From NCBI GenBank assembly GCA_002104935.1, contig MCGT01000031.1, positions 267,324 through 331,323 on the forward strand: a DNA stretch of 64,000 nt. Reading direction: 5' to 3'. A program made the translations under genes and the position numbers. The notes beneath the pieces are model-generated. The model made no database searches, was not told where the DNA came from, and saw nothing but the letters and a program-made list of their open reading frames with translations. Position 1 is the stretch's first letter. Every line of letters starts with the position of its first letter. The stretch comes from Hesseltinella vesiculosa (taxonomy: Eukaryota > Mucoromycota > Mucoromycetes > Mucorales > Cunninghamellaceae). Shown piece by piece: positions 1-64,000 of this stretch.

Positions 1-220
1 CCCCCCCTCGCCGACTAGGTGACCTAGCTCTTCTGGACGCTGCCCATCAAGCCCAGGTCCTACATAGCTATCCTCTCTCTTGAACACTTCCTCTTCCCGA
101 TCCCACCTTTTTGACCGCATCCTGTCTTGGTGTATACCCATTCACCTTGGTCGATCCGATTCCTCCGCTTTATTCTCTCAACTCCGAAACGGACCACTTT
201 CAGCAGGCTCACATCGTCTT

Positions 221-470
221 GAAAAAAAAAAAAAAACCCAATGCTGCGCTGCACTTTTGAGTGATTATATCGATGTGAAATTTTGAGAGGGTGCGCAAAT
301 GCATGGATGATGGTGATGCTGAAAAAAACAAATCGATTGGTGAAGTTCCCCCAGCCAACGTTTGTTCAGTTTCGTTTTGACACCGGCGATTCCTCAGCTA
401 AAAAAAATGAAAAATAGGAGGTTGCCCCCCAGGTGATCTAATCAAATTCACCAATTCTGGCCGCGACCTG
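221..470 (+). repeat. Dispersed repeat family, copy A
   Basis: This stretch resembles four other places in the window (about 6,095, 44,165, 51,075 and 52,735). Shared landmarks, in order, are a block ending TTTTGAGTGAT or TTTTGGGTGAT, an ATGATGG-type segment, CAGCCAACGTTTGTTCAG, TTTCGTTTTGAC, CAGCTAAAA and CCCCAGGTGATCT. Copies occur in both orientations and have diverged by many substitutions and small indels. It lies directly upstream of the first phosphatase-subunit exon seen here, so it may sit in an intron or replace the 5' end. No coding potential was recognised, so a short non-autonomous element is the likeliest nature (inference). Confidence 0.6.
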
Positions 471-536
471 AAATCAGAGTCCTTTTTGCTTTTTTATTCC
501 GTTTTGCTCCTGATTGTCATGTCCCATGTCTTTTAG

Positions 537-2800
537 GAATCCCAGTTTAGTTAGAGATAAGATCGTCCATGTGATTGACTTGCCTAAGCCATCCCTGGAC
601 ACCTTATCAGACACGTTGGAGCGATTGAACGTCAACACCAAGAAACTCGATGCCAACTATGAACTGAAAGCGTCGATGCCAATCCACGTAAGCGTGACAT
701 GCTTGGCAACAACGGTAGAAAGCTCATGTTGCGATTCTTTAGGATTATATATCTGAATTGGTGAATCTTTTTGATGATTTCAAAGAAAACAACGATGACG
801 TCAATGCCAGGCTTGTATACAAAATCTTCAGCTACCTCTGTAAGGATCGTGTTCAACGTGAACTACATTATGCACCCCTTTCTCACCTTTTTTTTTTTTT
901 AATAGTACTCATAGCCAATGTCCAATTCATACAAGTGTTTATTCGGCAGGACTTATTTTTACGTGTTCTGGATGTCCTCAATGGTAAGACTGAACTTTAC
1001 GAAAGAATAACGCTGATCTCGTTTTCTCTCTCCCCACTGTTCCGTGATGATCAAAACTAAAGTGGGCTCCAAGAAGAAAACTTCATACCGAGAGCTGTTC
1101 AGCAACATGCCAAAGCTGGACGAGGTAGGTGTCATGCTTGTGCGGGAAAGACGGGTGTAGGTCATGGAAGAGGAAGCTCACCTGTTTCATTCGTTAGGGG
1201 GTTCCGCTGAATTCTTCTTTGGCAACCAGCCTGGGCGAAATTGATCATTTGGACTTTCTAAAGAAAAACGTCATTACTCTGGTACAGAAGAAGCGGTTCT
1301 TGGTCGATACTCTGGAGCAACTGACCCTCTGGAAACATATCGACATGGTCAATGACCTCCAGCAGGATGCTCTGCTGACTCGACAACTTTTCCAGTCCCT
1401 CCGATTCGCTGACGCCCCCATCGCCCAGCGCTGTAGCATTGCCCAGCTGCTGATCCGTATCTTCAACTATGCACAGAACGACATGGCCGACTTTGCCGCT
1501 GCCACCTTCTTCAGGTACACGCAAGCACTAAAAGAAATCAGTCCAGTTTGCTCAGCTTTTACGGGTGCGAATGCTCTCTTGCGATTAGAATCATGGACGG
1601 GATTGGATTTCTGGACATGGTCCAGCAGCTGATCATGGACGAAGAACCAGAAATCCGGCGATCAGCTTCCACCTTGTTTTCTATTGCGATTGGCCTGGAT
1701 CTGGACCACATTCAGCAGTCCATTCTTCAGCAGGCTGACCAACCCAAGCAGGCCTCTCACTCAACGCTACTCCAGGTGTTGTTACAACGATGGGTCGATG
1801 AACAAGAGCCAGAAATAGAAGTCCAGCTATATGATCACATTCAACGCCTGATTGGGATTTCCGACGTGCGGTCCTCGACACGCTCTTCCAGCAAGAGGCA
1901 GGCTATCGCACAAGGCAAAGTGCTTCCCATCCAGGTAAAAAAAAAAAAAAGGCACACCCCAAGTTTGCTTATGTTGCCTCTCGCATTAGTCTATTTTTGA
2001 CGATGATCCTGCTACGGGTAATCTGCTGAAACATTTTTTTGCTCGGTGTGCCTCCATAGTAGTTCAACCTATTGACAATCTACCCATTGAACCCATCAAA
2101 GGTAACCATTTCGACTTGCATCTCAGCCTGACCAAAATGCCTGACATTCTTGCCTTTTTTGACGCCAGACAACCAAGCGGTCCCCCTAGAAACGACGCAC
2201 GACCGAGCTGTTTTTTATACCCATTTGTGCCAGTTGGTTCAAACATTACTCGAACAATACGGACCTCGGATGAAACATGTACTGCATGGGTCACACTTGT
2301 TTGAGAAAATCGCCCAACTGCTGCGCTCGCCCTATGTGGAAGTCAAGCTGCGTAAGCTTTATACAAGAAAATTACCCAGACCATGACTGATGAAAATCCC
2401 TTTTTTGGTTTGTGCGGCAACAGATGCGTTACGTGTATTTAGGGCATGTATTGGAATGCGTGACAATGACCTCGGCCGACTTCTCATCAGCCAGCGTGTA
2501 TTCTCCTATATTATCTGGCTCTCTCAGGAAGTGCAAGAGGATTCTCGTAGTACCTTTCATACTGAATATGTGGAATTCTTTGACTTCATCCTTATCGTAA
2601 GTGTCCAAGCCAGCTAATGAAAGCCCCAAGGCCACTCACCTTTTTCTTCCCCTTGTGACACGTGTCGACAGCGAAATATGACGAGCATCATCACGCATAT
2701 CTTCGAAAAGCATGGCGACCAATTGCAGCCGCTGGAGCATCTGGATCAAATCAAAGCCATGCAAGTCAAATACCAACAGCAAAAACTCAGGCGGCCCTAG
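537..2800 (+). CDS. Protein phosphatase 4 regulatory subunit 3 (PP4R3/SMEK/Psy2), N-terminus not present
   Basis: This encodes the armadillo-like part of PP4R3, the scaffold that targets protein phosphatase 4 to substrates in the DNA damage response and cell-cycle control. About ten exons can be joined: 537-687, 743-839, 906-983, 1063-1124, 1198-1514, 1589-1934, 1990-2101, 2169-2351, 2424-2596 and 2672-2800. All but one use GT-AG introns in matching phase; the 983/1063 junction is less certain. Recognisable SMEK segments are DYISELVNLFDDF, ANVQFIQVFIRQDLFL, HALRVFRACIGMRDN and EYVEFFDFIL, and the fold is helical repeats. The N-terminal EVH1-like domain of the family is missing. The exon at 537 starts after a splice acceptor and only repeat DNA lies before it, so the first exon is either outside the window or lost. 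The frame ends at TAG 2798-2800; the downstream frame is discussed separately. Confidence 0.82.
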
Positions 2801-2878
2801 CAGTTCGTTCAGTAATAAATTATTCAATGGCCTGATGGACCAGCCAGACGTGAATGACGGAGGTGAAGAGCAAGGTTG
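2788..2878 (+). other. Possible frameshifted 3' end of the PP4R3 gene
   Basis: After the short A run at about 2,781-2,785 the alternative frame stays open to TGA at 2876-2878. It reads like coding sequence (NSGGPSSSFSNKLFNGLMDQ, then an acidic tail). This is what the variable acidic C-terminus of PP4R3 proteins usually looks like, whereas the primary frame stops at once. A one-base indel in the A run would explain it, either as a sequencing error or as a real mutation. Further acidic or basic coding-like fragments around 2,975-3,062 are not in a continuous frame. Confidence 0.4.
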
Positions 2879-4442
2879 AGGTTTGGTTACAGAGTGAGGT
2901 AAAGAAGAAGCGACTCCTGATAGCTGATTGAGAACTCCCCCCCCCCTTCTCCTTCTGATCCCATAACATACAGGATCCCATCGTCAAGGTGCTCGATGAC
3001 CACGGGTATTCTATGTAGATGTCACCGTTTCAGGGAGTTGACGTCGTCGACGGATCGTAAAAAGAAAGTCGGTATGTACCACGTTTTTCGCCATAAAAGC
3101 CTTTCACGGCACAATTTCTGTTTGTCATGGCAGGTGCTTGAGCTTAGATAGTTGCGGAGGATCTATGTTTAAACCCAACAGCCAATGAAAAAGACCAGTC
3201 AAGTTGGGACAATGAGAAGGAAAAGCGTTGTCACCACCGCATTTAGGAAAACGATCGGCCAAAGTATCATCACTGTCACTTTTTCCCAATGGCAAAACCT
3301 GAAAGGATCTACCTCCTTGTTCGCCAGCACTCTATTTTTATCTCGACAAGAGAGGCTTGCTCAATGAGGGGACTTGGTGACCAGCGAAAAAAAAAAAAAA
3401 TTGGCAAGCCGCTTGATTTAGGGGGGGGGGATTGACAGCGAGATAATCTTGGATGACATGCTTTCATTTCCATCCGATGACGCGTGCCAACAATCCGTGA
3501 GTGAATCCAGAGTATCCTTGTGCGTCTCTTTTCCTTTGGCCACCGAGGAGGTAATGTGTTGCCACCGATAGTCGCATGGCAGTCGACAAGGGGCAGCAGA
3601 GCTGGAAAAAAAAGTACCAATTCAAGGAGAGATCCCACCGGTGTTGCACCCACGTTTTTTCCCAGTCAACTCCTTGGACTAAAATATTCATATGACAGAT
3701 CTCAGCAAGACTGCATGAATGATAGACGCTTTTTTTTATTATTATTTTTAGGCACTTTTTCTGTGTTGTACAATATCATGTGTGATCGAAATCATCTCCT
3801 TAAATCGCACTGTTTTTCATTTCGGCTGACAGGCTTTGATACTGCTTTTTAAAGGGGTAAAAGAAAATCATGTGGAGTCAGGGCAAGCCACGTTTAAGCA
3901 ACAGGACGTGTGATACCACCGTCAGGAAAAATAAAAAGTGTCTTGGAAGGGTGGGGAAGTGAGCTGTCTAAAAAAGGGTAACTTCACTGGTCAGCACAGT
4001 TCGTCAAATGCTTTCCAAGAGAAGGAATCCTCGGTATGCGAATGTCAAATGGGAAGGGGACCTTTTTTTCTCCTCCAAATTGATAAAGCAAGTTAAAATA
4101 AATCCTGCTGTGAAACCATCAAGGTTCTCAAAAAGAAAAAGACGTCGCTTTTTTTTTTTGGGCACCTCCTTGGGATCAAGCCATGGTCAAGGTTTACCGA
4201 GGAAACAGTGCACGTTTTTTACTTCTGTCCAAGGAACGTGTCACCAATAGCACTGATTCCTTTCATCCTTCTTTTTTTTACTTTCTTCATGACACGATCC
4301 TGTCAATTCAGTATAAATACGACCTTGGTTTTTGATCGTGTCATTTTTTTTTATCATCCAATTACCCAATCCCTTCCTTATAAAAGCCATTCTTTCTCTT
4401 GCTACATCCCGTTCTCTGTGATTATTCTAATCGTTCCTTATT
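2879..4442. other. Intergenic region, no gene recognised
   Basis: The stretch is AT-rich with many homopolymer runs, including a G10 run near 3,421 and several T8-T9 runs. Open frames here are short and lack any family resemblance. The last 150 bases hold the promoter of the secreted-protein gene. Confidence 0.6.
4379..4385 (+). promoter_or_regulatory. TATA box of the secreted-protein gene
   Basis: TATAAAA lies 58 bases before the ATG at 4443, and a second TATAAATA lies at 4312-4319. The spacing allows a short pyrimidine-rich 5' leader. Two clear TATA boxes suggest a strongly or conditionally expressed gene (inference). Confidence 0.5.
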
Positions 4443-5300
4443 ATGCGTGCCTCTGCTTTCCTACTCTGCCTTTTTGCCCTCTTTGCCGTGACAATGGCAC
4501 TCCCCACCAACATGGCCAAGCGTGAATATGCTGGCGACCTCATGAAGCGCACCTCTTTCCCCGTCACTGTGGACGCCAAACTTAAAGCTGATATCTCTGC
4601 TGCCATCAAGGCCGATATCAAGGCCAACGTCCTAGCCAAAATCTCTGCTTCCGTAATCCCTTTTCGTGCTTTTTTTATCTCGACTGGCCATTCACCTCTC
4701 CATAAATTAACTTTAGGTTTCCGAGCAAGTCAAGGCCACATTGGATGTCAAGGTCAGCGCCCTTGGTGGCATCATTTCTATTGGCGACGCAAAACTGTCT
4801 ATTGAAGAAGATGCTCAACTTAAAAAGCTTGCTGGTAAGTCCTGCTCATCAGATAACAAAAAAAAAAAAATTGGCGCTGCTAGTGAGCTGACTTTTTTTT
4901 TTCTTGTGCTAAAGCTAGCGTCGAAGCGTCGATTGAAGCCAAGCTTGGCCTTGGTGCGTATGCTGACATCGATGTTCAATTAGATCGCCTCTTGGGAAAC
5001 AAGAAGACGTGTAGTGAAAAGGACTTGGAAACCATTATCGCCAAGCTCGAAGCCAAATTGATCGCCAAGCTCAAAGTGGAATTGCCCAAGATCTGTCTGG
5101 GTTTAAAGGCCGACATCAAGGCTGCTGTGGACTTGTGCATCAAGAACTTGGAAATCAACATCCCTCTCCTTCTTGATATCAAGGTGTCGGCCTCCGTCAA
5201 AGTCAATGCTATTGTCAAGCTCTGTGCTGACGTCGCTGTCAAGGTGTGTGCCAAACTGGATGCCAAAGTCTGTGCTAAGGCTGTCATTGGTCTCTTGTGA
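4443..5300 (+). CDS. Small secreted Lys/Ala/Asp-rich repeat protein with dibasic processing sites
   Basis: No named family is recognised. Three exons, about 4443-4651, 4719-4832 and 4916-5300, join in frame through two GT-AG introns. The product has a clear signal peptide (MRASAFLLCLFALFAVTMA). Two Lys-Arg sites then flank a short segment (AKR-EYAGDLM-KR), which are typical Kex2 cleavage points. The mature part is made of amphipathic stretches of the type DAKLKADISAAIKADIKANV, with alternating Lys and acidic residues. In the third exon six or seven cysteines occur within the repeats (ICLGLKADIKAAVDLCIKN and similar). The pattern suggests long amphipathic helices, possibly a surface-active or wall-associated protein (inference). 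Strong TATA boxes precede it and AATAAA follows at 5409. Confidence 0.75.
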
Positions 5301-5408
5301 TCCTTGGCCGTTTCTTTCTCCTTCTCCCCATACAATGTAATCAGTATCTAAATTCTCATAAACCTTACATATATATTACTGAGGAATCGAACCATTCTCT
5401 CTCCTACC

Positions 5409-5414
5409 AATAAA
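5409..5414 (+). terminator. Poly(A) signal of the secreted-protein gene
   Basis: A canonical AATAAA hexamer lies 109 bases after the TGA stop of the secreted-protein gene and is the first such signal downstream. Confidence 0.5.
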
Positions 5415-8349
5415 GTCGTGGGCACTCTCTGTCCTGTTCCCATTCACTGTTCAAGTCGGCCAGCCCGGATCAACCGGAAAAACTCAGCCGGTAAATTAAA
5501 TGCACCATGAAAAAGGTCTAGATTGAGAAGATCTTGATGCTTCATTGCTGCCTAAATTGGTTGCTCTGGATCTGGAGAATGCAGGGCAGGTGCGAAATTA
5601 CCAAACTCTCTGTAAAGGTCTCGAGTAAAAAGTCTACAAAAAGAGTGACTCGTCTATTCTCAGCCAACTTTAAATTCACCTTCTAGCGGCAAATTAAGTC
5701 TTAATATCACCCGGCAAAGCCTAATCATCCCATTTGTTGAACATCGCAGGTCCCCATCTGGTTTACATTCCTCAAGGTTGATCCATTACTGCATCAAAAT
5801 GGTAATCGCGCTTGTTGGAGCATGGGCTAGCTCAATAAAACAGGACAAAAAAAAAAGCAAATGTAAGACAGTCTCTCATTGCCGATTTTCCTTTTTTATT
5901 GGGGGGCGGGCGTAAGCCTGTGTTAGAGTACATGCCGATTCTAAACCTCATTGCTTCGTATGATCATCTATCATCATGTATTACTTGGGTGCAAATTTGA
6001 GCCGAATTAATTCCGATGATCTTTATTTTTTTTTATCAGATCACCGCAGTCTACCCAGGGGAAAAGGGTCGGATTGAAAAATAAGGAGTGAGCGATGTGA
6101 GGCAGTCTTGAGCCAGTGTATCGGTGTGAAATTTTATACGTGCGCAGTACATCATAAATGATGATGGTGCAGAAAAAACCAAACCCATCAGCAAACGTAG
6201 TTTCGACATCGTGGACTGTCCAGCCAAAAAAAAAATAAAAAAAGGAAAGAGGAAAAATCCAACAGCTAGGTTCAATCGCCGACATGGCCTACGTTCAAAC
6301 CAAAAGGTGCAATCTCCAGCATTGCACCAAGTGAAGTTAGCAGAGAAACTGCATGAATGACAATTGCCTCTTATGCTGGGTTACTTGTGTACAATGATTG
6401 AGGCATATCAATAGGGTGATTTTTAAGGGTGATTTTTTTTACCTAAAAGATAAGCATCTTTTTGGCAAGGAACATGCCTCCCAACCAGCACTGCTAACGA
6501 TGACCGTTTCAGTCTCCTTGTCAAAAAACCACTTTTTCTTCGTTTCAAATGTCGACGGCATAGCAGTTTGCAAGTCTGGCCTCTGTTAGGGTGCCAGCTG
6601 ATTGGCTTGCGTACAAAACCAAGTCAGTTCTAATCTCACTCAATTAGCCCAAGCAATAAATGCACTTCAACGTTAGTTTTCAAGGTTGAAATTACAAGCT
6701 TCTCAGGTGAATTATCTCAGAGCAGGCTGCACCAGACAATGTTCGACGGCTAGGCTGATGAGAACCGAGATTCATGGATGGGCTTTGTAACGTGGAAAAA
6801 AAAAGGAGGATGGAATCTTTTGCAAGCATCGCAATGGAGGCAATTAAAAAAAATGGCCCCAGTCTTTGACCAAAGCACGCCAATGCACTAGATTCACTGC
6901 CGCTCTTATGTGATACAAGATGAGTAGAAGCTTTTATTTTTTCTTCTCAAAAAGTCGTCAATGAAAAATAAAAGAAAGATGCGTGGATGGCTAGGCTTTC
7001 TATTTTTTTTCTATCCGCGCCCGTGTGAGTGACGCTACGCAGTAGGAAGGGAAAGATGTCATCCTCACTTGCATTTGCCACAACGTCATTTTCGGAACTG
7101 TTGAGCATGCAATTGAGAATGAAAGGGAGCAGGTGATGCGTTGCACAAAAGGAGAGGCATGATGTTGCATTTGACACTGTCACAATTGTCCAAAAAAGGT
7201 TACAAGAAAACAAAAAAAAAACTACCCCAGCACCTGATTGAAGATCCTCCTGGTTTTTAAATCCCCGCATGCATTTTTTTTCTACAAGCTTGGTTTTTTT
7301 TTAATTTCTTCAGATCACGAAATGCCACAGGCATGCATTCCGCCTGCTAGAGAAAGTCAAGGAAAAAGGCGTTCTTGAGGCATTAAAAAAAACGGAGCGA
7401 AAAGGCGTGAGTTGAGAATATGCAGTTGGTAAGGATGAAGGGCGTTTTCTCGTTCGAAAGCAACTGGCAAAAGAGTTTGCATAGAACATTCCTTTCTTAA
7501 GTCTTGGTTTCTTTTCTAGACCTCTCCGAGGATAATAACGAGGCACCTGCAAAGATAAAAAAAAGGCTGGTAGGGCTTCTGGGAAATTTAAAAAAAAAAA
7601 AGAACGGAGGCAAAAAAAAGGAGGTCCATGTCAATGACAGGGTTCTCTTTTTTAAGCTTGATGGAGGGGATGGTTTTCATGGAAACGAAGCCAAGAAAAC
7701 GAACTTCCTCGGTGGAATCATCGTATTATAGCAAGAAGGACCGACTTGTCCACGTGCGACCAAACAATGTAAAAAATCAGAGCACAAGAGAGGTGTTTTC
7801 AATGAGCATTTTGAAAAGATTTTTGAAAAAAGGCCTCCTTGGCTATTAATAAGAGGTTCTCCCGATTTCGTGGTCTCCTGTCACCCCTCGTCCCCTGGTC
7901 AATGCTTAACATTTCAAAAAACAGAGTTTTTCTATTTGTCTTTTTCTCAAAAATGGGTCTATCCTCCAAGCGTTGACTCGCTCACACGCTTTGTTGGTTT
8001 TTCAACTCAGCTTGGAAGTGTCATGCAAGAAACCGGCACGTGAGAATGGTGCAGAGCATCAAAGAGGTAGACAAAAGTAGAGAGGCTGAGAGATGTTCAC
8101 CTCAAGGTAGATGCCCAAATAGATGAACGAGAAATGCATAAAACTCCAGATGATTTGCTTTCTCGTCTGGTGCACAGTGAACCTTTTGGAAAAAGATCGC
8201 GTGATTTTTCCCAGACTGTCGGAGGTTCAAACCAGACGCAATTCTTTTTTTAATATTTTTGGGCTCCTCCTTTCTTTTAACTCTCTTCTTTTTCACTTTT
8301 TATTTTTTTGAATCTCCTTGAATTAAAGCCAATTGTTCATTTCTAAATC
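5415..8349. other. Long intergenic region
   Basis: Nearly 3 kb without a convincing gene. Open frames here are driven by poly-A and poly-T tracts and show no family motifs or splice chains. One diverged member of the dispersed repeat family lies at about 6,095-6,285. The final 60 bases are the T-rich leader of the FHA-RING gene. Confidence 0.6.
6095..6285 (+). repeat. Dispersed repeat family, copy B (partial)
   Basis: It shares with copy A the run GTGTGAAATTTT, then GTGCGCA, ATGATGATGGTG followed by AGAAAAAA, and CAGCC followed by an A-rich tail, in the same order and orientation. The right part seen in copies A, C and D (CCCAGG...GATC) is not evident, so this copy is shorter or more decayed. 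Confidence 0.45.
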
Positions 8350-10471
8350 ATGGCTGATGGATCTTGTGTAGCCATGTATGCACAACCCGATGAATCTATA
8401 CCCAACACTTCTTCAAGCTTACGACGATTGTCTCATGGTGCCCATTATTTACGCCGCCTGTCAAGATCCTTTTCACAAGAAACACCGTCTCCCTCCTCCC
8501 TTCCCTCAGCCGACCCCAGACGACGGTCAACCTTTGCCACCTCTTCGTCTGTCGATCCGTCGCTACCTCGAGCTCAAAACTTGCATATTCGTATCGTCCC
8601 AAACATTGAGAATCCGAGTCGCAGCCTGATCTTTGACATTTTTGATCGAGAGCTGGAGCCTGGGGTGTATATCAAGGTGGGTCGCTTTACCGATCGCACA
8701 CAATCTCCTACACATATGTCTTTCAAAAGCAAGGTCGTGTCCAGATCACACTGCGAATTCTGGGTGGAAAATGGCAAGGTGGGAACAAGAAGAGCAAGTC
8801 ATTCGATGACGGTGGGAGAGTGACACAGACTAACTCTAATTTTTTTTTTTTTTTGAACAGTTGTTTATACGGGACACAAATTCCTCCTCTGGCACCTTTT
8901 TGAATCATATCCGTATCAGTCCACCCAGCCAACAGAGTCAGCCGCAAGAAATCAAGGATGGTGATATCGTTCAATTGGGAGTGGATTATCAAGGTGGTAT
9001 TGAAGAAATCTATCGATCGGTCAAAATGCGGTTTGAAGTCAATCGAACCAGACGCCAACGACCCTTGTCCTTCAACATGACAGCGTTTCAGAATATCCGC
9101 AATTTGACCAGCACTGGAAGCCAGATTCAAGACCAAACCGCGTCCTCCTTGTCCACCTCGTCATCTTTGCACCCACCTCCTGTCCCTGAAATGGATGGGT
9201 CCGCCCAGCAAAACGACGCTAGCCTCAATAGGGTGCAACACATGACCTCATCTTTGGTTCCCTCTTCGACGGCCCAAACCATGCCTGAAACATGCCAAGG
9301 CATTGATCAAGTGGAAGAATGCTGCATATGTTTGTAAGTGTTTTTTATTTTTTGGGACGGAAAAAGGAGATACCAATCGATTTTTTTTTTTAATAGGTAT
9401 GCTTTGGCACCCAATCAAGCACTCTTCGTTTCACCTTGCGCTCACACTTACCATTATAAATGCATCCGTCCTTTGTTGGAAAGCTATCCTGGCTTCCAAT
9501 GTCCTATCTGCCGTGCTTATTCTGACCTAGAGGCTAATACCAACCTCGAAGCAGAGGAAGTCATCGAAAAATATGGCCTCCAACGTCACCCCACCTTGAT
9601 CAACCACCCAACCACCGACGCACCCGCACCTCTTTCCACTTCCCAATCGTTATGCAGCCATGTTGTCACTGACCTCGAGCAGCCCCCTTGTAAGTGCTTT
9701 GTTTGGAGAAGAGACAGATCGGCGAAACGCATGAGCAAAGCCAATGTGGGGCATCATTGTTATATTGATCTTGGCACTGACGTCTATTTTTTTCTTTCAG
9801 TGCATGAGGCAACCGCGCGCGATCGGAGAACCGTTATTGTGTCTGAGCAGGATCTAGTACCTCCTGTCGTTCACGCCTATACGCATGACGACTTGGACCA
9901 AATAGACGCACGTGACCCGTTATCCCCAGCCTCCTCGACGCACATGCCCACTGCCGTCGACCAGTTGCCACCCCCGACCTCCACCTCATCCCTACCCTTG
10001 GCTATCCACCCGCACATGGATGAACCCCCCCACTCTGAGAGTGACGATGCACCAGAGGGCGTGCCTCGGCCAGATCAACCACAACCAAGACGCGCCAGCA
10101 CCTCGGGCTTTGTCGAAAAGCTGAAAATGGTCTTTTTCGAAAAACGCAAATCCTCTTCGCCTGTCACGCCCCGCCAACGAAAACGGTCCAACCGTCCTCG
10201 ACCCCTGTCCTATCCCAATTTTTTGATGCGACGCCAAGACGATGCCCAGCCCGACATCCATGCGGACAATCGTGTAGACGAGGTCTTCTCCAGTTTTGAT
10301 GTCAACACCTCGACCTCGTCCTCAGCCCTCCCTCATAGCAGCAGTATGCTTGTTTCTAGTCAAACTCTTTCTCGTCAATCCACCACACATCTTCCGGAAA
10401 TCGTCGAAGTGGATGAATTAGCGTGGCAACAGTCCATGCGTCCATACCAGCCCATGTCTGTGGATGGGTGA
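8350..10471 (+). CDS. dma1: FHA-RING E3 ubiquitin ligase, Dma1/Dma2-like
   Basis: This is likely a ubiquitin ligase that reads phospho-threonine through its FHA domain and ubiquitinates targets in mitotic-exit, septation and spindle-position checkpoints, as Dma proteins do in yeasts. Four exons are supported: 8350 to about 8779, from about 8861, from 9398, and from 9801 to TGA 10471. The FHA core is intact: GRFTDRT, SKVVSRSHCEFW, then DTNSSSGTFLNHIRIS and KDGDIVQLGVDYQGG. The RING follows as CCICL (end of exon 2), then CAHTYHYKC and CPICRAY, giving the C3HC4 pattern. The FHA-RING order and the linker match Dma1/CHFR-type ligases. The C-terminal tail of about 300 residues is Ser/Pro-rich and longer than in yeast Dma proteins, which suggests phosphoregulation (inference). 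Confidence 0.9.
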
Positions 10472-10595
10472 ATTTTTTTTTTATTCATCCCATTAGATAT
10501 CCCCCTCTCTTATCACTTTCCCCTTTATCTCATTTCTAATAACATAACCACATCGTACCAATTAAAAAATTGCCATCGAGTATTTTTTTTTATTT

Positions 10596-11554
10596 TCATG
10601 TTTGCATGTTGTATTCTCTACGGATCTGTTCCACGAACTGCACCATGAATTCATGACGTTCTTTACCCATGCGTCGGCCGGCTTCGGTCCGAAGCATATC
10701 CTTGAGTCGAAAGAGTTTTTCTAAAACAGGTAGCCAGTCAAAACACAATCTCTCCTCAGACTTTTTCTACTTCTTACCATGGAAATGGTTGATAGCAGAG
10801 CCATTCTTGGCTGTCGATTGGGCTTCATACTGGTCCTTTGTCATGTTACGCATGGGGTCGATGGTTGCATCAAATAATGCAACCCGTGTGGCTCCACTAT
10901 AGGCTGCGCACCGCATCACGCCTACAGAAAAAAAGTAGGAGCCATAAGACTTTTTGCATTGGCGTTTCATCTTGTTTTTTTTTTCTCACCAAAAGCACCG
11001 ATTGCATCCAGTTTGTCAGCGTCTTGCACACTTGAGAGATCGAAAAAATGGTCAGCTGCGAGGGCGTGGGAAGTTGCTGGAGGTTTACACATGAAGTTCT
11101 CGGCAATGATTGCGCCAATCCACCAAGGCAGCATCATCCTTGGTGTCGTCCCAGGCCAATTCTTTTCGGAAACCAATATGGTTTACAATGCGGGCCACCA
11201 AGGCGGCGCGGTCAGGACGGTAGCCTTGGTCAATAAGAAACGACTGCACAATGTCGCCACCGGTTTGCTTGCCCTTGTAATACTTGGCATCGCCTACATC
11301 GTGACATAAGCCGGCCAACTCGACAATTTCCAGATCAACCACATCGCCTTGCTTGATGCATTCCTTTGCCAGGAACAGAGCTAATACGCAAGAGAAAAAA
11401 AAATCAGCAATGTCAATGACCAATAAAAAGCGGGTTTACCCAAGTTGCGGACACGGTCGACATGTAAGAAATCGTGCGAGGGATCAAATGCACTCATGTA
11501 TTCTTTGACCATGCTGGTTGTCTTGTCAATAATCGTCGCGGTCATGATGTCCAT
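10596..11554 (-). CDS. HD-domain metal-dependent phosphohydrolase, YedJ-like
   Basis: A small HD-superfamily hydrolase resembling the YedJ family, whose substrate is not well established. Exons run from ATG at 11554 through 11440, then about 11380-11094, 11031-10991, 10922-10782 and a last exon to TGA 10596-10598. The metal-binding pattern is visible: HDFLHVDRV supplies the first His, LAGLCHDVGDAKYY the HD pair, a helix with VNHIGF follows, and VVQDADKLDAIGAFG gives the downstream Asp. The third intron, GT|GTAAAC to TCAAG|T, is phase 2 and restores VVQDADKL exactly. The C-terminus ends HEFMVQF and a short tail. It is head-to-head with the arrestin gene, with 167 bases between the start codons, so a shared promoter is likely. 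Confidence 0.85.
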
Positions 11555-11721
11555 GTGGCAAAGTAGGAAAACAAAAAAGAAAGAGCAATGGCTGGCGGGA
11601 TTTCATTTTGTGTCATGGGTTTTCTGCTCCAGAGCAGCTTTTTTTTTTTTCCACTCGCTCTTCTTTTTTATACATTTCCTATTTTTACTTTTGGCGCATC
11701 GGTTTGCTGTTTTCCATTGCA
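11555..11721. promoter_or_regulatory. Compact divergent promoter between HD hydrolase and arrestin genes
   Basis: Only 167 bases separate the two ATGs. The interval contains T-rich tracts and no obvious TATA box. Both promoters must lie here or overlap the 5' leaders. Confidence 0.45.
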
Positions 11722-13650
11722 ATGACATCGCTAGCTGGCCTTAATCGAACGAGAGGACGCCATCGCTCCCATTCCCATGTCACTGCTTTGCCAACCCCCA
11801 TGACGCCAGAGCATACAAACTACCGCCATTCCGTCTCCATTGACCCTGTGGCTGCGAATCGATCCCTTCCAGATCTGTCATCCAGTGCACCTGCCTCACC
11901 TTCTCTTCTCTTGGCTAGCTTGACTCCCAGTACACGTGATCGCACCAGCGTGGTAGATCCACCCCATTCCACCATGACGATTGAATTCGAAGGCGGCGCC
12001 CATATCATTGTGCGCCCCAACCGAGTTGTCCGTGGTAAAGATGTTATGCTTGATATTTTACCCTTTTTGATATAGATTCACACACGATCTTACCCTATTT
12101 TTTTATTAGGCCTGGTCTGCTTGGATTTGTCAGAAAAGACACATGTCACAAGGATACGAATCCGAGTAAGATGATCGACAACGGCATGCGGCACGAGAAT
12201 TTTTTCTGCATGAACGTTAATACAAACTCAAAAACCTTTTTTTTTTTTTTTTTGATTTTTTATAGTTTCGCGGTGAAGAATATGGCGCTGTCCGCGTGGA
12301 AGAACTCTCCAGTGATGGCAAAGGCGACTGGATCCACCAATTGATCACCACATTTTTCGAAGCTGAATACACACTTTTTGGGCCAGAGCCTAGCCGTAAG
12401 CACAACTTTAGTTACTCTCATCCGTTGCTGACTCGATCGTCTGTAGCTTATTCTCAACACAACTGGGAGGAGATGGATGCTGGTCATTACGAATTCCCAT
12501 TTGCTATGAAGGTAAAGAGATGAAAAAAAACGGAAAGGACCTCAGCTTTCTTTCTTGCCTTAGTTTCCAAATGTCAATTACCCACCTTCCATGGAAGAGC
12601 CGCCAGGATTCGGTATTCGCTATATTTGGACAGCACAAATCGATGGGCCAGGGCTTCAGTCTGGTTTACGAAGTCGAGAATACATTACACCCTATCGACC
12701 GATTGTTTTGGCAACCGAGCGTATATGAACAATGCAAACCGGATTGGGACTGATAGCTAACTCGGGGTTTTCTTCTGGAACTAGCCAAGGAATGGGCCTG
12801 TCGATCCACACTTGTGAAGGACAAAAAACCTTATGTAGAAGCACAGGCCAAGCTCGTGAAACAGTGTTATTGTCCAGGTTTGGAAAACAAAAAATGGAGA
12901 GAAAAAATGGGAGGCTGTGCTGAACTCTTTTTTTTCTATACCTGGATAGATGAACCTTTTTCGATGCAATTGAACATGACCAGCCTTCTCTCGGACAGCA
13001 AAATCACGTCGATCCAATTTATGTTTCGAAAACATCATGAAGGCAAGATCCTGCTGCAACAAGGCACTGCCTTCCAGGAATACGTCCGTAACGTACTGCA
13101 AGGCACCGTGTCTCTCAGCAGCAGCCACACCAACATCTCCGAGACGGTTGCCTTTGACATTCCTACCCGTCTCGTCTCGCCCTCGTTTGTTTCTCGCCAT
13201 ACCCGTGTGTACTATGACCTTTTGTTCCAAGTGCATCTGGAACACGGTCACATCTTCCGCACCGACCATGTCTGCGAATTCGCCATTCCATTGACCATCG
13301 CCAACCTCCCATTTGATCAGCTCCACCGAGTTGCTGAACTCACTGCCATTCAGTTTTATCAGCAATCCAAAGAATGCCCGGAATTCTTCGATCCCGACCT
13401 GGATTGTCCGCCACCTCCTCCTTCCTCTCAGTGGCGTGATGCCATCCAGGCCGCGGCCATCTCCAGCCCTCCTCAAAACGAAGAGCCACCAAGCTACTTT
13501 AGCCTCCAGTCCAACCCGTTACCTTTGATCCAATCATCCAAGGAACGAACAGAACGAACAGTTTTTATGTCTAAACCTGCGCGAGGTGCTTACCAAGCTG
13601 ATATCAGCGATGCCACCATCATCCGCGGCTTGTACGACGAATCTTGGTGA
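11722..13650 (+). CDS. Alpha-arrestin (arrestin-related trafficking adaptor) with PPxY motif
   Basis: This is likely an adaptor that recruits a Rsp5/NEDD4-type ubiquitin ligase to plasma-membrane transporters for endocytosis. Seven exons join in phase, the last beginning about 12950. The arrestin N domain shows the IEFEGGAHIIVRPNRVVRG and LVCLDLSEKTHVTRIRI strands. These are followed by the family's conserved loop FPNVNYPPSMEEPPGFGIRY. The arrestin C domain follows (EPFSMQLNMTSLLSDSKIT and TVAFDIPTRLVSPSF). Near the C-terminus is EEPPSYFS, a PPxY motif for WW-domain binding. The N-terminal 90 residues are Ser/Thr-rich and low-complexity. The paralogue type (Rod1/Rog3, Art or Aly) cannot be assigned from sequence alone. 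Confidence 0.88.
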
Positions 13651-13851
13651 TCCAAATTTGCTTGAAATAACTAAAACAAAAATAAAGCTTCTTTTTTTTT
13701 TACGCCTCGTGATACCTAGTGGCAGCGGCTACAAGTGGCTTGTGCACTGAGTGCGAATGACTCAGAACATGTAAAAAAAAAAAAAAAAAATAGGGCACGC
13801 CAATTTTTTTTTCTCCTTCCCTTTTCAACTTTTACAAATTAATTATAAACC

Positions 13852-16102
13852 ATGGAATTGACACTAGCCAAGAGTTCCATCGCCAAACAAGTGCTTTGTG
13901 CGCTTGTTTTGGGTCAATTGGAAGACAAGGTCCAATTGAAGACCGGTACTGAAACCACTCTCAAAGTCAACGACACCACGTCCTTAAAAGGGGACGTCAC
14001 TGTCACCCGTTACTTAATCCGCCTGGCCAAACTTGTGGATGAACTGGCACCTAGCAAACAGCGTGAAGCTGCCGTGGTGGATGCTTTGTTATTGAACAAT
14101 GTGGACACTGCCAATGCATTGGTGCAGCAAAAAGAACATGCTTATCTCATCGCTGACCAACCTACGATCGCCGACTACTTGGCTTGGGCTGTCCTTGCTG
14201 GCCAATCGTCTGATTACGTGTCGGCTGTGCAATCCACTGCTGTTGTTGAAAAGGTCACTGCCTTGAGCCAGTCTACCGAATCATCATCGGCTACCGCTCC
14301 TTCCATCACCATCCCTGACACCGATGCTTCCACCAACCCCCTGGACACCTTCCGTCTTCGTATCGCCGCCAAGATTGCTGCCATGGGTAATGTGGACCCT
14401 GCGCTTGTGTACAAGGCTATTGAAATCCCTCGCCAATTGGACAACGGTGACTTTGCCTTGACCTTGCCTCGTCTCCGCCTCAAGGGCAACCCTGCCCAAA
14501 TCGCCAAGGACTGGGCCGCTTCGTTTGTGCCCGACGATCTCATCCTCAGCGCCACCGCCACCGGCCCCTTTTTGAACTTCCGCATCAACACCGGCCTTTT
14601 GGTCAAACAAACGTTGGCGATGGTCACCAGTGCCAGCGAACAATACGGTTGCAATACCTCGGGTAACGGCAAGAAAGCCATTGTCGAATTCTCTTCACCC
14701 AACATCGCTAAGCCTTTCCACGCCGGCCACTTGCGTTCCACCATTATCGGCTCCTTTATCCGCAACGTCTACAAAGCCAACGGCTGGGATGTCCTTGCCA
14801 TGAACTACCTCGGTGATTGGGGCAAGCAATATGGTAAAAAAAAAAAAAAAAAAAGGAAATCAGATTTTGCTCAGGCTGACATTGTCTTTTTACTTTCCTC
14901 CTTTAGGTCTGTTGGCTGTGGGCTATGGCCGTTATGGTGACGAAACCAAATTGAAGGAAGATCCCATCAAGCACTTGTACGACGTGTACGTGGAAATCAA
15001 CAAGGATGCTGCTGAAGACGCCACCATCCACGACGAAGCCCGTGCCTATTTCAAGAAGATGGAAGATGGTGACGAGCAAGCCCTTGCTCTGTGGCGCCGA
15101 TTCCGTGATCTGTCCATTGTGAAGTACCAAGACGTCTATGCCCGCCTCAACATCCATTTCGACATCTACTCGGGTGAATCTCAAGTCACCAAGGGCATGG
15201 ACGAAGCCATGGCCATGCTGATCCAAACCGGCCTACTCGAAGATTCCCAAGGCGCCAAGGTCATCAACCTAGAAAAATACAAGCTCGGTGTGGCTGTGGT
15301 GCAAAAGAGCGATGGCACCACCCTTTACCTGACCCGTGATATTGGCGCTGCCAAGGAACGTTTCGAAAAATACAACTTTGACAAGATGATCTACGTTGTT
15401 GCTGCCCAACAAGATCTGCACTTGAAGCAGCTCTTCAAGACCCTGGATCTCATGGGCTTTGAATGGGCCAACCGTGTTGAACACGTCAACTTTGGTATGG
15501 TGCAAGGCATGTCCACCCGCAAGGGTACCGTCGTCTTCTTGGAAGACATCATCAACGAAGCCCAAGACATCATGCACGAACAAATGCGCAAGAACGAAGC
15601 CAAGTATGCCGAAGTCCAAAACCCCATGGCTGTCGCCGACGAAATCGGTATCTCTGGTGTGCGTATCCAAGACAATGCAGCCCGTCGTGTCAAGAACTAC
15701 GAATTCGACCGCAACCGTATGTTCTCCTTTGAAGGTGACACCGGCCCTTACATCCAATACGCTCATGCTCGTTTGTGCTCCATCGAACGCAAAAACAACA
15801 TGCAAGTCAATCCCAATGCCGATACCTCGTTGCTCACTGAAGAAGGTGCCATCAACATTGTCCGCATCGTGGCTGAATTCCCTGATCTACTCAAGAGCTT
15901 GATGAACGCCTACGAACCCTGCAATGTCGTCACCTACGCCTTCAAGCTGTCGCACGAAATCTCTGCCGTCTTTGATTCCCTCTGGGTCCGTGGTGCTGAT
16001 CCTGCCGTTGCTGATGCTCGTCTGCTGATGTACTGGTCTGCCCGTGTCACACTCGGCAATGCCATGCGTCTCTTGGGCCTCCGTCCTTTGGAACGTATGT
16101 AA
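13852..16102 (+). CDS. Cytosolic arginyl-tRNA synthetase
   Basis: This charges tRNA-Arg with arginine. Two exons, 13852 to about 14834 and about 14907 to 16102, are split by one intron that opens with a long A run directly after the donor. The N-terminal 150 residues form an alpha-helical, GST-like appendage (ADQPTIADYLAWAVLAGQ), as in cytosolic multi-domain synthetases. The class I active site is intact: VEFSSPNIAKPFHAGHLRST contains the HxGH signature, and NYLGDWGKQYG follows. The expected VQKSDGTTLYLTRDIGA and GMVQGMSTRKGTVVFL stretches follow; the second is the KMSKS region, as MSTRKG. The C-terminal DALR tRNA-binding domain ends in RLLGLRPLERM, the usual end of the family. The codons are biased towards C-ending ones, as for a highly expressed gene. 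Confidence 0.97.
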
Positions 16103-16270
16103 AAAAAAAAAATGCCACCTTCTCACCCTCTACTACCCTCTTATTGTACATGTACGTTTTTTTTTTTCTCCCACTCTTCCCATTTTTTTTCTTGATGCTA
16201 GATTTACATCCTTCTCCCATTGTTCATACTCTTTTCTCTCTCTACTACAACAACATCTACTGCAAATACA

Positions 16271-16276
16271 ATAAAA
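16271..16276 (+). terminator. Poly(A) signal of the arginyl-tRNA synthetase gene
   Basis: An AATAAA hexamer lies about 170 bases after the stop codon in a T-rich 3' region, followed by an A-rich stretch. Confidence 0.4.
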
Positions 16277-16501
16277 ACGACCAAAAAAAAAAAAAAAGAC
16301 GGTCCATAGAGGCAAACCAGGGAAGGCAGAGGAATGCTATTAAACAAAGGTGATGGAACCCTTGACAACACCAAGGATTTGGGGTTTTTTTTATTGTTGT
16401 GGATGTGGAAGGCTGGATAAACGGTCCGTGCCCGAGAAAGAGATGCGAGGATGATTTAATTCGAGAGGGGAGATTGGCCTATCCTATCGAATGGGGTGGG
16501 A

Positions 16502-17011
16502 TTAGCGTGACGAAGTAATCAAATAGACAATTTCCAATGGCACTAGCTGGAAGGGGCTAAATGACTGGTAGCCAATTTGATCATTGTGCAAAGAGCGTCG
16601 AGATTTCTTTCGTCGGCGTTCATTATCGTAGTCATCCTCTCTTTCGACAATGTCCGTGCTGGTGACGGAGTCCCGGTGATGGTTGGCGTTGAAATCGTCG
16701 TCGTCGTCCATCTCCTCGATTCTTGACATATGTCGCAACGATGGAAACCAACTCTCCTCCAATTCCGAGTCATCCTCTTCTTGGTCTGCTTCGTCTTCTT
16801 GGTCGGATGTGCTACCAAGGCTTTCGACATCACTGATAGTGTACTCACTTCGGCTGTCAAGCATGTGAGGCGTCAGTGACGGGTCAAAGATACTGTTGTT
16901 TCCAGCCAGCAGAATGCCAACCTCGCCTTCGTCTAATTCTCGTACTTGGACATGGGTATATTCTACTGACCCATCATCATAAGTGGTATGGCTCGAGTAG
17001 TGAAAACTCAT
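16502..17011 (-). CDS. Acidic protein of unknown function
   Basis: No family is recognised. It is a single exon of 169 residues from ATG 17011 to TAA. The sequence is strongly acidic in the middle (repeated Asp/Glu and Ser runs, such as DQEDEADQEEDDSELEESW), then basic (RRRKKSRRS), and ends in a short hydrophobic C-terminus (FQLVPLEIVYLIT). The first 30 residues (SSHTTYDDGSVEYTHVQVRE) look structured. Coding is supported by the length of the open frame, the absence of low-complexity DNA causing it, and the regular alternation of charge. The acidic tracts with serines could be phosphorylated or bind basic partners (inference). It converges on the arginyl-tRNA synthetase gene. Confidence 0.6.
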   Translation of the reverse strand: MSFHYSSHTTYDDGSVEYTHVQVRELDEGEVGILLAGNNSIFDPSLTPHMLDSRSEYTISDVESLGSTSDQEDEADQEEDDSELEESWFPSLRHMSRIEEMDDDDDFNANHHRDSVTSTDIVEREDDYDNERRRKKSRRSLHNDQIGYQSFSPFQLVPLEIVYLITSSR

Positions 17012-17977
17012 GTTGCAATGAAAAAAAAAAACAGAAATAGAGAAGGAAAAAAAAAATCAAGGTTAAGCTTTTTTCTTTTTTTGCATGAATCAGGAAACCC
17101 AGCCTCAACCCTTGCAGTTAGAATTGGCCGACCAATCAGAACCACTGATCGAGTGATCGAGGCTGCCTTGATGACAAGGAAAAAAAAGCGATATTATTAG
17201 AGAGGACATGGATACTGTGTCAACCTCAGCCTCAGCCACGAGATGCCTTGCCACGTGTGTGAGCAAGTAGAATGCCACGTCTCTGAAGTGGCCCGTTCTC
17301 CCCAAGCTCAGAGCATTGCCGATGTTCTACCGGTATTGTACCATGCTCTGCTGTTGTTACGCTACTATTTTCAAAGACTTGCTCCAGGTAATTTACCTCC
17401 AGGAACAACGCCATGGCCCAAAGCGAGCTAATGAATAAATAAAACACCGAGGACATTTGCAAAGAGTCAAACCCAGTTTGGGATGCAGGAGATCAGTGAG
17501 GCAAAATCCTTTTGACAACCTTTTTAACAGGATGGTCCGGGATTCCTATTTTTATTTTCTCGGTCAGGGAAGTCCAGACCAAAAGACGAACATCCTTTCA
17601 ACCCCCAGAATGACATATTGAGCCGCTGCCTTTGAACCGGGAAATCCCGCGGCCAAATGGGTGCATGGGCCCATTTTGTCCTACTCTCTCCGTTAGAATG
17701 AGATGAAAGTGTTACTTTTCTTTTAAAAAGGTGGAGATGCCATGTCCCAATTTCTTTTTTAATAGAGATTCGCATTTTAGGAGATCTTCGATCACTCCCT
17801 TTTTTTTTTTTTTTCTGTGCTCGTTGCTGGCCCCTCCTTTTTTCCTTTTAGAGACTCCTCACCAGTTATTAAAAATCATAACCATTTTTGTCTCACGCCT
17901 TTTTTTTTCTTTTCTTCTCTCTTTTCCCCTCATTGTTTTCTTCCAACTTTTTTTTTTTTTTTTAATTCAAAGCTGTG
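17012..17977. other. Intergenic region between divergent genes
   Basis: Almost 1 kb with no gene recognised. The right third is very T-rich (runs of 12 to 18 T) and ends as the leader of the RhoGAP gene. A segment near 17,530-17,690 faintly recalls the dispersed repeat family, but too weakly to call. Confidence 0.5.
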
Positions 17978-20158
17978 ATGGGAGACCATGAGTCGGATTC
18001 TCATTCGACGTCTTCGTTTGTCTCATATACCGACGTCGAGCATATGACCCAGCAGCTCATGTCAACTAACCCATTCATCAACGATGCCACAACAGTTTCT
18101 GACCTGAAACAGATGCTTGTGGCAGAAAAAGCAAGGTCAAAAGAAATGGAAATAAAGCTGGAAAAATACAAGGCAAAAAGCTGATCCATGCACTCTTCGT
18201 TACACAACTCATGCTCACTCACTTCTCCCCCCCTTCAGGCCCTTGCCAATCAAGACAATGACAAATCCACTTTGTTTGTCGAGCAAATGAAGAAACAGCT
18301 TGGCTTGAATATTTTTTATTCAGAAAACATGGCATCCAGGCTACAACAAACCTGTATGGATTTACGATATCAGAGAGAACAGTTGATGCGTGATATTGAA
18401 GACAGGTAAAAGGAAAAAGAAGCCACAGACCAGCTGAGGAATGACGGCTTTTTTTTTTCTTCAGTGCATTCCCCGTGATGAAAAACTCATTTCAGATCCA
18501 GCTGTCTTCGCTCCAAAAAGATGTCACAGACGCCCAACACAACATTGAGCAATTGAACCAGGCTCGAGACCATGCTCTGGAGGAAATGATCCTGCTAAAT
18601 ACCAAAAACGCCGAACTGAACGAGATGAACAATGACCTGACTCGACATGTCGCTCAGCGGGAAAAAGAAGCCAAAGCCTTCATGGCAAGCACACAATTCA
18701 TCCGACCTTCCCACTCGACCGACACCTCCAGCACGTCGATGTCTGTCACCGGTCACATGGAGTGTCTGTCATCACCCGTGGCAACCACCCCTGCCTCGTC
18801 CATCCAGCGCTCCTCTTCCTCCTCCTCCTCATCGACGTCAAACACCCACACCCAACAACCCCGATCCTCGGGGGAATCCTCCAGCCGGATTTTCCAACGC
18901 TCAAGAAATGTGCTAGCCAGCATCAACCCTATGCAGCTGCACAAACGTAAGCCCTCTTCTGACTCCAAAATCGACAAACCATCTCCCATCCATACCTTGA
19001 CTGTCCCGCCTCCTCTACCGTCCCATTCATCACCCCAGCCTCTTTCCGCCACCACCAACCCATTTCTCATGCCCAACCCTGGTCAACCAACGCATACTTT
19101 TGTGGAAACCAAAATCTCCTCCGAGTCCTGCTCTGCCTGTCAGAAATTCATCAAACGATCTCATGAAGTCAAGTGTCAAGGTAATATTAAGCAAACAGCA
19201 AAAAAAAAAAAAGGGGGGGGGGAAAGAACTGTATTCACTTTTTTTTTTTTTAATTGATGCAGTCTGCATGCTGCCATGCCATGTCAAATGCATACCCAAT
19301 TTGGACCAGCCCTGCAACACGCCAATGACCACGGATGCGCCAAGAATGTCGCATTCACCGACAGGCAGGTCACAGGAGAAAAAGGATCCTCAGGAAGAAG
19401 TCTCTCATCCCCCATTTTTTTTTTTTTTAAAAAAAAAGGTTCGGTTTTCTCCCGAGACATTTCTGAACAAGCCAAATTAGATCATCAGCTTGTGCCATTG
19501 ATTGTGAAAAGCTGTATTGAGGCCATTGATCATCGAGGTAATTTGAGGGAAAAATAACAGAAAGAAGGGCTGGCGGAGACTGAATCATGGATGGTCATAG
19601 GTCTCACCTGTGAAGGACTGTACCGAAAATCTGGGCGGGCCACCGAGACAAGAGCGCTGCAGCAGGCACTTGATCAGCAGCAGCGCTTGGACTTGATGGA
19701 TCAAAACGCTTGGCCGGACATCCATGCCATTGCCAGTGTGTTGAAATCCTATTTTAGATCGATACCCAACCCGCTCTTCCCGTTTGAGAGCTATGATGTG
19801 TTGTTGGATGCTACATGTAAGGCGCCATTCTGTACAAAACGCTATAATCGGGCCACTGACGGCTTGTTTCCTTTCTTCTGCAGCCCAAGAAACGCCAGAG
19901 AGCGCTATCCAAAATCTGAAAGCGGTAATGAATTCACTGCCTGTGGAAAACCTCGCAACCATCCGGTTTGTGCTTGCACATCTGGATCGGGTGCAACAGC
20001 ACAGCGACGAGAATCGCATGGTCACCAAGAACCTGGCCATGCTGTTTGGCCCAACCCTGATACGTCACCGCGATGAGCATGTTGACTTGACAGACATGAA
20101 CCGCAAGATTCATGTGCTCGATTTTATGCTCAGGCATCTCGATGACCTTATTGCTTGA
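17978..20158 (+). CDS. Rho GTPase-activating protein with coiled coil and C1 zinc finger
   Basis: This likely switches off a Rho-family GTPase in polarity or septation. The order is an N-terminal coiled-coil region (two heptad-rich stretches within the first 250 residues), a long Ser/Thr/Pro linker, a C1 domain, and a RhoGAP domain to the C-terminus. The C1 pattern is complete: HTFVETKISSESCSACQKF, then CQVCMLPCHVKC and the final Cys at QPC. The RhoGAP core is SEQAKLDHQLVPLIVKSCIE, then GLTCEGLYRKSG with the arginine finger, and KNLAMLFGPTLI. At least six introns are used. The first (18173-18238) has a GC donor. The junction between C1 and RhoGAP (about 19,340-19,440) lies at T12/A9 runs, and I could not place it in phase, so a sequence error or an unusual intron is possible there. 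Similar architecture occurs in chimaerin- and Rga-type proteins. Confidence 0.85.
18173..18238 (+). other. GC-AG intron in the RhoGAP gene
   Basis: The exon ends TACAAG and the next base pair is GC, not GT. No GT within reach gives an open frame. The acceptor CCCTTCAG is normal, and the join (KLEKYK|ALANQDN) continues the coiled coil in phase. Length is 66 bases. Confidence 0.6.
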
Positions 20159-20527
20159 TAAACGAACGACTTATTATTATTTTTATTCATTTATTTGTCT
20201 TACTTTGCGCCATGATGGAGATGGAATCGGAGAGCCCTCCCCTACGATTCCTGTCAAAATTTGAGCTCTCGCCTATCTTCTCCGTTTTTTTTTTACTGCT
20301 ACCAGGACAACTCAAAAGTATGCTTTCGCAGCTCGAAGCGATCGTTGAAAAATGACTTGCTGGACCCTCCCCTACATTTAGAAGCAGGCTGTGTCTTCAC
20401 GGAACAAAGCTGCTTGTGAGCGACAGCTCCCACCTTTTTTTTTTTGTCGTGGAATCTAGCAAAAATCAATGATTATTTATTGAAGAGGATGAAGGAAATG
20501 GGAAAGATGAGAAGAACAGAGGCGTGT

Positions 20528-22091
20528 TTAGACGGACAGTTCGGCCTTGATGGATTCCTTGAGGACTTCCGAGTAAGGGGCCAAGGCAGGTTCGACATGC
20601 TTGGTGACAAAGCTGTCAACCTGTTGGGGAGCACGGCCAATAAAGGTGGAGGGGTCCAACAGAGCAGGCAATTCTTCCCAAATAGGGCGGAAGTATTCGG
20701 TCTTCTTGATGCGCTCGATCAGGTCGTTTTCACCACCTTCCATCTTGACGACATGAGCAGCTTCATGGGAGAGGACACGGATTTGTTCGTGGCATTCTTG
20801 ACGATCACCACCCTTCTTGACCATGGCCATGATGATGTTTTCGGTGGCCATGAAAGGCAGTTCTTGACGGATGCGGCGCTCAATGACCTTGGGGTAGACG
20901 ACCATGCCTTCAAAGATGTTTTGCATGGTGGTCAGCAAGATATCGGTGGTGAGGAAGGCTTCGGGCAAGGAGATACGGCGGATGGCACTGTCGTCCAAGG
21001 TGCGCTCGAACCACTGGACGGCGCTGGTCTGGAGGGCATCATTGACCAAGACCATCAAATGACGGGACAAGGAGCACACACGCTCGCAACGCATGGGGTT
21101 ACGCTTGTAAGCCATGGCGGAGCTGCCGATTTGGTCCTTTTCAAAAGGTTCTTCTACTTCCTTGAGGTTGGCCAGCAAACGGATGTCGGTAGCGATCTTG
21201 TGAGCCGTAGCACCGAAGCCAGACAAGGGGTTCAGCACGTCAATGTCAATCTTGCGAGAGTAGGTTTGGCCACACACAGGGTAGGCTTCCTTGAAGCCCG
21301 ACAATTCGGTCACCAGTTGATCCAGTTCTTCGATCTATTTTTTTAAAAAAGTTAGGTCCCTTCTCAGCCTCCTCCTTTCCTCCTGTTACCTTGTCATGGT
21401 CGCCGTTGAACAAGGCCATGAAGGAAGCTTGAGTGCCGGTAGTGCCCTTGACGCCGCGGAATTTGAGATCATCACGAGCACGTTCAAAGTTGCGCAGATC
21501 CCACAAAAGTTCTTGGATCCAAAGAGTGGCACGCTTGCCAACAGTGACCAGTTGGGCAGGCTGGAAATGAGTGAAGCCAAGAGTGGGCATGTCACGGTAA
21601 GCTTTGGCAAACTTGGTCAAGATATCAATCACATGGACCAGTTTGTTAATGACAATATCATAAGCATCGCGCAAAATAATCAAATCACCATTGTCTACGC
21701 CAAATCATAAACAAGGAAGTTCAAATGAGCCTGTTACTGCTTCCTTTTTTTTTTTACCAGTGACATAGCAAGAGGTGGCACCGACGTGAATGACACCAGC
21801 AGCCTTGGGAGCCACCAAACCAAAAGCATGGACATGGGCCATGACGTCATGACGACGCTTCTTTTCTTCTTGGGCAGCCACTTCATAGTCAATGTTATCA
21901 ATGTTGGCACGCATTTGTTCAATAGCCTCGTCCGTGATATCAGTCAAGCCCAAACGTTGTTCAGCAATAGCCAGGTTGAGCCAAAGCTTGCGCCAAGTCG
22001 TGTAACGCTTGTCTTCAGAAAAGGTGTAAGCCATTTCCTTGGAGGCATAACGAGACACCAAAGGCGATTGGTATTTGGAATGAGACGACAT
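20528..22091 (-). CDS. ADE13: Adenylosuccinate lyase
   Basis: This catalyses two steps of purine synthesis: SAICAR to AICAR plus fumarate, and adenylosuccinate to AMP plus fumarate, in the cytosol. Exons run from ATG 22091 to about 21759, then about 21695-21391, and about 21335-20528. The fumarase/aspartase superfamily signature [16 protein letters not shown] is present, along with the [11 protein letters not shown] and [18 protein letters not shown] segments that form the active site. The total of about 480 residues fits eukaryotic ADSL. The codon usage is biased as in a well-expressed gene. It is head-to-head with the DEAD-box gene, with 132 bases between starts. Confidence 0.96.
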
Positions 22092-22223
22092 TTTTGAATG
22101 AAAAAAAGAAGCGAAACAAAAAAAAGGCGGGGGTCCTTTTTTTTTTTTTTTTTGATGTGGAGTCATTTAAAAAAGTGCAAGCCACTTCTTTGATTCCGCA
22201 GGGCTTCATTTTTTTTTCTCAAC

Positions 22224-23756
22224 ATGATGCTTAAGCCCTGTGCAGGTGCCTTGCGATCGATGCAATGCTGTGCATTCTCTACCACATCTGCCGCATTGTC
22301 CAAACGTGCCCAGCTTCGAAAGCCCAACATCTCAACATTGACCAAGCATTTGAAACCACACTTGCAGCAAGACGGTTTGAATGGACGGCAACGCCGAGAA
22401 CAGCTGCGACGAGATCTCAAGGCGACCAAGCCAAAATCCAAGAACAGCCCCTATGTCCCTGTCAAACGACGTCTTGAGCAAGTGCCCATGACCCCGGCTT
22501 TGCAAGGAGTGCCTACGATCAAGGTGCGTGAGCTCTCCGCCTTCCTGTCCCAACAATCCTTTGACGATCTCGGCCTACAGCCCATTGCCCTCGAAGCATT
22601 ACAAAAATACCTTCAACCCCCTGCCGATGGCTCACCTATACGGCCGACTGAAATTCAAGCCTTGGCGATCCCAACGTTACTGAACCGGAATAAGACGCCG
22701 TCGGCGCTTTGTGCAGCCGAGACCGGGTCTGGCAAGACTCTGGCGTACCTGCTGCCTGTGCTACATCAGCTCAAGGCCGACGAAAAAACAGTGCAGCGGC
22801 GTCTTGACCACCCTCGCGCCGTTGTGCTTGTGCCTACACGTGAGCTGGTGCAGCAAGTGGCCCAAACCGCCAAGCAACTGTCGCACACTATCAAGTTCCG
22901 GTGCCTGGGCATCGACCGCGTCTTCCGCTCCAAACTGACCCAACAGCTCGCCACAGGTCCCATTGACCTACTTGTGGCGACACCAACGACGCTCCAACAC
23001 CTCGTCAAGGACCGAGTGCTGTCTCTAAGTGATACCCGGTATTTGGTCATGGACGAGGCCGACTCTCTGTTTGATGCTGGCTGGGCCAACGACTGTCAAA
23101 CTCTGCTTGAGGCCGTGCAACGCAAAAAGGATTCAAAGAAATCGACGGCCATTGCCCCACCCAAACAAGCCGCTCAAGTCATTGTGGTGTCTGCCACCCT
23201 GCCACGCTCGGTCCACGCCACCCTCGACAAACTATTCCCGCACATGGTGAAGATCACCACCCCATCGCTACACCGTGCACTGCCAAACCTCAAGCAATCC
23301 TTTGTCGACCTACAACGCTACCAAGGCAACCGCCAGATGGCCTTGCTGGAGGTGCTGAAGAAAAACATCAAGGACGACAAGACGCTTGTGTTCTGCAACA
23401 CGAAAAAGGCTGTGGATCTGGTGCATGATTGGCTGCTGTCCAAGGACGTGAAGGTGCTGTCTCTGTCAAAAGACTCGGAGTCAAGAAAAGACGTGCTCCA
23501 GCGATTTGCCAATCGTGAAAGTGGCGACAACATCCTGATCAGCACCGACATTGCTTCCCGAGGCATCGATACCACCTTTGTTGACCATGTCGTCCTCTTT
23601 GATTTCCCCACCTCGGTTGTCGACTACTTGCATCGTGTGGGCCGCACTGCTCGGGCCGGTCAAGTGGGCAAGGCCACCTCGCTCATCGGCCGCAAAGACA
23701 GAATGATGGCCGACCGGATTAAGAGGGCGATTCGTGAAGGCTCAGTCATGACGTGA
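22224..23756 (+). CDS. DEAD-box RNA helicase, mitochondrial MRH4/DDX28-like
   Basis: An ATP-dependent RNA helicase, probably acting in mitochondrial ribosome assembly. It is a single exon of 510 residues. Helicase motifs are complete and in order: PTEIQALAIP (Q-motif region), AAETGSGKT (I), VPTRELVQQ (Ia), TPTTL (Ib), VMDEADSLF (II), SATLP (III), TLVFCNTKKAV (IV), STDIASRGID (V) and HRVGRTARAG (VI). The N-terminus (LKPCAGALRSMQCCAFSTTS) is rich in Arg/Ser/Ala without acidic residues, as expected for a mitochondrial presequence. The divergence between motifs and the presequence point to the MRH4/DDX28 branch rather than a cytosolic helicase (inference). Two ATGs are adjacent (22224 and 22227); either could start translation. 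Confidence 0.88.
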   Translation: MMLKPCAGALRSMQCCAFSTTSAALSKRAQLRKPNISTLTKHLKPHLQQDGLNGRQRREQLRRDLKATKPKSKNSPYVPVKRRLEQVPMTPALQGVPTIKVRELSAFLSQQSFDDLGLQPIALEALQKYLQPPADGSPIRPTEIQALAIPTLLNRNKTPSALCAAETGSGKTLAYLLPVLHQLKADEKTVQRRLDHPRAVVLVPTRELVQQVAQTAKQLSHTIKFRCLGIDRVFRSKLTQQLATGPIDLLVATPTTLQHLVKDRVLSLSDTRYLVMDEADSLFDAGWANDCQTLLEAVQRKKDSKKSTAIAPPKQAAQVIVVSATLPRSVHATLDKLFPHMVKITTPSLHRALPNLKQSFVDLQRYQGNRQMALLEVLKKNIKDDKTLVFCNTKKAVDLVHDWLLSKDVKVLSLSKDSESRKDVLQRFANRESGDNILISTDIASRGIDTTFVDHVVLFDFPTSVVDYLHRVGRTARAGQVGKATSLIGRKDRMMADRIKRAIREGSVMT

Positions 23757-24179
23757 CACGACAGCTTCACGAGAACCTAATTCCGAATTCAGGCAGTTGA
23801 GCACGTTTTTTTTTTTCTTTTTTTTTTTTTTTTGCCTCCACCAAAGAAAAATAAACAATCATGGGTTATGCTGCAGAGTAAAGGCAGTACCCTGTTTTTG
23901 GTAAAAAAAAAAAAAAAAAAAAAAAGCTAGAGCAAGGACCACACTAAAAAAAAAAGATGATTGTATGGCCGAGGAGGAAAAGAAAGCGGGGCTTGAGAGA
24001 GAGGGAATGAACATCGAGGTACATTGGAGAGGCGCTTGGTTGTGTAGGTTGGCATAGAACAAGCATAGAATGGAGGTGAATTTATTAAAATTAGCATTGA
24101 TGGTATCATGGACTTTTGACATAAAAAAGTGATTAGGAGGGTAGTAATAAAAACGAGAGACTGGGTAAAAGGAACGAAG
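23757..24179. other. Convergent 3' intergenic region
   Basis: The region contains long T and A homopolymers, including an A23 run near 23,903, and an AATAAA at 23,850. It serves as the 3' flank for the DEAD-box gene and the small minus-strand gene. No gene recognised. Confidence 0.5.
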
Positions 24180-24431
24180 CTAGTTGCATTGGGTATCGAC
24201 TTCCAAGCTTGGAAAAGAAACATAGTCTTGTTTAAAAGACCATTCACGTTTGTTAGTGTGCCACGTTTGGGACGTTATAGATTGGATAGAGCTAAACGAT
24301 GCTGACCGTTGTAATTCGACAGCTCGTTGTTTTTGCTCGTCTGTGGGTTGGATAGCCGAGGTTTGGCGACGAAGTGGTTGCTTGGGCTTTTCATGTTTGG
24401 GTTTATATCGATCACCGAGGAATTGTAGCAT
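24180..24431 (-). CDS. Small basic protein of unknown function
   Basis: No family is recognised. It is a single exon of 83 residues starting MLQFLGDRYKPKHEKPKQPL, rich in Lys, Gln and Ser. On the same strand, TATAAAG lies at about 24,491-24,497, some 60 bases upstream of the ATG and followed by a T/A-rich leader, which supports a real promoter. There is no signal peptide or membrane segment. The short length and lack of homology keep confidence moderate. Confidence 0.4.
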   Translation of the reverse strand: MLQFLGDRYKPKHEKPKQPLRRQTSAIQPTDEQKQRAVELQRSASFSSIQSITSQTWHTNKREWSFKQDYVSFPSLEVDTQCN

Positions 24432-26059
24432 AGTTTTTTTTTACATAAAAACACTGAGTGAAAAAGGCAGAAGAATAAAAAATGGGTTGCTTTATAACCT
24501 TTTTTTTTTTTAAGCATCGCCTTCTTTTTTTGGCATACCATGCTGGATATAGCACCCACCCTTGACTCTGAGCCTCGTGGGGTCTTCACCTTCCTTTTTG
24601 ACAGCCAATTTTTTTCATACTAATTGTCGATCGTATTTCTTTTTTAGATGTGCTCAAAAAATCTAGATCCTTTCGACCCTCGACTTCCTCGTCTATTTTT
24701 ATTTTCAGCTCCGACCGATCCAAAAAAAGAAAATGCCGTGTCACCACACTGCCATGGGTCACACCTGCCCATGTGTTCATTTGGCGGGCAGCCTCCCTAT
24801 TGTTCCCCTACTTGACTTTGACCCTTTTTTGATATAGAAGGGTGCCACCATTTCATTAACCCAAGCGTCAAAAACCCAGTTCTCGAGGCAAACCGACGCT
24901 AATGTTGCCACGCGAAAAGAGTCTGGAACTCTCTATTTTTACTCGTGCAGTATGCAAAAAAAAAGTTCCTCGGTTTCTGCAAAAAAATTCAACCGCCTTT
25001 TTCCAAAAATAAAAAGCGACTCGGCACAGCTAATTAGTCTCCTGTTAGTGCTCATTCATGCACGATTATCCCTCGGTGACAGCCGATGGCAGGAAGAGTA
25101 GCTTGCACCTGTTCCTGGTGTCGAGGACCGTTATCGGCTAGCGTATTGAACAAAGCTTTGTTGTTAAATGAATCATTGGATTTTGACTTCCAGAACCTTC
25201 TTTTTCATTTCCAAGGAACACATCCCTCTTTCTAGTGGACCCCACCAAAAAGAATACCCGCTGCCTTGCTCTGTCCAATCTGCACGATGGCTTTCAGATC
25301 CTTTTTTTTTTTTTTTCTCACAGAGCACGGTCGTTATCCTTCTTGACAAAGCAGAAAAAGGGTGGTTATCTAATCTTCACCACGTGGCCGCAATTGGCTC
25401 TCCATCATGCCCAAGCTGTCTGTTCTTGCGTGCAGCCATTATTAGAGTGCCGCATGGCGGATTCTGGACTGAATTCATTTTGAGCGTGTATCTCGAAAAG
25501 GAAGCCAGTCAGCTTTTTTTCCCAATTTTTGACACCCCTTTGCCTTTGAGCATTTTCTCGATCATTCGTTTTTGACAGCTTAAATTGACCAGGCTTGCAA
25601 GGTTGTAGACAAGAATCTAAGAATCTAGAGTGCATGGTAGGTGCGCCATTGGGTGCTTAATTTTGTGATGGCGATGGTGATGGTGAAAACACCTCCTCAG
25701 CTGATGAAATGCAAGCATGACAATGTATTCGAGCATTATCCTTTTGGTATTTGGCTGCAGCTTTTTACGTTTGGCAATATGAGACCTACAGCAAAATTAT
25801 CGTTTAAAAGTTCAAAATAAAAACAGAGTCGAATTTGGCAGAAAATTTGGCCACCTTTTCTCTCTTCCCACTGATTTCAGAAAATAAGAAGCAAGGGGAA
25901 AACGTCGCTGACCGAAAAGGAGCGAGCTTACATGCTCAGATATTAATCTGGACCATTTGCTTCGACAGGGCAATGGCTATGTTCATCCTATACTTCTCTT
26001 CCTCTCCCTCACTTCCAACCTATCAACGTGCTACCCACTCTTATTTTTTTTATGTTCAA
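24432..26059. other. Intergenic region, no gene recognised
   Basis: About 1.6 kb of AT-rich sequence with many homopolymers. Several open frames of 60 to 135 codons occur, but none shows splice continuity, a known motif or a promoter context. Nothing further is supported. Confidence 0.5.
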
Positions 26060-27715
26060 TCAATCCTTGGTTTGATGAGCTTTAGGAGAAAAAAAAACAT
26101 AAGTGGGGTGCGTATCGGGTGGTGAGGAGTTGGGAGAGGAGGGTGGTGAGGGGCTGGGAGATGAGGGTGGTGAAAGGTGGATTGATTGTGAACGCTCTTC
26201 TTCGACTTGTTGCTTGAATTCAGATGACTCCAAAAGCGAACTTCTTGCGACCAGGAAGTTCTGTAAAAAATAAAAAATGAGCGGAAGGCGTACATGACCT
26301 TCACGTCCGTCCTGCTTTTGCCTGTGTCCATACCTTCCAAACAAACAAATGATCAAGCGTGCTCTTGAAGTGCAACAGTTCCAGCATGTTGGTGGGGATA
26401 ATCAATGGTGCCACAGTTGTTGCGACATAATACCCACGATTCTCAGTGAGTCGGTACATGTAACCGCGCATACCTGTAAAAAAAAGGGTTTAGTTCATAG
26501 GTGGCGACAGCAACCTTTCCTAAAGCCCCGCTTGTCAGTAAAATCGACAGCCATGACAGTCTCCACTTCTTTATCCAATGCCCTCAAATTGGCAAGTACA
26601 CAGGCATTTGTTCGTAGATTTTTCGATTGTTAGCGATGAAGGATGGAAGGAGAGACATTTGCCTTCTTCCATTCGTTCGTGCAAAGCTCTGATGAATGCC
26701 CACAGAGCAGTAGGTCAATGCGCCGCCCGGTGGGGTGGGACAGCTGGGAGCCAGGGAACACGACGTCGTGAAGTTCCGTTGCGTATTTGGTGGCCAATGA
26801 AATGTTCTCTCCGCTAGGAAAAAAAAGTTAAACGAGGAAAGGGAGGCATGAGGGTGATGCTGTGAACTTACTCCTTTAGCTGAATGGAGGTGAATTTGAA
26901 TAGCTTCTCTAGGATGGAAGCGCAAGAGCGGTATGCAGTCATTTCTGAAGTAGCACCGCTTTTATTGCTCCAGTTGTCGAAGTTATCCACCCTGAAAAAA
27001 CGGGGTAAGGATCAAGTTTTGCTTTTTCCTGCGCCTAATCCCAACTTACAGAGTTTCCATAATGCTTAGCATTGAGTACAACTCGGTAGGACGCTTTTGT
27101 TCAAGTACAAGCAGCCGTTTTTGATAGAGAATCGCAGCCAGCAGGGAAGAGGAATCGGAGCTAGCATGACAGAGAAAATGGGGAATCAGATCTTTGGCAC
27201 AGTATATCGCTCCATGCTTACTTGTTTGAAAGGAGGGCATCGTACATATCTTTGCACTCTGTGTTCATTCCACATTCGCTCTCCGACTTGTCACCCTTCA
27301 GCTGATTTACTTCATTTTTGTCAAGGACGGATGTAACGACATTCACCATCATTGGATCGATAAGGTTCAAGATATTGGACATCAGGAGTCTGTGAAGGGA
27401 AAAAAAGCAAGAGCGAGTCGGCTAAAGATGTTGCCAAAGGTGATCACTTACTTTATGGTCTCAACATCCCAACCCGAGACCTTCTCCTTCAGCAATAATT
27501 TGGTCACATATCTTTGGATTTTGTCCCTGATGGAGGCATCGTTTAGCAAGTGCAAATCTGTTTTTCCGATGAGATAGGCCACATCTTCTTCAGCCAGTGG
27601 TTTTTTGGCAACCTAATAGCCGATCCGGGGAAATAGCGTCAATGGCCATCATCATGCTTGCTTTGACTATTGCGCCTACCTCTTTAAATGCGATATTTCG
27701 AAGCTTGTTAAAATT

Positions 27716-28354
27716 GGCCCTTGTTGGTCTTCGTCTTCAACGCCGCTCTCTTCTGCATCAGAGCCCTGAGCATCTTGTTGATCGCTTGTGCCTTCCGAGT
27801 CTTGAGCATTGGAGTATTTGGCATAATTTGGTGTTGCGTTCACCCTCCTCCAGCCAGCGAGTGGCGGATCGGATCCGGAGGCCTTCCATGTGGCGTTGCG
27901 TATGCCGATCAATGCTGTTGTCGATCTTGTCCAGGGAGCTTTCAGTTCCACCTTGTCGATCGTTCGGTAAGGCTTGCAGGATTGATGTGCGTCTTGCTTG
28001 AAGGTTGGCCAGCTCCTCAGCCTGGGATACCTTAAGCTTCCTACTTACATTGGTCGCCAGTATCTGGACAGATGTCTTCATGTCCTCCCATTGCTTTTGA
28101 GGTGAGAGGTCAGGTCGCTTACGGCGAGAGTGAAAAGCTGCTAGCAGTTGCTCTAATTGCGCCATGAAGAGTTCGCTTCCAAGTAGTTGGTTGTTGAAGC
28201 GCCATGTCCCAGGACCCATGGTGGGTCGTTGCAAGGTCAGGTCCACATAAACCAGGTGGTGGTCGGTCCATAGTCTTGGTAGGAAAAATTGGCCAGAGGC
28301 TTGTGCAAGTTCCGCCCCAGCGTCATCGCCAAGAACGCTTGAAAATAAACTCAG
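27716..28354 (-). mobile_element. Truncated non-LTR (LINE) retrotransposon fragment
   Basis: On the minus strand it reads the end of an AP-like endonuclease domain: FFLPRLWTDHHLVYVDL (SDH/TDHH motif) and MGPGTWRFNNQLLGSELF (the GxWrfN motif). A helical linker and GLRIRSATRWLEEGERNTK follow; the latter is the conserved block just before the reverse transcriptase of L1/Tad-type elements. The reverse transcriptase itself is absent and the frame breaks after it. On the plus strand AAAATT occurs at both edges (27710-27715 and 28355-28360), a plausible target-site duplication. The fragment is truncated at both ends relative to a full element. Confidence 0.75.
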
Positions 28355-28421
28355 AAAATTCACGGATACGAAGTTACACTCAGCCTGGAATTGTCCAATA
28401 AAATCATTTTTCTGTTTTTGG
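28351..28421 (-). repeat. Host intron/exon segment, left arm of an inverted repeat
   Basis: About 70 bases covering the end of an intron (GGACAATTCCAG on the minus strand) and the start of an exon (GCTGAGTGTAACTTCGTATC). The same segment occurs inverted at 28986-29056. Confidence 0.7.
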
Positions 28422-28697
28422 ATTTCCTTTTTTCCAATTTCCTTCCCATTTACCTGGAAGCTGTTGTCAATACTCGCTTGAGCTTGTACAGGAAGTGTAA
28501 AAGGCGATAGCTGAGCGTCTTGAAGGGTCATGGATAAGCTTCAAAGAGAACATGAAGTCAGACGTTTCATAGAGATGCACAATGAAATGACGCGCAATGT
28601 CGCCAACCGGCAAGTCGACAAGGTTGTCAGGAAGATGCAGAGCAGGGTTGTGACGGAACTGGCCATAAAATTCATCTAGCTCATCCCAGTTAATCAT

Positions 28698-29492
28698 TGC
28701 TTCAGAAGGGGGAGATCGTTGGCGGGTGGCACTATTTCAGCAGCGGATGCAAGTCGGGTACCAGCATCAGCGTCCTACAATATGCACTAGAGGTCGTTTA
28801 CATTTGCAATCACTACAACGAGCGATGGGCACTTGATCAGTCACTTGCAATAAAGCGTTCAATGGAGGCAATATCCAGGCGCATAACTCTGTGTGATGTC
28901 ATGTTCAGAAATAGCGAAGAGAAAGAGAAAGGTGTTAAAAAAAGCAAGTAAGCTTTTCTCTTCCCATCCCCCCTTTTTTTTTTTGCCAAAAACAGAAAAG
29001 TGATTCTGTCGGACAATCCCAGGCTGAGTGTAACTTCGTATCCGTGAATTTTCTGAACCTCCTCGTTTATTTTTTGAAAGTGGCGGGCCAAAATCGATTT
29101 ACCCCAGAATTTGCACATAACTTGTACATGACAAGAGGGGTCCATGGTTAAAGCCAGGGTCCATGCAGACGTCCTAGCGATGAACTGCTGTAAACTCTGC
29201 CTAGCCAGACACTCGCTGTCAAACAAGCGAGCGATACCATCGACCTCCTACAAAGTCATCCCACGTTGCATTTTTTTTTCTTGTCCATAATGACAAATGG
29301 ACTTGGTGTAAACAAAAAACGCCTGAAAAAAAAAGTAGAGATGGAACCCCCAGGTAGCGCCGTTCTGCTTGATGTCGGCTGTAAGCTCAGACAGCGTTGT
29401 CAGTTTCAAGTAGGATATTTTATCGATCTGGTTTAAAAAATGTGGCTAAGAGAATGTGAGATGCACGGATGAAAAAAAGAAAGAGATGGAAT
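28698..29492. other. Intergenic or decayed sequence around the inverted copy
   Basis: No complete gene was recognised. Apart from the inverted segment, one minus-strand open frame (28837-29226) and a plus-strand frame (28697-28951) look partly coding but match no family. They may be relics of a second, inverted gene copy. Confidence 0.4.
28986..29056 (+). repeat. Inverted copy of the intron/exon segment, right arm
   Basis: On the plus strand it repeats the intron end and exon start found on the minus strand at 28351-28421, including the acceptor CCCAG and the exon reading AECNFVSVNFL. The few differences I see are all C/T or G/A transitions and lie in the intron part. The downstream plus-strand sequence differs from the LINE-interrupted copy. 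Confidence 0.7.
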
Positions 29493-31478
29493 CTAAAGAA
29501 CACAACGGTCAAAATAGGTTTGCAGGGTGGAGGTAAAAGAAGATGGATGGTCAGCGAGGGTGGCGATATAGCCGTCAGGGCGGATCAGAGCAAGGATCAT
29601 GCAGGCTTGCTTGGACACAGTCATGTTTTGGTAATGGCGGTGACACTGGTTTTGATTCAGCTTGTCCAGGACGATGAGATCCAGCAAGCTATCACTGTCA
29701 GGCTGGCCATCGAGGCAAGTTGCGAGCTGATCCTTGGTGCTGGTGGTGACAATGGTCAACATCAAAGCAGGGCGCGTGTGTTGGCTGTTTCCTCCGCCAT
29801 TACCACCCTCTTGGCATGCTTGGATGACTTGGCGGATGATAGGCAAGGAGTCGGCCGTCAGGTTGTTCACGAGCAGAAGAACGCTGAAGCTGAAGACGTC
29901 GATACCATCAAAGATACGGGCCTTTTTTCCCGAGACGGCCTTGATCACCTTGGCGTTGGGCGCACTCATCCCAGCGCCTGTCTGGCCATGAAGAAGCATG
30001 TTGTCGTCACTAGGGGGGTATTGGATGCCAAAACCGCTGGTGAAAAGCCGGTGACGATCGACCACTTTGCAGTAGGTGTCCATGGTCGTCGGGTCAGCTG
30101 CCGCCGCAGCGACCGTCTTGTCGATCTCGATGACTTGATGTGCCACAGGTCGCCGTTCCATCGTGTAGGTCAACAACGCCTCTTTGCTCAGTCTATTTTT
30201 TTCCACCATAGCAAGTTTCCACACCTATGCAGCAAGAGAAAAAAGGTGAGTTGCTGAGGAGGACGGGAGCGTAGGGCAAGGGAGATTACCAAGTTGAAGA
30301 CATCACCAAAGCCAGTGTTGAGACCTTGACCAAGCGTTGGGCTTTGACTATGAGCAGCGTCACCGAGAAGAAACACTCGGCTGTCCATGGCTTGCATGGA
30401 GCAAGCCAGGCGTTGACCAACCACATAAGTAGACCAAAACATGGTGCCGAGAATTTCCAGGCGATAAGGCATAAGCGCTCGTTTGGCTTCCTGTTGGATG
30501 TCTTCCAATTGGATCGTGTTGCGGTTGTGCTGTTCCTTTCGGAGGTCTAGTTCGTTGACATCAAAATGCACAAAGATGCGAGTGAGACCGTTCTCTCGAG
30601 GGAACAGACTGACGGTCTTGGCCATGTCGTTTTGGAGTAGGCTATGGAAAAAAAAAGGGTCAAATCTACATGGCTCTTTCCATGGAAATTTATACAAGTC
30701 TCACCTGACTTGCTTTTTGCCGGGAAAGTTGGTGCGGATGAGGGCATCGAGTACACCCCCATTTATTTCGGTGGTGTCGCCGACATAGTCAACATTGATC
30801 ATCTTGCGGATGGCACTATGAGCTCCGTCGCAACCAAAGAGGTATTTGGAGTGGACCGTTTCGGTGGTAGAGTCTTTCATGTTCAGGACCGTCAACGTCA
30901 AAGGGAAGTCAGGATCGGCGGTGACGTCTATCTTTGTCACTGTGCAGGGACGTTCCACTTGGACATCATGTTCTGACAATTGCGATTGCAGCATAGCCTC
31001 AGTGATATGCTGACCTACACACAGGAGATAGCTTGAGCCGACGAAAAAAGGAAGATGAGTCGATTGAAACAAGCGATAGCAAGGTGGCCTTACGGGTATT
31101 TAGAGTCCACAGTGTCGGGTACAAAAGGAGAGGACTGGACAAGCTTGCCGTTCTTGTAGGCTTGAATATGCTCAACATGGGCGCCCGTGGCTAACAATTC
31201 CGTTTCCAGACCGGCCCTTTCCAATAGTTCCAATGTACGTCCATGTATCCAGTCACCTCGGCCCCAGTGGTTAGGTTGGAATTCCACATCTGCAAAATGA
31301 GACGTCAGTACCACTCACAGCATCCGTGTTTTAGTGACTTGCCTACGATGCGCACCGTCAAACCAGCTTTGTTTAAAAGTGAGGCGCTGAGCAGGCCTAC
31401 AGGTCCACCACCCACAATCATTACATCCACATGGGTAGGAGGGGCGTCAGGGAGTTGTGTTGAAACTAAAGGAGCCAT
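29493..31478 (-). CDS. FAD-dependent aromatic-ring hydroxylase (phenol 2-monooxygenase/MhpA-like)
   Basis: A flavoprotein monooxygenase of the PheA/TfdB/MhpA family that probably hydroxylates an aromatic compound with NAD(P)H and O2. Exons begin at ATG 31478 and end at TAG 29493-29495. The N-terminal FAD fold has VDVMIVGGGPVGLLSASLL (GxGxxG). The central region has YLFGCDGAHSAIRK (DG motif). The second FAD signature is VFLLGDAAHSQSPTLGQGLN. The C-terminal 200 residues look like the thioredoxin-like domain of phenol hydroxylases, including MLLHGQTGAGMSAPNAKV and ending in the typical VRPDGY-like IRPDGYIATL. Introns are short, with poly-A runs after donors. No secretion signal is seen, so it is probably cytosolic. 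The true substrate cannot be told from sequence. Confidence 0.88.
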
Positions 31479-31740
31479 CTCTGCTGTAAAATAAAAAAGA
31501 AAAAGAAGCTAAGCGTCTTTTTTTTTTTTGTCCGTGTCATACCGCGTGATATAGGCTGGCTGAGAATGAAAAAAAGTGGCCTGACTTTTTTTATTTTCGA
31601 TTGCTGCGTGTTCATGCATCTTGTGCTTTTTACGATTACTGTACAGTGTGGGTACAGTACAGTGTATAAGGGAAAAAACAAATAAATACCAGGGGGTATA
31701 CCAATAACCAAAAAAAAAAATAGAAAAGACGGTTGAAAGA

Positions 31741-32766
31741 TCAATAGGCAAGAGGATAGGGTGAAGAGGTAGAGGGAGAGATGGGTTTGCACTTGTCGAG
31801 CCGGGTATGCAGGAAGACTTCCACACCAAGGAACACCACCCGACAGATGCGCAGGACAAAAGAGCAGATCCGGCTGACGAAGCCCGGCATGGGTAGGGAT
31901 GCATGAACAAGTTGCAGAGAGCTAGGGGAGGAAACGCTGGGACCAAGCATCATGGACTCGGCCAACTCCACCACCAGATAGGCGGATTCTATCAGCCGTT
32001 GGCTGCAGAACCAGATACCCGAGCGAAGATGCTGATGCCAGGAACGAGTCGACAGGAATGGAGCCGTCTTTTTCTGGAGCAAGGAGAGGTCGGTGGACGG
32101 GCATGTTTGCTGTTGTTGCGGAGAAAGGGCCGCGGCCGATGAGTGTCCTCCGCTGGCGGTCACGGTTGCACGGTACCACGTCATCAGAGCATCTTCCCTC
32201 ACTGCCTTATCAGGTGGAGGAGGTCGATGGCCATATTGATGTTGGTCGTCTTCTGATCCGTGCAGGTCCTCATCGTCCTCTTCCATACCCAAGAGAAACC
32301 GAGGGTCGTTCGCCAAATCAGGCACGGTGTCTGAATCTTCCCAGGACTTGTCATTGGCCAACCAAGCGCCTTCTTGGATAGCTTCACGTGAGAGGAATTG
32401 GCGTTCGATGGAAGGCGAAACGTGGCTGAGGTCATTCGGATCATGGTCGTCATCTTCGTTTTCAAACTGAAGCTGATGGATGGCAGACGCTGGTGGCGGA
32501 GGGGTGTACATGAAATTGTCATTAGCGAGATGGACATGGGGAGTAATGTCGGCCATGTCCAAAAGGAATTTTTGAGACTTGTTGTACATGGTGTGAAGGA
32601 ACCAGTTGTTCAAAAACGAGTACAAGGGACGGCGGCGGTAGTAAGGGTCCGTTTGCAAAGTGAACTTGTAGCAGGTCATGCAAAATATTCGGGTGGCCAG
32701 GGCTTCGAGTGCTGGGCCATTGTCATTATGGTCAGAAAGCTCGAGGTCTGTCACAGGCTGTGACAT
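31741..32766 (-). CDS. Protein of unknown function with C-terminal hydrophobic segment
   Basis: No family is recognised. It is a single exon of 341 residues, ATG 32766 to TGA 31741. The first 80 residues look folded (ALATRIFCMTCYKFTLQTDP, YSFLNNWFLHTMYNKSQKFL). A long acidic Asp/Glu and Pro/His-rich middle follows. A C-terminal hydrophobic, cysteine-containing region (FVSRICSFVLRICRVVFLG) could be membrane-associated. The open frame is far longer than its neighbours in other frames, and the charge pattern is regular, which supports coding. The function is unknown. Confidence 0.62.
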   Translation of the reverse strand: MSQPVTDLELSDHNDNGPALEALATRIFCMTCYKFTLQTDPYYRRRPLYSFLNNWFLHTMYNKSQKFLLDMADITPHVHLANDNFMYTPPPPASAIHQLQFENEDDDHDPNDLSHVSPSIERQFLSREAIQEGAWLANDKSWEDSDTVPDLANDPRFLLGMEEDDEDLHGSEDDQHQYGHRPPPPDKAVREDALMTWYRATVTASGGHSSAAALSPQQQQTCPSTDLSLLQKKTAPFLSTRSWHQHLRSGIWFCSQRLIESAYLVVELAESMMLGPSVSSPSSLQLVHASLPMPGFVSRICSFVLRICRVVFLGVEVFLHTRLDKCKPISPSTSSPYPLAY

Positions 32767-33371
32767 TAGGTGCTATGTGAGTCAAGAAAGAAGAGTGAAT
32801 GGAGAACGAAAAGTAAAAAAAAATAGCACTAAAAAAAAAAGAACGGCACCCTCACGCTTATCTTTTTTTTTCTTGGAACAGGTCCGACAAGTCGCTACTT
32901 TCTTTTTTTGGACTGTGTTTGTGGAGTGGCGTGGTCGTCGAATCTTTTTAAAAAAAAGGTTGCACCGAGGTTGTGTGGGAAGAAGAAGTTGGACAAGCAC
33001 GCCAAAATGAAAGAGGGTTGTGTAGTTTATGAAGGGTACTTGATTGGATATTACGTAGAAGAAAAGGAAGCCATGTGACGTGAGGGAGTTTCCACGATGG
33101 CAGCGCATTGACCACGTGCAAAAAAGGAAAGCGTGTCTTCCAGCGGTGGCGATCAGATCAATGGGAATGGATCTTTTTTGACCTCGACGTCCCCCACATT
33201 GGCTTGACCAAAAATGGATAGAGTCACGGTTTTTTTTTTTTAATACAATGGTATGATATGTGACAGGATGCATGGCAAGGGTAAAGAATAAGGTGGATAT
33301 GAAGTGTGGTGGGGGAAAGAAGGCCCGCGTATTTTGATGAAAAAAAATATGATAACAGCTTTGACAGTGAT
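32767..33371. other. Intergenic region
   Basis: About 600 bases rich in A8-T10 runs. Open frames here cover both strands but are tract-driven, and no gene is supported. Confidence 0.5.
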
Positions 33372-33726
33372 TCATAAGAACATGTGTTTGAAACGGTGAA
33401 TGTAAACAAGGGCCCGACGCGACCAATGCTTCTGAGTTTTGTCAGGGATGTACCGGGCAATACTGGAAAAGAAGACGAATACAGGAGCGTGAGTGGTTGA
33501 TGAGATCAAAAGTGGGCTTGCCTTGGTTTGATGGTTTTTTGAACCACAAATCCTACATGAGCTATCCATGGATTTGGGTGTGCTAGCACAGCAGTTGCTG
33601 AGAGTAGATGTCATTGAAGAGAGAAACGATAGAAAGACAAATGGAATGATAAAGAAGGTGAAAAAAAAAGTCTTTATCAAAATTTTCTTATTTTTTTTCA
33701 CATGCCTGATTGTTGTGGTGGCCAAT

Positions 33727-33763
<37 letters not shown>

Positions 33764-33863
33764 GTTCAAAAAAGATGATGGTCCCTGCACTGATTTTTGA
33801 AAATACAACACTCACATGCCAGATTTCATTCGATCTCATTCCACCGTTTGCATTTTGGCCCAT
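33372..33863 (-). CDS. Small three-exon protein, family not identified
   Basis: Exon 1 reads MGQNANGGMRSNEIWH, with a donor GTGAGT. Exon 2 reads AHPNPWIAHVGFVVQKTIKP, with a GC donor (AAG|GCAAGC). Exon 3 reads ARYIPDKTQKHWSRRALVYI and then HRFKHMFL before TGA 33372-33374. The pieces look like one compact conserved protein of about 70 residues with Trp/His/Pro motifs. Its size and basic composition are reminiscent of small mitochondrial inner-membrane or ribosome subunits (weak inference). The junction of exon 1 to exon 2 is out of phase by one base with the only visible acceptor, and the intron between them holds a 28-base A run on the plus strand. A sequencing slip in that region is possible. 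Confidence 0.45.
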
Positions 33864-33967
33864 GATTCTGTGCAACCCTGGAAATGTTGGAGGAAAAAAG
33901 TAAGCATTGACCACTCCAAAAAAAATCCCGAGGGCTAAGATTCGGAGAGAGGCTGATTTTTTTATTT

Positions 33968-34943
33968 TCAATTGCATGGGTTCTCAAGGTCACTGGAGGT
34001 GATTGGTTGTTTGATATTCATGTTTGCGTCAAGGACACCAAACTTGCCTTCGGCACCTCCCTTATAGGGTTCATCTGTGGCAGAGAAATAAAACAGGCTG
34101 ATGTCGTTCTTTTGCGCCCAGCAAAGAATGCCCTTGAGGTATTGGCGGCTATTGTCAGGTGATGCCTCGGCGGCTCCAAAGGCGGCTCCGCCCGATGGCC
34201 AACCTGTCTCTGTCACCACCACTTTCTTGCCCTTGGCATTGGATGACACCAGCTTGTAATGATCAATAAAGGTATTGACTGCCTTATCAATCGAAACTGC
34301 CTCCCAGTAAGGGAATGCGTTGCTAGAAAAAAAAAAAAGAAAGAGGCCGTCAGACCCAGCGCAGGGAAAACGGTCGGCTTACAATGAGATGAAATCCACG
34401 GCATCTACCACAGGAGGATCGATTTTGAAATACACTTCACTGGTAGTGACTGGGATATTGTGGGGGCTAGCCATTTGCTTGACAGCTTTGATATAGTTCA
34501 CCAGCGTGGGCACGTCGGTGTCGTTGCGATAGACAGCTTCGGAGCCAACAATGATGGCCTCAATGGCTTGGGTGTTTCCTTGCAAGATTTTCTTCAGAGC
34601 AGCAGATTCTCGTTCAAAGGTATCAGGTCGGTCAATCCACATGCCTAGAAACACCTTCATTCCAGTCTGTTGAGCTGCCTGCACCGTCAATTGCCCTAGG
34701 GCCAATAATAAAAAAGGGCTATTAGCTTCTTCCCCCCCCCCCCCCACATTTCTTTCTCCTACCTTGCTCACAAACAGATGTGGTGTAGCTTCTGACACGA
34801 CCAGTGTAGTTTTGAAGTCCTTTGAATAGTTGTGTATAATGCTCAATACCAGGACAGTTTCCTTGATCAATGCCAAAATTCAAGCCATAAAAGGGGGTGG
34901 TGGCGGCCACCAAAGGCAGAATAGCAAGACTTGTCCACTTCAT
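33968..34943 (-). CDS. Secreted GH17 glucan endo-1,3-beta-glucosidase (BGL2-like)
   Basis: A cell-wall beta-1,3-glucanase or transglucosidase. Three exons: 34943 to about 34764, about 34697-34380, and about 34325-33968. A signal peptide begins MKWTSLAILPLVAAT, and the mature part starts PFYGLNFGIDQGNCP, the family start. The proton donor region is AIIVGSEAVYRNDTD (Glu in the GxE pattern; Ser replaces the more usual Asn) and the nucleophile region is VVVTETGWPSGG. About 280 residues is normal for the Bgl2/Scw family. There is no GPI tail (the end is DLENPCN), so it is secreted or wall-bound. It is head-to-head with SRP9. Confidence 0.93.
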
Positions 34944-35220
34944 TTCTACAAAAGATAAAGGGGAAAAGGGAGAAAAGGAGAAACAGATTTTGACATTTTT
35001 TATAGCCCAAAAATTTCAAAGGCATGGGCATGTTTCTGTTTCTTGGCAACAGCTTCAATCATGGCAAATCAAGAAAGTCGATCGCTCTAAAAACAATCGC
35101 ACTGACAGCAAGCCAATCGCTTTTTTTTGGGCTTCCGCCACAGAAGCCTTCCCTCGCTTGCTGCCGCTTCCCCCTTTTTTTTTCTCCACTGTTTTTTTTT
35201 TCTTTTTTTGTTTGTAACCC

Positions 35221-35823
35221 ATGTACATTAATAACTGGGACGATTTTCAAAAGGCAGCCGAGGATATCTATACATCGTCTCCAGATACGGTAAAACAATC
35301 AACCCCATCAGCATCCAAAACTCACATTTTTTTTTTTCTCTTTCACATTTTTCATTGCCTGGCCCAAGACTCGATATGTGCATTCGTTCCATGGTGCTGA
35401 TGGTCAACTTGTACTGAAGGTGACAAACGATCAGACAGTAAGTGGTGTCTCTCACATTGTCATCATCACATAACGATACGTATAGCATACTTGCAGCGGT
35501 TGCGATGAAAAATGCACGTCATCGCCACATCTCACCCATCGTGTTCATCTTTTCTGACAGGTGGTGATGTACAAGACCGACCAGGCCAGCGACTTGAAAA
35601 AATTCATTGGTCTCAACACCCTTCTCATGTCACAAATGCAAAATCGCTCACTGGGTAAGGAAAAAGCCATCTAAAAGTGTTTGGTTGAGCCTTGAACTCT
35701 CATTTTTTGAATGCAGAACCTGAAGCCGTCAACACACCACCCGCTCAGCCTTCACCTCAGATACCCCAGGTGGCCAGTGCCAAATCCACCAACAAGAAAA
35801 AGAAGAAACGAGGAGGCAAATAA
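35221..35823 (+). CDS. SRP9: Signal recognition particle 9 kDa subunit (SRP9)
   Basis: SRP9 binds the Alu domain of SRP RNA with SRP14 and slows elongation during co-translational targeting to the ER. Four exons: 35221-35289, about 35369-35429, about 35561-35655 and about 35717-35823. The sequence reads NWDDFQKAAEDIYTSSPDT, TRYVHSFHGADGQLVLKVTN and VVMYKTDQASDLKKFIGL, matching the known SRP9 order (WEEF...AAE..Y, R.V.K, Y.VKVTD, YKTDQ..D.KK). The tail ends in a poly-lysine and RGGK stretch that probably contacts RNA. A total of about 109 residues is slightly longer than animal SRP9. Confidence 0.93.
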
Positions 35824-35981
35824 AGAGTGGTCTTCATTTGTTCCTACGTCAAGACGACCCCAATTTTAATAAACTTTTTTGAAAGAGGAAAGATGAGATG
35901 CCATGAAGGGGATTTGCTATTTTATTTCCAATAGACAAAAAAGTAGTTGTGTACTATGTACAGGGATGGAAAGAAAAGGAT

Positions 35982-36332
35982 TTATTGTTGGTAAGACCAG
36001 ACGTTCTTGAGGAAACCGTCTTGGGAAGCCAAACGGTTCAAGCAGTCGTCAGCTTCGGCTTCCTTGCGAACAAAACCACAGAGAGCATAGGTGGAGAAGG
36101 TGTTCAAGGCACGGCCTTCAGCATCGACATCGGAAATGTTGAGTTGGATGGAAGCATGGTCCTTGGCAGTGATCAAACGGTTGGTGGCCGAGCTAAAAAA
36201 AAAAAAAACAGAAAAAAAAAGCCGATGCGAGTCAATACGTGTAGCCGGTTATTTTCGAATGTCTCGAGTCAAGTCCACGTACCACTTGCGGGGGATGTAG
36301 AGGTCAACGAGTCTGCCTTCAGAGTTTTCCAT
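35982..36332 (-). CDS. RPS21: 40S ribosomal protein eS21 (RPS21)
   Basis: A small-subunit ribosomal protein. Two exons: [16 protein letters not shown] from 36332, then [19 protein letters not shown] to TAA 35982-35984. The intron (about 36,193-36,282 on the plus strand) interrupts the Cys codon. The internal motifs AKDHASIQ and [20 protein letters not shown] are diagnostic of eS21. Total length of about 87 residues matches the family. It is head-to-head with the lectin gene, 295 bases apart. Confidence 0.96.
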
Positions 36333-36627
36333 TGTTGTCGTGATAGAGCGAAAAGAGAAAGAAGAAAAAAAAAAGGAACAGCACCCGACAGCACTGGTCA
36401 AGTAAAGAAAAAAAAATTTGACTGACAAGCCACAAGCTGCAAAAAAATGGCGGTTGCCATGACGACAGCCCTGATTGGCTCCAGACAAGAGCGGACAATA
36501 CCGCTGCCGTTTTAGGAAACCACAGTTGCTTTTCAACGTGTTCCATAGACGTCTTTTTTTCATCTTTCATCTTTTTCAACCACTTGGGTCGCTTGCTCGA
36601 GTCTCCATTTTACAAAAAAATATCACC

Positions 36628-38172
36628 ATGTTGAAAGCCTTGCTTCTTGTTGGTTTGATAATTGTGTCCACTGTTTGGGCACAGTCCACTGTTATCTTGC
36701 GCACCCATTCCATCTCGATGCCTTATATTGGTAAACAACAACCTCAATGCCCCCTTTATTTCGTCATCATGCCATTTCTTTTCTCTCCAAACTATTTCGC
36801 GTATTGTAGACTTACTTTTTTTTATTTTATTTTATTGCTCTTTACTCTGTGACTAGATGACGAGCTTCAAAATCGTTGGTTCGATTTTGGTGGCGACACC
36901 ATCATTAATACCAACCGTCATATCCGTTTGACCAGCACACGTCAATCCCAACAAGGCTATCTCTGGTCTCGTCTTGTAAGTGCTCATTTCATGTATTAAA
37001 AAGAAGAGAAAGGGCCACATTCGCGTTTTGTAGACAGGGGGGGTGACCTTCTGTTTCGACGTGTAATGAGGGTCGTATTTTTTTTTTTTTGGAAGCCAGG
37101 AAACTCATCCTGTTGTTTTGTTATTAGCCAATTACTGCTTCCGATTTTGAAATCGAATTTGAATTCAAGGTGGGTGGCTCCACTGGTCATTTGTTTGGTG
37201 ATGGGTTTGCCAGTAAGTGTCCTATGTCAAGAACGAACCGCATGCCCGTGCCTGACCGAGAACAAACATCTCCTTTTTTTCCCCATAGTGTGGTTGACCA
37301 AGGATAGAATCATGGAAGGAACTGTGTTTGGCTCCAAGGACAGATTCGACGGTCTTGGTCTCTTTTTCGACACGTATGACAATGAGCGCGCTCATGTAAG
37401 TCAAGCTGTCGATCATTTCACGAGTGACTGACCACTGTTTTTGTTATGACAGAGACACAGCTTCCCTTACATCAGCTCCATGTTAGGTGATGGCCATACC
37501 TCGTATGAAAACGACAAGGATGGTCGAACCACCGAATTGGCTGGCTGCGAAGCTGACTTTCGTGAACGCTCTGTGCCCACGCGTGCCAGATTGACTTACC
37601 ACAAGGACAACCTTTTGAAATTCGAAGTGCAATGGCGTGAAGAAGACACCTGGGATGAATGCTTCAAGGTAAATTGCGATGTTAGTTCTTTGCATTTTCA
37701 CCCCAAAACGTCGGGTTTTAAAAATTAGGCTCTCAACGTCGATTTGCCCAGCCAAACTTACCTTGGCTTCACCTCCCACACCGGCGATTTGACTGGTAAA
37801 GACCCAAACGAAACGGTCAAGCGTGATCCTGACCGTCCTCTCTCTATTGCATAGACAACCATGATATCATCTCTGTCACGACCAAATCTATCCCTCCTAT
37901 CCCCAAGGAAGCCAGACCTGTAAGAAATTAAAAACAGAGAGAGGGGGTGGTATCATTTCCTTTTATTATTTTGATGTTCATGGGCGATGGCTGACTGATA
38001 TCTGTCTTTTCTCTAGGAACCTGCCCCTTCAAAGAAGAGCAAGAAGAAGTCGTCGAGTGGAGGCGGCTTCATGTCGTTCTTGATCAAGATCGTGCTTGCT
38101 GCAGGTTTGGTTGGTGTTTTGTTTGTTGGCTATCGCATGTATGACAAGAGCAGCCAAATGAAGCGCTTTTAA
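36628..38172 (+). CDS. L-type lectin cargo receptor (VIP36/ERGIC-53-like)
   Basis: A type I membrane lectin that probably binds high-mannose glycoproteins and cycles between ER and Golgi. Eight or so exons join by GT-AG introns. The signal peptide is LKALLLVGLIIVSTVWAQS. The luminal lectin domain shows RWFDFGGDTIINTN, ASDFEIEFEFKVGG, HLFGDGFAMWLT, DRFDGLGLFFDTYDNE and the Cys pair in ELAGCEADF and WDECFKALNVD; the DTYDNE loop carries the Ca2+ and sugar ligands. After a basic Ser/Lys hinge (SKKSKKKSSS) comes one membrane span (FLIKIVLAAGLVGVLFVG) and a short tail YRMYDKSSQMKRF, whose last residues could act as an export signal. No long coiled coil is present, so it is closer to VIP36 than to ERGIC-53 itself. 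Confidence 0.92.
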
Positions 38173-38302
38173 GCAAATGCAGGATATATAAAAAAATAAA
38201 ATAAAGGAAAAACAAACTATAGGAGAGCTGGCGGCAGTGAGGTAAAAGAAAGAGAGGACGTTGGAGGAGAGGAGGGAATGCCGGGAATGGTATCAGGGGC
38301 GT

Positions 38303-38785
38303 TTAAGGAAACATGCAAGTGATGCATTGCGATCGTTCTACGGGTGTCGAGTAGCTATGAAGAAAAAGGTGAGTGTTTCTGTAGTCATCATTGTGAACAA
38401 GGAGAGCAATGGAGACTTACTCCATGATGCTACAAGCCGAACAATACAGGCCATTGCAAGAGAGGCAAGGTTGAAGGCATTCGTGACAAAACTTATGTTC
38501 GCAAAAAGGGCAGCGGCTGCCCATGTCATTCATAAGTCGGCTGCATTGATGACAAGCAGGCTTGTCATTGTTGATCGGGGCAGGAGCTGCTGATTGCTGT
38601 CGAGCAGCAAGCATCATCTTCGCAAATGTGGCTTGAGCTATTGAGTAAAAGTCAATGTAAGGTCAAAGGAAACCGAGAGTCCACCTGATTGTACCCGTTT
38701 GCTGTTTCTGGACGTCGTCCTGCTTTTGCTTTTGTCTAAGCACATTGACAAGTTCATGGTCTTCTACGGATCGTTGCCGTTTCAT
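38303..38785 (-). CDS. Siva-type cysteine-rich zinc-finger protein
   Basis: Three exons: MKRQRSVEDHELVNVLRQKQ from 38785; a middle exon with the Cys-rich core; and YSTPVERSQCITCMFP to TAA 38303-38305. The core reads CHQCSRLMNDMGSRCPFC, then HKFCHECLQPCLSCNGLYCS and ACSIMD. This order of CxxC pairs with a final CxxC matches the C-terminal zinc-binding part of the Siva/CD27BP family. In animals Siva takes part in apoptosis signalling; its role in fungi is unknown. The N-terminal part of animal Siva is not evident; a further upstream exon around 38,880-38,960 is possible but unproven. The gene converges with the lectin gene, 130 bases apart. Confidence 0.72.
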
Positions 38786-39258
38786 AACGTTGTCACCTAG
38801 CGTAAGATGCGTCGGAATGACCAATGGTAAAAAAAAAAAAAAAGAGAATGAAGCTGGACGGAAGGCTGGCTTTTTTTTTATTCTGGTCGAACGCGCTGGC
38901 GGAGCAACTCTTTTCTACGCTTCGCAGGGGCTCTGCATCTGCTCTTCCATTCTTCAGGGCGATGCGTCGATTCAATATGGATTTTTTATTTGGTATAGGC
39001 CTTTACGATACCTTCACAACAGACCCAAAGCAGAAGCTGTAAGACAAAGCAGAAGACAATTCTACTGCTGCTCGACATGACCAATACAGACGCCAATGTC
39101 GATTTTCCAAATGCGTGCCGGCACCAAACTTCCTCGCTGTCTTTTTTTTTTTTTTTTTTTTCCCAGACACTCTTCAGGCTGGCAGTGGAAGAAAGAAGGC
39201 AAAGGCGAAGAGGACTTCTTTTTTTATTTCTTCTTCTTTAGGTGCACTTAAAAATCTG

Positions 39259-42200
39259 CTAAAAACAGTCTTCGTTGGAGAACCTGTGTAGTTTGGCGAC
39301 AGCGTCATCCATGTCTTTTTGGGCTTTTTTGCGCATGTAAAAGATTGGACAGTCGTTGTTGGAGCAAATAACATCTTGATGCAGCGATTCCTGGCAACGT
39401 TGGCATTGGGTCCAAAGACGCGAGAATTTCACCTCCAGCTCACTCACAGCGTCCACCTTGTGCGCAGAATGAACAGAAAGAACGTGAGCGCTCTGAACTT
39501 TCAATCTCCTGCATATTTCTTTCTTTCATTGAGCTTGTGCTTACGTTTTTTTTGTAAAGTTCGGCTAAGCGAGGATGGCAATGTACACACACAGCAGAGT
39601 TGTCTAAAAAATGGAAAAGAGGACTGTCAGTCGTATAGAAGAGGAAAGGCAGGAAGAAGTACGTACTGCCTCGAGGCAAAGGCGATTTGCAGCCGAGACA
39701 GGTGGCTGATTTGATAGCAAACTTCATCAGCCCGCCGACTGTTGGGGTGGCAATGTTCACAGTTCTCGTATGCGCACCATTCACTTTTTTTTAAAAAAAT
39801 AAATAAATAGAAAAAAAGTGCATTCAGTAAAAAGGCAAAGAAAAAAGGGAGCTTACATAGCGACTCGGCGGCCTTTTCACCCAAGACAGGCTCCATGATA
39901 CGCATCAGGGGCTTGGATAACTGATTTTCCAGGTAGTAGCGTGTGTCGATGGGAATACTGTTGTCCAGCACATAGAGAGGGTCTTCTGAGCGTTCATAAG
40001 CCGGTGTGTTGTTGGTGCCTTTGACAATCACATAGGCGACACGGTCACCAAGAGAAGGAGCAGACCCAGGATCACGCTTGCGCATGCGCTCGGCCAATTC
40101 CACGTGTGCCTGTTTCGCGGCATAATCCGATTTGCTGAGTGCTTTTGTAATCACCAACTGCGACAGATCCACCTTGTTTTGTAACAGATCCGAAATCGTT
40201 TCCTTGATGAAACTTTATGAAAAAGAGAAAAAAATGGGTCAGTCTACCCGCTCACAGGCCATTTGCTATTTGTTTCTCGTTTACTATTGCACGCCTTCGA
40301 CGTCTCGATCGATTAACAGCTTGTTCAAGCAGTTTTGAATCACATTCGACACCAAACGGCAGTTATCACGCCGCACCGTCTAACGCAAAGTAAAACAAAA
40401 GTGGAAGAAAGGAGTGAGCGGATTTTTGGGAGAACATACCGTATCTTTTTAAGCTTACTTCAATACCCTTCGCGTCAAGCTTATCATACTTGTCAGGACG
40501 GGTCCAGTACAACCCAGCATAACGCTTTTTGCTAATCAACAGATAGGGAAAGTACACCTTTTCAAAGTCCAAGTTGATTGGCCGGATGAACTGTTCTGTC
40601 ACCAGTTTGGCCCCTTCTTGACCTGTGAAACGAGAAGGAAAAAAAAATCAGCCCAGGGTGAGCTTTTTAAATAGAATGGCAACGAACCTAATTTCATCGC
40701 TTCTTCCAAAGTGTCCACACCAAATTTGATCATTACCGAATCGGTATCACCATAAATGACCTTGGCATCATTCTTGTACCCATTCTTGATGGTGAAATGC
40801 TCCTCAACGGTCTGAAAAACAAACTCAATGTGAGGAGCTGGTTCAATGAGATTTTTGTAAAAAGCGGGAGCTTACCTCTCTTGTCTTCATAATCATTTCA
40901 CGGCCATACGCAGTAACGCTGGAGGAGATTTGCAGACATGGCAGTTTACCGACGGTGGCACCGGTAAAACCATAGACCGAGTTGGCACTGATCTTCAAAG
41001 CCAGTTGACGACCATCCAACACAGCCCGCTTGAAAGGATCAGTTTCCTTCTTGAGGTCGTTCTTGGCGCGTTTACGAGCTGACAAGAGATCAGAAAGAAT
41101 TTGAGGCAGCAGGCCTTTGCGACGACTGGATTTGACAAAAAGATCTACGAAAGGAAAAAGAAGGTCCGTTGTGAGTCACACATCATTTTTTGACATTGAG
41201 CAGGTGAATCGGTACCATTGTCAGGGGTCACAATATAGTCTTCATCCTTGACAAGGCCAAGTTGTTGAACGGTTTGTGGTGTCAGAAGAGTGGTGTAGCA
41301 GAGGTTATGAGCTTGCATGATGGACGGGTACAAGGATGTGAAATCGAGAGTGGCAATGGGTGTGTCGTAGTAACCTTTGACAGGGTCAATGACTGTGGCC
41401 CCTTCATATTGTTCGTCCGTCACTAGAAAAAAAAATCAGCTAGATCATCTCCATTTGTCTCGTTGCTAACTACCTTCGGATTTGACAACAGGGATAATAA
41501 AGTCTTCTTCCAGGGCACGTCGGTACAATTGGGAAATGACTTTGACTTGCTGACCCCGTACAAGGATATAATTGAATGGTACTCCGGTGACACGTGCCAT
41601 TTCGGTATAGTTGAACAGAAGCATAAGTTTTTCCAGTAGCCGCAGCGGGAGGAAAGAATCCTGCAAGGCACAACAAGTCAGTGCCTTTTCATTTTCGCGC
41701 TTTGCCTTGTTCTTACCTTTAAACAGTACACAGCCAGACGACGACGGGTTTCGGCATTACCGTTTTGCAATTCAGTAATGATTGAGTGGTGGACATCTTC
41801 TTTTTGTTCGCCTAAAAATAAGACCCAGAAAAGGTGTGAGACAGCTAAAACGAGTAGGAAAAAAACTTTACCAAGAAAGTGAGCAGATACCGAGTTCAAG
41901 GTATAAGAACGAAGCTTGTAATCACGTTGCACGGCTTGATAAAGGTCCAACTGCAGACGACCTTCTAGGTTGATATTCTTGTTTTCGCGGGTACCAAAGG
42001 CTTTGGAAGAGAAAGTGAAGTTGCGGGCTTCCGTCCGTGTTCCTATTTTTAAAAAAAAAGCCAAAGGTGAGTGGGTGTCCTGCAGAACTGTGCGTCCATT
42101 TAACCTTTGACTCTTCCCAGAAAGGGAAAATCATTCACTTTAAGATGTTTGGCTCGGTCCAGCAGATAGGGGAAATCAAAGTTGGTGGTGTTGTAGCCAA

Positions 42201-43707
42201 TGACAACGTCAGGATCAGTCTCAACAAAGAATTGAGACCATTTTTGCAAGAGTTCACGTTCGTCATAAAATGCTCGGACGTCCGTGCCAACAATGGGTGC
42301 ACAGTCATTCAGAGTAAACACGTTTCGAATGTATGGATTGGCTTCGCCTAAGTGCGTATAAAGAGTGGAATTGCATCAGTACCTTGATGATGACAGGAAG
42401 ACTGTCTCCTTCTTACCTTGGATTTTGACCACCGAGGCGATTTGAATGACAGGGTCTTGGTCTGCTTCAGGAAAGACACCTTTACGACCAGCACATTCAA
42501 TATCGAAACTGAGAATACGCAGAGGAGCAACGTCGGACCATTCACCTTCAGGAGCATGGCTGATAAATTTGTCGTAACTAGGAAAAAGAGAGTGTGGGCA
42601 AAGGGGCTGCGGAACCGCGGTTGGTTTTCTTTTTTACCTTGTCACAACTTCATATTGTGCATGAGAATCTTTGGTAGGTCGATGTGTATAGGTGCCGGCA
42701 GGAAGCTCGATCCAGTTGCACCCCGTAACGTGGCAATCAATCATGAAGCGAAGAACATAGGCCAGATTGCTTTCGTATGTGGTGTCGGCTGAGTAACGGC
42801 GGTTCAAGGAGGGGAACATCACGCCGTCTTCGATCTTGACCTTGACTTTGGAAATGCTTCTTGGGTCAAACACGGTGACTTTGACAAACGGCGACTTGGC
42901 TTCGCCTCGGTATCCATATAAGCTTTGCTTCATGACCAATTCGACGCTGCTGATCATGTTTTGATCTCCCAGAGCAGACTAATATTAATCATACAATCAA
43001 ACGAGGTGAGCGTCACGTGCGCCAAAGGCTGACCAACCGATTGCGTTTGCTTACTGAGAGTGCTTGTTTAACACTGGGCATATCCGCTTTTTTGAGGCCA
43101 TTGGGTGCAGCAAAGTAAAAGTAGGGCAAAAAGTCTTCCACATGGCAAGTGACACTGTTGCCATTCTATTCAAGATAATAAAAAGGTTGTTGAAGATCAC
43201 TTGACATCAAAGCAGAGATGCTTACCCGAGTGACACCAAAGAAGCGAATGACAGGTCGCTTTGTTCGGTAGTTAATGTATTCATCTATTTCAATTTGCTG
43301 AAACACTACAAAATAAGCGAAAGAGAGAGGGTGTTGGTCAATCGTGCCAAGTGTCAGGGCGAGATTTTCCTTTCTTCGTTTTTTTTTTCTTTACCAAGTG
43401 GATCTTTTGCAGGGTCAAGTGTAGGTGCAGCCGATCGTTTCCAAACAACTAGAACATTCACATGACGAGAACAAAAAGAAATTAAAAGTTAACACAAACT
43501 ATGCAGATAAATTAAAAGGACAGGATGCGTGGTTTTACCTTTCGAATCGACGTCCATGGTGTCTTCCAAGATCTTCAGTTCTTCTTCAAATGATGAACTG
43601 GCTACATCTTTATTTTCGACCTTGCGCTTTTTAGCACTGGCTGTGGGATCATAGGGCTCGGATGATATCGTAATGTCATCCTCTCTTGGGCGACTGGATG
43701 CAGGCAT
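39259..43707 (-). CDS. POL3: DNA polymerase delta catalytic subunit
   Basis: The main lagging-strand replicative polymerase, with proofreading exonuclease. It is spread over about 18 short exons from ATG 43707 to TAG 39259. The N-terminus carries a basic SAKKRKVEN nuclear signal. Exonuclease motifs include the Exo [20 protein letters not shown] region near 42,460-42,510, [18 protein letters not shown] (Exo II) and [18 protein letters not shown] (Exo III). Polymerase motif A is [15 protein letters not shown], motif B is [14 protein letters not shown], and motif C is [14 protein letters not shown] (about 40,730-40,770). The C-terminus has two cysteine modules, CLGC...CVHC (CysA) and CQRC...C...C (CysB), ending in [12 protein letters not shown] as in other Pol3 proteins; CysB binds a 4Fe-4S cluster in yeast. 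All catalytic Asp residues are present. Confidence 0.96.
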
Positions 43708-44164
43708 GATCGTGTTTAAAAAAAAAGTTGGCAAAGGAAAGAGGAAACGCGGCGCCACTCGATTTTTTTTCTTTCATTTTTTTTTTCCTGACGCGGGAGG
43801 TAGCCAATGAACGCTCGTCGCTGCGCATTGCATATCTTTTGGCTCCTCACTTCATTGATGTCCATTTGCTTTGATCGCAGTTGACCACAGAGGCTGGTAT
43901 TCCCTTGGTGGAGAAAAACGGAATTGGACCTACAACCATCAGGTCTTTAGAATCGTCATCCAATGGCCACCAAGCCTGTCAAAGGCCACTAGGCCAAGGC
44001 TCGCGCCCCAAGCGGATAGAACAAAAAAAGGCGGGCGACACGGACTATGAAATACGTTTTTGACTAAGCCTTTTTTTAAGGAGCCAAGAGCAAGTGTTTG
44101 TCAGGTCTCCTAGCTTATTGCTCGGCCGTCTGAAAGACTTGTAATTTTAATCAAAGTCAATTCT
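43708..44164. other. 5' flank of the polymerase delta gene
   Basis: Intergenic DNA with no recognised gene. It includes GGACGCG/ACGCGG-like boxes near 43,750 and 43,793 (GACGCGGG), which resemble MluI cell-cycle box (ACGCG) elements of replication genes. This is tentative. Confidence 0.3.
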
Positions 44165-44375
44165 CGTCATTTTAAACCCGTTTGCAAAATTTGATGTAGG
44201 TCCATTAGGAACAATTTTGCGCAGTGATTTTTGATCAGATGGCCTGGGGATCCCCTGGGGAAAATGGTCAGTTTTTTATTTTTTTTAGCTGGTGGTTCGG
44301 AGATGTCAAAACGAAAGTGATCAAAAGTTAGCTGAGCGATCTTCTCCAATCGACATGAATTTTTCAGTATCATCG
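44165..44375 (-). repeat. Dispersed repeat family, copy C
   Basis: In reverse orientation it aligns with copies A and E: GTCGATTGGAGAAGATCGC, TCAGCTAACTTTTGATCAC, TTTCGTTTTGACA, CAGCTAAAAAAAAT, and CCCCAGGCCATCTGATCAAA. It is one of the best-preserved members. Confidence 0.65.
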
Positions 44376-45177
44376 TGATTTATCGTTTTGTGAATTTTTA
44401 CTGTCTTTCACATCGATCTAACAACTTGAAAATGCTCCACAGCAACTTCTACTTTTTTTTTAAAACGAAAAAAAAACAGTGTAATAATGTCCGACGTTGC
44501 AAGGCGTGCAGATCCCACGTCATGCTTTTTTTTTTTTTGGTTTTTTTTTTTTCATCCAACTTTTTTTTTTCTATAAGTAGTGCTGATGCCAATGCCATAT
44601 GGTACGTAAGATTTGCATACACTAAAATAATAAGAAGAAAGTTGACGTATCATTGTTTGATTTATTCAAGAGTTGATTGACGAGAACATCCACTTGTGTC
44701 TTGGCATCTGAAAATCGTTCCTGCAAGCACGGCGCAAAACTTTGGTTTTTCTGTGTCCTGGATCAGCGCATTCGTAGATACTTGCTGTTGCAGCCACCTA
44801 GATCTATCCCGATAAATGTCCTTGTATTGCCAAAGGTGGAGCTGTCCTTCCACTCACGGAATAGGCCTATGCAACTTGGAGATCCATGTTCCATAAGCTG
44901 CGAATGGTGAAAAACTCAGCTGTGAACGTGCAGTTAGAAGTGCAACTCGCCATCAACTTCACCGACCCATTTGCCCCCTTTTGCAAGGCTTCGCGTTTAT
45001 GAACATTGCTTTTGTCTGGTGAAACGAAAAAAACAGGACAGACCAGACACCTCCCATCAATGATGACATGAATGTAGTGATGACTAAACGGAAGCAATGA
45101 AACCGCTCATAATGAAAGTATTGCAGAGAAAAAGCGGCCGGTGAAAGCATTGGTAAAAGGTTAGGTAAATTCGAGCC
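44376..45177. other. Repeat-rich region, no gene recognised
   Basis: AT-rich DNA with T10-T12 runs. Short open frames on both strands are not supported by motifs. Confidence 0.4.
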
Positions 45178-45342
45178 ATCCACCAAATGGTCGCCTTGGT
45201 AAATTTTGGAAATTCAAAAGGTGGCCCTGGGTCAACTTCATTGACCAAGGAGTCACCAATGTGTCCCACGTGTGACAATGGTGAACCTTGAAAAAATTCA
45301 CCAGGGGGCCACCAACGTTTTACCAAGGTGACGTACACTTTC
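45178..45342. repeat. Possible small inverted-repeat element (MITE-like)
   Basis: The left edge reads GTCGCCTTGGTAAA and the right edge is its near reverse complement, TTTACCAAGGTGAC. Further matching pairs lie inside (GGTGGCCC with GGGGGCCACC, and TTGACCAAGG within). The element is about 165 bases and has no coding capacity. Confidence 0.45.
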
Positions 45343-45589
45343 CCCGTGGCGTTATTTTTTTCCCTGTGCATTCCATCTATATTTGCATCCTCATCTAGTA
45401 ACAAAGTTCAAAATGTATGATGAAGTTTTTGTCTGTAACAAGATAGCTGCACACAAATGAAAAGGAAGAACACAGTAGACTGGAACGAAAACCCCACAAG
45501 CTAAACATCATCTTTCTCCTTGTCGATGGACACCGACGTATCAAGCACAGCCATGAAAGAGGAATAGTTCAGCAAGTAGTGATCATATA

Positions 45590-46200
45590 GAAAAAAGTCG
45601 TGTGTGTTCTGGACAAGCAAGCCCACAACATACGGGATACTTCCCATTGGCTGATGGCGACGTCCTTTTTTTTATTTTTATTTTTCATTACATAACATAG
45701 ACCTTGCGACAATGCTTGGGCTAGAAATTAGAAGCAAAACTGACCGGCTCCAACGCGTTTTTGTAATATTGTGGTCATCGATTTTTATTTTTTTAACACG
45801 TGTGCATTTGCATTTCCACAAAACTGGAAGTGCACGGATGATCACGCCACAATAAAATAAACTTCCTATTGTTTGACAGCGGCGCTTCATTTTTTTTTCA
45901 AAAGACCCCACAGTAAAACGAGGTATCCGTTCGAATTTTGATAGCAAAAGGATCCATATTCATACATTTTTGTGTTGTATAAGTACCATTCATGCAGCTT
46001 TCCTTCAAATGACACCCTGGAAATTTAATACGCACGGTCGATCACCCCGCAAAGCAATGGAAGGCCTCCCATTGGACGAGGCAACGGCGTTTTATTAATT
46101 TTTTTTTCTATTGGAAAAAAGGGCACCGCGACAAAAGTGTGAAAGCCGTTAGAATTTGGAAGTAAAAATGATATGTTTCCGCGCATGTTTTATGTTCCTC
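45590..46200. repeat. Strongly diverged tandem repeat, about three units of roughly 210 bases
   Basis: Three similar blocks follow each other. Each has a CCCATTGG- or CCTATTG-type segment, a GGCGACG/AGCGGCG/AACGGCG segment and a long T run, then an A-rich part with AAATTAGAAGCAAAA-, GAATTTTGATAGCAAAA- or GAATTTGGAAGTAAAA-like sequence. The block starts are near 45,641, 45,865 and 46,068. Identity is low, so the array is old. Confidence 0.4.
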
Positions 46201-47199
46201 ATCACTATGCTTTTTTACTTTTTTTAAAATGAAAAATTCAACAACTTTCAAAGGGAAACAAGTTCAGCTAGACGTTCAAAGGCCGACGGAGATCAAGAAA
46301 CTCAAGGCCGACCGAGATAAAGAAACTGTTTTTTGGTTTTTCATAACATCCTCTTGTTTTCTATTGTTTTCTAGTATTGTTTATTTATTCTGTTCAGATC
46401 TTCGTTACCAATGGAGAGAAGTGCTAATGGCAAACATGAATGTTAATGGTAAAGATGTACTACAATGGTAAAATCATACTAAAGCATAATTCTACAAAGA
46501 ATCCTTTTTTTAAAAAGGTTTTCCGTTTTGTTTTTTGGTTTATTTTTTTGCTTTGTTTTCATCATCTACGTTAATAATGACGATGAATGCTAATGTTAAA
46601 ATGAATGTTAATGGTGATGAATGATAAAGGTAAGTTTGTATTAAACCTAAACTACACTAAACTACACTAAAGACACTAAAAACCACTCTCTTTAAAAAAA
46701 AGGACAAACCAAGTAAACAATACCAAGCCTACGGAAACTCTTGACATCAACCACATATTTTACTTTATTCCATTCGTTTAATATGGTTCAAATACTTCTA
46801 TACTATGGATCCCAGACCGTCAATAGCCATTTCCTGGACTTCAAAGCTGCTTTTAGTGGTGGGCAAACGATGGTGTACCTTCTTCCCAAGTACGAGTCTT
46901 GCCTGGTAACCACAGGAAAACGGCTGCTTTTCATTGGCTTACGGTCCTTCGCTTTTACTAATGTACCAAACCCAGTAGAACTTCCATTTATTTCAAGAAT
47001 CCATTTCATTGGATGGTAATCGATCTCCGTTTAGTAAGTCAAAAAAAAAAGACACGCTTTTTCTCCCTGCCTTTTTCAGTTTGAAACATCTTCCCCCGCT
47101 ACTAAGGCTACCTGCTTCTTACACCCCATCTTGTTTGATATGTATGCTTGTTCTCCAATGCCTATTTTATGTGTGGCTCTTGGCTATGGTCTATCTTCG
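46201..47199. other. AT-rich region, no gene recognised
   Basis: Contains ATGAATGTTAATGGTGATGAA-like short direct repeats near 46,430-46,630 and an ACTACACTAAA pair near 46,650-46,670. One open frame at 46,741-47,019 shows no family motif. Confidence 0.4.
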
Positions 47200-48970
47200 T
47201 TGGCTTTCAGGGTAGCCACTTGGTGAGAGCGGGCGGCGGGCAAGGTGGGTATGGTAAGCAATTGAATAAAAACGAGCTAATCTCATGGTGTGCTGCAACA
47301 TCTTCCTTGGCAAGTTTCCTGGCTTTGGGCAATCCTGGTTAGCTTTCAGGGTAGCCACTTGGTGAGGGCGGGCGGCGGGCAAGGTGGGTAAGGTAAGCAA
47401 TTGAAAAAAAAAAAAAAAACGAGCTAATCTACTGATGAGCAGCAACACCTTCTCTGGCAAGTTTCTTAGCTTTGGTCTATCCTGCTTGGCTTTCAGGGTA
47501 GCCATTTGGTGAGGGCGGGCGGTGGGAAAGGGGGCTGTCCGACCAAGTCTTTGGTAAGTCCAGAAAAAACCATGCTTCTTATCTTACACCCCATCTTCTT
47601 AAACATGCATCAAATCCTTCTTGCTGGCTTTATCCCTTCAATATCACCTTTTGGTGATGGGTGGGTGGTGGGCTTCCCTTCCAAGTCCAAGTCTCTGTAA
47701 GTCCACAAGAAAAGCTTCGCTTTAAAACTGCGTATTGATTACCTATTGGCCAATTTTTTAGCGCTGAGCTCTGGGTCTGCTATCCTTCCTGGTTCTTGTG
47801 AGGGCAATTGGTCATACCGATAGGGCAATATTTGGCGGCGTGATGGGTCTTAACCGACCTGGATCGTCATTTATGGGCAACATGTCTGAGGTCATGATTC
47901 AACCACCTGGATGGCTGCAATTCTCACAAGAACACCTCAGGACGTCTCTGCTCTGGTGTTGGTAGGTGCGTGAAGTGCCCATGACCAGCATCATCCTTGG
48001 CGCGGGGTCAAATCTATCTCTCGATTGGCTTTGGCTGGTTGGGCTTTGGGCTGAGGGTTCTCCAGGGTAGCCTTTTGGTGAGGGATGGGCGGCGGGCAAG
48101 GTGGCTATCCGATCAAGTCTTTGGTAAGTCCAAAAAAAAAAAAAAAAAAGAAACCTGCTTCTTATACCCCATATTGTTTGATATGTATGCTTGGTCTCCA
48201 TTGCCTTTTTTCAGTGTGGCTCTTGGCTCTGGACTCTCCTGGTGGCTCCCAGGGTAGCCTTCCGGTGAGGGTGGGTGGTGGGATTGAGGTAAGAAAACAA
48301 AAAAAAAAAACTAATTCTTCCAAGATTGGACCATGTGGCTATTGGCTTGTCGCATGGGTGGTTCTTGGCTCTCTCCAGAGTAGCCTTCCGGTGAGGGTGG
48401 GTGGTGGGATTGAGGTAAGAAAACAAAAAATAAAAACTAATTCTTCCAAGATTGGACCATGTGGCTATTGGCTTGTCGCATGGGTGGCTCTTGGCTCTCT
48501 CCAGAGTAGCCTTCCGGTGAGGGTGGGCGGTGGGATTGAGGTAAGAACACAAAAAAAAAAAACTAACTCTTCCAAGTTTTGACCATGTGGCTATTTGGCT
48601 TGTCGTGGTGGCTCCCAGGATAGCCTTTTGGTGAGGGATGGGCGGCGGGAAAGGTGGGTATGGTAAGCATTTGAAAAATAAAAACGAAGTAATCTACTGA
48701 TGAGCAGCAACTCCTTCTCCGGCAAGTTTCTTGGCTTTGGTCTATCCTGCTTGGCTTTCAGGGTAGCCTTTTGGTGAGGGCGGGCGGTGGGAAAGGGGGC
48801 TGTCCGACCAAGTCTTTGGTAAGTCCAAAAAAAACCATGCTTCTTATCTTACACCCCATCTTCTTAAACATGCATCAAATCCTTCTTGCTGGCTTTATCT
48901 CTTCAATATCACCTTTCGGTGATGGGTGGGTGGTGGGCTTCCCTTCCAAGTCCAAGTCTCTGAAAGTCCA
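47200..48970. repeat. G-rich minisatellite-like array with higher-order duplication
   Basis: About eleven units each contain a G-rich core of the type TAGCCNNTTGGTGAGGGCGG followed by GCGG(C/T)GGG(C/A)AAGG. Cores start near 47,211, 47,351, 47,498, 47,642 (degenerate), 48,065, 48,252, 48,378, 48,505, 48,619, 48,761 and 48,907 (degenerate). Spacing is mostly 115 to 150 bases; the three units at 48,252-48,510 are nearly identical with a 126-base period. A block of about 250 bases at 47,461-47,710 recurs almost exactly at 48,721-48,970. The 126-base period is a multiple of three, giving an open frame, but I see no sign of a real gene. Confidence 0.75.
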
Positions 48971-49254
48971 CAAGAAAACTATCGCTTTGAACCTCCGAAA
49001 TAAAAGTCTGCTTATGAGAACCCCGCTTGGTTTCACAAACAGTTTTTCTATACAACTTTAGCACTTAATAGATATTTGCACACCTCCCTTTGAAAGATTT
49101 AGAATCAAATCATAAATGTTTGTTGTCTATTAAATGAAATTTTGGGGTGAGCTTACAATTGGCTGGCACAATATTCAGTATTCACCAATAAAAAAGTTGC
49201 GGGACCGCAAAAAAAAAGAGAAAGAGGTCAGCTCGAAACATAACACGCTAACCG

Positions 49255-49690
49255 CTATTTAATATATGGTCTCCTTTAAATGCTTTTCAAAGAAATCTAT
49301 CGAATGTTGAGTGTATTTTCAGACATGCTCATAGGGAACTTTTTTCATGCTCTGCGAATACGAAAACACAGTTGCTACGTTTTTTCCAACGGATCACGTC
49401 CAACATGGTACTTGATCTCAGTCTAAAACAGCTTAATTGGGTTGAGCTCGATTGATTAATGTGGAAAGTACACACAGCGGTAACCACGCTTGGTTACCAA
49501 TTTGCTGATGCCTGGGTTTATGTGAATGGGTGTGTTGTCCATGGCAATGAAGTAGTTTTTAATCCCATCGTCTTGTCTTTGTCCATTACATCCATGACGC
49601 TCTTTAAAAAATTTGAAGTAGTGACAAGTATTCTCAAACCATATTACTGTGCCACTTCTCTTCGCTGATCATTCATATTTCATGAAATAG
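49255..49690 (-). pseudogene. Decayed DDE_3 (IS630/Tc1-mariner superfamily) transposase
   Basis: On the minus strand, frames joined across stops read NYFIAMDNTPIHINPG, LVTKRGYRCVYFP, then SIELNPIKLF, TEIKYHVGRDPLEKT and IDFFEKHLKETIY. This matches the second catalytic Asp block (imDNapiH), the GY.v.yLPpYSPeLNPIE block and the C-terminal helix of DDE_3 transposases. In-frame stops after YFPH and after KLF show it is inactive. The upstream catalytic Asp region was not found. Confidence 0.65.
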
Positions 49691-51074
49691 ACACTTGTTT
49701 GGCTTCATTCGGTCGTAACTTTTTTTCTGTGTAAATGACCAGCTCTTGCATGATTGGCCAAAATCAATAGGGAGCCAAAAGAGAACCCCCTTTTTTTTCA
49801 CCAGTTTCTCTGTTGCGCTTTACACATTGTTTATAGTGTATTTTTAGAATAGAATGATTAGATTGAATGATGCCAAAATGGAAGGTAGAGCTATGGAAGT
49901 GATTCAGAGTCACCGAGAGGTCGTTTGGTGAAAACTTTTTTTTTTCCTTCTTGGTAAGGCTCTTGTATCTCTGGTAGCCTGTTGTAGGATGAAACTTCCC
50001 TTTCAGTGGCTCGCCCATGGTATACCTTTTTTTTCATAGGAAATTATTTATGGGTAGTTTGCAGCCTGCCTTGGTTTAGTTGTCTCTCTGTATCATTCTG
50101 GAATGCAAAATATCGTTGCCCATGATCACAAGCTTTTGCAAAACCAGTGCCACGCCCCACAAGCTTTCCTAGCCATGTCTCCGCATCCAGTCATTGTATG
50201 TACAACCCTAGCAAAAGTATGTCCTCGCTCAGTCACCGTGCCTCTATGTTGACCAGCCTTAAACTCGTTATTACCTCATCATTCGTTCACTGCCATTTTT
50301 TATGTTGACGTTTTCCTTCCAAATCGGGAATTGTACCTTTCACCCGTCGTCATAGGTCAAACCCTGCAATTGTAATTCGATCCTTCTGAAAATTAGGTTG
50401 TCGCCTACAAAGCATATCTTTTTTTTGTATCAAGCAAAATATGTCATAGCTCTCCTAGATCAAAAAGTCGATGTTTTTACGGTTCTAGGCTTGGCCACCA
50501 AACTAAGCTGTCAGGTAAATAAAAAGCCCGCCCGCAATTTTTTTTTTCGTTTCTTCTCTTCTCACATCTCCTTCAATGTTGGTCTCCAAGGTCTAGCGCC
50601 AAGTGCATTCGACAGGGATTCAAGAGTTGGGTGTAGCGATTATAGCAATACATGGCGTCATATTGATTTTTGGAAATAAGTCTTTAATAAACTAGCAGGA
50701 GCACATAAAGATTCATTAAGGAGCATGCTGGTTAAAATGAGGTAGGCTTAGCTTTTGAACTGCAAGCGCAGGTTCCACGCTTTGTTTTCTAAGTGATGGA
50801 GAGTAGGAGGTTAGGCTATTGACTTGTTAACGAGACGTTGTTATACATAAAGTCGACACCAGCCTTCAGCCAAGGTTGGACTGTACCCTTGCGTTTGGCG
50901 TTGGTGTCGTAGCGGCTTTGTGAAATTAATGAGATATGACTAGTACGTGAGTCTTTTCATGTACCTTTTCACAGATCATTGGAAGTCGCTGGTGGATGGA
51001 TGACAAAGACAAAAAGCAGTAGATTAGGCGCCCATGGGAAAAGACGGGAAACCTAAAAAAAAAAAGCAACTGCG
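49691..51074. other. Gene-poor region
   Basis: No complete gene was recognised. One coding-like relic at 50,816-50,915 is listed separately. Confidence 0.4.
50816..50915 (-). pseudogene. Possible orphan terminal exon
   Basis: Downstream of a plausible acceptor (TTTCACAAAG, minus strand) an open frame reads RYDTNAKRKGTVQPWLKAGV and DFMYNNVSLTSQ and then TAG. The composition is protein-like and unlike the surrounding AT tracts. No upstream exon of matching phase was found, and a copy of the dispersed repeat lies about 160 bases upstream, so it may be the severed 3' end of a lost gene. Confidence 0.3.
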
Positions 51075-51310
51075 CGACAATCTCTTCGTTTCGTAAAAAA
51101 AAAGTGCAAACACTGCATAGCACTTTTGGGTGATCAGATAGATGTGGCATTTTGTAAAAGTACTCAAAGCAATAAAGGATGATGACCCTGAAAAAATGAC
51201 GTCGATTGGAGAAGATTGCTCAGCCAATTTTTGATCAGTTTCGTGTCGACTCCTCCCATTCACCAGCTTAAAAATTGAAAAAATCGGCCATTTTCATCAG
51301 GGGGTCCCCA
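51075..51310 (+). repeat. Dispersed repeat family, copy E
   Basis: Same order of blocks as copy A: GCACTTTTGGGTGATCAGAT, GATGATGACCCTGAAAAAAT, GTCGATTGGAGAAGATTGC, TCAGCCAATTTTTGATCAG, TTTCGTGTCGACTCC, CCAGCTTAAAAATTG, CCATTTTCATCAGGGGGTCC and ACGATCAGA. This is the longest member in the window. Confidence 0.65.
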
Positions 51311-51612
51311 AACGATCAGAGCAACAACCGCAGTTCGCTTTCTACCCATGCGTAATTTTACGCCGGTTCATTGACATTGAAGTGCTCTGCAGAAAATGGC
51401 TGCCTTTTCAGATTGGCAAAGAGAAAAAGAGAACATGAATAGGAAAACAGATCTCTACTGCACTTTCAAAAAGTGGTCGAGTCAGTAGGCTGCTGCTATT
51501 GGTTACAGGCTAGGACGATGTCGGTTACACAAAAAGCGAGAGCATGACTTGGCTGGTTTTTTTTCACGTTCTTATTTTCTTCACCTTTCACTTTTTTTTT
51601 TCTTCTTCACTC

Positions 51613-52422
51613 ATGGCAGAACAAGCGGCAGACCTTACCCTCTTCGAATTGGCAGTGCATTGCATACCTGGTAACGATCTAATGCTGTTAAAATAAGAAC
51701 CAAGTGCGCATGACATCTTCCAACCATGGCCAACGAAGACAAGAACGGGAAGGATCGCAGGCGTGATCTACAAGCCCATGAAGTCCATTCCTGTCGTCTT
51801 GATCATCGTTATCTCCAGCATTACGTACAACATCTCTTCGCATTGCAAGCCATCTCGACACCATCCCTTTATGCTCGAACGCTGAAAAGAGGCTTGGGCA
51901 GAAACGTGCTATACCATCGACGCCAGATCTGTCAGCAACATCCTTGAGGCTCTCCCTTTGCCGCCGCTTGTGACCCTGTCTGCTTTTTTATCCGGGCGTC
52001 ATCGATCGCTTGCTCGTCCTCTGAATCAAGGCCTACCAATACTGCCTCCGTTGTCTAACGCAGGACGTGCGCGACAGCACTGCGAGGCAGCGAGTGGACG
52101 AAAGGCTCAATGCTGCACGTTCTATCCTCATGACACTCCAAGAAAGGCAAAGAGAATCTGTGTCGCTAAACCTGCCGCCCCCATACACCACGTTACCATC
52201 ACTGGCTCCCCACGACAGCCAGACCCTCCAGCATGACGAATGGGCTTTTGTCAGCGAGCGTGTTCAGCTTCACAAGGAAACCACTGGGTCAACAAGGGCG
52301 TCTATACCATGGGCAGCAATTTACTCGTCAGGGAAAGAACACGGCTTTTTCCAAGCATTCAAGAATGGAAACTCGATGCGCACCGCATGAGCATATTAGA
52401 ATCCTTTACATTCGTCGTCTAG
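51613..52422 (+). pseudogene. Degenerate protein-coding gene, family unknown
   Basis: A possible start (MAEQAADLTLFELAVHCIPG) is followed by a chain of coding-like segments in changing frames: EALPLPPLVTLSAFLSGRHR, DERLNAARSILMTLQERQRE, EWAFVSERVQLHKETTG, then HWVNKGVYTMGSNLLVRERT and a TAG at 52,420-52,422. GC content and codon texture resemble the genes to the left rather than the surrounding AT-rich repeats. Frame changes without good splice sites suggest a decaying gene or one with unrecognised introns. No domain was identified. Confidence 0.4.
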
Positions 52423-52734
52423 TGCACTTGCCACTTCTACACTCTCTTTCTGTTACAATTTAGCCCGAGACAATTTCTGATCTGCACCCTTTGCGCTACT
52501 TTTCATCAATAATCGGCAGACGCATTGTGTCATTTCTCCTGATCAACGCGTATTTAATCATTCTCAAGTGTATGAAAAAGTCAAGTCAAGTTAGTGTGAA
52601 ATCATTTTTAATGCAGACCCTCTAGCTCTTCCCTCCGGTGTCTAAGATAGGTGCAGATTTAATCAAGGTCATTTCTTTACATGTTTTATTGGTATGCAAA
52701 ATTTGGGGGTGAATTTGTGAAGTGTAAATTTGCA

Positions 52735-52870
52735 CTGTGATCCATTTTTTATCAGATCGCCTGGGGGTATCCCTGATGAAAATGGCCGGTTTCTTATTTT
52801 ATTTTAGCTGAGGAGTTGGAGAGGGCAAAACGAAACTGTTCAAAAGTTGGCTGAGTAGCTTACATTACAG
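52735..52870 (-). repeat. Dispersed repeat family, copy D
   Basis: On the minus strand it reads CTCAGCCAACTTTTGAACAG, TTTCGTTTTGCCC, CTCAGCTAAAATAAAAT, CCATTTTCATCAGGGATACC and CCCAGGCGATCTGATAAAAA, closely matching copies C and E over the right half of the element. Confidence 0.65.
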
Positions 52871-52938
52871 TCAATATCATTTAAACTTATAAAAACGGAT
52901 TTGGGATTTTCGAAAAAATAAAAGTTATTAGTTTTGGC

Positions 52939-53830
52939 TTAATGCTTTGTATGGTATTTCCGTGTAACATTCATGACCAAAAAGAGTGACACAGTGCCGT
53001 TTTTATTTTGGCTCGGAAGGGTGGAAAAAATCTGCTTCGATCTGCTTCTGATTAGTGTTGTTGACAAGCATGGCAAAGTGATGAAGGTCCTTGATTGATG
53101 TCGGTTATTTTCTGTGTTCATGTCAAAACCATGGCTGATACCATCAGCATTGTCGTTCTCCAAGTTGAATAAGAACATCAAATCGTTAACTGTAACATTT
53201 TTGCCAGTATCCCAGTGCACTGGGAAGGCTAAGCTGTCATGGTCAATTTCACTGGCAGAGGCAATATCGTCCATGATGCCTTTCGGGAGACCGGCACTTC
53301 TGAGTCTTGCGATAGTGGCGTCCGTTGACTGAGTCATGCCTTCAGTGCTGGCCATTTCTTCGCGTTCTAGTGATCTTAGCACCGTCGGAAGAGGCTTCAA
53401 AAATTCCCGTTTTTACGAAGCAGTCCTTAATGGCCGCGGACGTGTCATCGTTCCACGCCTTATTACAATGAAATTTGCTGCCTTCGCATTGATTTTTTAT
53501 AGGTCACTCACTTTCATATTCTTGCTGAGAAGGCTTTCTGCAGCGCGAAGGACATGCTAGTACTGACTGGCCGTGTTACTGTAACAGGTAAAAATATTAT
53601 TTCTACATTTCCAAGGCACTTTTTCAGCTCATCATCGATTTTATGAGTTGGAGCATTGTCCAAGACGAGGAAGCCTTTTTGACCACGGTGTCTTTTGTCA
53701 ATTTTTGAACATATTTCCACAATGCCGTGCCGGAACACATCACTAGTAATCCAGGCTTTTTGGTTTCCGTAAACCCAGTTACCAGTATGTCCATAGGGCT
53801 GACGGTAACAGATTTAACATCGGTGTTTAA
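52939..53830 (-). pseudogene. Remnant of a pogo/Tigger-type DDE transposase
   Basis: The minus strand reads GNWVYGNQKAWITSDVFRHG, GQKGFLVLDNAPTHKIDDEL and GNVEIIFLPVTVT, the pattern of DDE_1 transposases (GxpxaWmt, llvDNAPsH, nveiifLPpntT). A separate frame, 52,939-53,400, gives a plausible C-terminal tail (LPTVLRSLEREEMASTEGMT and an acidic, Asn/Asp-rich end). The two are out of frame around 53,400-53,580. The N-terminal DNA-binding part is missing and the upstream end runs into the palindrome. Confidence 0.65.
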
Positions 53831-54772
53831 AAACCAAAATTGATGTCAGATCGTATGAACCATCTAGTCAACCACTGTACCTGCGCGCAGAAAATAAAAA
53901 ACATGGCGATGGTATAAAAAGGTACAGAAGATTTTGAAAGGTGTAAATACTCTCTTAGAAAAAATCTTAACGGAAAAATGATGCACAAAAAAAAAACTGC
54001 TCTAGTTCACTTGGATTAAGCTTGTGAATGTTGTTTTGAGGACAGAGTGCGCTCATCTCGAAAAAAAAAATTGGTCTCCAGGACACGTGTGAAAACCGTC
54101 AAAGTCTGAAAAAGCAATTGCGGGGACGGAAACCAAGTCATCCCGCGTTCGAAAAAAAACCCATATTTAGACATGGCAAGAAAAGTGTAATGTTTAAGCA
54201 AATACCTGCCTTCAAAGGGAATGAAAATAATTGTGAGCGATATATTTTTCTTTATATGGGTGATGGATTTTTTGAAAATATACTTTCCTAAAAAGTAGCA
54301 ATTATACTTTTTTGGAAAGTATATTTTCAAAAAATCCATCACCCATATAAAGAAAAATATATCGCTCACAATTATTTTCATTCCCTTTGAAGGCAGGTAT
54401 TTGCTTAAACATTACACTTTTCTTGCCATGTCTAAATATGGGTTTTTTTTCGAACGCGGGATGACTTGGTTTCCGTCCCCGCAATTGCTTTTTCAGACTT
54501 TGACGGTTTTCACACGTGTCCTGGAGACCAATTTTTTTTTTCGAGATGAGCGCACTCTGTCCTCAAAACAACATTCACAAGCTTAATCCAAGTGAACTAG
54601 AGCAGTTTTTTTTTTTGTGCATCATTTTTCCATTCAGATTTTTTCTGGGTGGGAGAGTACAGTATATTTTGCGCCTTCAATTTTTTTTTCTGCGCGCGGG
54701 TATGTAGTTCATAGATCTGGCATCTTTTTTTGGGGGGTTTTAAACACCGATGTTAAAATTGTCACCGCAGCC
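53799..54772. repeat. Large near-perfect palindrome (fold-back element)
   Basis: The sequence folds on a centre near 54,300. The inner arms, about 53,985-54,290 and 54,312-54,612, are close to exact reverse complements. The spacer of about 25 bases is itself partly palindromic (AAAAAGTA...TACTTTTTT). The outer arms, to 53,799 and 54,772, still match but with substitutions and indels. They include the CGCGCAG motif, the AAACACCGATGTTAAA block and GGCTG(A/C)(C/-)GGT at the ends. The left outer arm overlaps the end of the pogo-type transposase remnant. Confidence 0.85.
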
Positions 54773-55984
54773 AATTTTGCCTGCGGATATTTGCAACGCT
54801 CTTTTTTGTAACATGGCCCCGAGCTCTGTTTTACCATAAAAACCACAAGAAATGAAAAAAGGGGCAAAAGAAAGCCACGACTCGAAAAAATAAAAGTTAC
54901 AAGTTTTTTTCACTATCGGCTGAGCGTAACCATGTTTACGCCATGTGCAACGTCCCAGTGTCAGCAAAAATACAAGTTATAACTTTATCAAACTATAAGT
55001 TTAAATGATATTGACTGTAAATGAGTGATACCCTTTTTTTTTGTATATAACACATCTTGAACATTAAGCTCTCATACACAATATTTAGCTCAATTGCAGC
55101 AAGAGAGAGAGAAAAGAAAAGAAAAGAGGCAATGCAGGTGGAAAAAGAAGTGACATAGCCTCATAGAGATGTTTATGAGGGAAGAGCCAATGAAACGGAA
55201 TTACACACGCTATTCTGATCAGGACAAACTGAGATTCTTCAAGCACAAAAATGGGTAAAACAGTATGAGAAGGATCCTGACAGTTAATGTCATTTTATTC
55301 AGATTCATATGGGAGAGAAAAATGAAATCGAGGTTTTATCACAACGGAATGGGACAATCAGTAACGCGATGGCATGCCGCGGAACTTGTTGCGTGACTTG
55401 TCAATAAGAGCATAAAAATCGGATATAGGGATAACACGATCGTCATCTACGCAACTTGAACCAGCATTGTAAGGCTTGTCAGATGTACAATGACTCCAAA
55501 AACATCGACCAACTTTTGACAGCATATCCACCACCACCCGCCATCCTTTAGCGATGCAGGATGACGCAAAGAGACAACCACACCAAGACACATTCATACC
55601 AAGGCACCATCACATCAAGGCACCACCACACCAAGGCACCACCACACCAAGCAGGACAGCCTGCGACATGCATGTGGACTTGAGACATCACAGTAGCCTT
55701 TTGAAAAGAAGTTGAAAAAAATTTGTAAACCTTGCTTCTTTTTTCATGCACCAGGCAACAACACATTCATAAGTAACATTTTTCCATCAGGGCCCAAATG
55801 ATAACTTCTTGAAGTAAACAAACAAAATAGATAAAAAGAGTGAGTAGCTGCTCTTTTTTTTGTACTCTTTTCCAAGGATTAGGCATATAACAAGTATACC
55901 AGAATAGATTGCCTTGCACCAAGCATCCTCATTGCATTTTAGACAGGCCATTTAACGGAAAAAAACAAACAAACAAACAAATAA
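54773..55984. other. Gene-poor AT-rich region with a short minisatellite
   Basis: No gene recognised. A CAC/CAAGGCAC-type short repeat lies at 55,575-55,657. The open frame on its minus strand arises from the repeat. Confidence 0.5.
55575..55657. repeat. Short minisatellite, about 16-base unit
   Basis: Four to five imperfect copies of a unit like CACCACACCAAGGCAC occur in a row, with variants CACACCAAGACACATT and CATCACATCAAGGCAC. Confidence 0.7.
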
Positions 55985-56537
55985 AGACTAAAGGAACTAA
56001 ATACTATAAACAATGCCATCCCCACCTCGCAAGAGAACCCAAGTCAAAGAATATGATTGATGGACAATCAATTGCAGTGGTTGGTGTCAAGGACGTTCAT
56101 CCGAAAACTACTAGCCGCAGGCATCTCCTGCACAATTCAGAACCCAAATCAGAGAGTATGATTGACGGGCAATCATCTGCAATGGTTGGTATCGAGGACG
56201 TTCATCCAAGGATTACTAGCCGCAAGCATCTGGATTGCTGAAGTGGTTCGGGAAAAAAAAAGTGCGCCTAAAGGAACTAAATACTATATACAATACCATC
56301 CCCACCTCGCAAGAGAACCCAAGTCAAAGAATATGATTGATGGACAATCAATTGCAGTGGTTGGTGTCAAGGACGTTCATCCGAAAACTACTAGCCGCAG
56401 GCATCTCCTGCACAATTCAGAACCCAAATCAGAGAGTATGATTGACGGGCAATCATCTGCAATGGTTGGTATCGAGGACGTTCATCCAAGGATTACTAGC
56501 CGCAAGCATCTGGATTGTTGAAGTGGTTCAGTAAAAA
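55985..56537 (+). repeat. Nested tandem duplication carrying a repeated open frame
   Basis: A unit of about 260 bases occurs twice with a 280-base period (anchor AAGGAACTAA at 55,991 and 56,271) and almost no differences. Each unit contains two older half-repeats of about 105 bases encoding EPKSKNMIDGQSIAVVGVKD/VHPKTTSRRHL and EPKSESMIDGQSSAMVGIED/VHPRITSRKHLD. The half-repeats have diverged at nucleotide level while the peptide pattern is kept. The frame ends at TGA in both copies. Open frames are 110 and 119 codons. No start context, signal peptide or intron is evident, so coding status is open. Confidence 0.75.
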
Positions 56538-57336
56538 AAGAACAGGATTGAGAAAACAAGCGAAAATTGCCGGTCTGGTCCGAGCACTTTTTTTTTTTTT
56601 TTTGGCTGGGGAAAAGGAGGTCCCAAAAACTACTTGATACCAAATTGGCTGGGAAAATTCAAGCTGATCCGCTTGGTCGTGATCGATTATGCAGGGTTTA
56701 GCACCGAGCCAAACGACATCCGACAATTTTTCCAGTAATAAAAATAGACGCAAGAACCAGATACTAACAATCATAAATCATTAGACAATGTAAACATGTC
56801 CAGGAACTCGTTGTTGACCACGGATTGACTTTTGGAGTGTTCGATCAAAGTGATCTTCGGGAAAATGATGACGTTTTGTCATGTTTTGATTGCCGATCTG
56901 GTCCCAGACATCGTTCACATTGACCTCACCACTCGCCTCTCTCATTTTATTTTTTTCATTCGCCAGCCCTGTTGCCTTTCCCCCGTGAATTGATTGCATT
57001 TATATCCACTATCATGGAATAAATTGACACCAACCCCACAGCTAAATTTTTCCCATCAAATGCCGTATGAAGTGCAGGTCAAGGCTAAATCTATTTGGAG
57101 TGGGGTATTGCATTTATTGTTTGTTTTTCGTTTTCTTTCTTTTTTTTTTTTCAGATGGGGGTAGAGACACGGCGCAGACAGAAAATATATAGAGTAGAAC
57201 GCGCATGTGTGTGGGGTGAGGCGACGGAATGCAAAAGACAGAAATACACAGACGATAACACAAATGGAGGAGCAAGGGGAAGAGAGGGATATGCAAAGTG
57301 AAAAAAGGTACAAAACAACATGAAGGGGCAGCCTAC
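56538..57336. other. Intergenic region
   Basis: AT-rich, with a T18 run near 56,588 and a T13 run near 57,139. No gene was recognised. The right end is the 3' flank of the LENG8-like gene. Confidence 0.5.
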
Positions 57337-60031
57337 CTAGATTTGCCCCTTGATGTCGACCTTGCCCAGCTTACGCATCTTTTCCATCACTTTGAGGTGG
57401 GCAACCTTGCAAGTAGGGTAGTTGGCTGGGTCAGAAAGCTCCATGTTAATTTCTTTGGATGTAAACTCGATAGCAGCCGCCAGCGAAGCGAAGCCAAGCT
57501 GCGACTGGATGAAATTCATGGGAAGACGGGTTGGTCCATAGCTAGGAAAAAAAAGAGGGTCAGCCAGGGCAGTAAAAAAAGTAGATGTCGACAAACTTAC
57601 GCTTTGCAAATAGCAGCCAGGGCCATATTACGTTCACGAGCTAAGAACTGATTCAAGATATATCGACCATTGTTGGGAGCAGAGGCAACCAGTTGGAAGA
57701 AGCGTCCATAGTTACCCAAGGACAATTCCGAACGAACCTGTAAAGCATGAGCGATGAAAGGATTGTTTCGTTGGTCAACGGTCAGTTTCTTCATCAAAAG
57801 CATAATGTCTAAGAGATAAAAAAAAATAAGCAAGTGACGAGTGAGGGGGTTGTGGATTTGAGCATAAATTTCTTTTTTTTCTTACCAGAATGATTTTTGG
57901 CCATGAGGAAGTAGAGAATGCGATAGGCAATGAATTCCATTTCGCTGCCTTCAATGCCGAGTTGGTAAAGCGATTTCAATTGCGTTTGGCATTGGTTGAA
58001 TTCACCAATATCCGACTAGAAGGAGAGAGGGTGAGGGGTTGTCATGACAAATGATTTGGTCAGTTACCTTTTCGAGGGCTATGCGAGCATGGAATTCATA
58101 GACATCGACTGTGAAGCTGTTTTTAATCAATTGCACCTGAACAAAAAAATGGCGTCAGCCCTGAACCACTTTTTTTTTTGTTCCATGAAAACTTACGGTT
58201 AAATCTTGCCGGACAGACTTCAATTGTGTGCAAAGGAAGTTGTAATCATGCTCATCCTGCCATTTTTGTCGTAGCAAAATCATGGTGCGTTGCAAGACCT
58301 CCAATGGCCGAACATTGGCAGGTTTGGGCGCCTATGAAATGAGAAGAGTGTAAGTTCCGAGCGAAAAAAAAAAAAAATCGATAGCAAGGCTTACCGAAGT
58401 CAAACGCAAATACTCCTTCAAGAGGGTCTGATTTGTGCCAACAATAACAGCGCTCTAAACATGAAAAAACTAACTTAGTCTCGGATTTTCTCTCATTTTG
58501 ATTATAAACTTACAGGGTCCTCGGTCTGTTCAGAGAGCGTGCTTGATGGGGTGCTCGATTGTGAGCGAAGGAGGGCATCACTGAAGCGTTTGCTGCGGCT
58601 CAAACGCTTGGCTTCTTCTTGTCGGCTACGTTCATCAGAAGAATGGCTACGGATGGATCGGCCATCCCGCGAGCCGGAGCGAGCATTGTTCCTATTAAAA
58701 CGGTTAGTACGACGAGGGGAGCGCGAGCGCGAGCGTGAGCGAGAATTTGATCGTTGACGGTGAGAGTCACGCTTGGTAGATGAGCGGAGACTACGAAAAA
58801 AAAAAAGGTGAGACGTGGCTGATGAACGAGGTCGCAGCAAATGCACCCAGTAACTTTGTGATCTTACCAAGGTAAGGTCACTTTAGACCAATCAGTGGTG
58901 TTAACAGTGCCATTTTGGTGTTTTTCAATAATGAGTTGGCGAAGCTCATTTCGGACCAGCGGAACCATCTCATCAGGGACAGACGAGAAAATATTTTGTA
59001 CAAAGGCCCTATGTAAAAATAATGATAATAAAAAAAAGATGAGAATGATGACAATCGAGACAATGAGATATGGCACATACGTCATTGAAGCTGGCCAGGC
59101 TTCTTGAGGGGTGTGAATTGAGGAAGAGGCTTCGTTGGAAGTCGTTGTTTGGCTAGAAGAAGGGACGGCGGCTTGAAGAGCGGCAGTAGGAAGGCTAGAG
59201 GAAGATGCAGCAGTTCCGCTAGAAGAAGGAGTGGCACCTTTGGCAAGAGCGTTAGTGAAAGGAGAGACTTGCTTGGCAGCAGGGGTAGATAGTGAGAACG
59301 ATAGTCGGCTGTTCACATTCACATTCGATGGGGGAGGTCGCAAAGGAGGAGCAGCGGCTGCCAATTGGGCAGCAGATGTGCCGTTGGTAGTAGCCGGCAC
59401 AAAAGAGGATGAAACAGGTTGTGGGCGGACTAAAAAGATGGAAAGAGATAAGTATGGTGGGCATGTTTTTAAACGGAAGAACAACTTACAAGGTACTTGG
59501 TTAGTATTATTCAAAGTCTTGTTACTGAAAGTAGGTCGATTGCCAATGCCCGTTGTACGCATGGTGGCCCGAGGAGGACGACTCTGGCTGGTGGTGGTAG
59601 CGGTAGAAGCCTGCAGAGCTCTAGATAAAAAATAATCAGTTTGGTTTCTTACTAAGCTTTTTGAAGGGGTAAAAGAAAACTTACTGCTGGTATTGACCTT
59701 TGCCGTTATAGTAATTGTAATCAGCACCATTTTGCTGACCTTGGGCATAAGCGTGGCCATTTGATTGAACCTGTTGTTGTTGTTGTTGGCCTTGGCCATA
59801 GTAATAATTGTAATAGTTGGTAGTCGCCTGACTGCCTTGGGAGGGCTGCTGTTGGAGATAATATTGTTCAAAGTAAGCAAGTTGCTCAGGGGTTAATGTT
59901 CCGTTCTTATAGCCATGGTAGTAAGCAGGATATTCTGGATCATTAGCGTAATATTGGGCATAGTATTGTTCCCAAGAGGTTTTGTCCCTATCATCCGATA
60001 AACCAAGGTGAGTCACACCAGTCACATTCAT
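57337..60031 (-). CDS. SAC3/GANP-domain mRNA processing factor, LENG8/Thp3-like
   Basis: Probably a nuclear factor linking transcription, splicing and mRNA export, as for Thp3 in yeast. About ten exons run from ATG 60031 to TAG 57337. The N-terminal 115 residues are Tyr/Gln/Asn-rich ([18 protein letters not shown], a Q5 run), prion-like in composition. A Ser/Ala/Pro linker follows, then a short helical module ([20 protein letters not shown]) and an SR/RS-rich stretch ([20 protein letters not shown]). The C-terminal SAC3/GANP domain is clear: [75 protein letters not shown] and [17 protein letters not shown]. This matches LENG8-type proteins closely. Confidence 0.9.
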
Positions 60032-60781
60032 TTTTCATTGCTCTGTGTTTTGCTTTTCATGTTCCATTCTGCTTACCAGCGAGAAGTTTCTTCTTGTTTC
60101 ATCCTTAAAATCAAGCAGCACAACAATAGAATGTCAGAAAAACAAAGTGAAAAAAAAAAAATCAAAGCACAGAAGTGAAAAGAAATAGGAAGAAAGAAAG
60201 GAAAAAAAAAATTCAGCCTGATCCTTTTTATTCAAGCCCAGCTCCACTTTTCTCCCTCAACGGGAAATGCGAAATGGTGAGCCAATTAAAAACGCTTTAA
60301 TATTGATAATACTAAAGTGAGGAAGCGCGATTAAACCAACGAAACGAGGTACAAAAATACCATGAAGATTAGCACTGGTTCATGAAGGCGGCGTGAATGG
60401 AGAAAAAAAAAAGTGAGAGTTGCTGCATGTACTTTTCCATTTAAGTTCGCATTGAATTGGTTATTTATCATCAATACAAAAATGAATCTTTCCACTTCAA
60501 ACCTGTTCAAGTTACCAAACTGGATATTCGTCGTTTACTTTTCATCTCGTGATCTGGAAGTATCATGCCCCACTTATTCCTTGTATTCTTGAAGGTTGAA
60601 AAGGTAGTAAATAAACAAATCCTTCCTACAGACTTTGCAGGAGAGAGAGAGACAGAGGGTGCCAGAGGCAAGAAAAACAACGAGCGGGGTTTATTGAAAA
60701 GGGCGTGCCGCGTTCAAAGAGTTCTTTTTCTTTCTTTACTTTTTTTTTACAACCTTGCTTCAGCATTTATTTACATTTAAA
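60032..60781. other. Divergent region between the LENG8-like gene and the Fanzor-like gene
   Basis: 750 bases with no gene recognised. The part near 60,100-60,230 is A-rich and probably the leader and promoter of the LENG8-like gene. The left end of a mobile element carrying the Fanzor-like gene would be expected here, but no clear inverted repeat can be confirmed without the right end. Confidence 0.45.
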
Positions 60782-63700
60782 ATGGGGCGTCATATAAGAA
60801 GAAGGCAATTACGAATAGATGCAAATAAGACTTGGCTGTATAACTTGAAAATGAGAAAATATTACATTCTCAAAGGTAAATCCTATTATTGACCTTGTTT
60901 GTTTATTTTTTAAAACGCGTTGCTTCATGATCTCCTTCTCCTCCATTAGGTTTAAAGTGTAGTTTGTGCCACGGATTAGGGCACAAACGAGCAGATTGTC
61001 CTTTCAACCGTTAGTATTGATCGCCCCTACATTGCCAGTTTCTAACATTTACTTTTAAAGGTGGCAAACGAAAGTCCAAAACCCAGCTCAAAAGGGCCAA
61101 CAAGCTTCTACGTAAGGCTGGCTCCATGGCCCGCAAGGAAAAGCAGAAGAACCCTGATGGGAAAAAAAGGGCCAAGAAATTCAAGTTGAAGGATCTCCAG
61201 TCTCTCTTGCTTGGTACCAATTTCAAAACCCGTGTTCGCAAGATATCTCTTTGTCATGCTCTTAACATGGCCCAAGACAATATCCAAGACCAACGCCAAG
61301 CAAAGATGGACGTCCAAGAAACCATCCTCCTATGGGTCGATCACATCCGCTATGTCTCCATCTGCGCCCAGTCGTTCTTCAACTATTATGTTCTGCATGT
61401 CATGTCTGAGCGTTCTGTGGTCAACGATACTGTATTCTGTAAAGATTTTTTCTATGGGATCTGCCAACTGGTGACTGGCAAGGCTGTGACCTCCCCCAAC
61501 TCGAACATACCTGATCCTACAGCAATTTATCACCATTACCAGTCTCTCTTGGGTGACTGCCGCTTCGAATTATATTGGATCAAGGGTGCTAGTAACATGA
61601 TTTCTGAAATGGCGGATGAGTTAGCCCAAATCAATCTCTTGGCTGTGACTGAACGTTTTGAAGAAAAGTGTATCAAGTATATTCGCTTTCGCTTGGTCAA
61701 CACCCTCAAGGATCAGCTGTCTGACGGCCAGGTCAGTAAGAAAGAGAGAGAAAATAAGAAGGCGCGAGTTGCTCACTTTTTTTTTTTGACAAAGGAAATG
61801 CCAAAGTCCGGTTATATTATGAACGCATGCCAGAATATTTACGACACTGTCACCTGTCAAGAAAAAGTTGAACCACTGTCAGAAAATAGCCCCGATCTCT
61901 TGCGAACGATCGTCTCAACATTTATCTCAACCCTGAACTTTGGTCCAAGTCCAGTTACGCTGAAGGAACTTACTGCAAGTCCTGGAACATATTTGCAAGT
62001 ACTTTACCGACTATTGCAAGAAATGGAACAAGGCAACGACCTGGAACCATCTGAGATGGGGCATGACGATGTGCATGATCAAATGGACACAATCACCATG
62101 AAGCTCATACTATCATCTAACATGGACTATCAGGTGCTGCCTCGTCGCTGTCGCCAAAGAGTATTCAAGGGCATGATGCAATTGCTGGAGCACCCAGACA
62201 ATCCAATTGACATCCCCTGGAGTCTACCGGAAGAATTTAAGACCTGGCTGTCAGATCTCGTCCTTGGCCTTCGTGTAAAGTTGGCAAACTCCAAGGCGAA
62301 ACTGGCTGGCACTGACATATCAGCAGACCTTTGCTTCTCCTCCTCCACCATGAGGCAATCCAAGTCAACAGCCCTCTTTTCCCTTGTGCCGACTCTGTCC
62401 TTTCGTCGCCGGTTTATCACTTTGGATGCCTACTCATTTCGGTCAATTCTCAAGCAAGCCGGTATAAACGTGACTGTGCCGTCGGGTGACCATTCTCATC
62501 CTTATATCCGCCTTGCTCGCGATGCCACTCTCTTTTTCACCTACCTGGACTTTCAGAAGGCTCGTCTTCGAAAATGGTAACTGAGGAACATTGTGATGGC
62601 AGGAATCGTGACTGATTTTTTTTTAGTACTACCGCATTTTTGCATTATCCAACGCTCACTGAACCTGACAGCGACAGTGATGATGACGCTGGTGGTGCTG
62701 ATCCCGATCTTGACAACGGTGATGCCGAAGATGATAGTGGCAGTGTTACTGATGGAGATGCTAATGACATCGGCAACCCTGCTGGCGGTTCTGATGGTGC
62801 TCACAATACCCCATCGGAGGGCGAAATCGACGATGGTGATCAAGACAAAGGCGACCATGACAGATCATCAGATCAAGGCAGTTTTACTGACGAGACAACA
62901 CACCAGGACGTTGGCAGCGATACTCAATTGACTGAAATCGATAGTAGCGATGAAGAGGATGATGATGATCCTGCCTCCTTGGTATTTTCCAACCGTGTTC
63001 GCACTGATGGGCTTCAATTGGAATTTATCTATGGCAAGCGCGCACCCCAAATTGAACTTCCTGATCTCGAAATGGACGACTTGCATGGTGAACCACGAGA
63101 ACGTATGCAGCTGTATGGAGTCGATCCAGGACATAGTGAGCTTTACACATCTGCTCAAGAAGACAAGCACCTCCCGGGAAATGATCGCACTGCCCCGGCA
63201 CTGAGCACAGCAGCAACAGCACCAATGGTTGGCATGGTCGGTACATGCGATTCTCGAATAATGAATGGCTATCACTCTCTGGTCGACATGGGCGCTCATG
63301 CATTCGAAAACGTTGGCTCAAAGATTCTGGCATGGAGGAGATCCTCACGCGTATACCACCAGCAAAAACTAGCCATCCTGACCGCTTCATTCAGCGCACC
63401 ATCTATGTATTCCAACACCTTGATGATATCACCGAACATTTTGCTGATGACTATACCCTGCATCGGTTCCTGGACTATTGTGGGGACAAGAAGATGTGCG
63501 CAGAAGTCGTCAACCACTTCGTCCATGGTGGTAACAAGTACAAACACCAGAAGGAAGACTATGATAGGTATGCACTACACAAAAAAAGGTGTGATGCCTG
63601 GACTAACTTTTTTTATAGCCGCAAACTTCCAGTGATTGCCTATGGTGGTGCATTGTTTGCGCAAACCCGTAGAGGGAAAAAGTCCACTCGCTCCGGAAAA

Positions 63701-64000
63701 GTGTACAAAGCACTCAAAATAGCGGAAAAGCAAGGGTTACTACTTGTTACAAAAACAAATGAATATAACACAAGCAAGGTAAATCATGAGGAGAGGGAAA
63801 AATGAAGCGCAAAATGACCTTTTTTTTTCTATCTCATTTTTTTTTACAGGTCTGTCCAATGTGTGATGAAAAAGACCTTGAACACAAGACCGTCGGTGAC
63901 CCATTCCTGCGAGGTGCAAGCATGTCTTTGTGGTCGGTTCTACAGTGCCAACACTGTAAAATCAACTGGGACAGGGACAAGCTTGCGGCTTGGAATATGT
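60782..64000 (+). CDS. Fanzor (eukaryotic TnpB-like RNA-guided nuclease), C-terminus cut by window end
   Basis: A probable Fanzor nuclease, the eukaryotic relative of TnpB/Cas12 that uses a guide RNA from its own element. Exons: 60782-60875, 60950-61009, 61061-61731, 61795-62576, 62627-63778 and 63850 onward, about 970 codons so far. The N-terminus is basic (MGRHIRRRQLRIDANKTW), followed by a CCHC zinc knuckle (CSLCHGLGHKRADC) and a Lys-rich stretch. A long helical region and an acidic insert (DSDSDDDAGGADPDLDNGD) precede the nuclease. RuvC-I is YGVDPGHSELYTS (Asp codon 63123). The RuvC-II position has YGGALF without Glu, but an alternative Glu lies in TNEYNTSK (codon 63761). The zinc finger is VCPMC...QCQHC, and RuvC-III is NWDRDKLAAWNM (Asp codon 63976). 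The frame shifts once between 63,150 and 63,235 with no good intron. 63,568-63,618 may be a 51-base in-frame intron. Confidence 0.85.

Follow-up and report, generated by a model that had tools for sequence, protein, structure and literature searches.

The right edge of the window, by which we mean the whole stretch of 64,000 nucleotides that was analysed (C25:267324-331323), holds the first part of a Fanzor1 gene of Hesseltinella vesiculosa (Mucorales) together with the left part of the transposable element in which it lies. Contig C25 ends at position 331323, which corresponds to base 64000 of the window, and the gene is therefore cut off at that point. Comparison with sibling copies elsewhere in the genome gave a model of seven exons with an ATG start codon at 60782 and six introns, all of them GT-AG and 50-74 nt long (Table 1). 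The initial annotation had proposed a nuclear, intron-bearing eukaryotic gene, and this reading is supported; the same exon model is open in seven of 14 siblings. The siblings continue for about 325 bp beyond the point at which the window is cut, with the terminal sequence ...TTTTTTTCTGTAGTG. A bacterial TnpB contaminant was rejected as a source because the gene has introns.

Table 1. Features of the Fanzor1 gene and of its element, in window positions
Feature	Position	Strand	Basis or remark
TTCTC, left edge of element, candidate target-adjacent motif	60250..60254	+	left-flank comparison
TCN trinucleotide (here TCC), candidate 3-bp target duplication	60253..60255	+	right partner beyond contig end
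Fanzor transposable element, cut by contig end	60256..64000	+	sibling comparison
GTGAGC, splice-donor-like hexamer in left end	60277..60282	+	AATGGTGAG in window copy and 11/14 siblings
Exon 1	60782..60875	+	gene model open in 7/14 siblings
Exon 2	60950..61009	+	sibling gene model; contains zinc-knuckle-like motif
Zinc-knuckle-like motif C-x2-C-x4-H-x4-C in exon 2	60958-60999	+	sequence motif
Exon 3, part of N-terminal half	61061..61731	+	sibling gene model
Exon 4, part of N-terminal half	61795..62576	+	sibling gene model
Exon 5: acidic linker, TDG motif, RuvC-I; frameshifted downstream of RuvC-I	62627..63567	+	sibling gene model
Acidic linker in exon 5	about 62660-62980	+	
GVDPGH, RuvC-I with Fanzor DPG signature	63117..63134	+	D-P-G invariant in five- and six-family alignments
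Exon 6 with NEYNTS	63619..63778	+	NEYNTS from 63758
Alternative RuvC-II glutamate codon in NEYNTS	63761-63763	+	E889 of intact protein, invariant
Exon 7, start only, cut by contig end	63850..64000	+	PF07282 at residues 876-944 of intact sibling
Zinc finger CPMC..CQHC, exon 7	CPMC 63853-63864; CQHC 63946-63957	+	
WDRDKLAAWNM, RuvC-III (WDRD), exon 7	63967 to window end	+	

Judged from its sequence, the gene is a Fanzor1, i.e. a eukaryotic relative of TnpB, and its product is a predicted nuclease. The Fanzor-type RuvC signature that had been read from the letters alone (GVDPGH, CPMC..CQHC and WDRDKLAAWNM) was located where it had been claimed, and profile searches agreed with the assignment. An intact sibling protein matches the Pfam family PF07282 with 33.3 bits against a cut-off of 26.3, and five of five families were matched. 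Two alignments were used as profiles, one of five families (that of the window plus four more Fanzor families from this genome) and one built on a second set of six families. The SpuFz1 structure was the first match in the PDB for both, with E values of 1.5e-11 and 2.2e-10, respectively, and was followed by the TnpB-like L79, LaTranC and Cas12m; the looser profile search of the PDB also returns chance matches at E > 0.6. With phmmer, a single protein had no match in the PDB, and neither a sister protein nor the last exon, used as query, gave anything useful there. In a large protein database, a single-protein query retrieved no homologues, and the sole match of the six-family profile was the window's own NCBI protein.

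The long Fanzor1 motif, D-X(125,275)-[TS]-[TS]-X-X-C4 finger-X(5,50)-RD in the accessible part of PMC3627910, is present in the intact protein as D693, T892-S893, C896-C899, C927-C930 and R936-D937. Both family alignments have D693, E889 and S893 invariant, as well as D693-P694-G695, the DPG of RuvC-I. D937 and the four zinc-finger cysteines are invariant in the five-family alignment; one row of the six-family alignment stops before the zinc finger. The DPG of RuvC-I and a glutamate placed six residues ahead of the finger are given as Fanzor features in an excerpt of PMC10711439, and six residues lie between C896 of the zinc finger and E889, the alternative glutamate in NEYNTSKVC. Family members with an open frame reach about 990 aa, which is above published Fanzor1 sizes; most Fanzor1 proteins have 600-700 residues (PMC11423790, in part) and the size goes up to about 800 (PMC10711439, in part).

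The N-terminal half had been called unusual. Two features are peculiar to the family. One is an acidic linker, about 100 residues long, that precedes RuvC-I, and the other is a compact CCHC stretch, KCTLCHGLGHKRADC, near the N-terminus, which we take to be a zinc knuckle; a Pfam zinc-finger match to the CCHC region is sub-threshold (E 0.021). The half as a whole has kin: used alone as a query, it finds relatives elsewhere in the genome at roughly 24-30% identity, and two of the families found in this way align at 32% overall. Since the whole protein also aligns with the other Fanzor families of the genome, at 22-32% identity, the N-terminal half is, on these alignments, a diverged Fanzor N-terminal half and not a foreign domain. 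The same identities tell against the undescribed system that the initial annotation had suspected; the gene is of a known kind, with relatives already known from fungi. Structure prediction was attempted with a single-sequence AlphaFold model of the annotated fragment (P0002), and its mean pLDDT of 35.5 amounts to no confidence.

The Hesseltinella gene belongs to a multi-copy transposable element family, as had been anticipated from the occurrence of Fanzors in fungal mobile elements. A DNA search of the genome with window positions 60700-64000 (3.3 kb) recovered the window copy and 14 siblings across nearly the whole query, the siblings at 95-98% identity; two more copies, at C1:114-118 kb and C67:350 kb, are partial or rearranged. 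In a separate alignment, identity between the window copy and the 14 siblings is 94.5-98.4%, left and right ends are common to the copies and the flanks are different, and the ten copies with both anchors give an element length of 3.9-4.4 kb. Frames were judged on the 14 siblings, leaving out the copies at C1:114-118 kb and on C67. Under the window exon model, a frame of 989-999 aa is open in seven of them (L018, L019, L020, L022, L023, L024 and L025), with one GC-AG intron in L024, and the remaining seven have earlier stops, at codons 83 to 720. Across the 21 pairwise comparisons of intact copies, dN/dS averages 0.29, and the protein was therefore under selection during the spread of the family. 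The 233-bp right end of L024 occurs at 16 places, every one a copy of the family, and no solo right-end loci outside the family were found with it in the genome. The right flank of L024 is the start of another repeat, and no empty site for this copy was found among the 40 of 111 candidates that were scored.

The element ends appear loosely CACTA-like when set against the features of that superfamily. Read as its reverse complement, the right end is CACTACAGAAAA in the majority of copies (CACTAC), with CACTG or CACTT in four. The left end follows C[AT][CT]CAC[AG]GGAAA, with CACCACGGGAAA in L022 and further variants in single copies, and has CACTA in no copy. A TCN trinucleotide lies on both sides in six of ten copies with both ends, a result reached by shuffled pairings in 3.4%, uncorrected for the 180 length and offset combinations that were tried. 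Copies with an end missing or altered (L021, L026, L027, C67, L015, L025 and L029) were left out of this pair test, and a 3-bp TCN target duplication is a weakly supported candidate.

Relatives of the ends were followed through the genome. The left 393 bp of the element have 23 matches, and short left-end matches outside the family lie on C45, at C34:291.5 kb and C39:166.8 kb, and on C10 and C29. The left end can be aligned over 346 bases with the short relative L047 and over 191 bases with the short relative L048; at the right end, 95 bp of L048 and 27 bp of L047 are shared with a sister Fanzor element located at C12:116.8 kb. A search for the end pattern with three mismatches allowed found 20 places, namely 15 family copies, the sister, L048 and three others; these last three may be due to chance, because the reversed pattern, used as control, was found at two. 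No transposase with the element's ends was reached from the 20 end-pattern places or from the end-sharing relatives that were read. As for the element itself, no linked transposase was found and a second gene was not noticed. Transposase_21 (PF02992, CACTA/EnSpm) has seven matches elsewhere in the genome and none in the control genomes. For the Plavaka transposase there was no match in the genome, which is no proof of absence because no control genome gave one either.

It is a real possibility, carrying somewhat less than even weight with us, that the ends are not CACTA-like and that the element is mobilised along a Helitron2-, Crypton- or otherwise unclassified route in which 5' ends are fuzzy, as they are in Mucor MCi-2. 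Such a route would suit a left end that is never CACTA and differs in its terminal bases among copies, the 12-14 bp direct repeat of L029 and the altered left end of L021; fuzzy 5' ends with 11-12 bp duplications are reported for Mucor in the accessible part of Bao and Jurka (PMC3627910). The Plavaka result would fit as well, with the reservation that the control genomes also have zero matches. Yet the reverse-complemented right end CACTACAGAAAA pairs gap-free, by eye, with CACCACGGGAAA of L022, CACTAGAGGAAA occupies the corresponding place in the sister Fanzor element, and Transposase_21 is represented in the genome.

Just to the left of the element, TCTC is found in all 13 of the left flanks that could be read and TTCTC in eight of the 13, against a background of TCTC in 1.5% of 10-mers. 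This count was made without L021, L026, L027 and C67, in which the end is missing or altered, and left-flank conservation stops at TCTC. For SpuFz1 of Spizellomyces punctatus, the target-adjacent motif (TAM) is CATA, and its element Spu-1 has a conserved CA outside the left repeat (PMC10432273, PMC3627910) and TA as putative target duplication (PMC3627910), according to the available parts of these papers; one passage of PMC11423790, itself available in part, gives the motifs of SpuFz1 and GtFz1 swapped. On our reading, the conserved CA and the putative TA duplication of Spu-1 together make up CATA. By this rule, in which the bases outside the left repeat plus the duplication equal the TAM, (T)TCTC is predicted to be the target-adjacent motif of the Hesseltinella Fanzor1 family. 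The motif might instead be the outermost part of the element and neither target nor TAM, which is possible if rather doubtful. Its presence in all the readable left flanks and its lack in L047 and L048 would speak for this, whereas L029, which has lost the first left-end bases, keeps TCTC upstream of its duplicated flank, and L021 with its altered left end also has CTCTC (by eye).

Both ends of the element resemble splice sites. The left end has AATG/GTGAGC, and L021, L026 and L027 are uninformative for the longer sequence listed in Table 1, as the stretch searched in them was without the normal left end. The 13 readable right ends show CTACTAAC in 11 cases and CTATTAAC in two, followed by a T-tract, then TAG (9), CAG (2) or AAG (2), and then TG. 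This layout, CTAAC, T-tract and [TCA]AG/TG, is that of the gene's own intron acceptors; intron 5 ends in GGACTAACTTTTTTTATAG, and the right end of the sister element, GCTGCTAACTTTTTTATTTTTCCTCTAG, is laid out in the same manner. Eleven joined empty sites contain no spanning frame of more than 119 codons (stop-to-stop ORFs), so these 11 copies are not inserted in long coding exons, and several copies are within 300 bp of a longer stop-to-stop ORF that reads away from them. The splice-site resemblance may be a by-product, because the terminal AGTG also belongs to the inverted repeat. It is quite unlikely, in our estimate, that the element ends double as spliceosomal splice sites in combination with capture by CACTA-like ends and with (T)TCTC as target motif. 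If they did, the entire 4-kb element could be spliced out like an intron, or its transcripts could become joined to genes that it precedes, and the family would be a spliceosomal counterpart of the IStrons of bacteria, which carry TnpB. The splice-like ends are not claimed to be unpublished.

The window copy is, as read from its sequence, a truncated and frameshifted pseudogene, because the contig end cuts the gene and because a single-base frameshift separates it from the 14 siblings just downstream of RuvC-I, before the remaining RuvC domain. Its spliced model has a stop at codon 855. The exons up to 64000 total 953 codons that are not in one frame, so that the more than 960 codons of the initial annotation were not recovered. 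The NCBI record of the window protein (hypothetical protein DM01DRAFT_1338899, partial [Hesseltinella vesiculosa], 454 aa) begins inside exon 4 with MRQSKSTAL, omits the GVDPG stretch and retains the downstream frame, which looks like an annotation detour around the frameshift. We consider it unlikely that the copy is functional and that the frameshift is a sequencing error or the NCBI splice model real. A single lesion is all that was seen to interrupt the frame of the window copy before the contig is cut, and the partial model does keep the downstream frame; on the other hand, that model starts internally and would give no working nuclease, because the stretch with the RuvC-I aspartate is left out, the length of the window copy at the frameshift site is shared by none of the 14 siblings, and seven of these siblings are broken too. 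A domesticated, single-function host gene in place of a transposon gene would suit the introns and the purifying selection but is scarcely credible beside 14 siblings, half of them decayed, that are nearly identical, scattered through the genome, and alike in their ends but not in their flanks; it was rejected on account of this copy number.

Among known systems, Spu-1 with SpuFz1, the best PDB match of the Hesseltinella family profiles, is alike in being a Fanzor1 with D-E-D, the DPG and the alternative glutamate, and in being multi-copy, with inverted repeats, conserved bases outside the left repeat and, as far as the excerpts go, no linked transposase (PMC10432273, PMC3627910). It differs in that Spu-1-1p has 633 aa in a single ORF, whereas the Hesseltinella family has about 990 aa, six introns, the N-terminal CCHC knuckle and the acidic linker, and candidate TCN and (T)TCTC in place of the putative TA duplication and the CATA TAM. 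PpFz1 of Parasitella parasitica, also of the Mucorales, is a Fanzor1 from the same order with an insertion beyond the plan of 600-700 aa; according to the part of PMC11423790 available, this insertion (FRI) comprises roughly 100 aa and lies within RuvC, unlike the main insertion in Hesseltinella, the acidic linker before RuvC-I. PpFz1 is absent from the PDB profile matches, and it is by this published description that it is set apart. The Fanzor1 elements MCi-2, MCi-4 and MCi-5 of Mucor circinelloides come from a mucoralean genome as well, and MCi-2 has fuzzy 5' ends (Bao and Jurka 2013, PMC3627910, in part). The same excerpt gives MuDR-like ends and 9-bp duplications for MCi-4. For MCi-2 and MCi-5 it gives duplications of 11-12 bp and of 6 bp, respectively, and in part a transposase, which is a partial Crypton one in MCi-2 and a Harbinger one in MCi-5. 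This is in contrast to the loosely CACTA-like ends, the possible 3-bp TCN and the lack of a visible transposase in the Hesseltinella family. Within the genome, further families with GVDPGH (L051/L052 and L053) are each 32% identical and similar in exon order, and L051/L052 has a knuckle-like CxxC..H stretch at the start, but neither has the acidic linker. By our grouping they occupy 12 and 8 places, several of them within about 2 kb of contig ends. Links between Fanzor and CACTA, CCHC or Mucoromycota were not found in the literature searched, which did not extend to many subscription papers; for Mucorales, the PpFz1 paper was the one match there.

We hold it to be highly probable that the stretch is the 5' nine-tenths of one copy, now decayed, of a non-autonomous DNA transposon with a Fanzor1 gene in it, and the likely mode of action is the following. 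Intact siblings encode a predicted nuclease of about 990 aa, in which the N-terminal CCHC knuckle and a large half that may be WED/REC-like are followed by the acidic linker and by a RuvC domain bearing the DPG, alternative-glutamate, zinc-finger and RD motifs. An omega RNA would be transcribed from the right end of the element, run into the flank and be bound by the protein. There was no omega RNA folding signal at the right end (z = -0.46, a value that is uninformative), and an Rfam search for omega RNA found nothing; neither null refutes such an RNA. It would guide the protein to the matching empty site beside a (T)TCTC motif, the protein would cut this site, and repair would copy the element back. 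The movement itself would be due to an unlinked transposase that acts on the loosely CACTA-like ends.

The window copy itself is dead, and the family is useful through the seven open sibling frames. Fanzor-carrying types in the list of Bao and Jurka are Helitron, Mariner, IS4-like, Sola and MuDr, as given in the accessible part of PMC3627910, and Fanzor capture by CACTA-like ends would, if confirmed, extend this list. If (T)TCTC is right, the pattern seen in Spu-1, in which outer bases and duplication together form the TAM, would be valid in a second, distant element. The dispersed insertions of one family permit a TAM to be proposed from the genome ahead of any assay.

A profile search of the 27-Mb Hesseltinella vesiculosa genome listed 46 matches to PF07282, and none of them lay at a copy of the focal Fanzor1 family, because an intron splits the PF07282 domain in these copies. 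This genome therefore contains several further Fanzor families besides the focal one. By our grouping, related Fanzor families with the GVDPGH motif occupy about 20 places in the genome, several of which are no more than about 2 kb away from the end of a contig. These places may be subtelomeric, or the assembly may be broken there by repeats.

Short, internally deleted relatives of the Fanzor elements were also found. L048 has both ends in common with Fanzor elements, the left one with the focal family and the right one with the diverged sister element (C12:116.8 kb), and in this respect it resembles the ghost loci described for Spu-1, the SpuFz1-carrying element of Spizellomyces punctatus. 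L047 has the left end in common with the focal family, and of the right part only 27 bp are shared. As possible mobilisers, seven matches to Transposase_21 were identified.

Related elements and candidate mobilisers in H. vesiculosa
Feature	Location
Short internally deleted relative	L047:240-640
Short internally deleted relative	L048:238-510
Sequence grouped with L047 and L048	L054:1487-1581
Related GVDPGH Fanzor places	L051, L052, L053; C1:486, C4:759581, C11:462620, C45:1069351, C23:1271662, C72, C46, C15
Transposase_21 (PF02992; CACTA/EnSpm)	C85:533881, C42:1886, C39:9070, C46:131037, C65:786, C5:656828, C34:1239439

At the left end of L029, the first bases of the element have given way to 12-14 bp that repeat the right flank (TCGTGACACAAAAA), which may have been left behind when the empty site served for repair. 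Within a few bases of the element's end in L024 starts a near-perfect palindrome of 1 kb (98%; L024:5089-6116), which is a fold-back-type repeat and of which one arm has at least 37 further matches outside contig C5 among the matches listed. A GA-rich dinucleotide run is present in the window (60640-60660) and at the equivalent place in L017 and L028. Many repeated short matches were obtained in the GA-rich part of these two siblings, and thus its length differs among copies.

The public NCBI gene model of the window copy, DM01DRAFT_1338899 (exons 4-7), begins within exon 4 and leaves out the RuvC-I aspartate, so that annotation-based surveys would not recognise this copy as a complete Fanzor.
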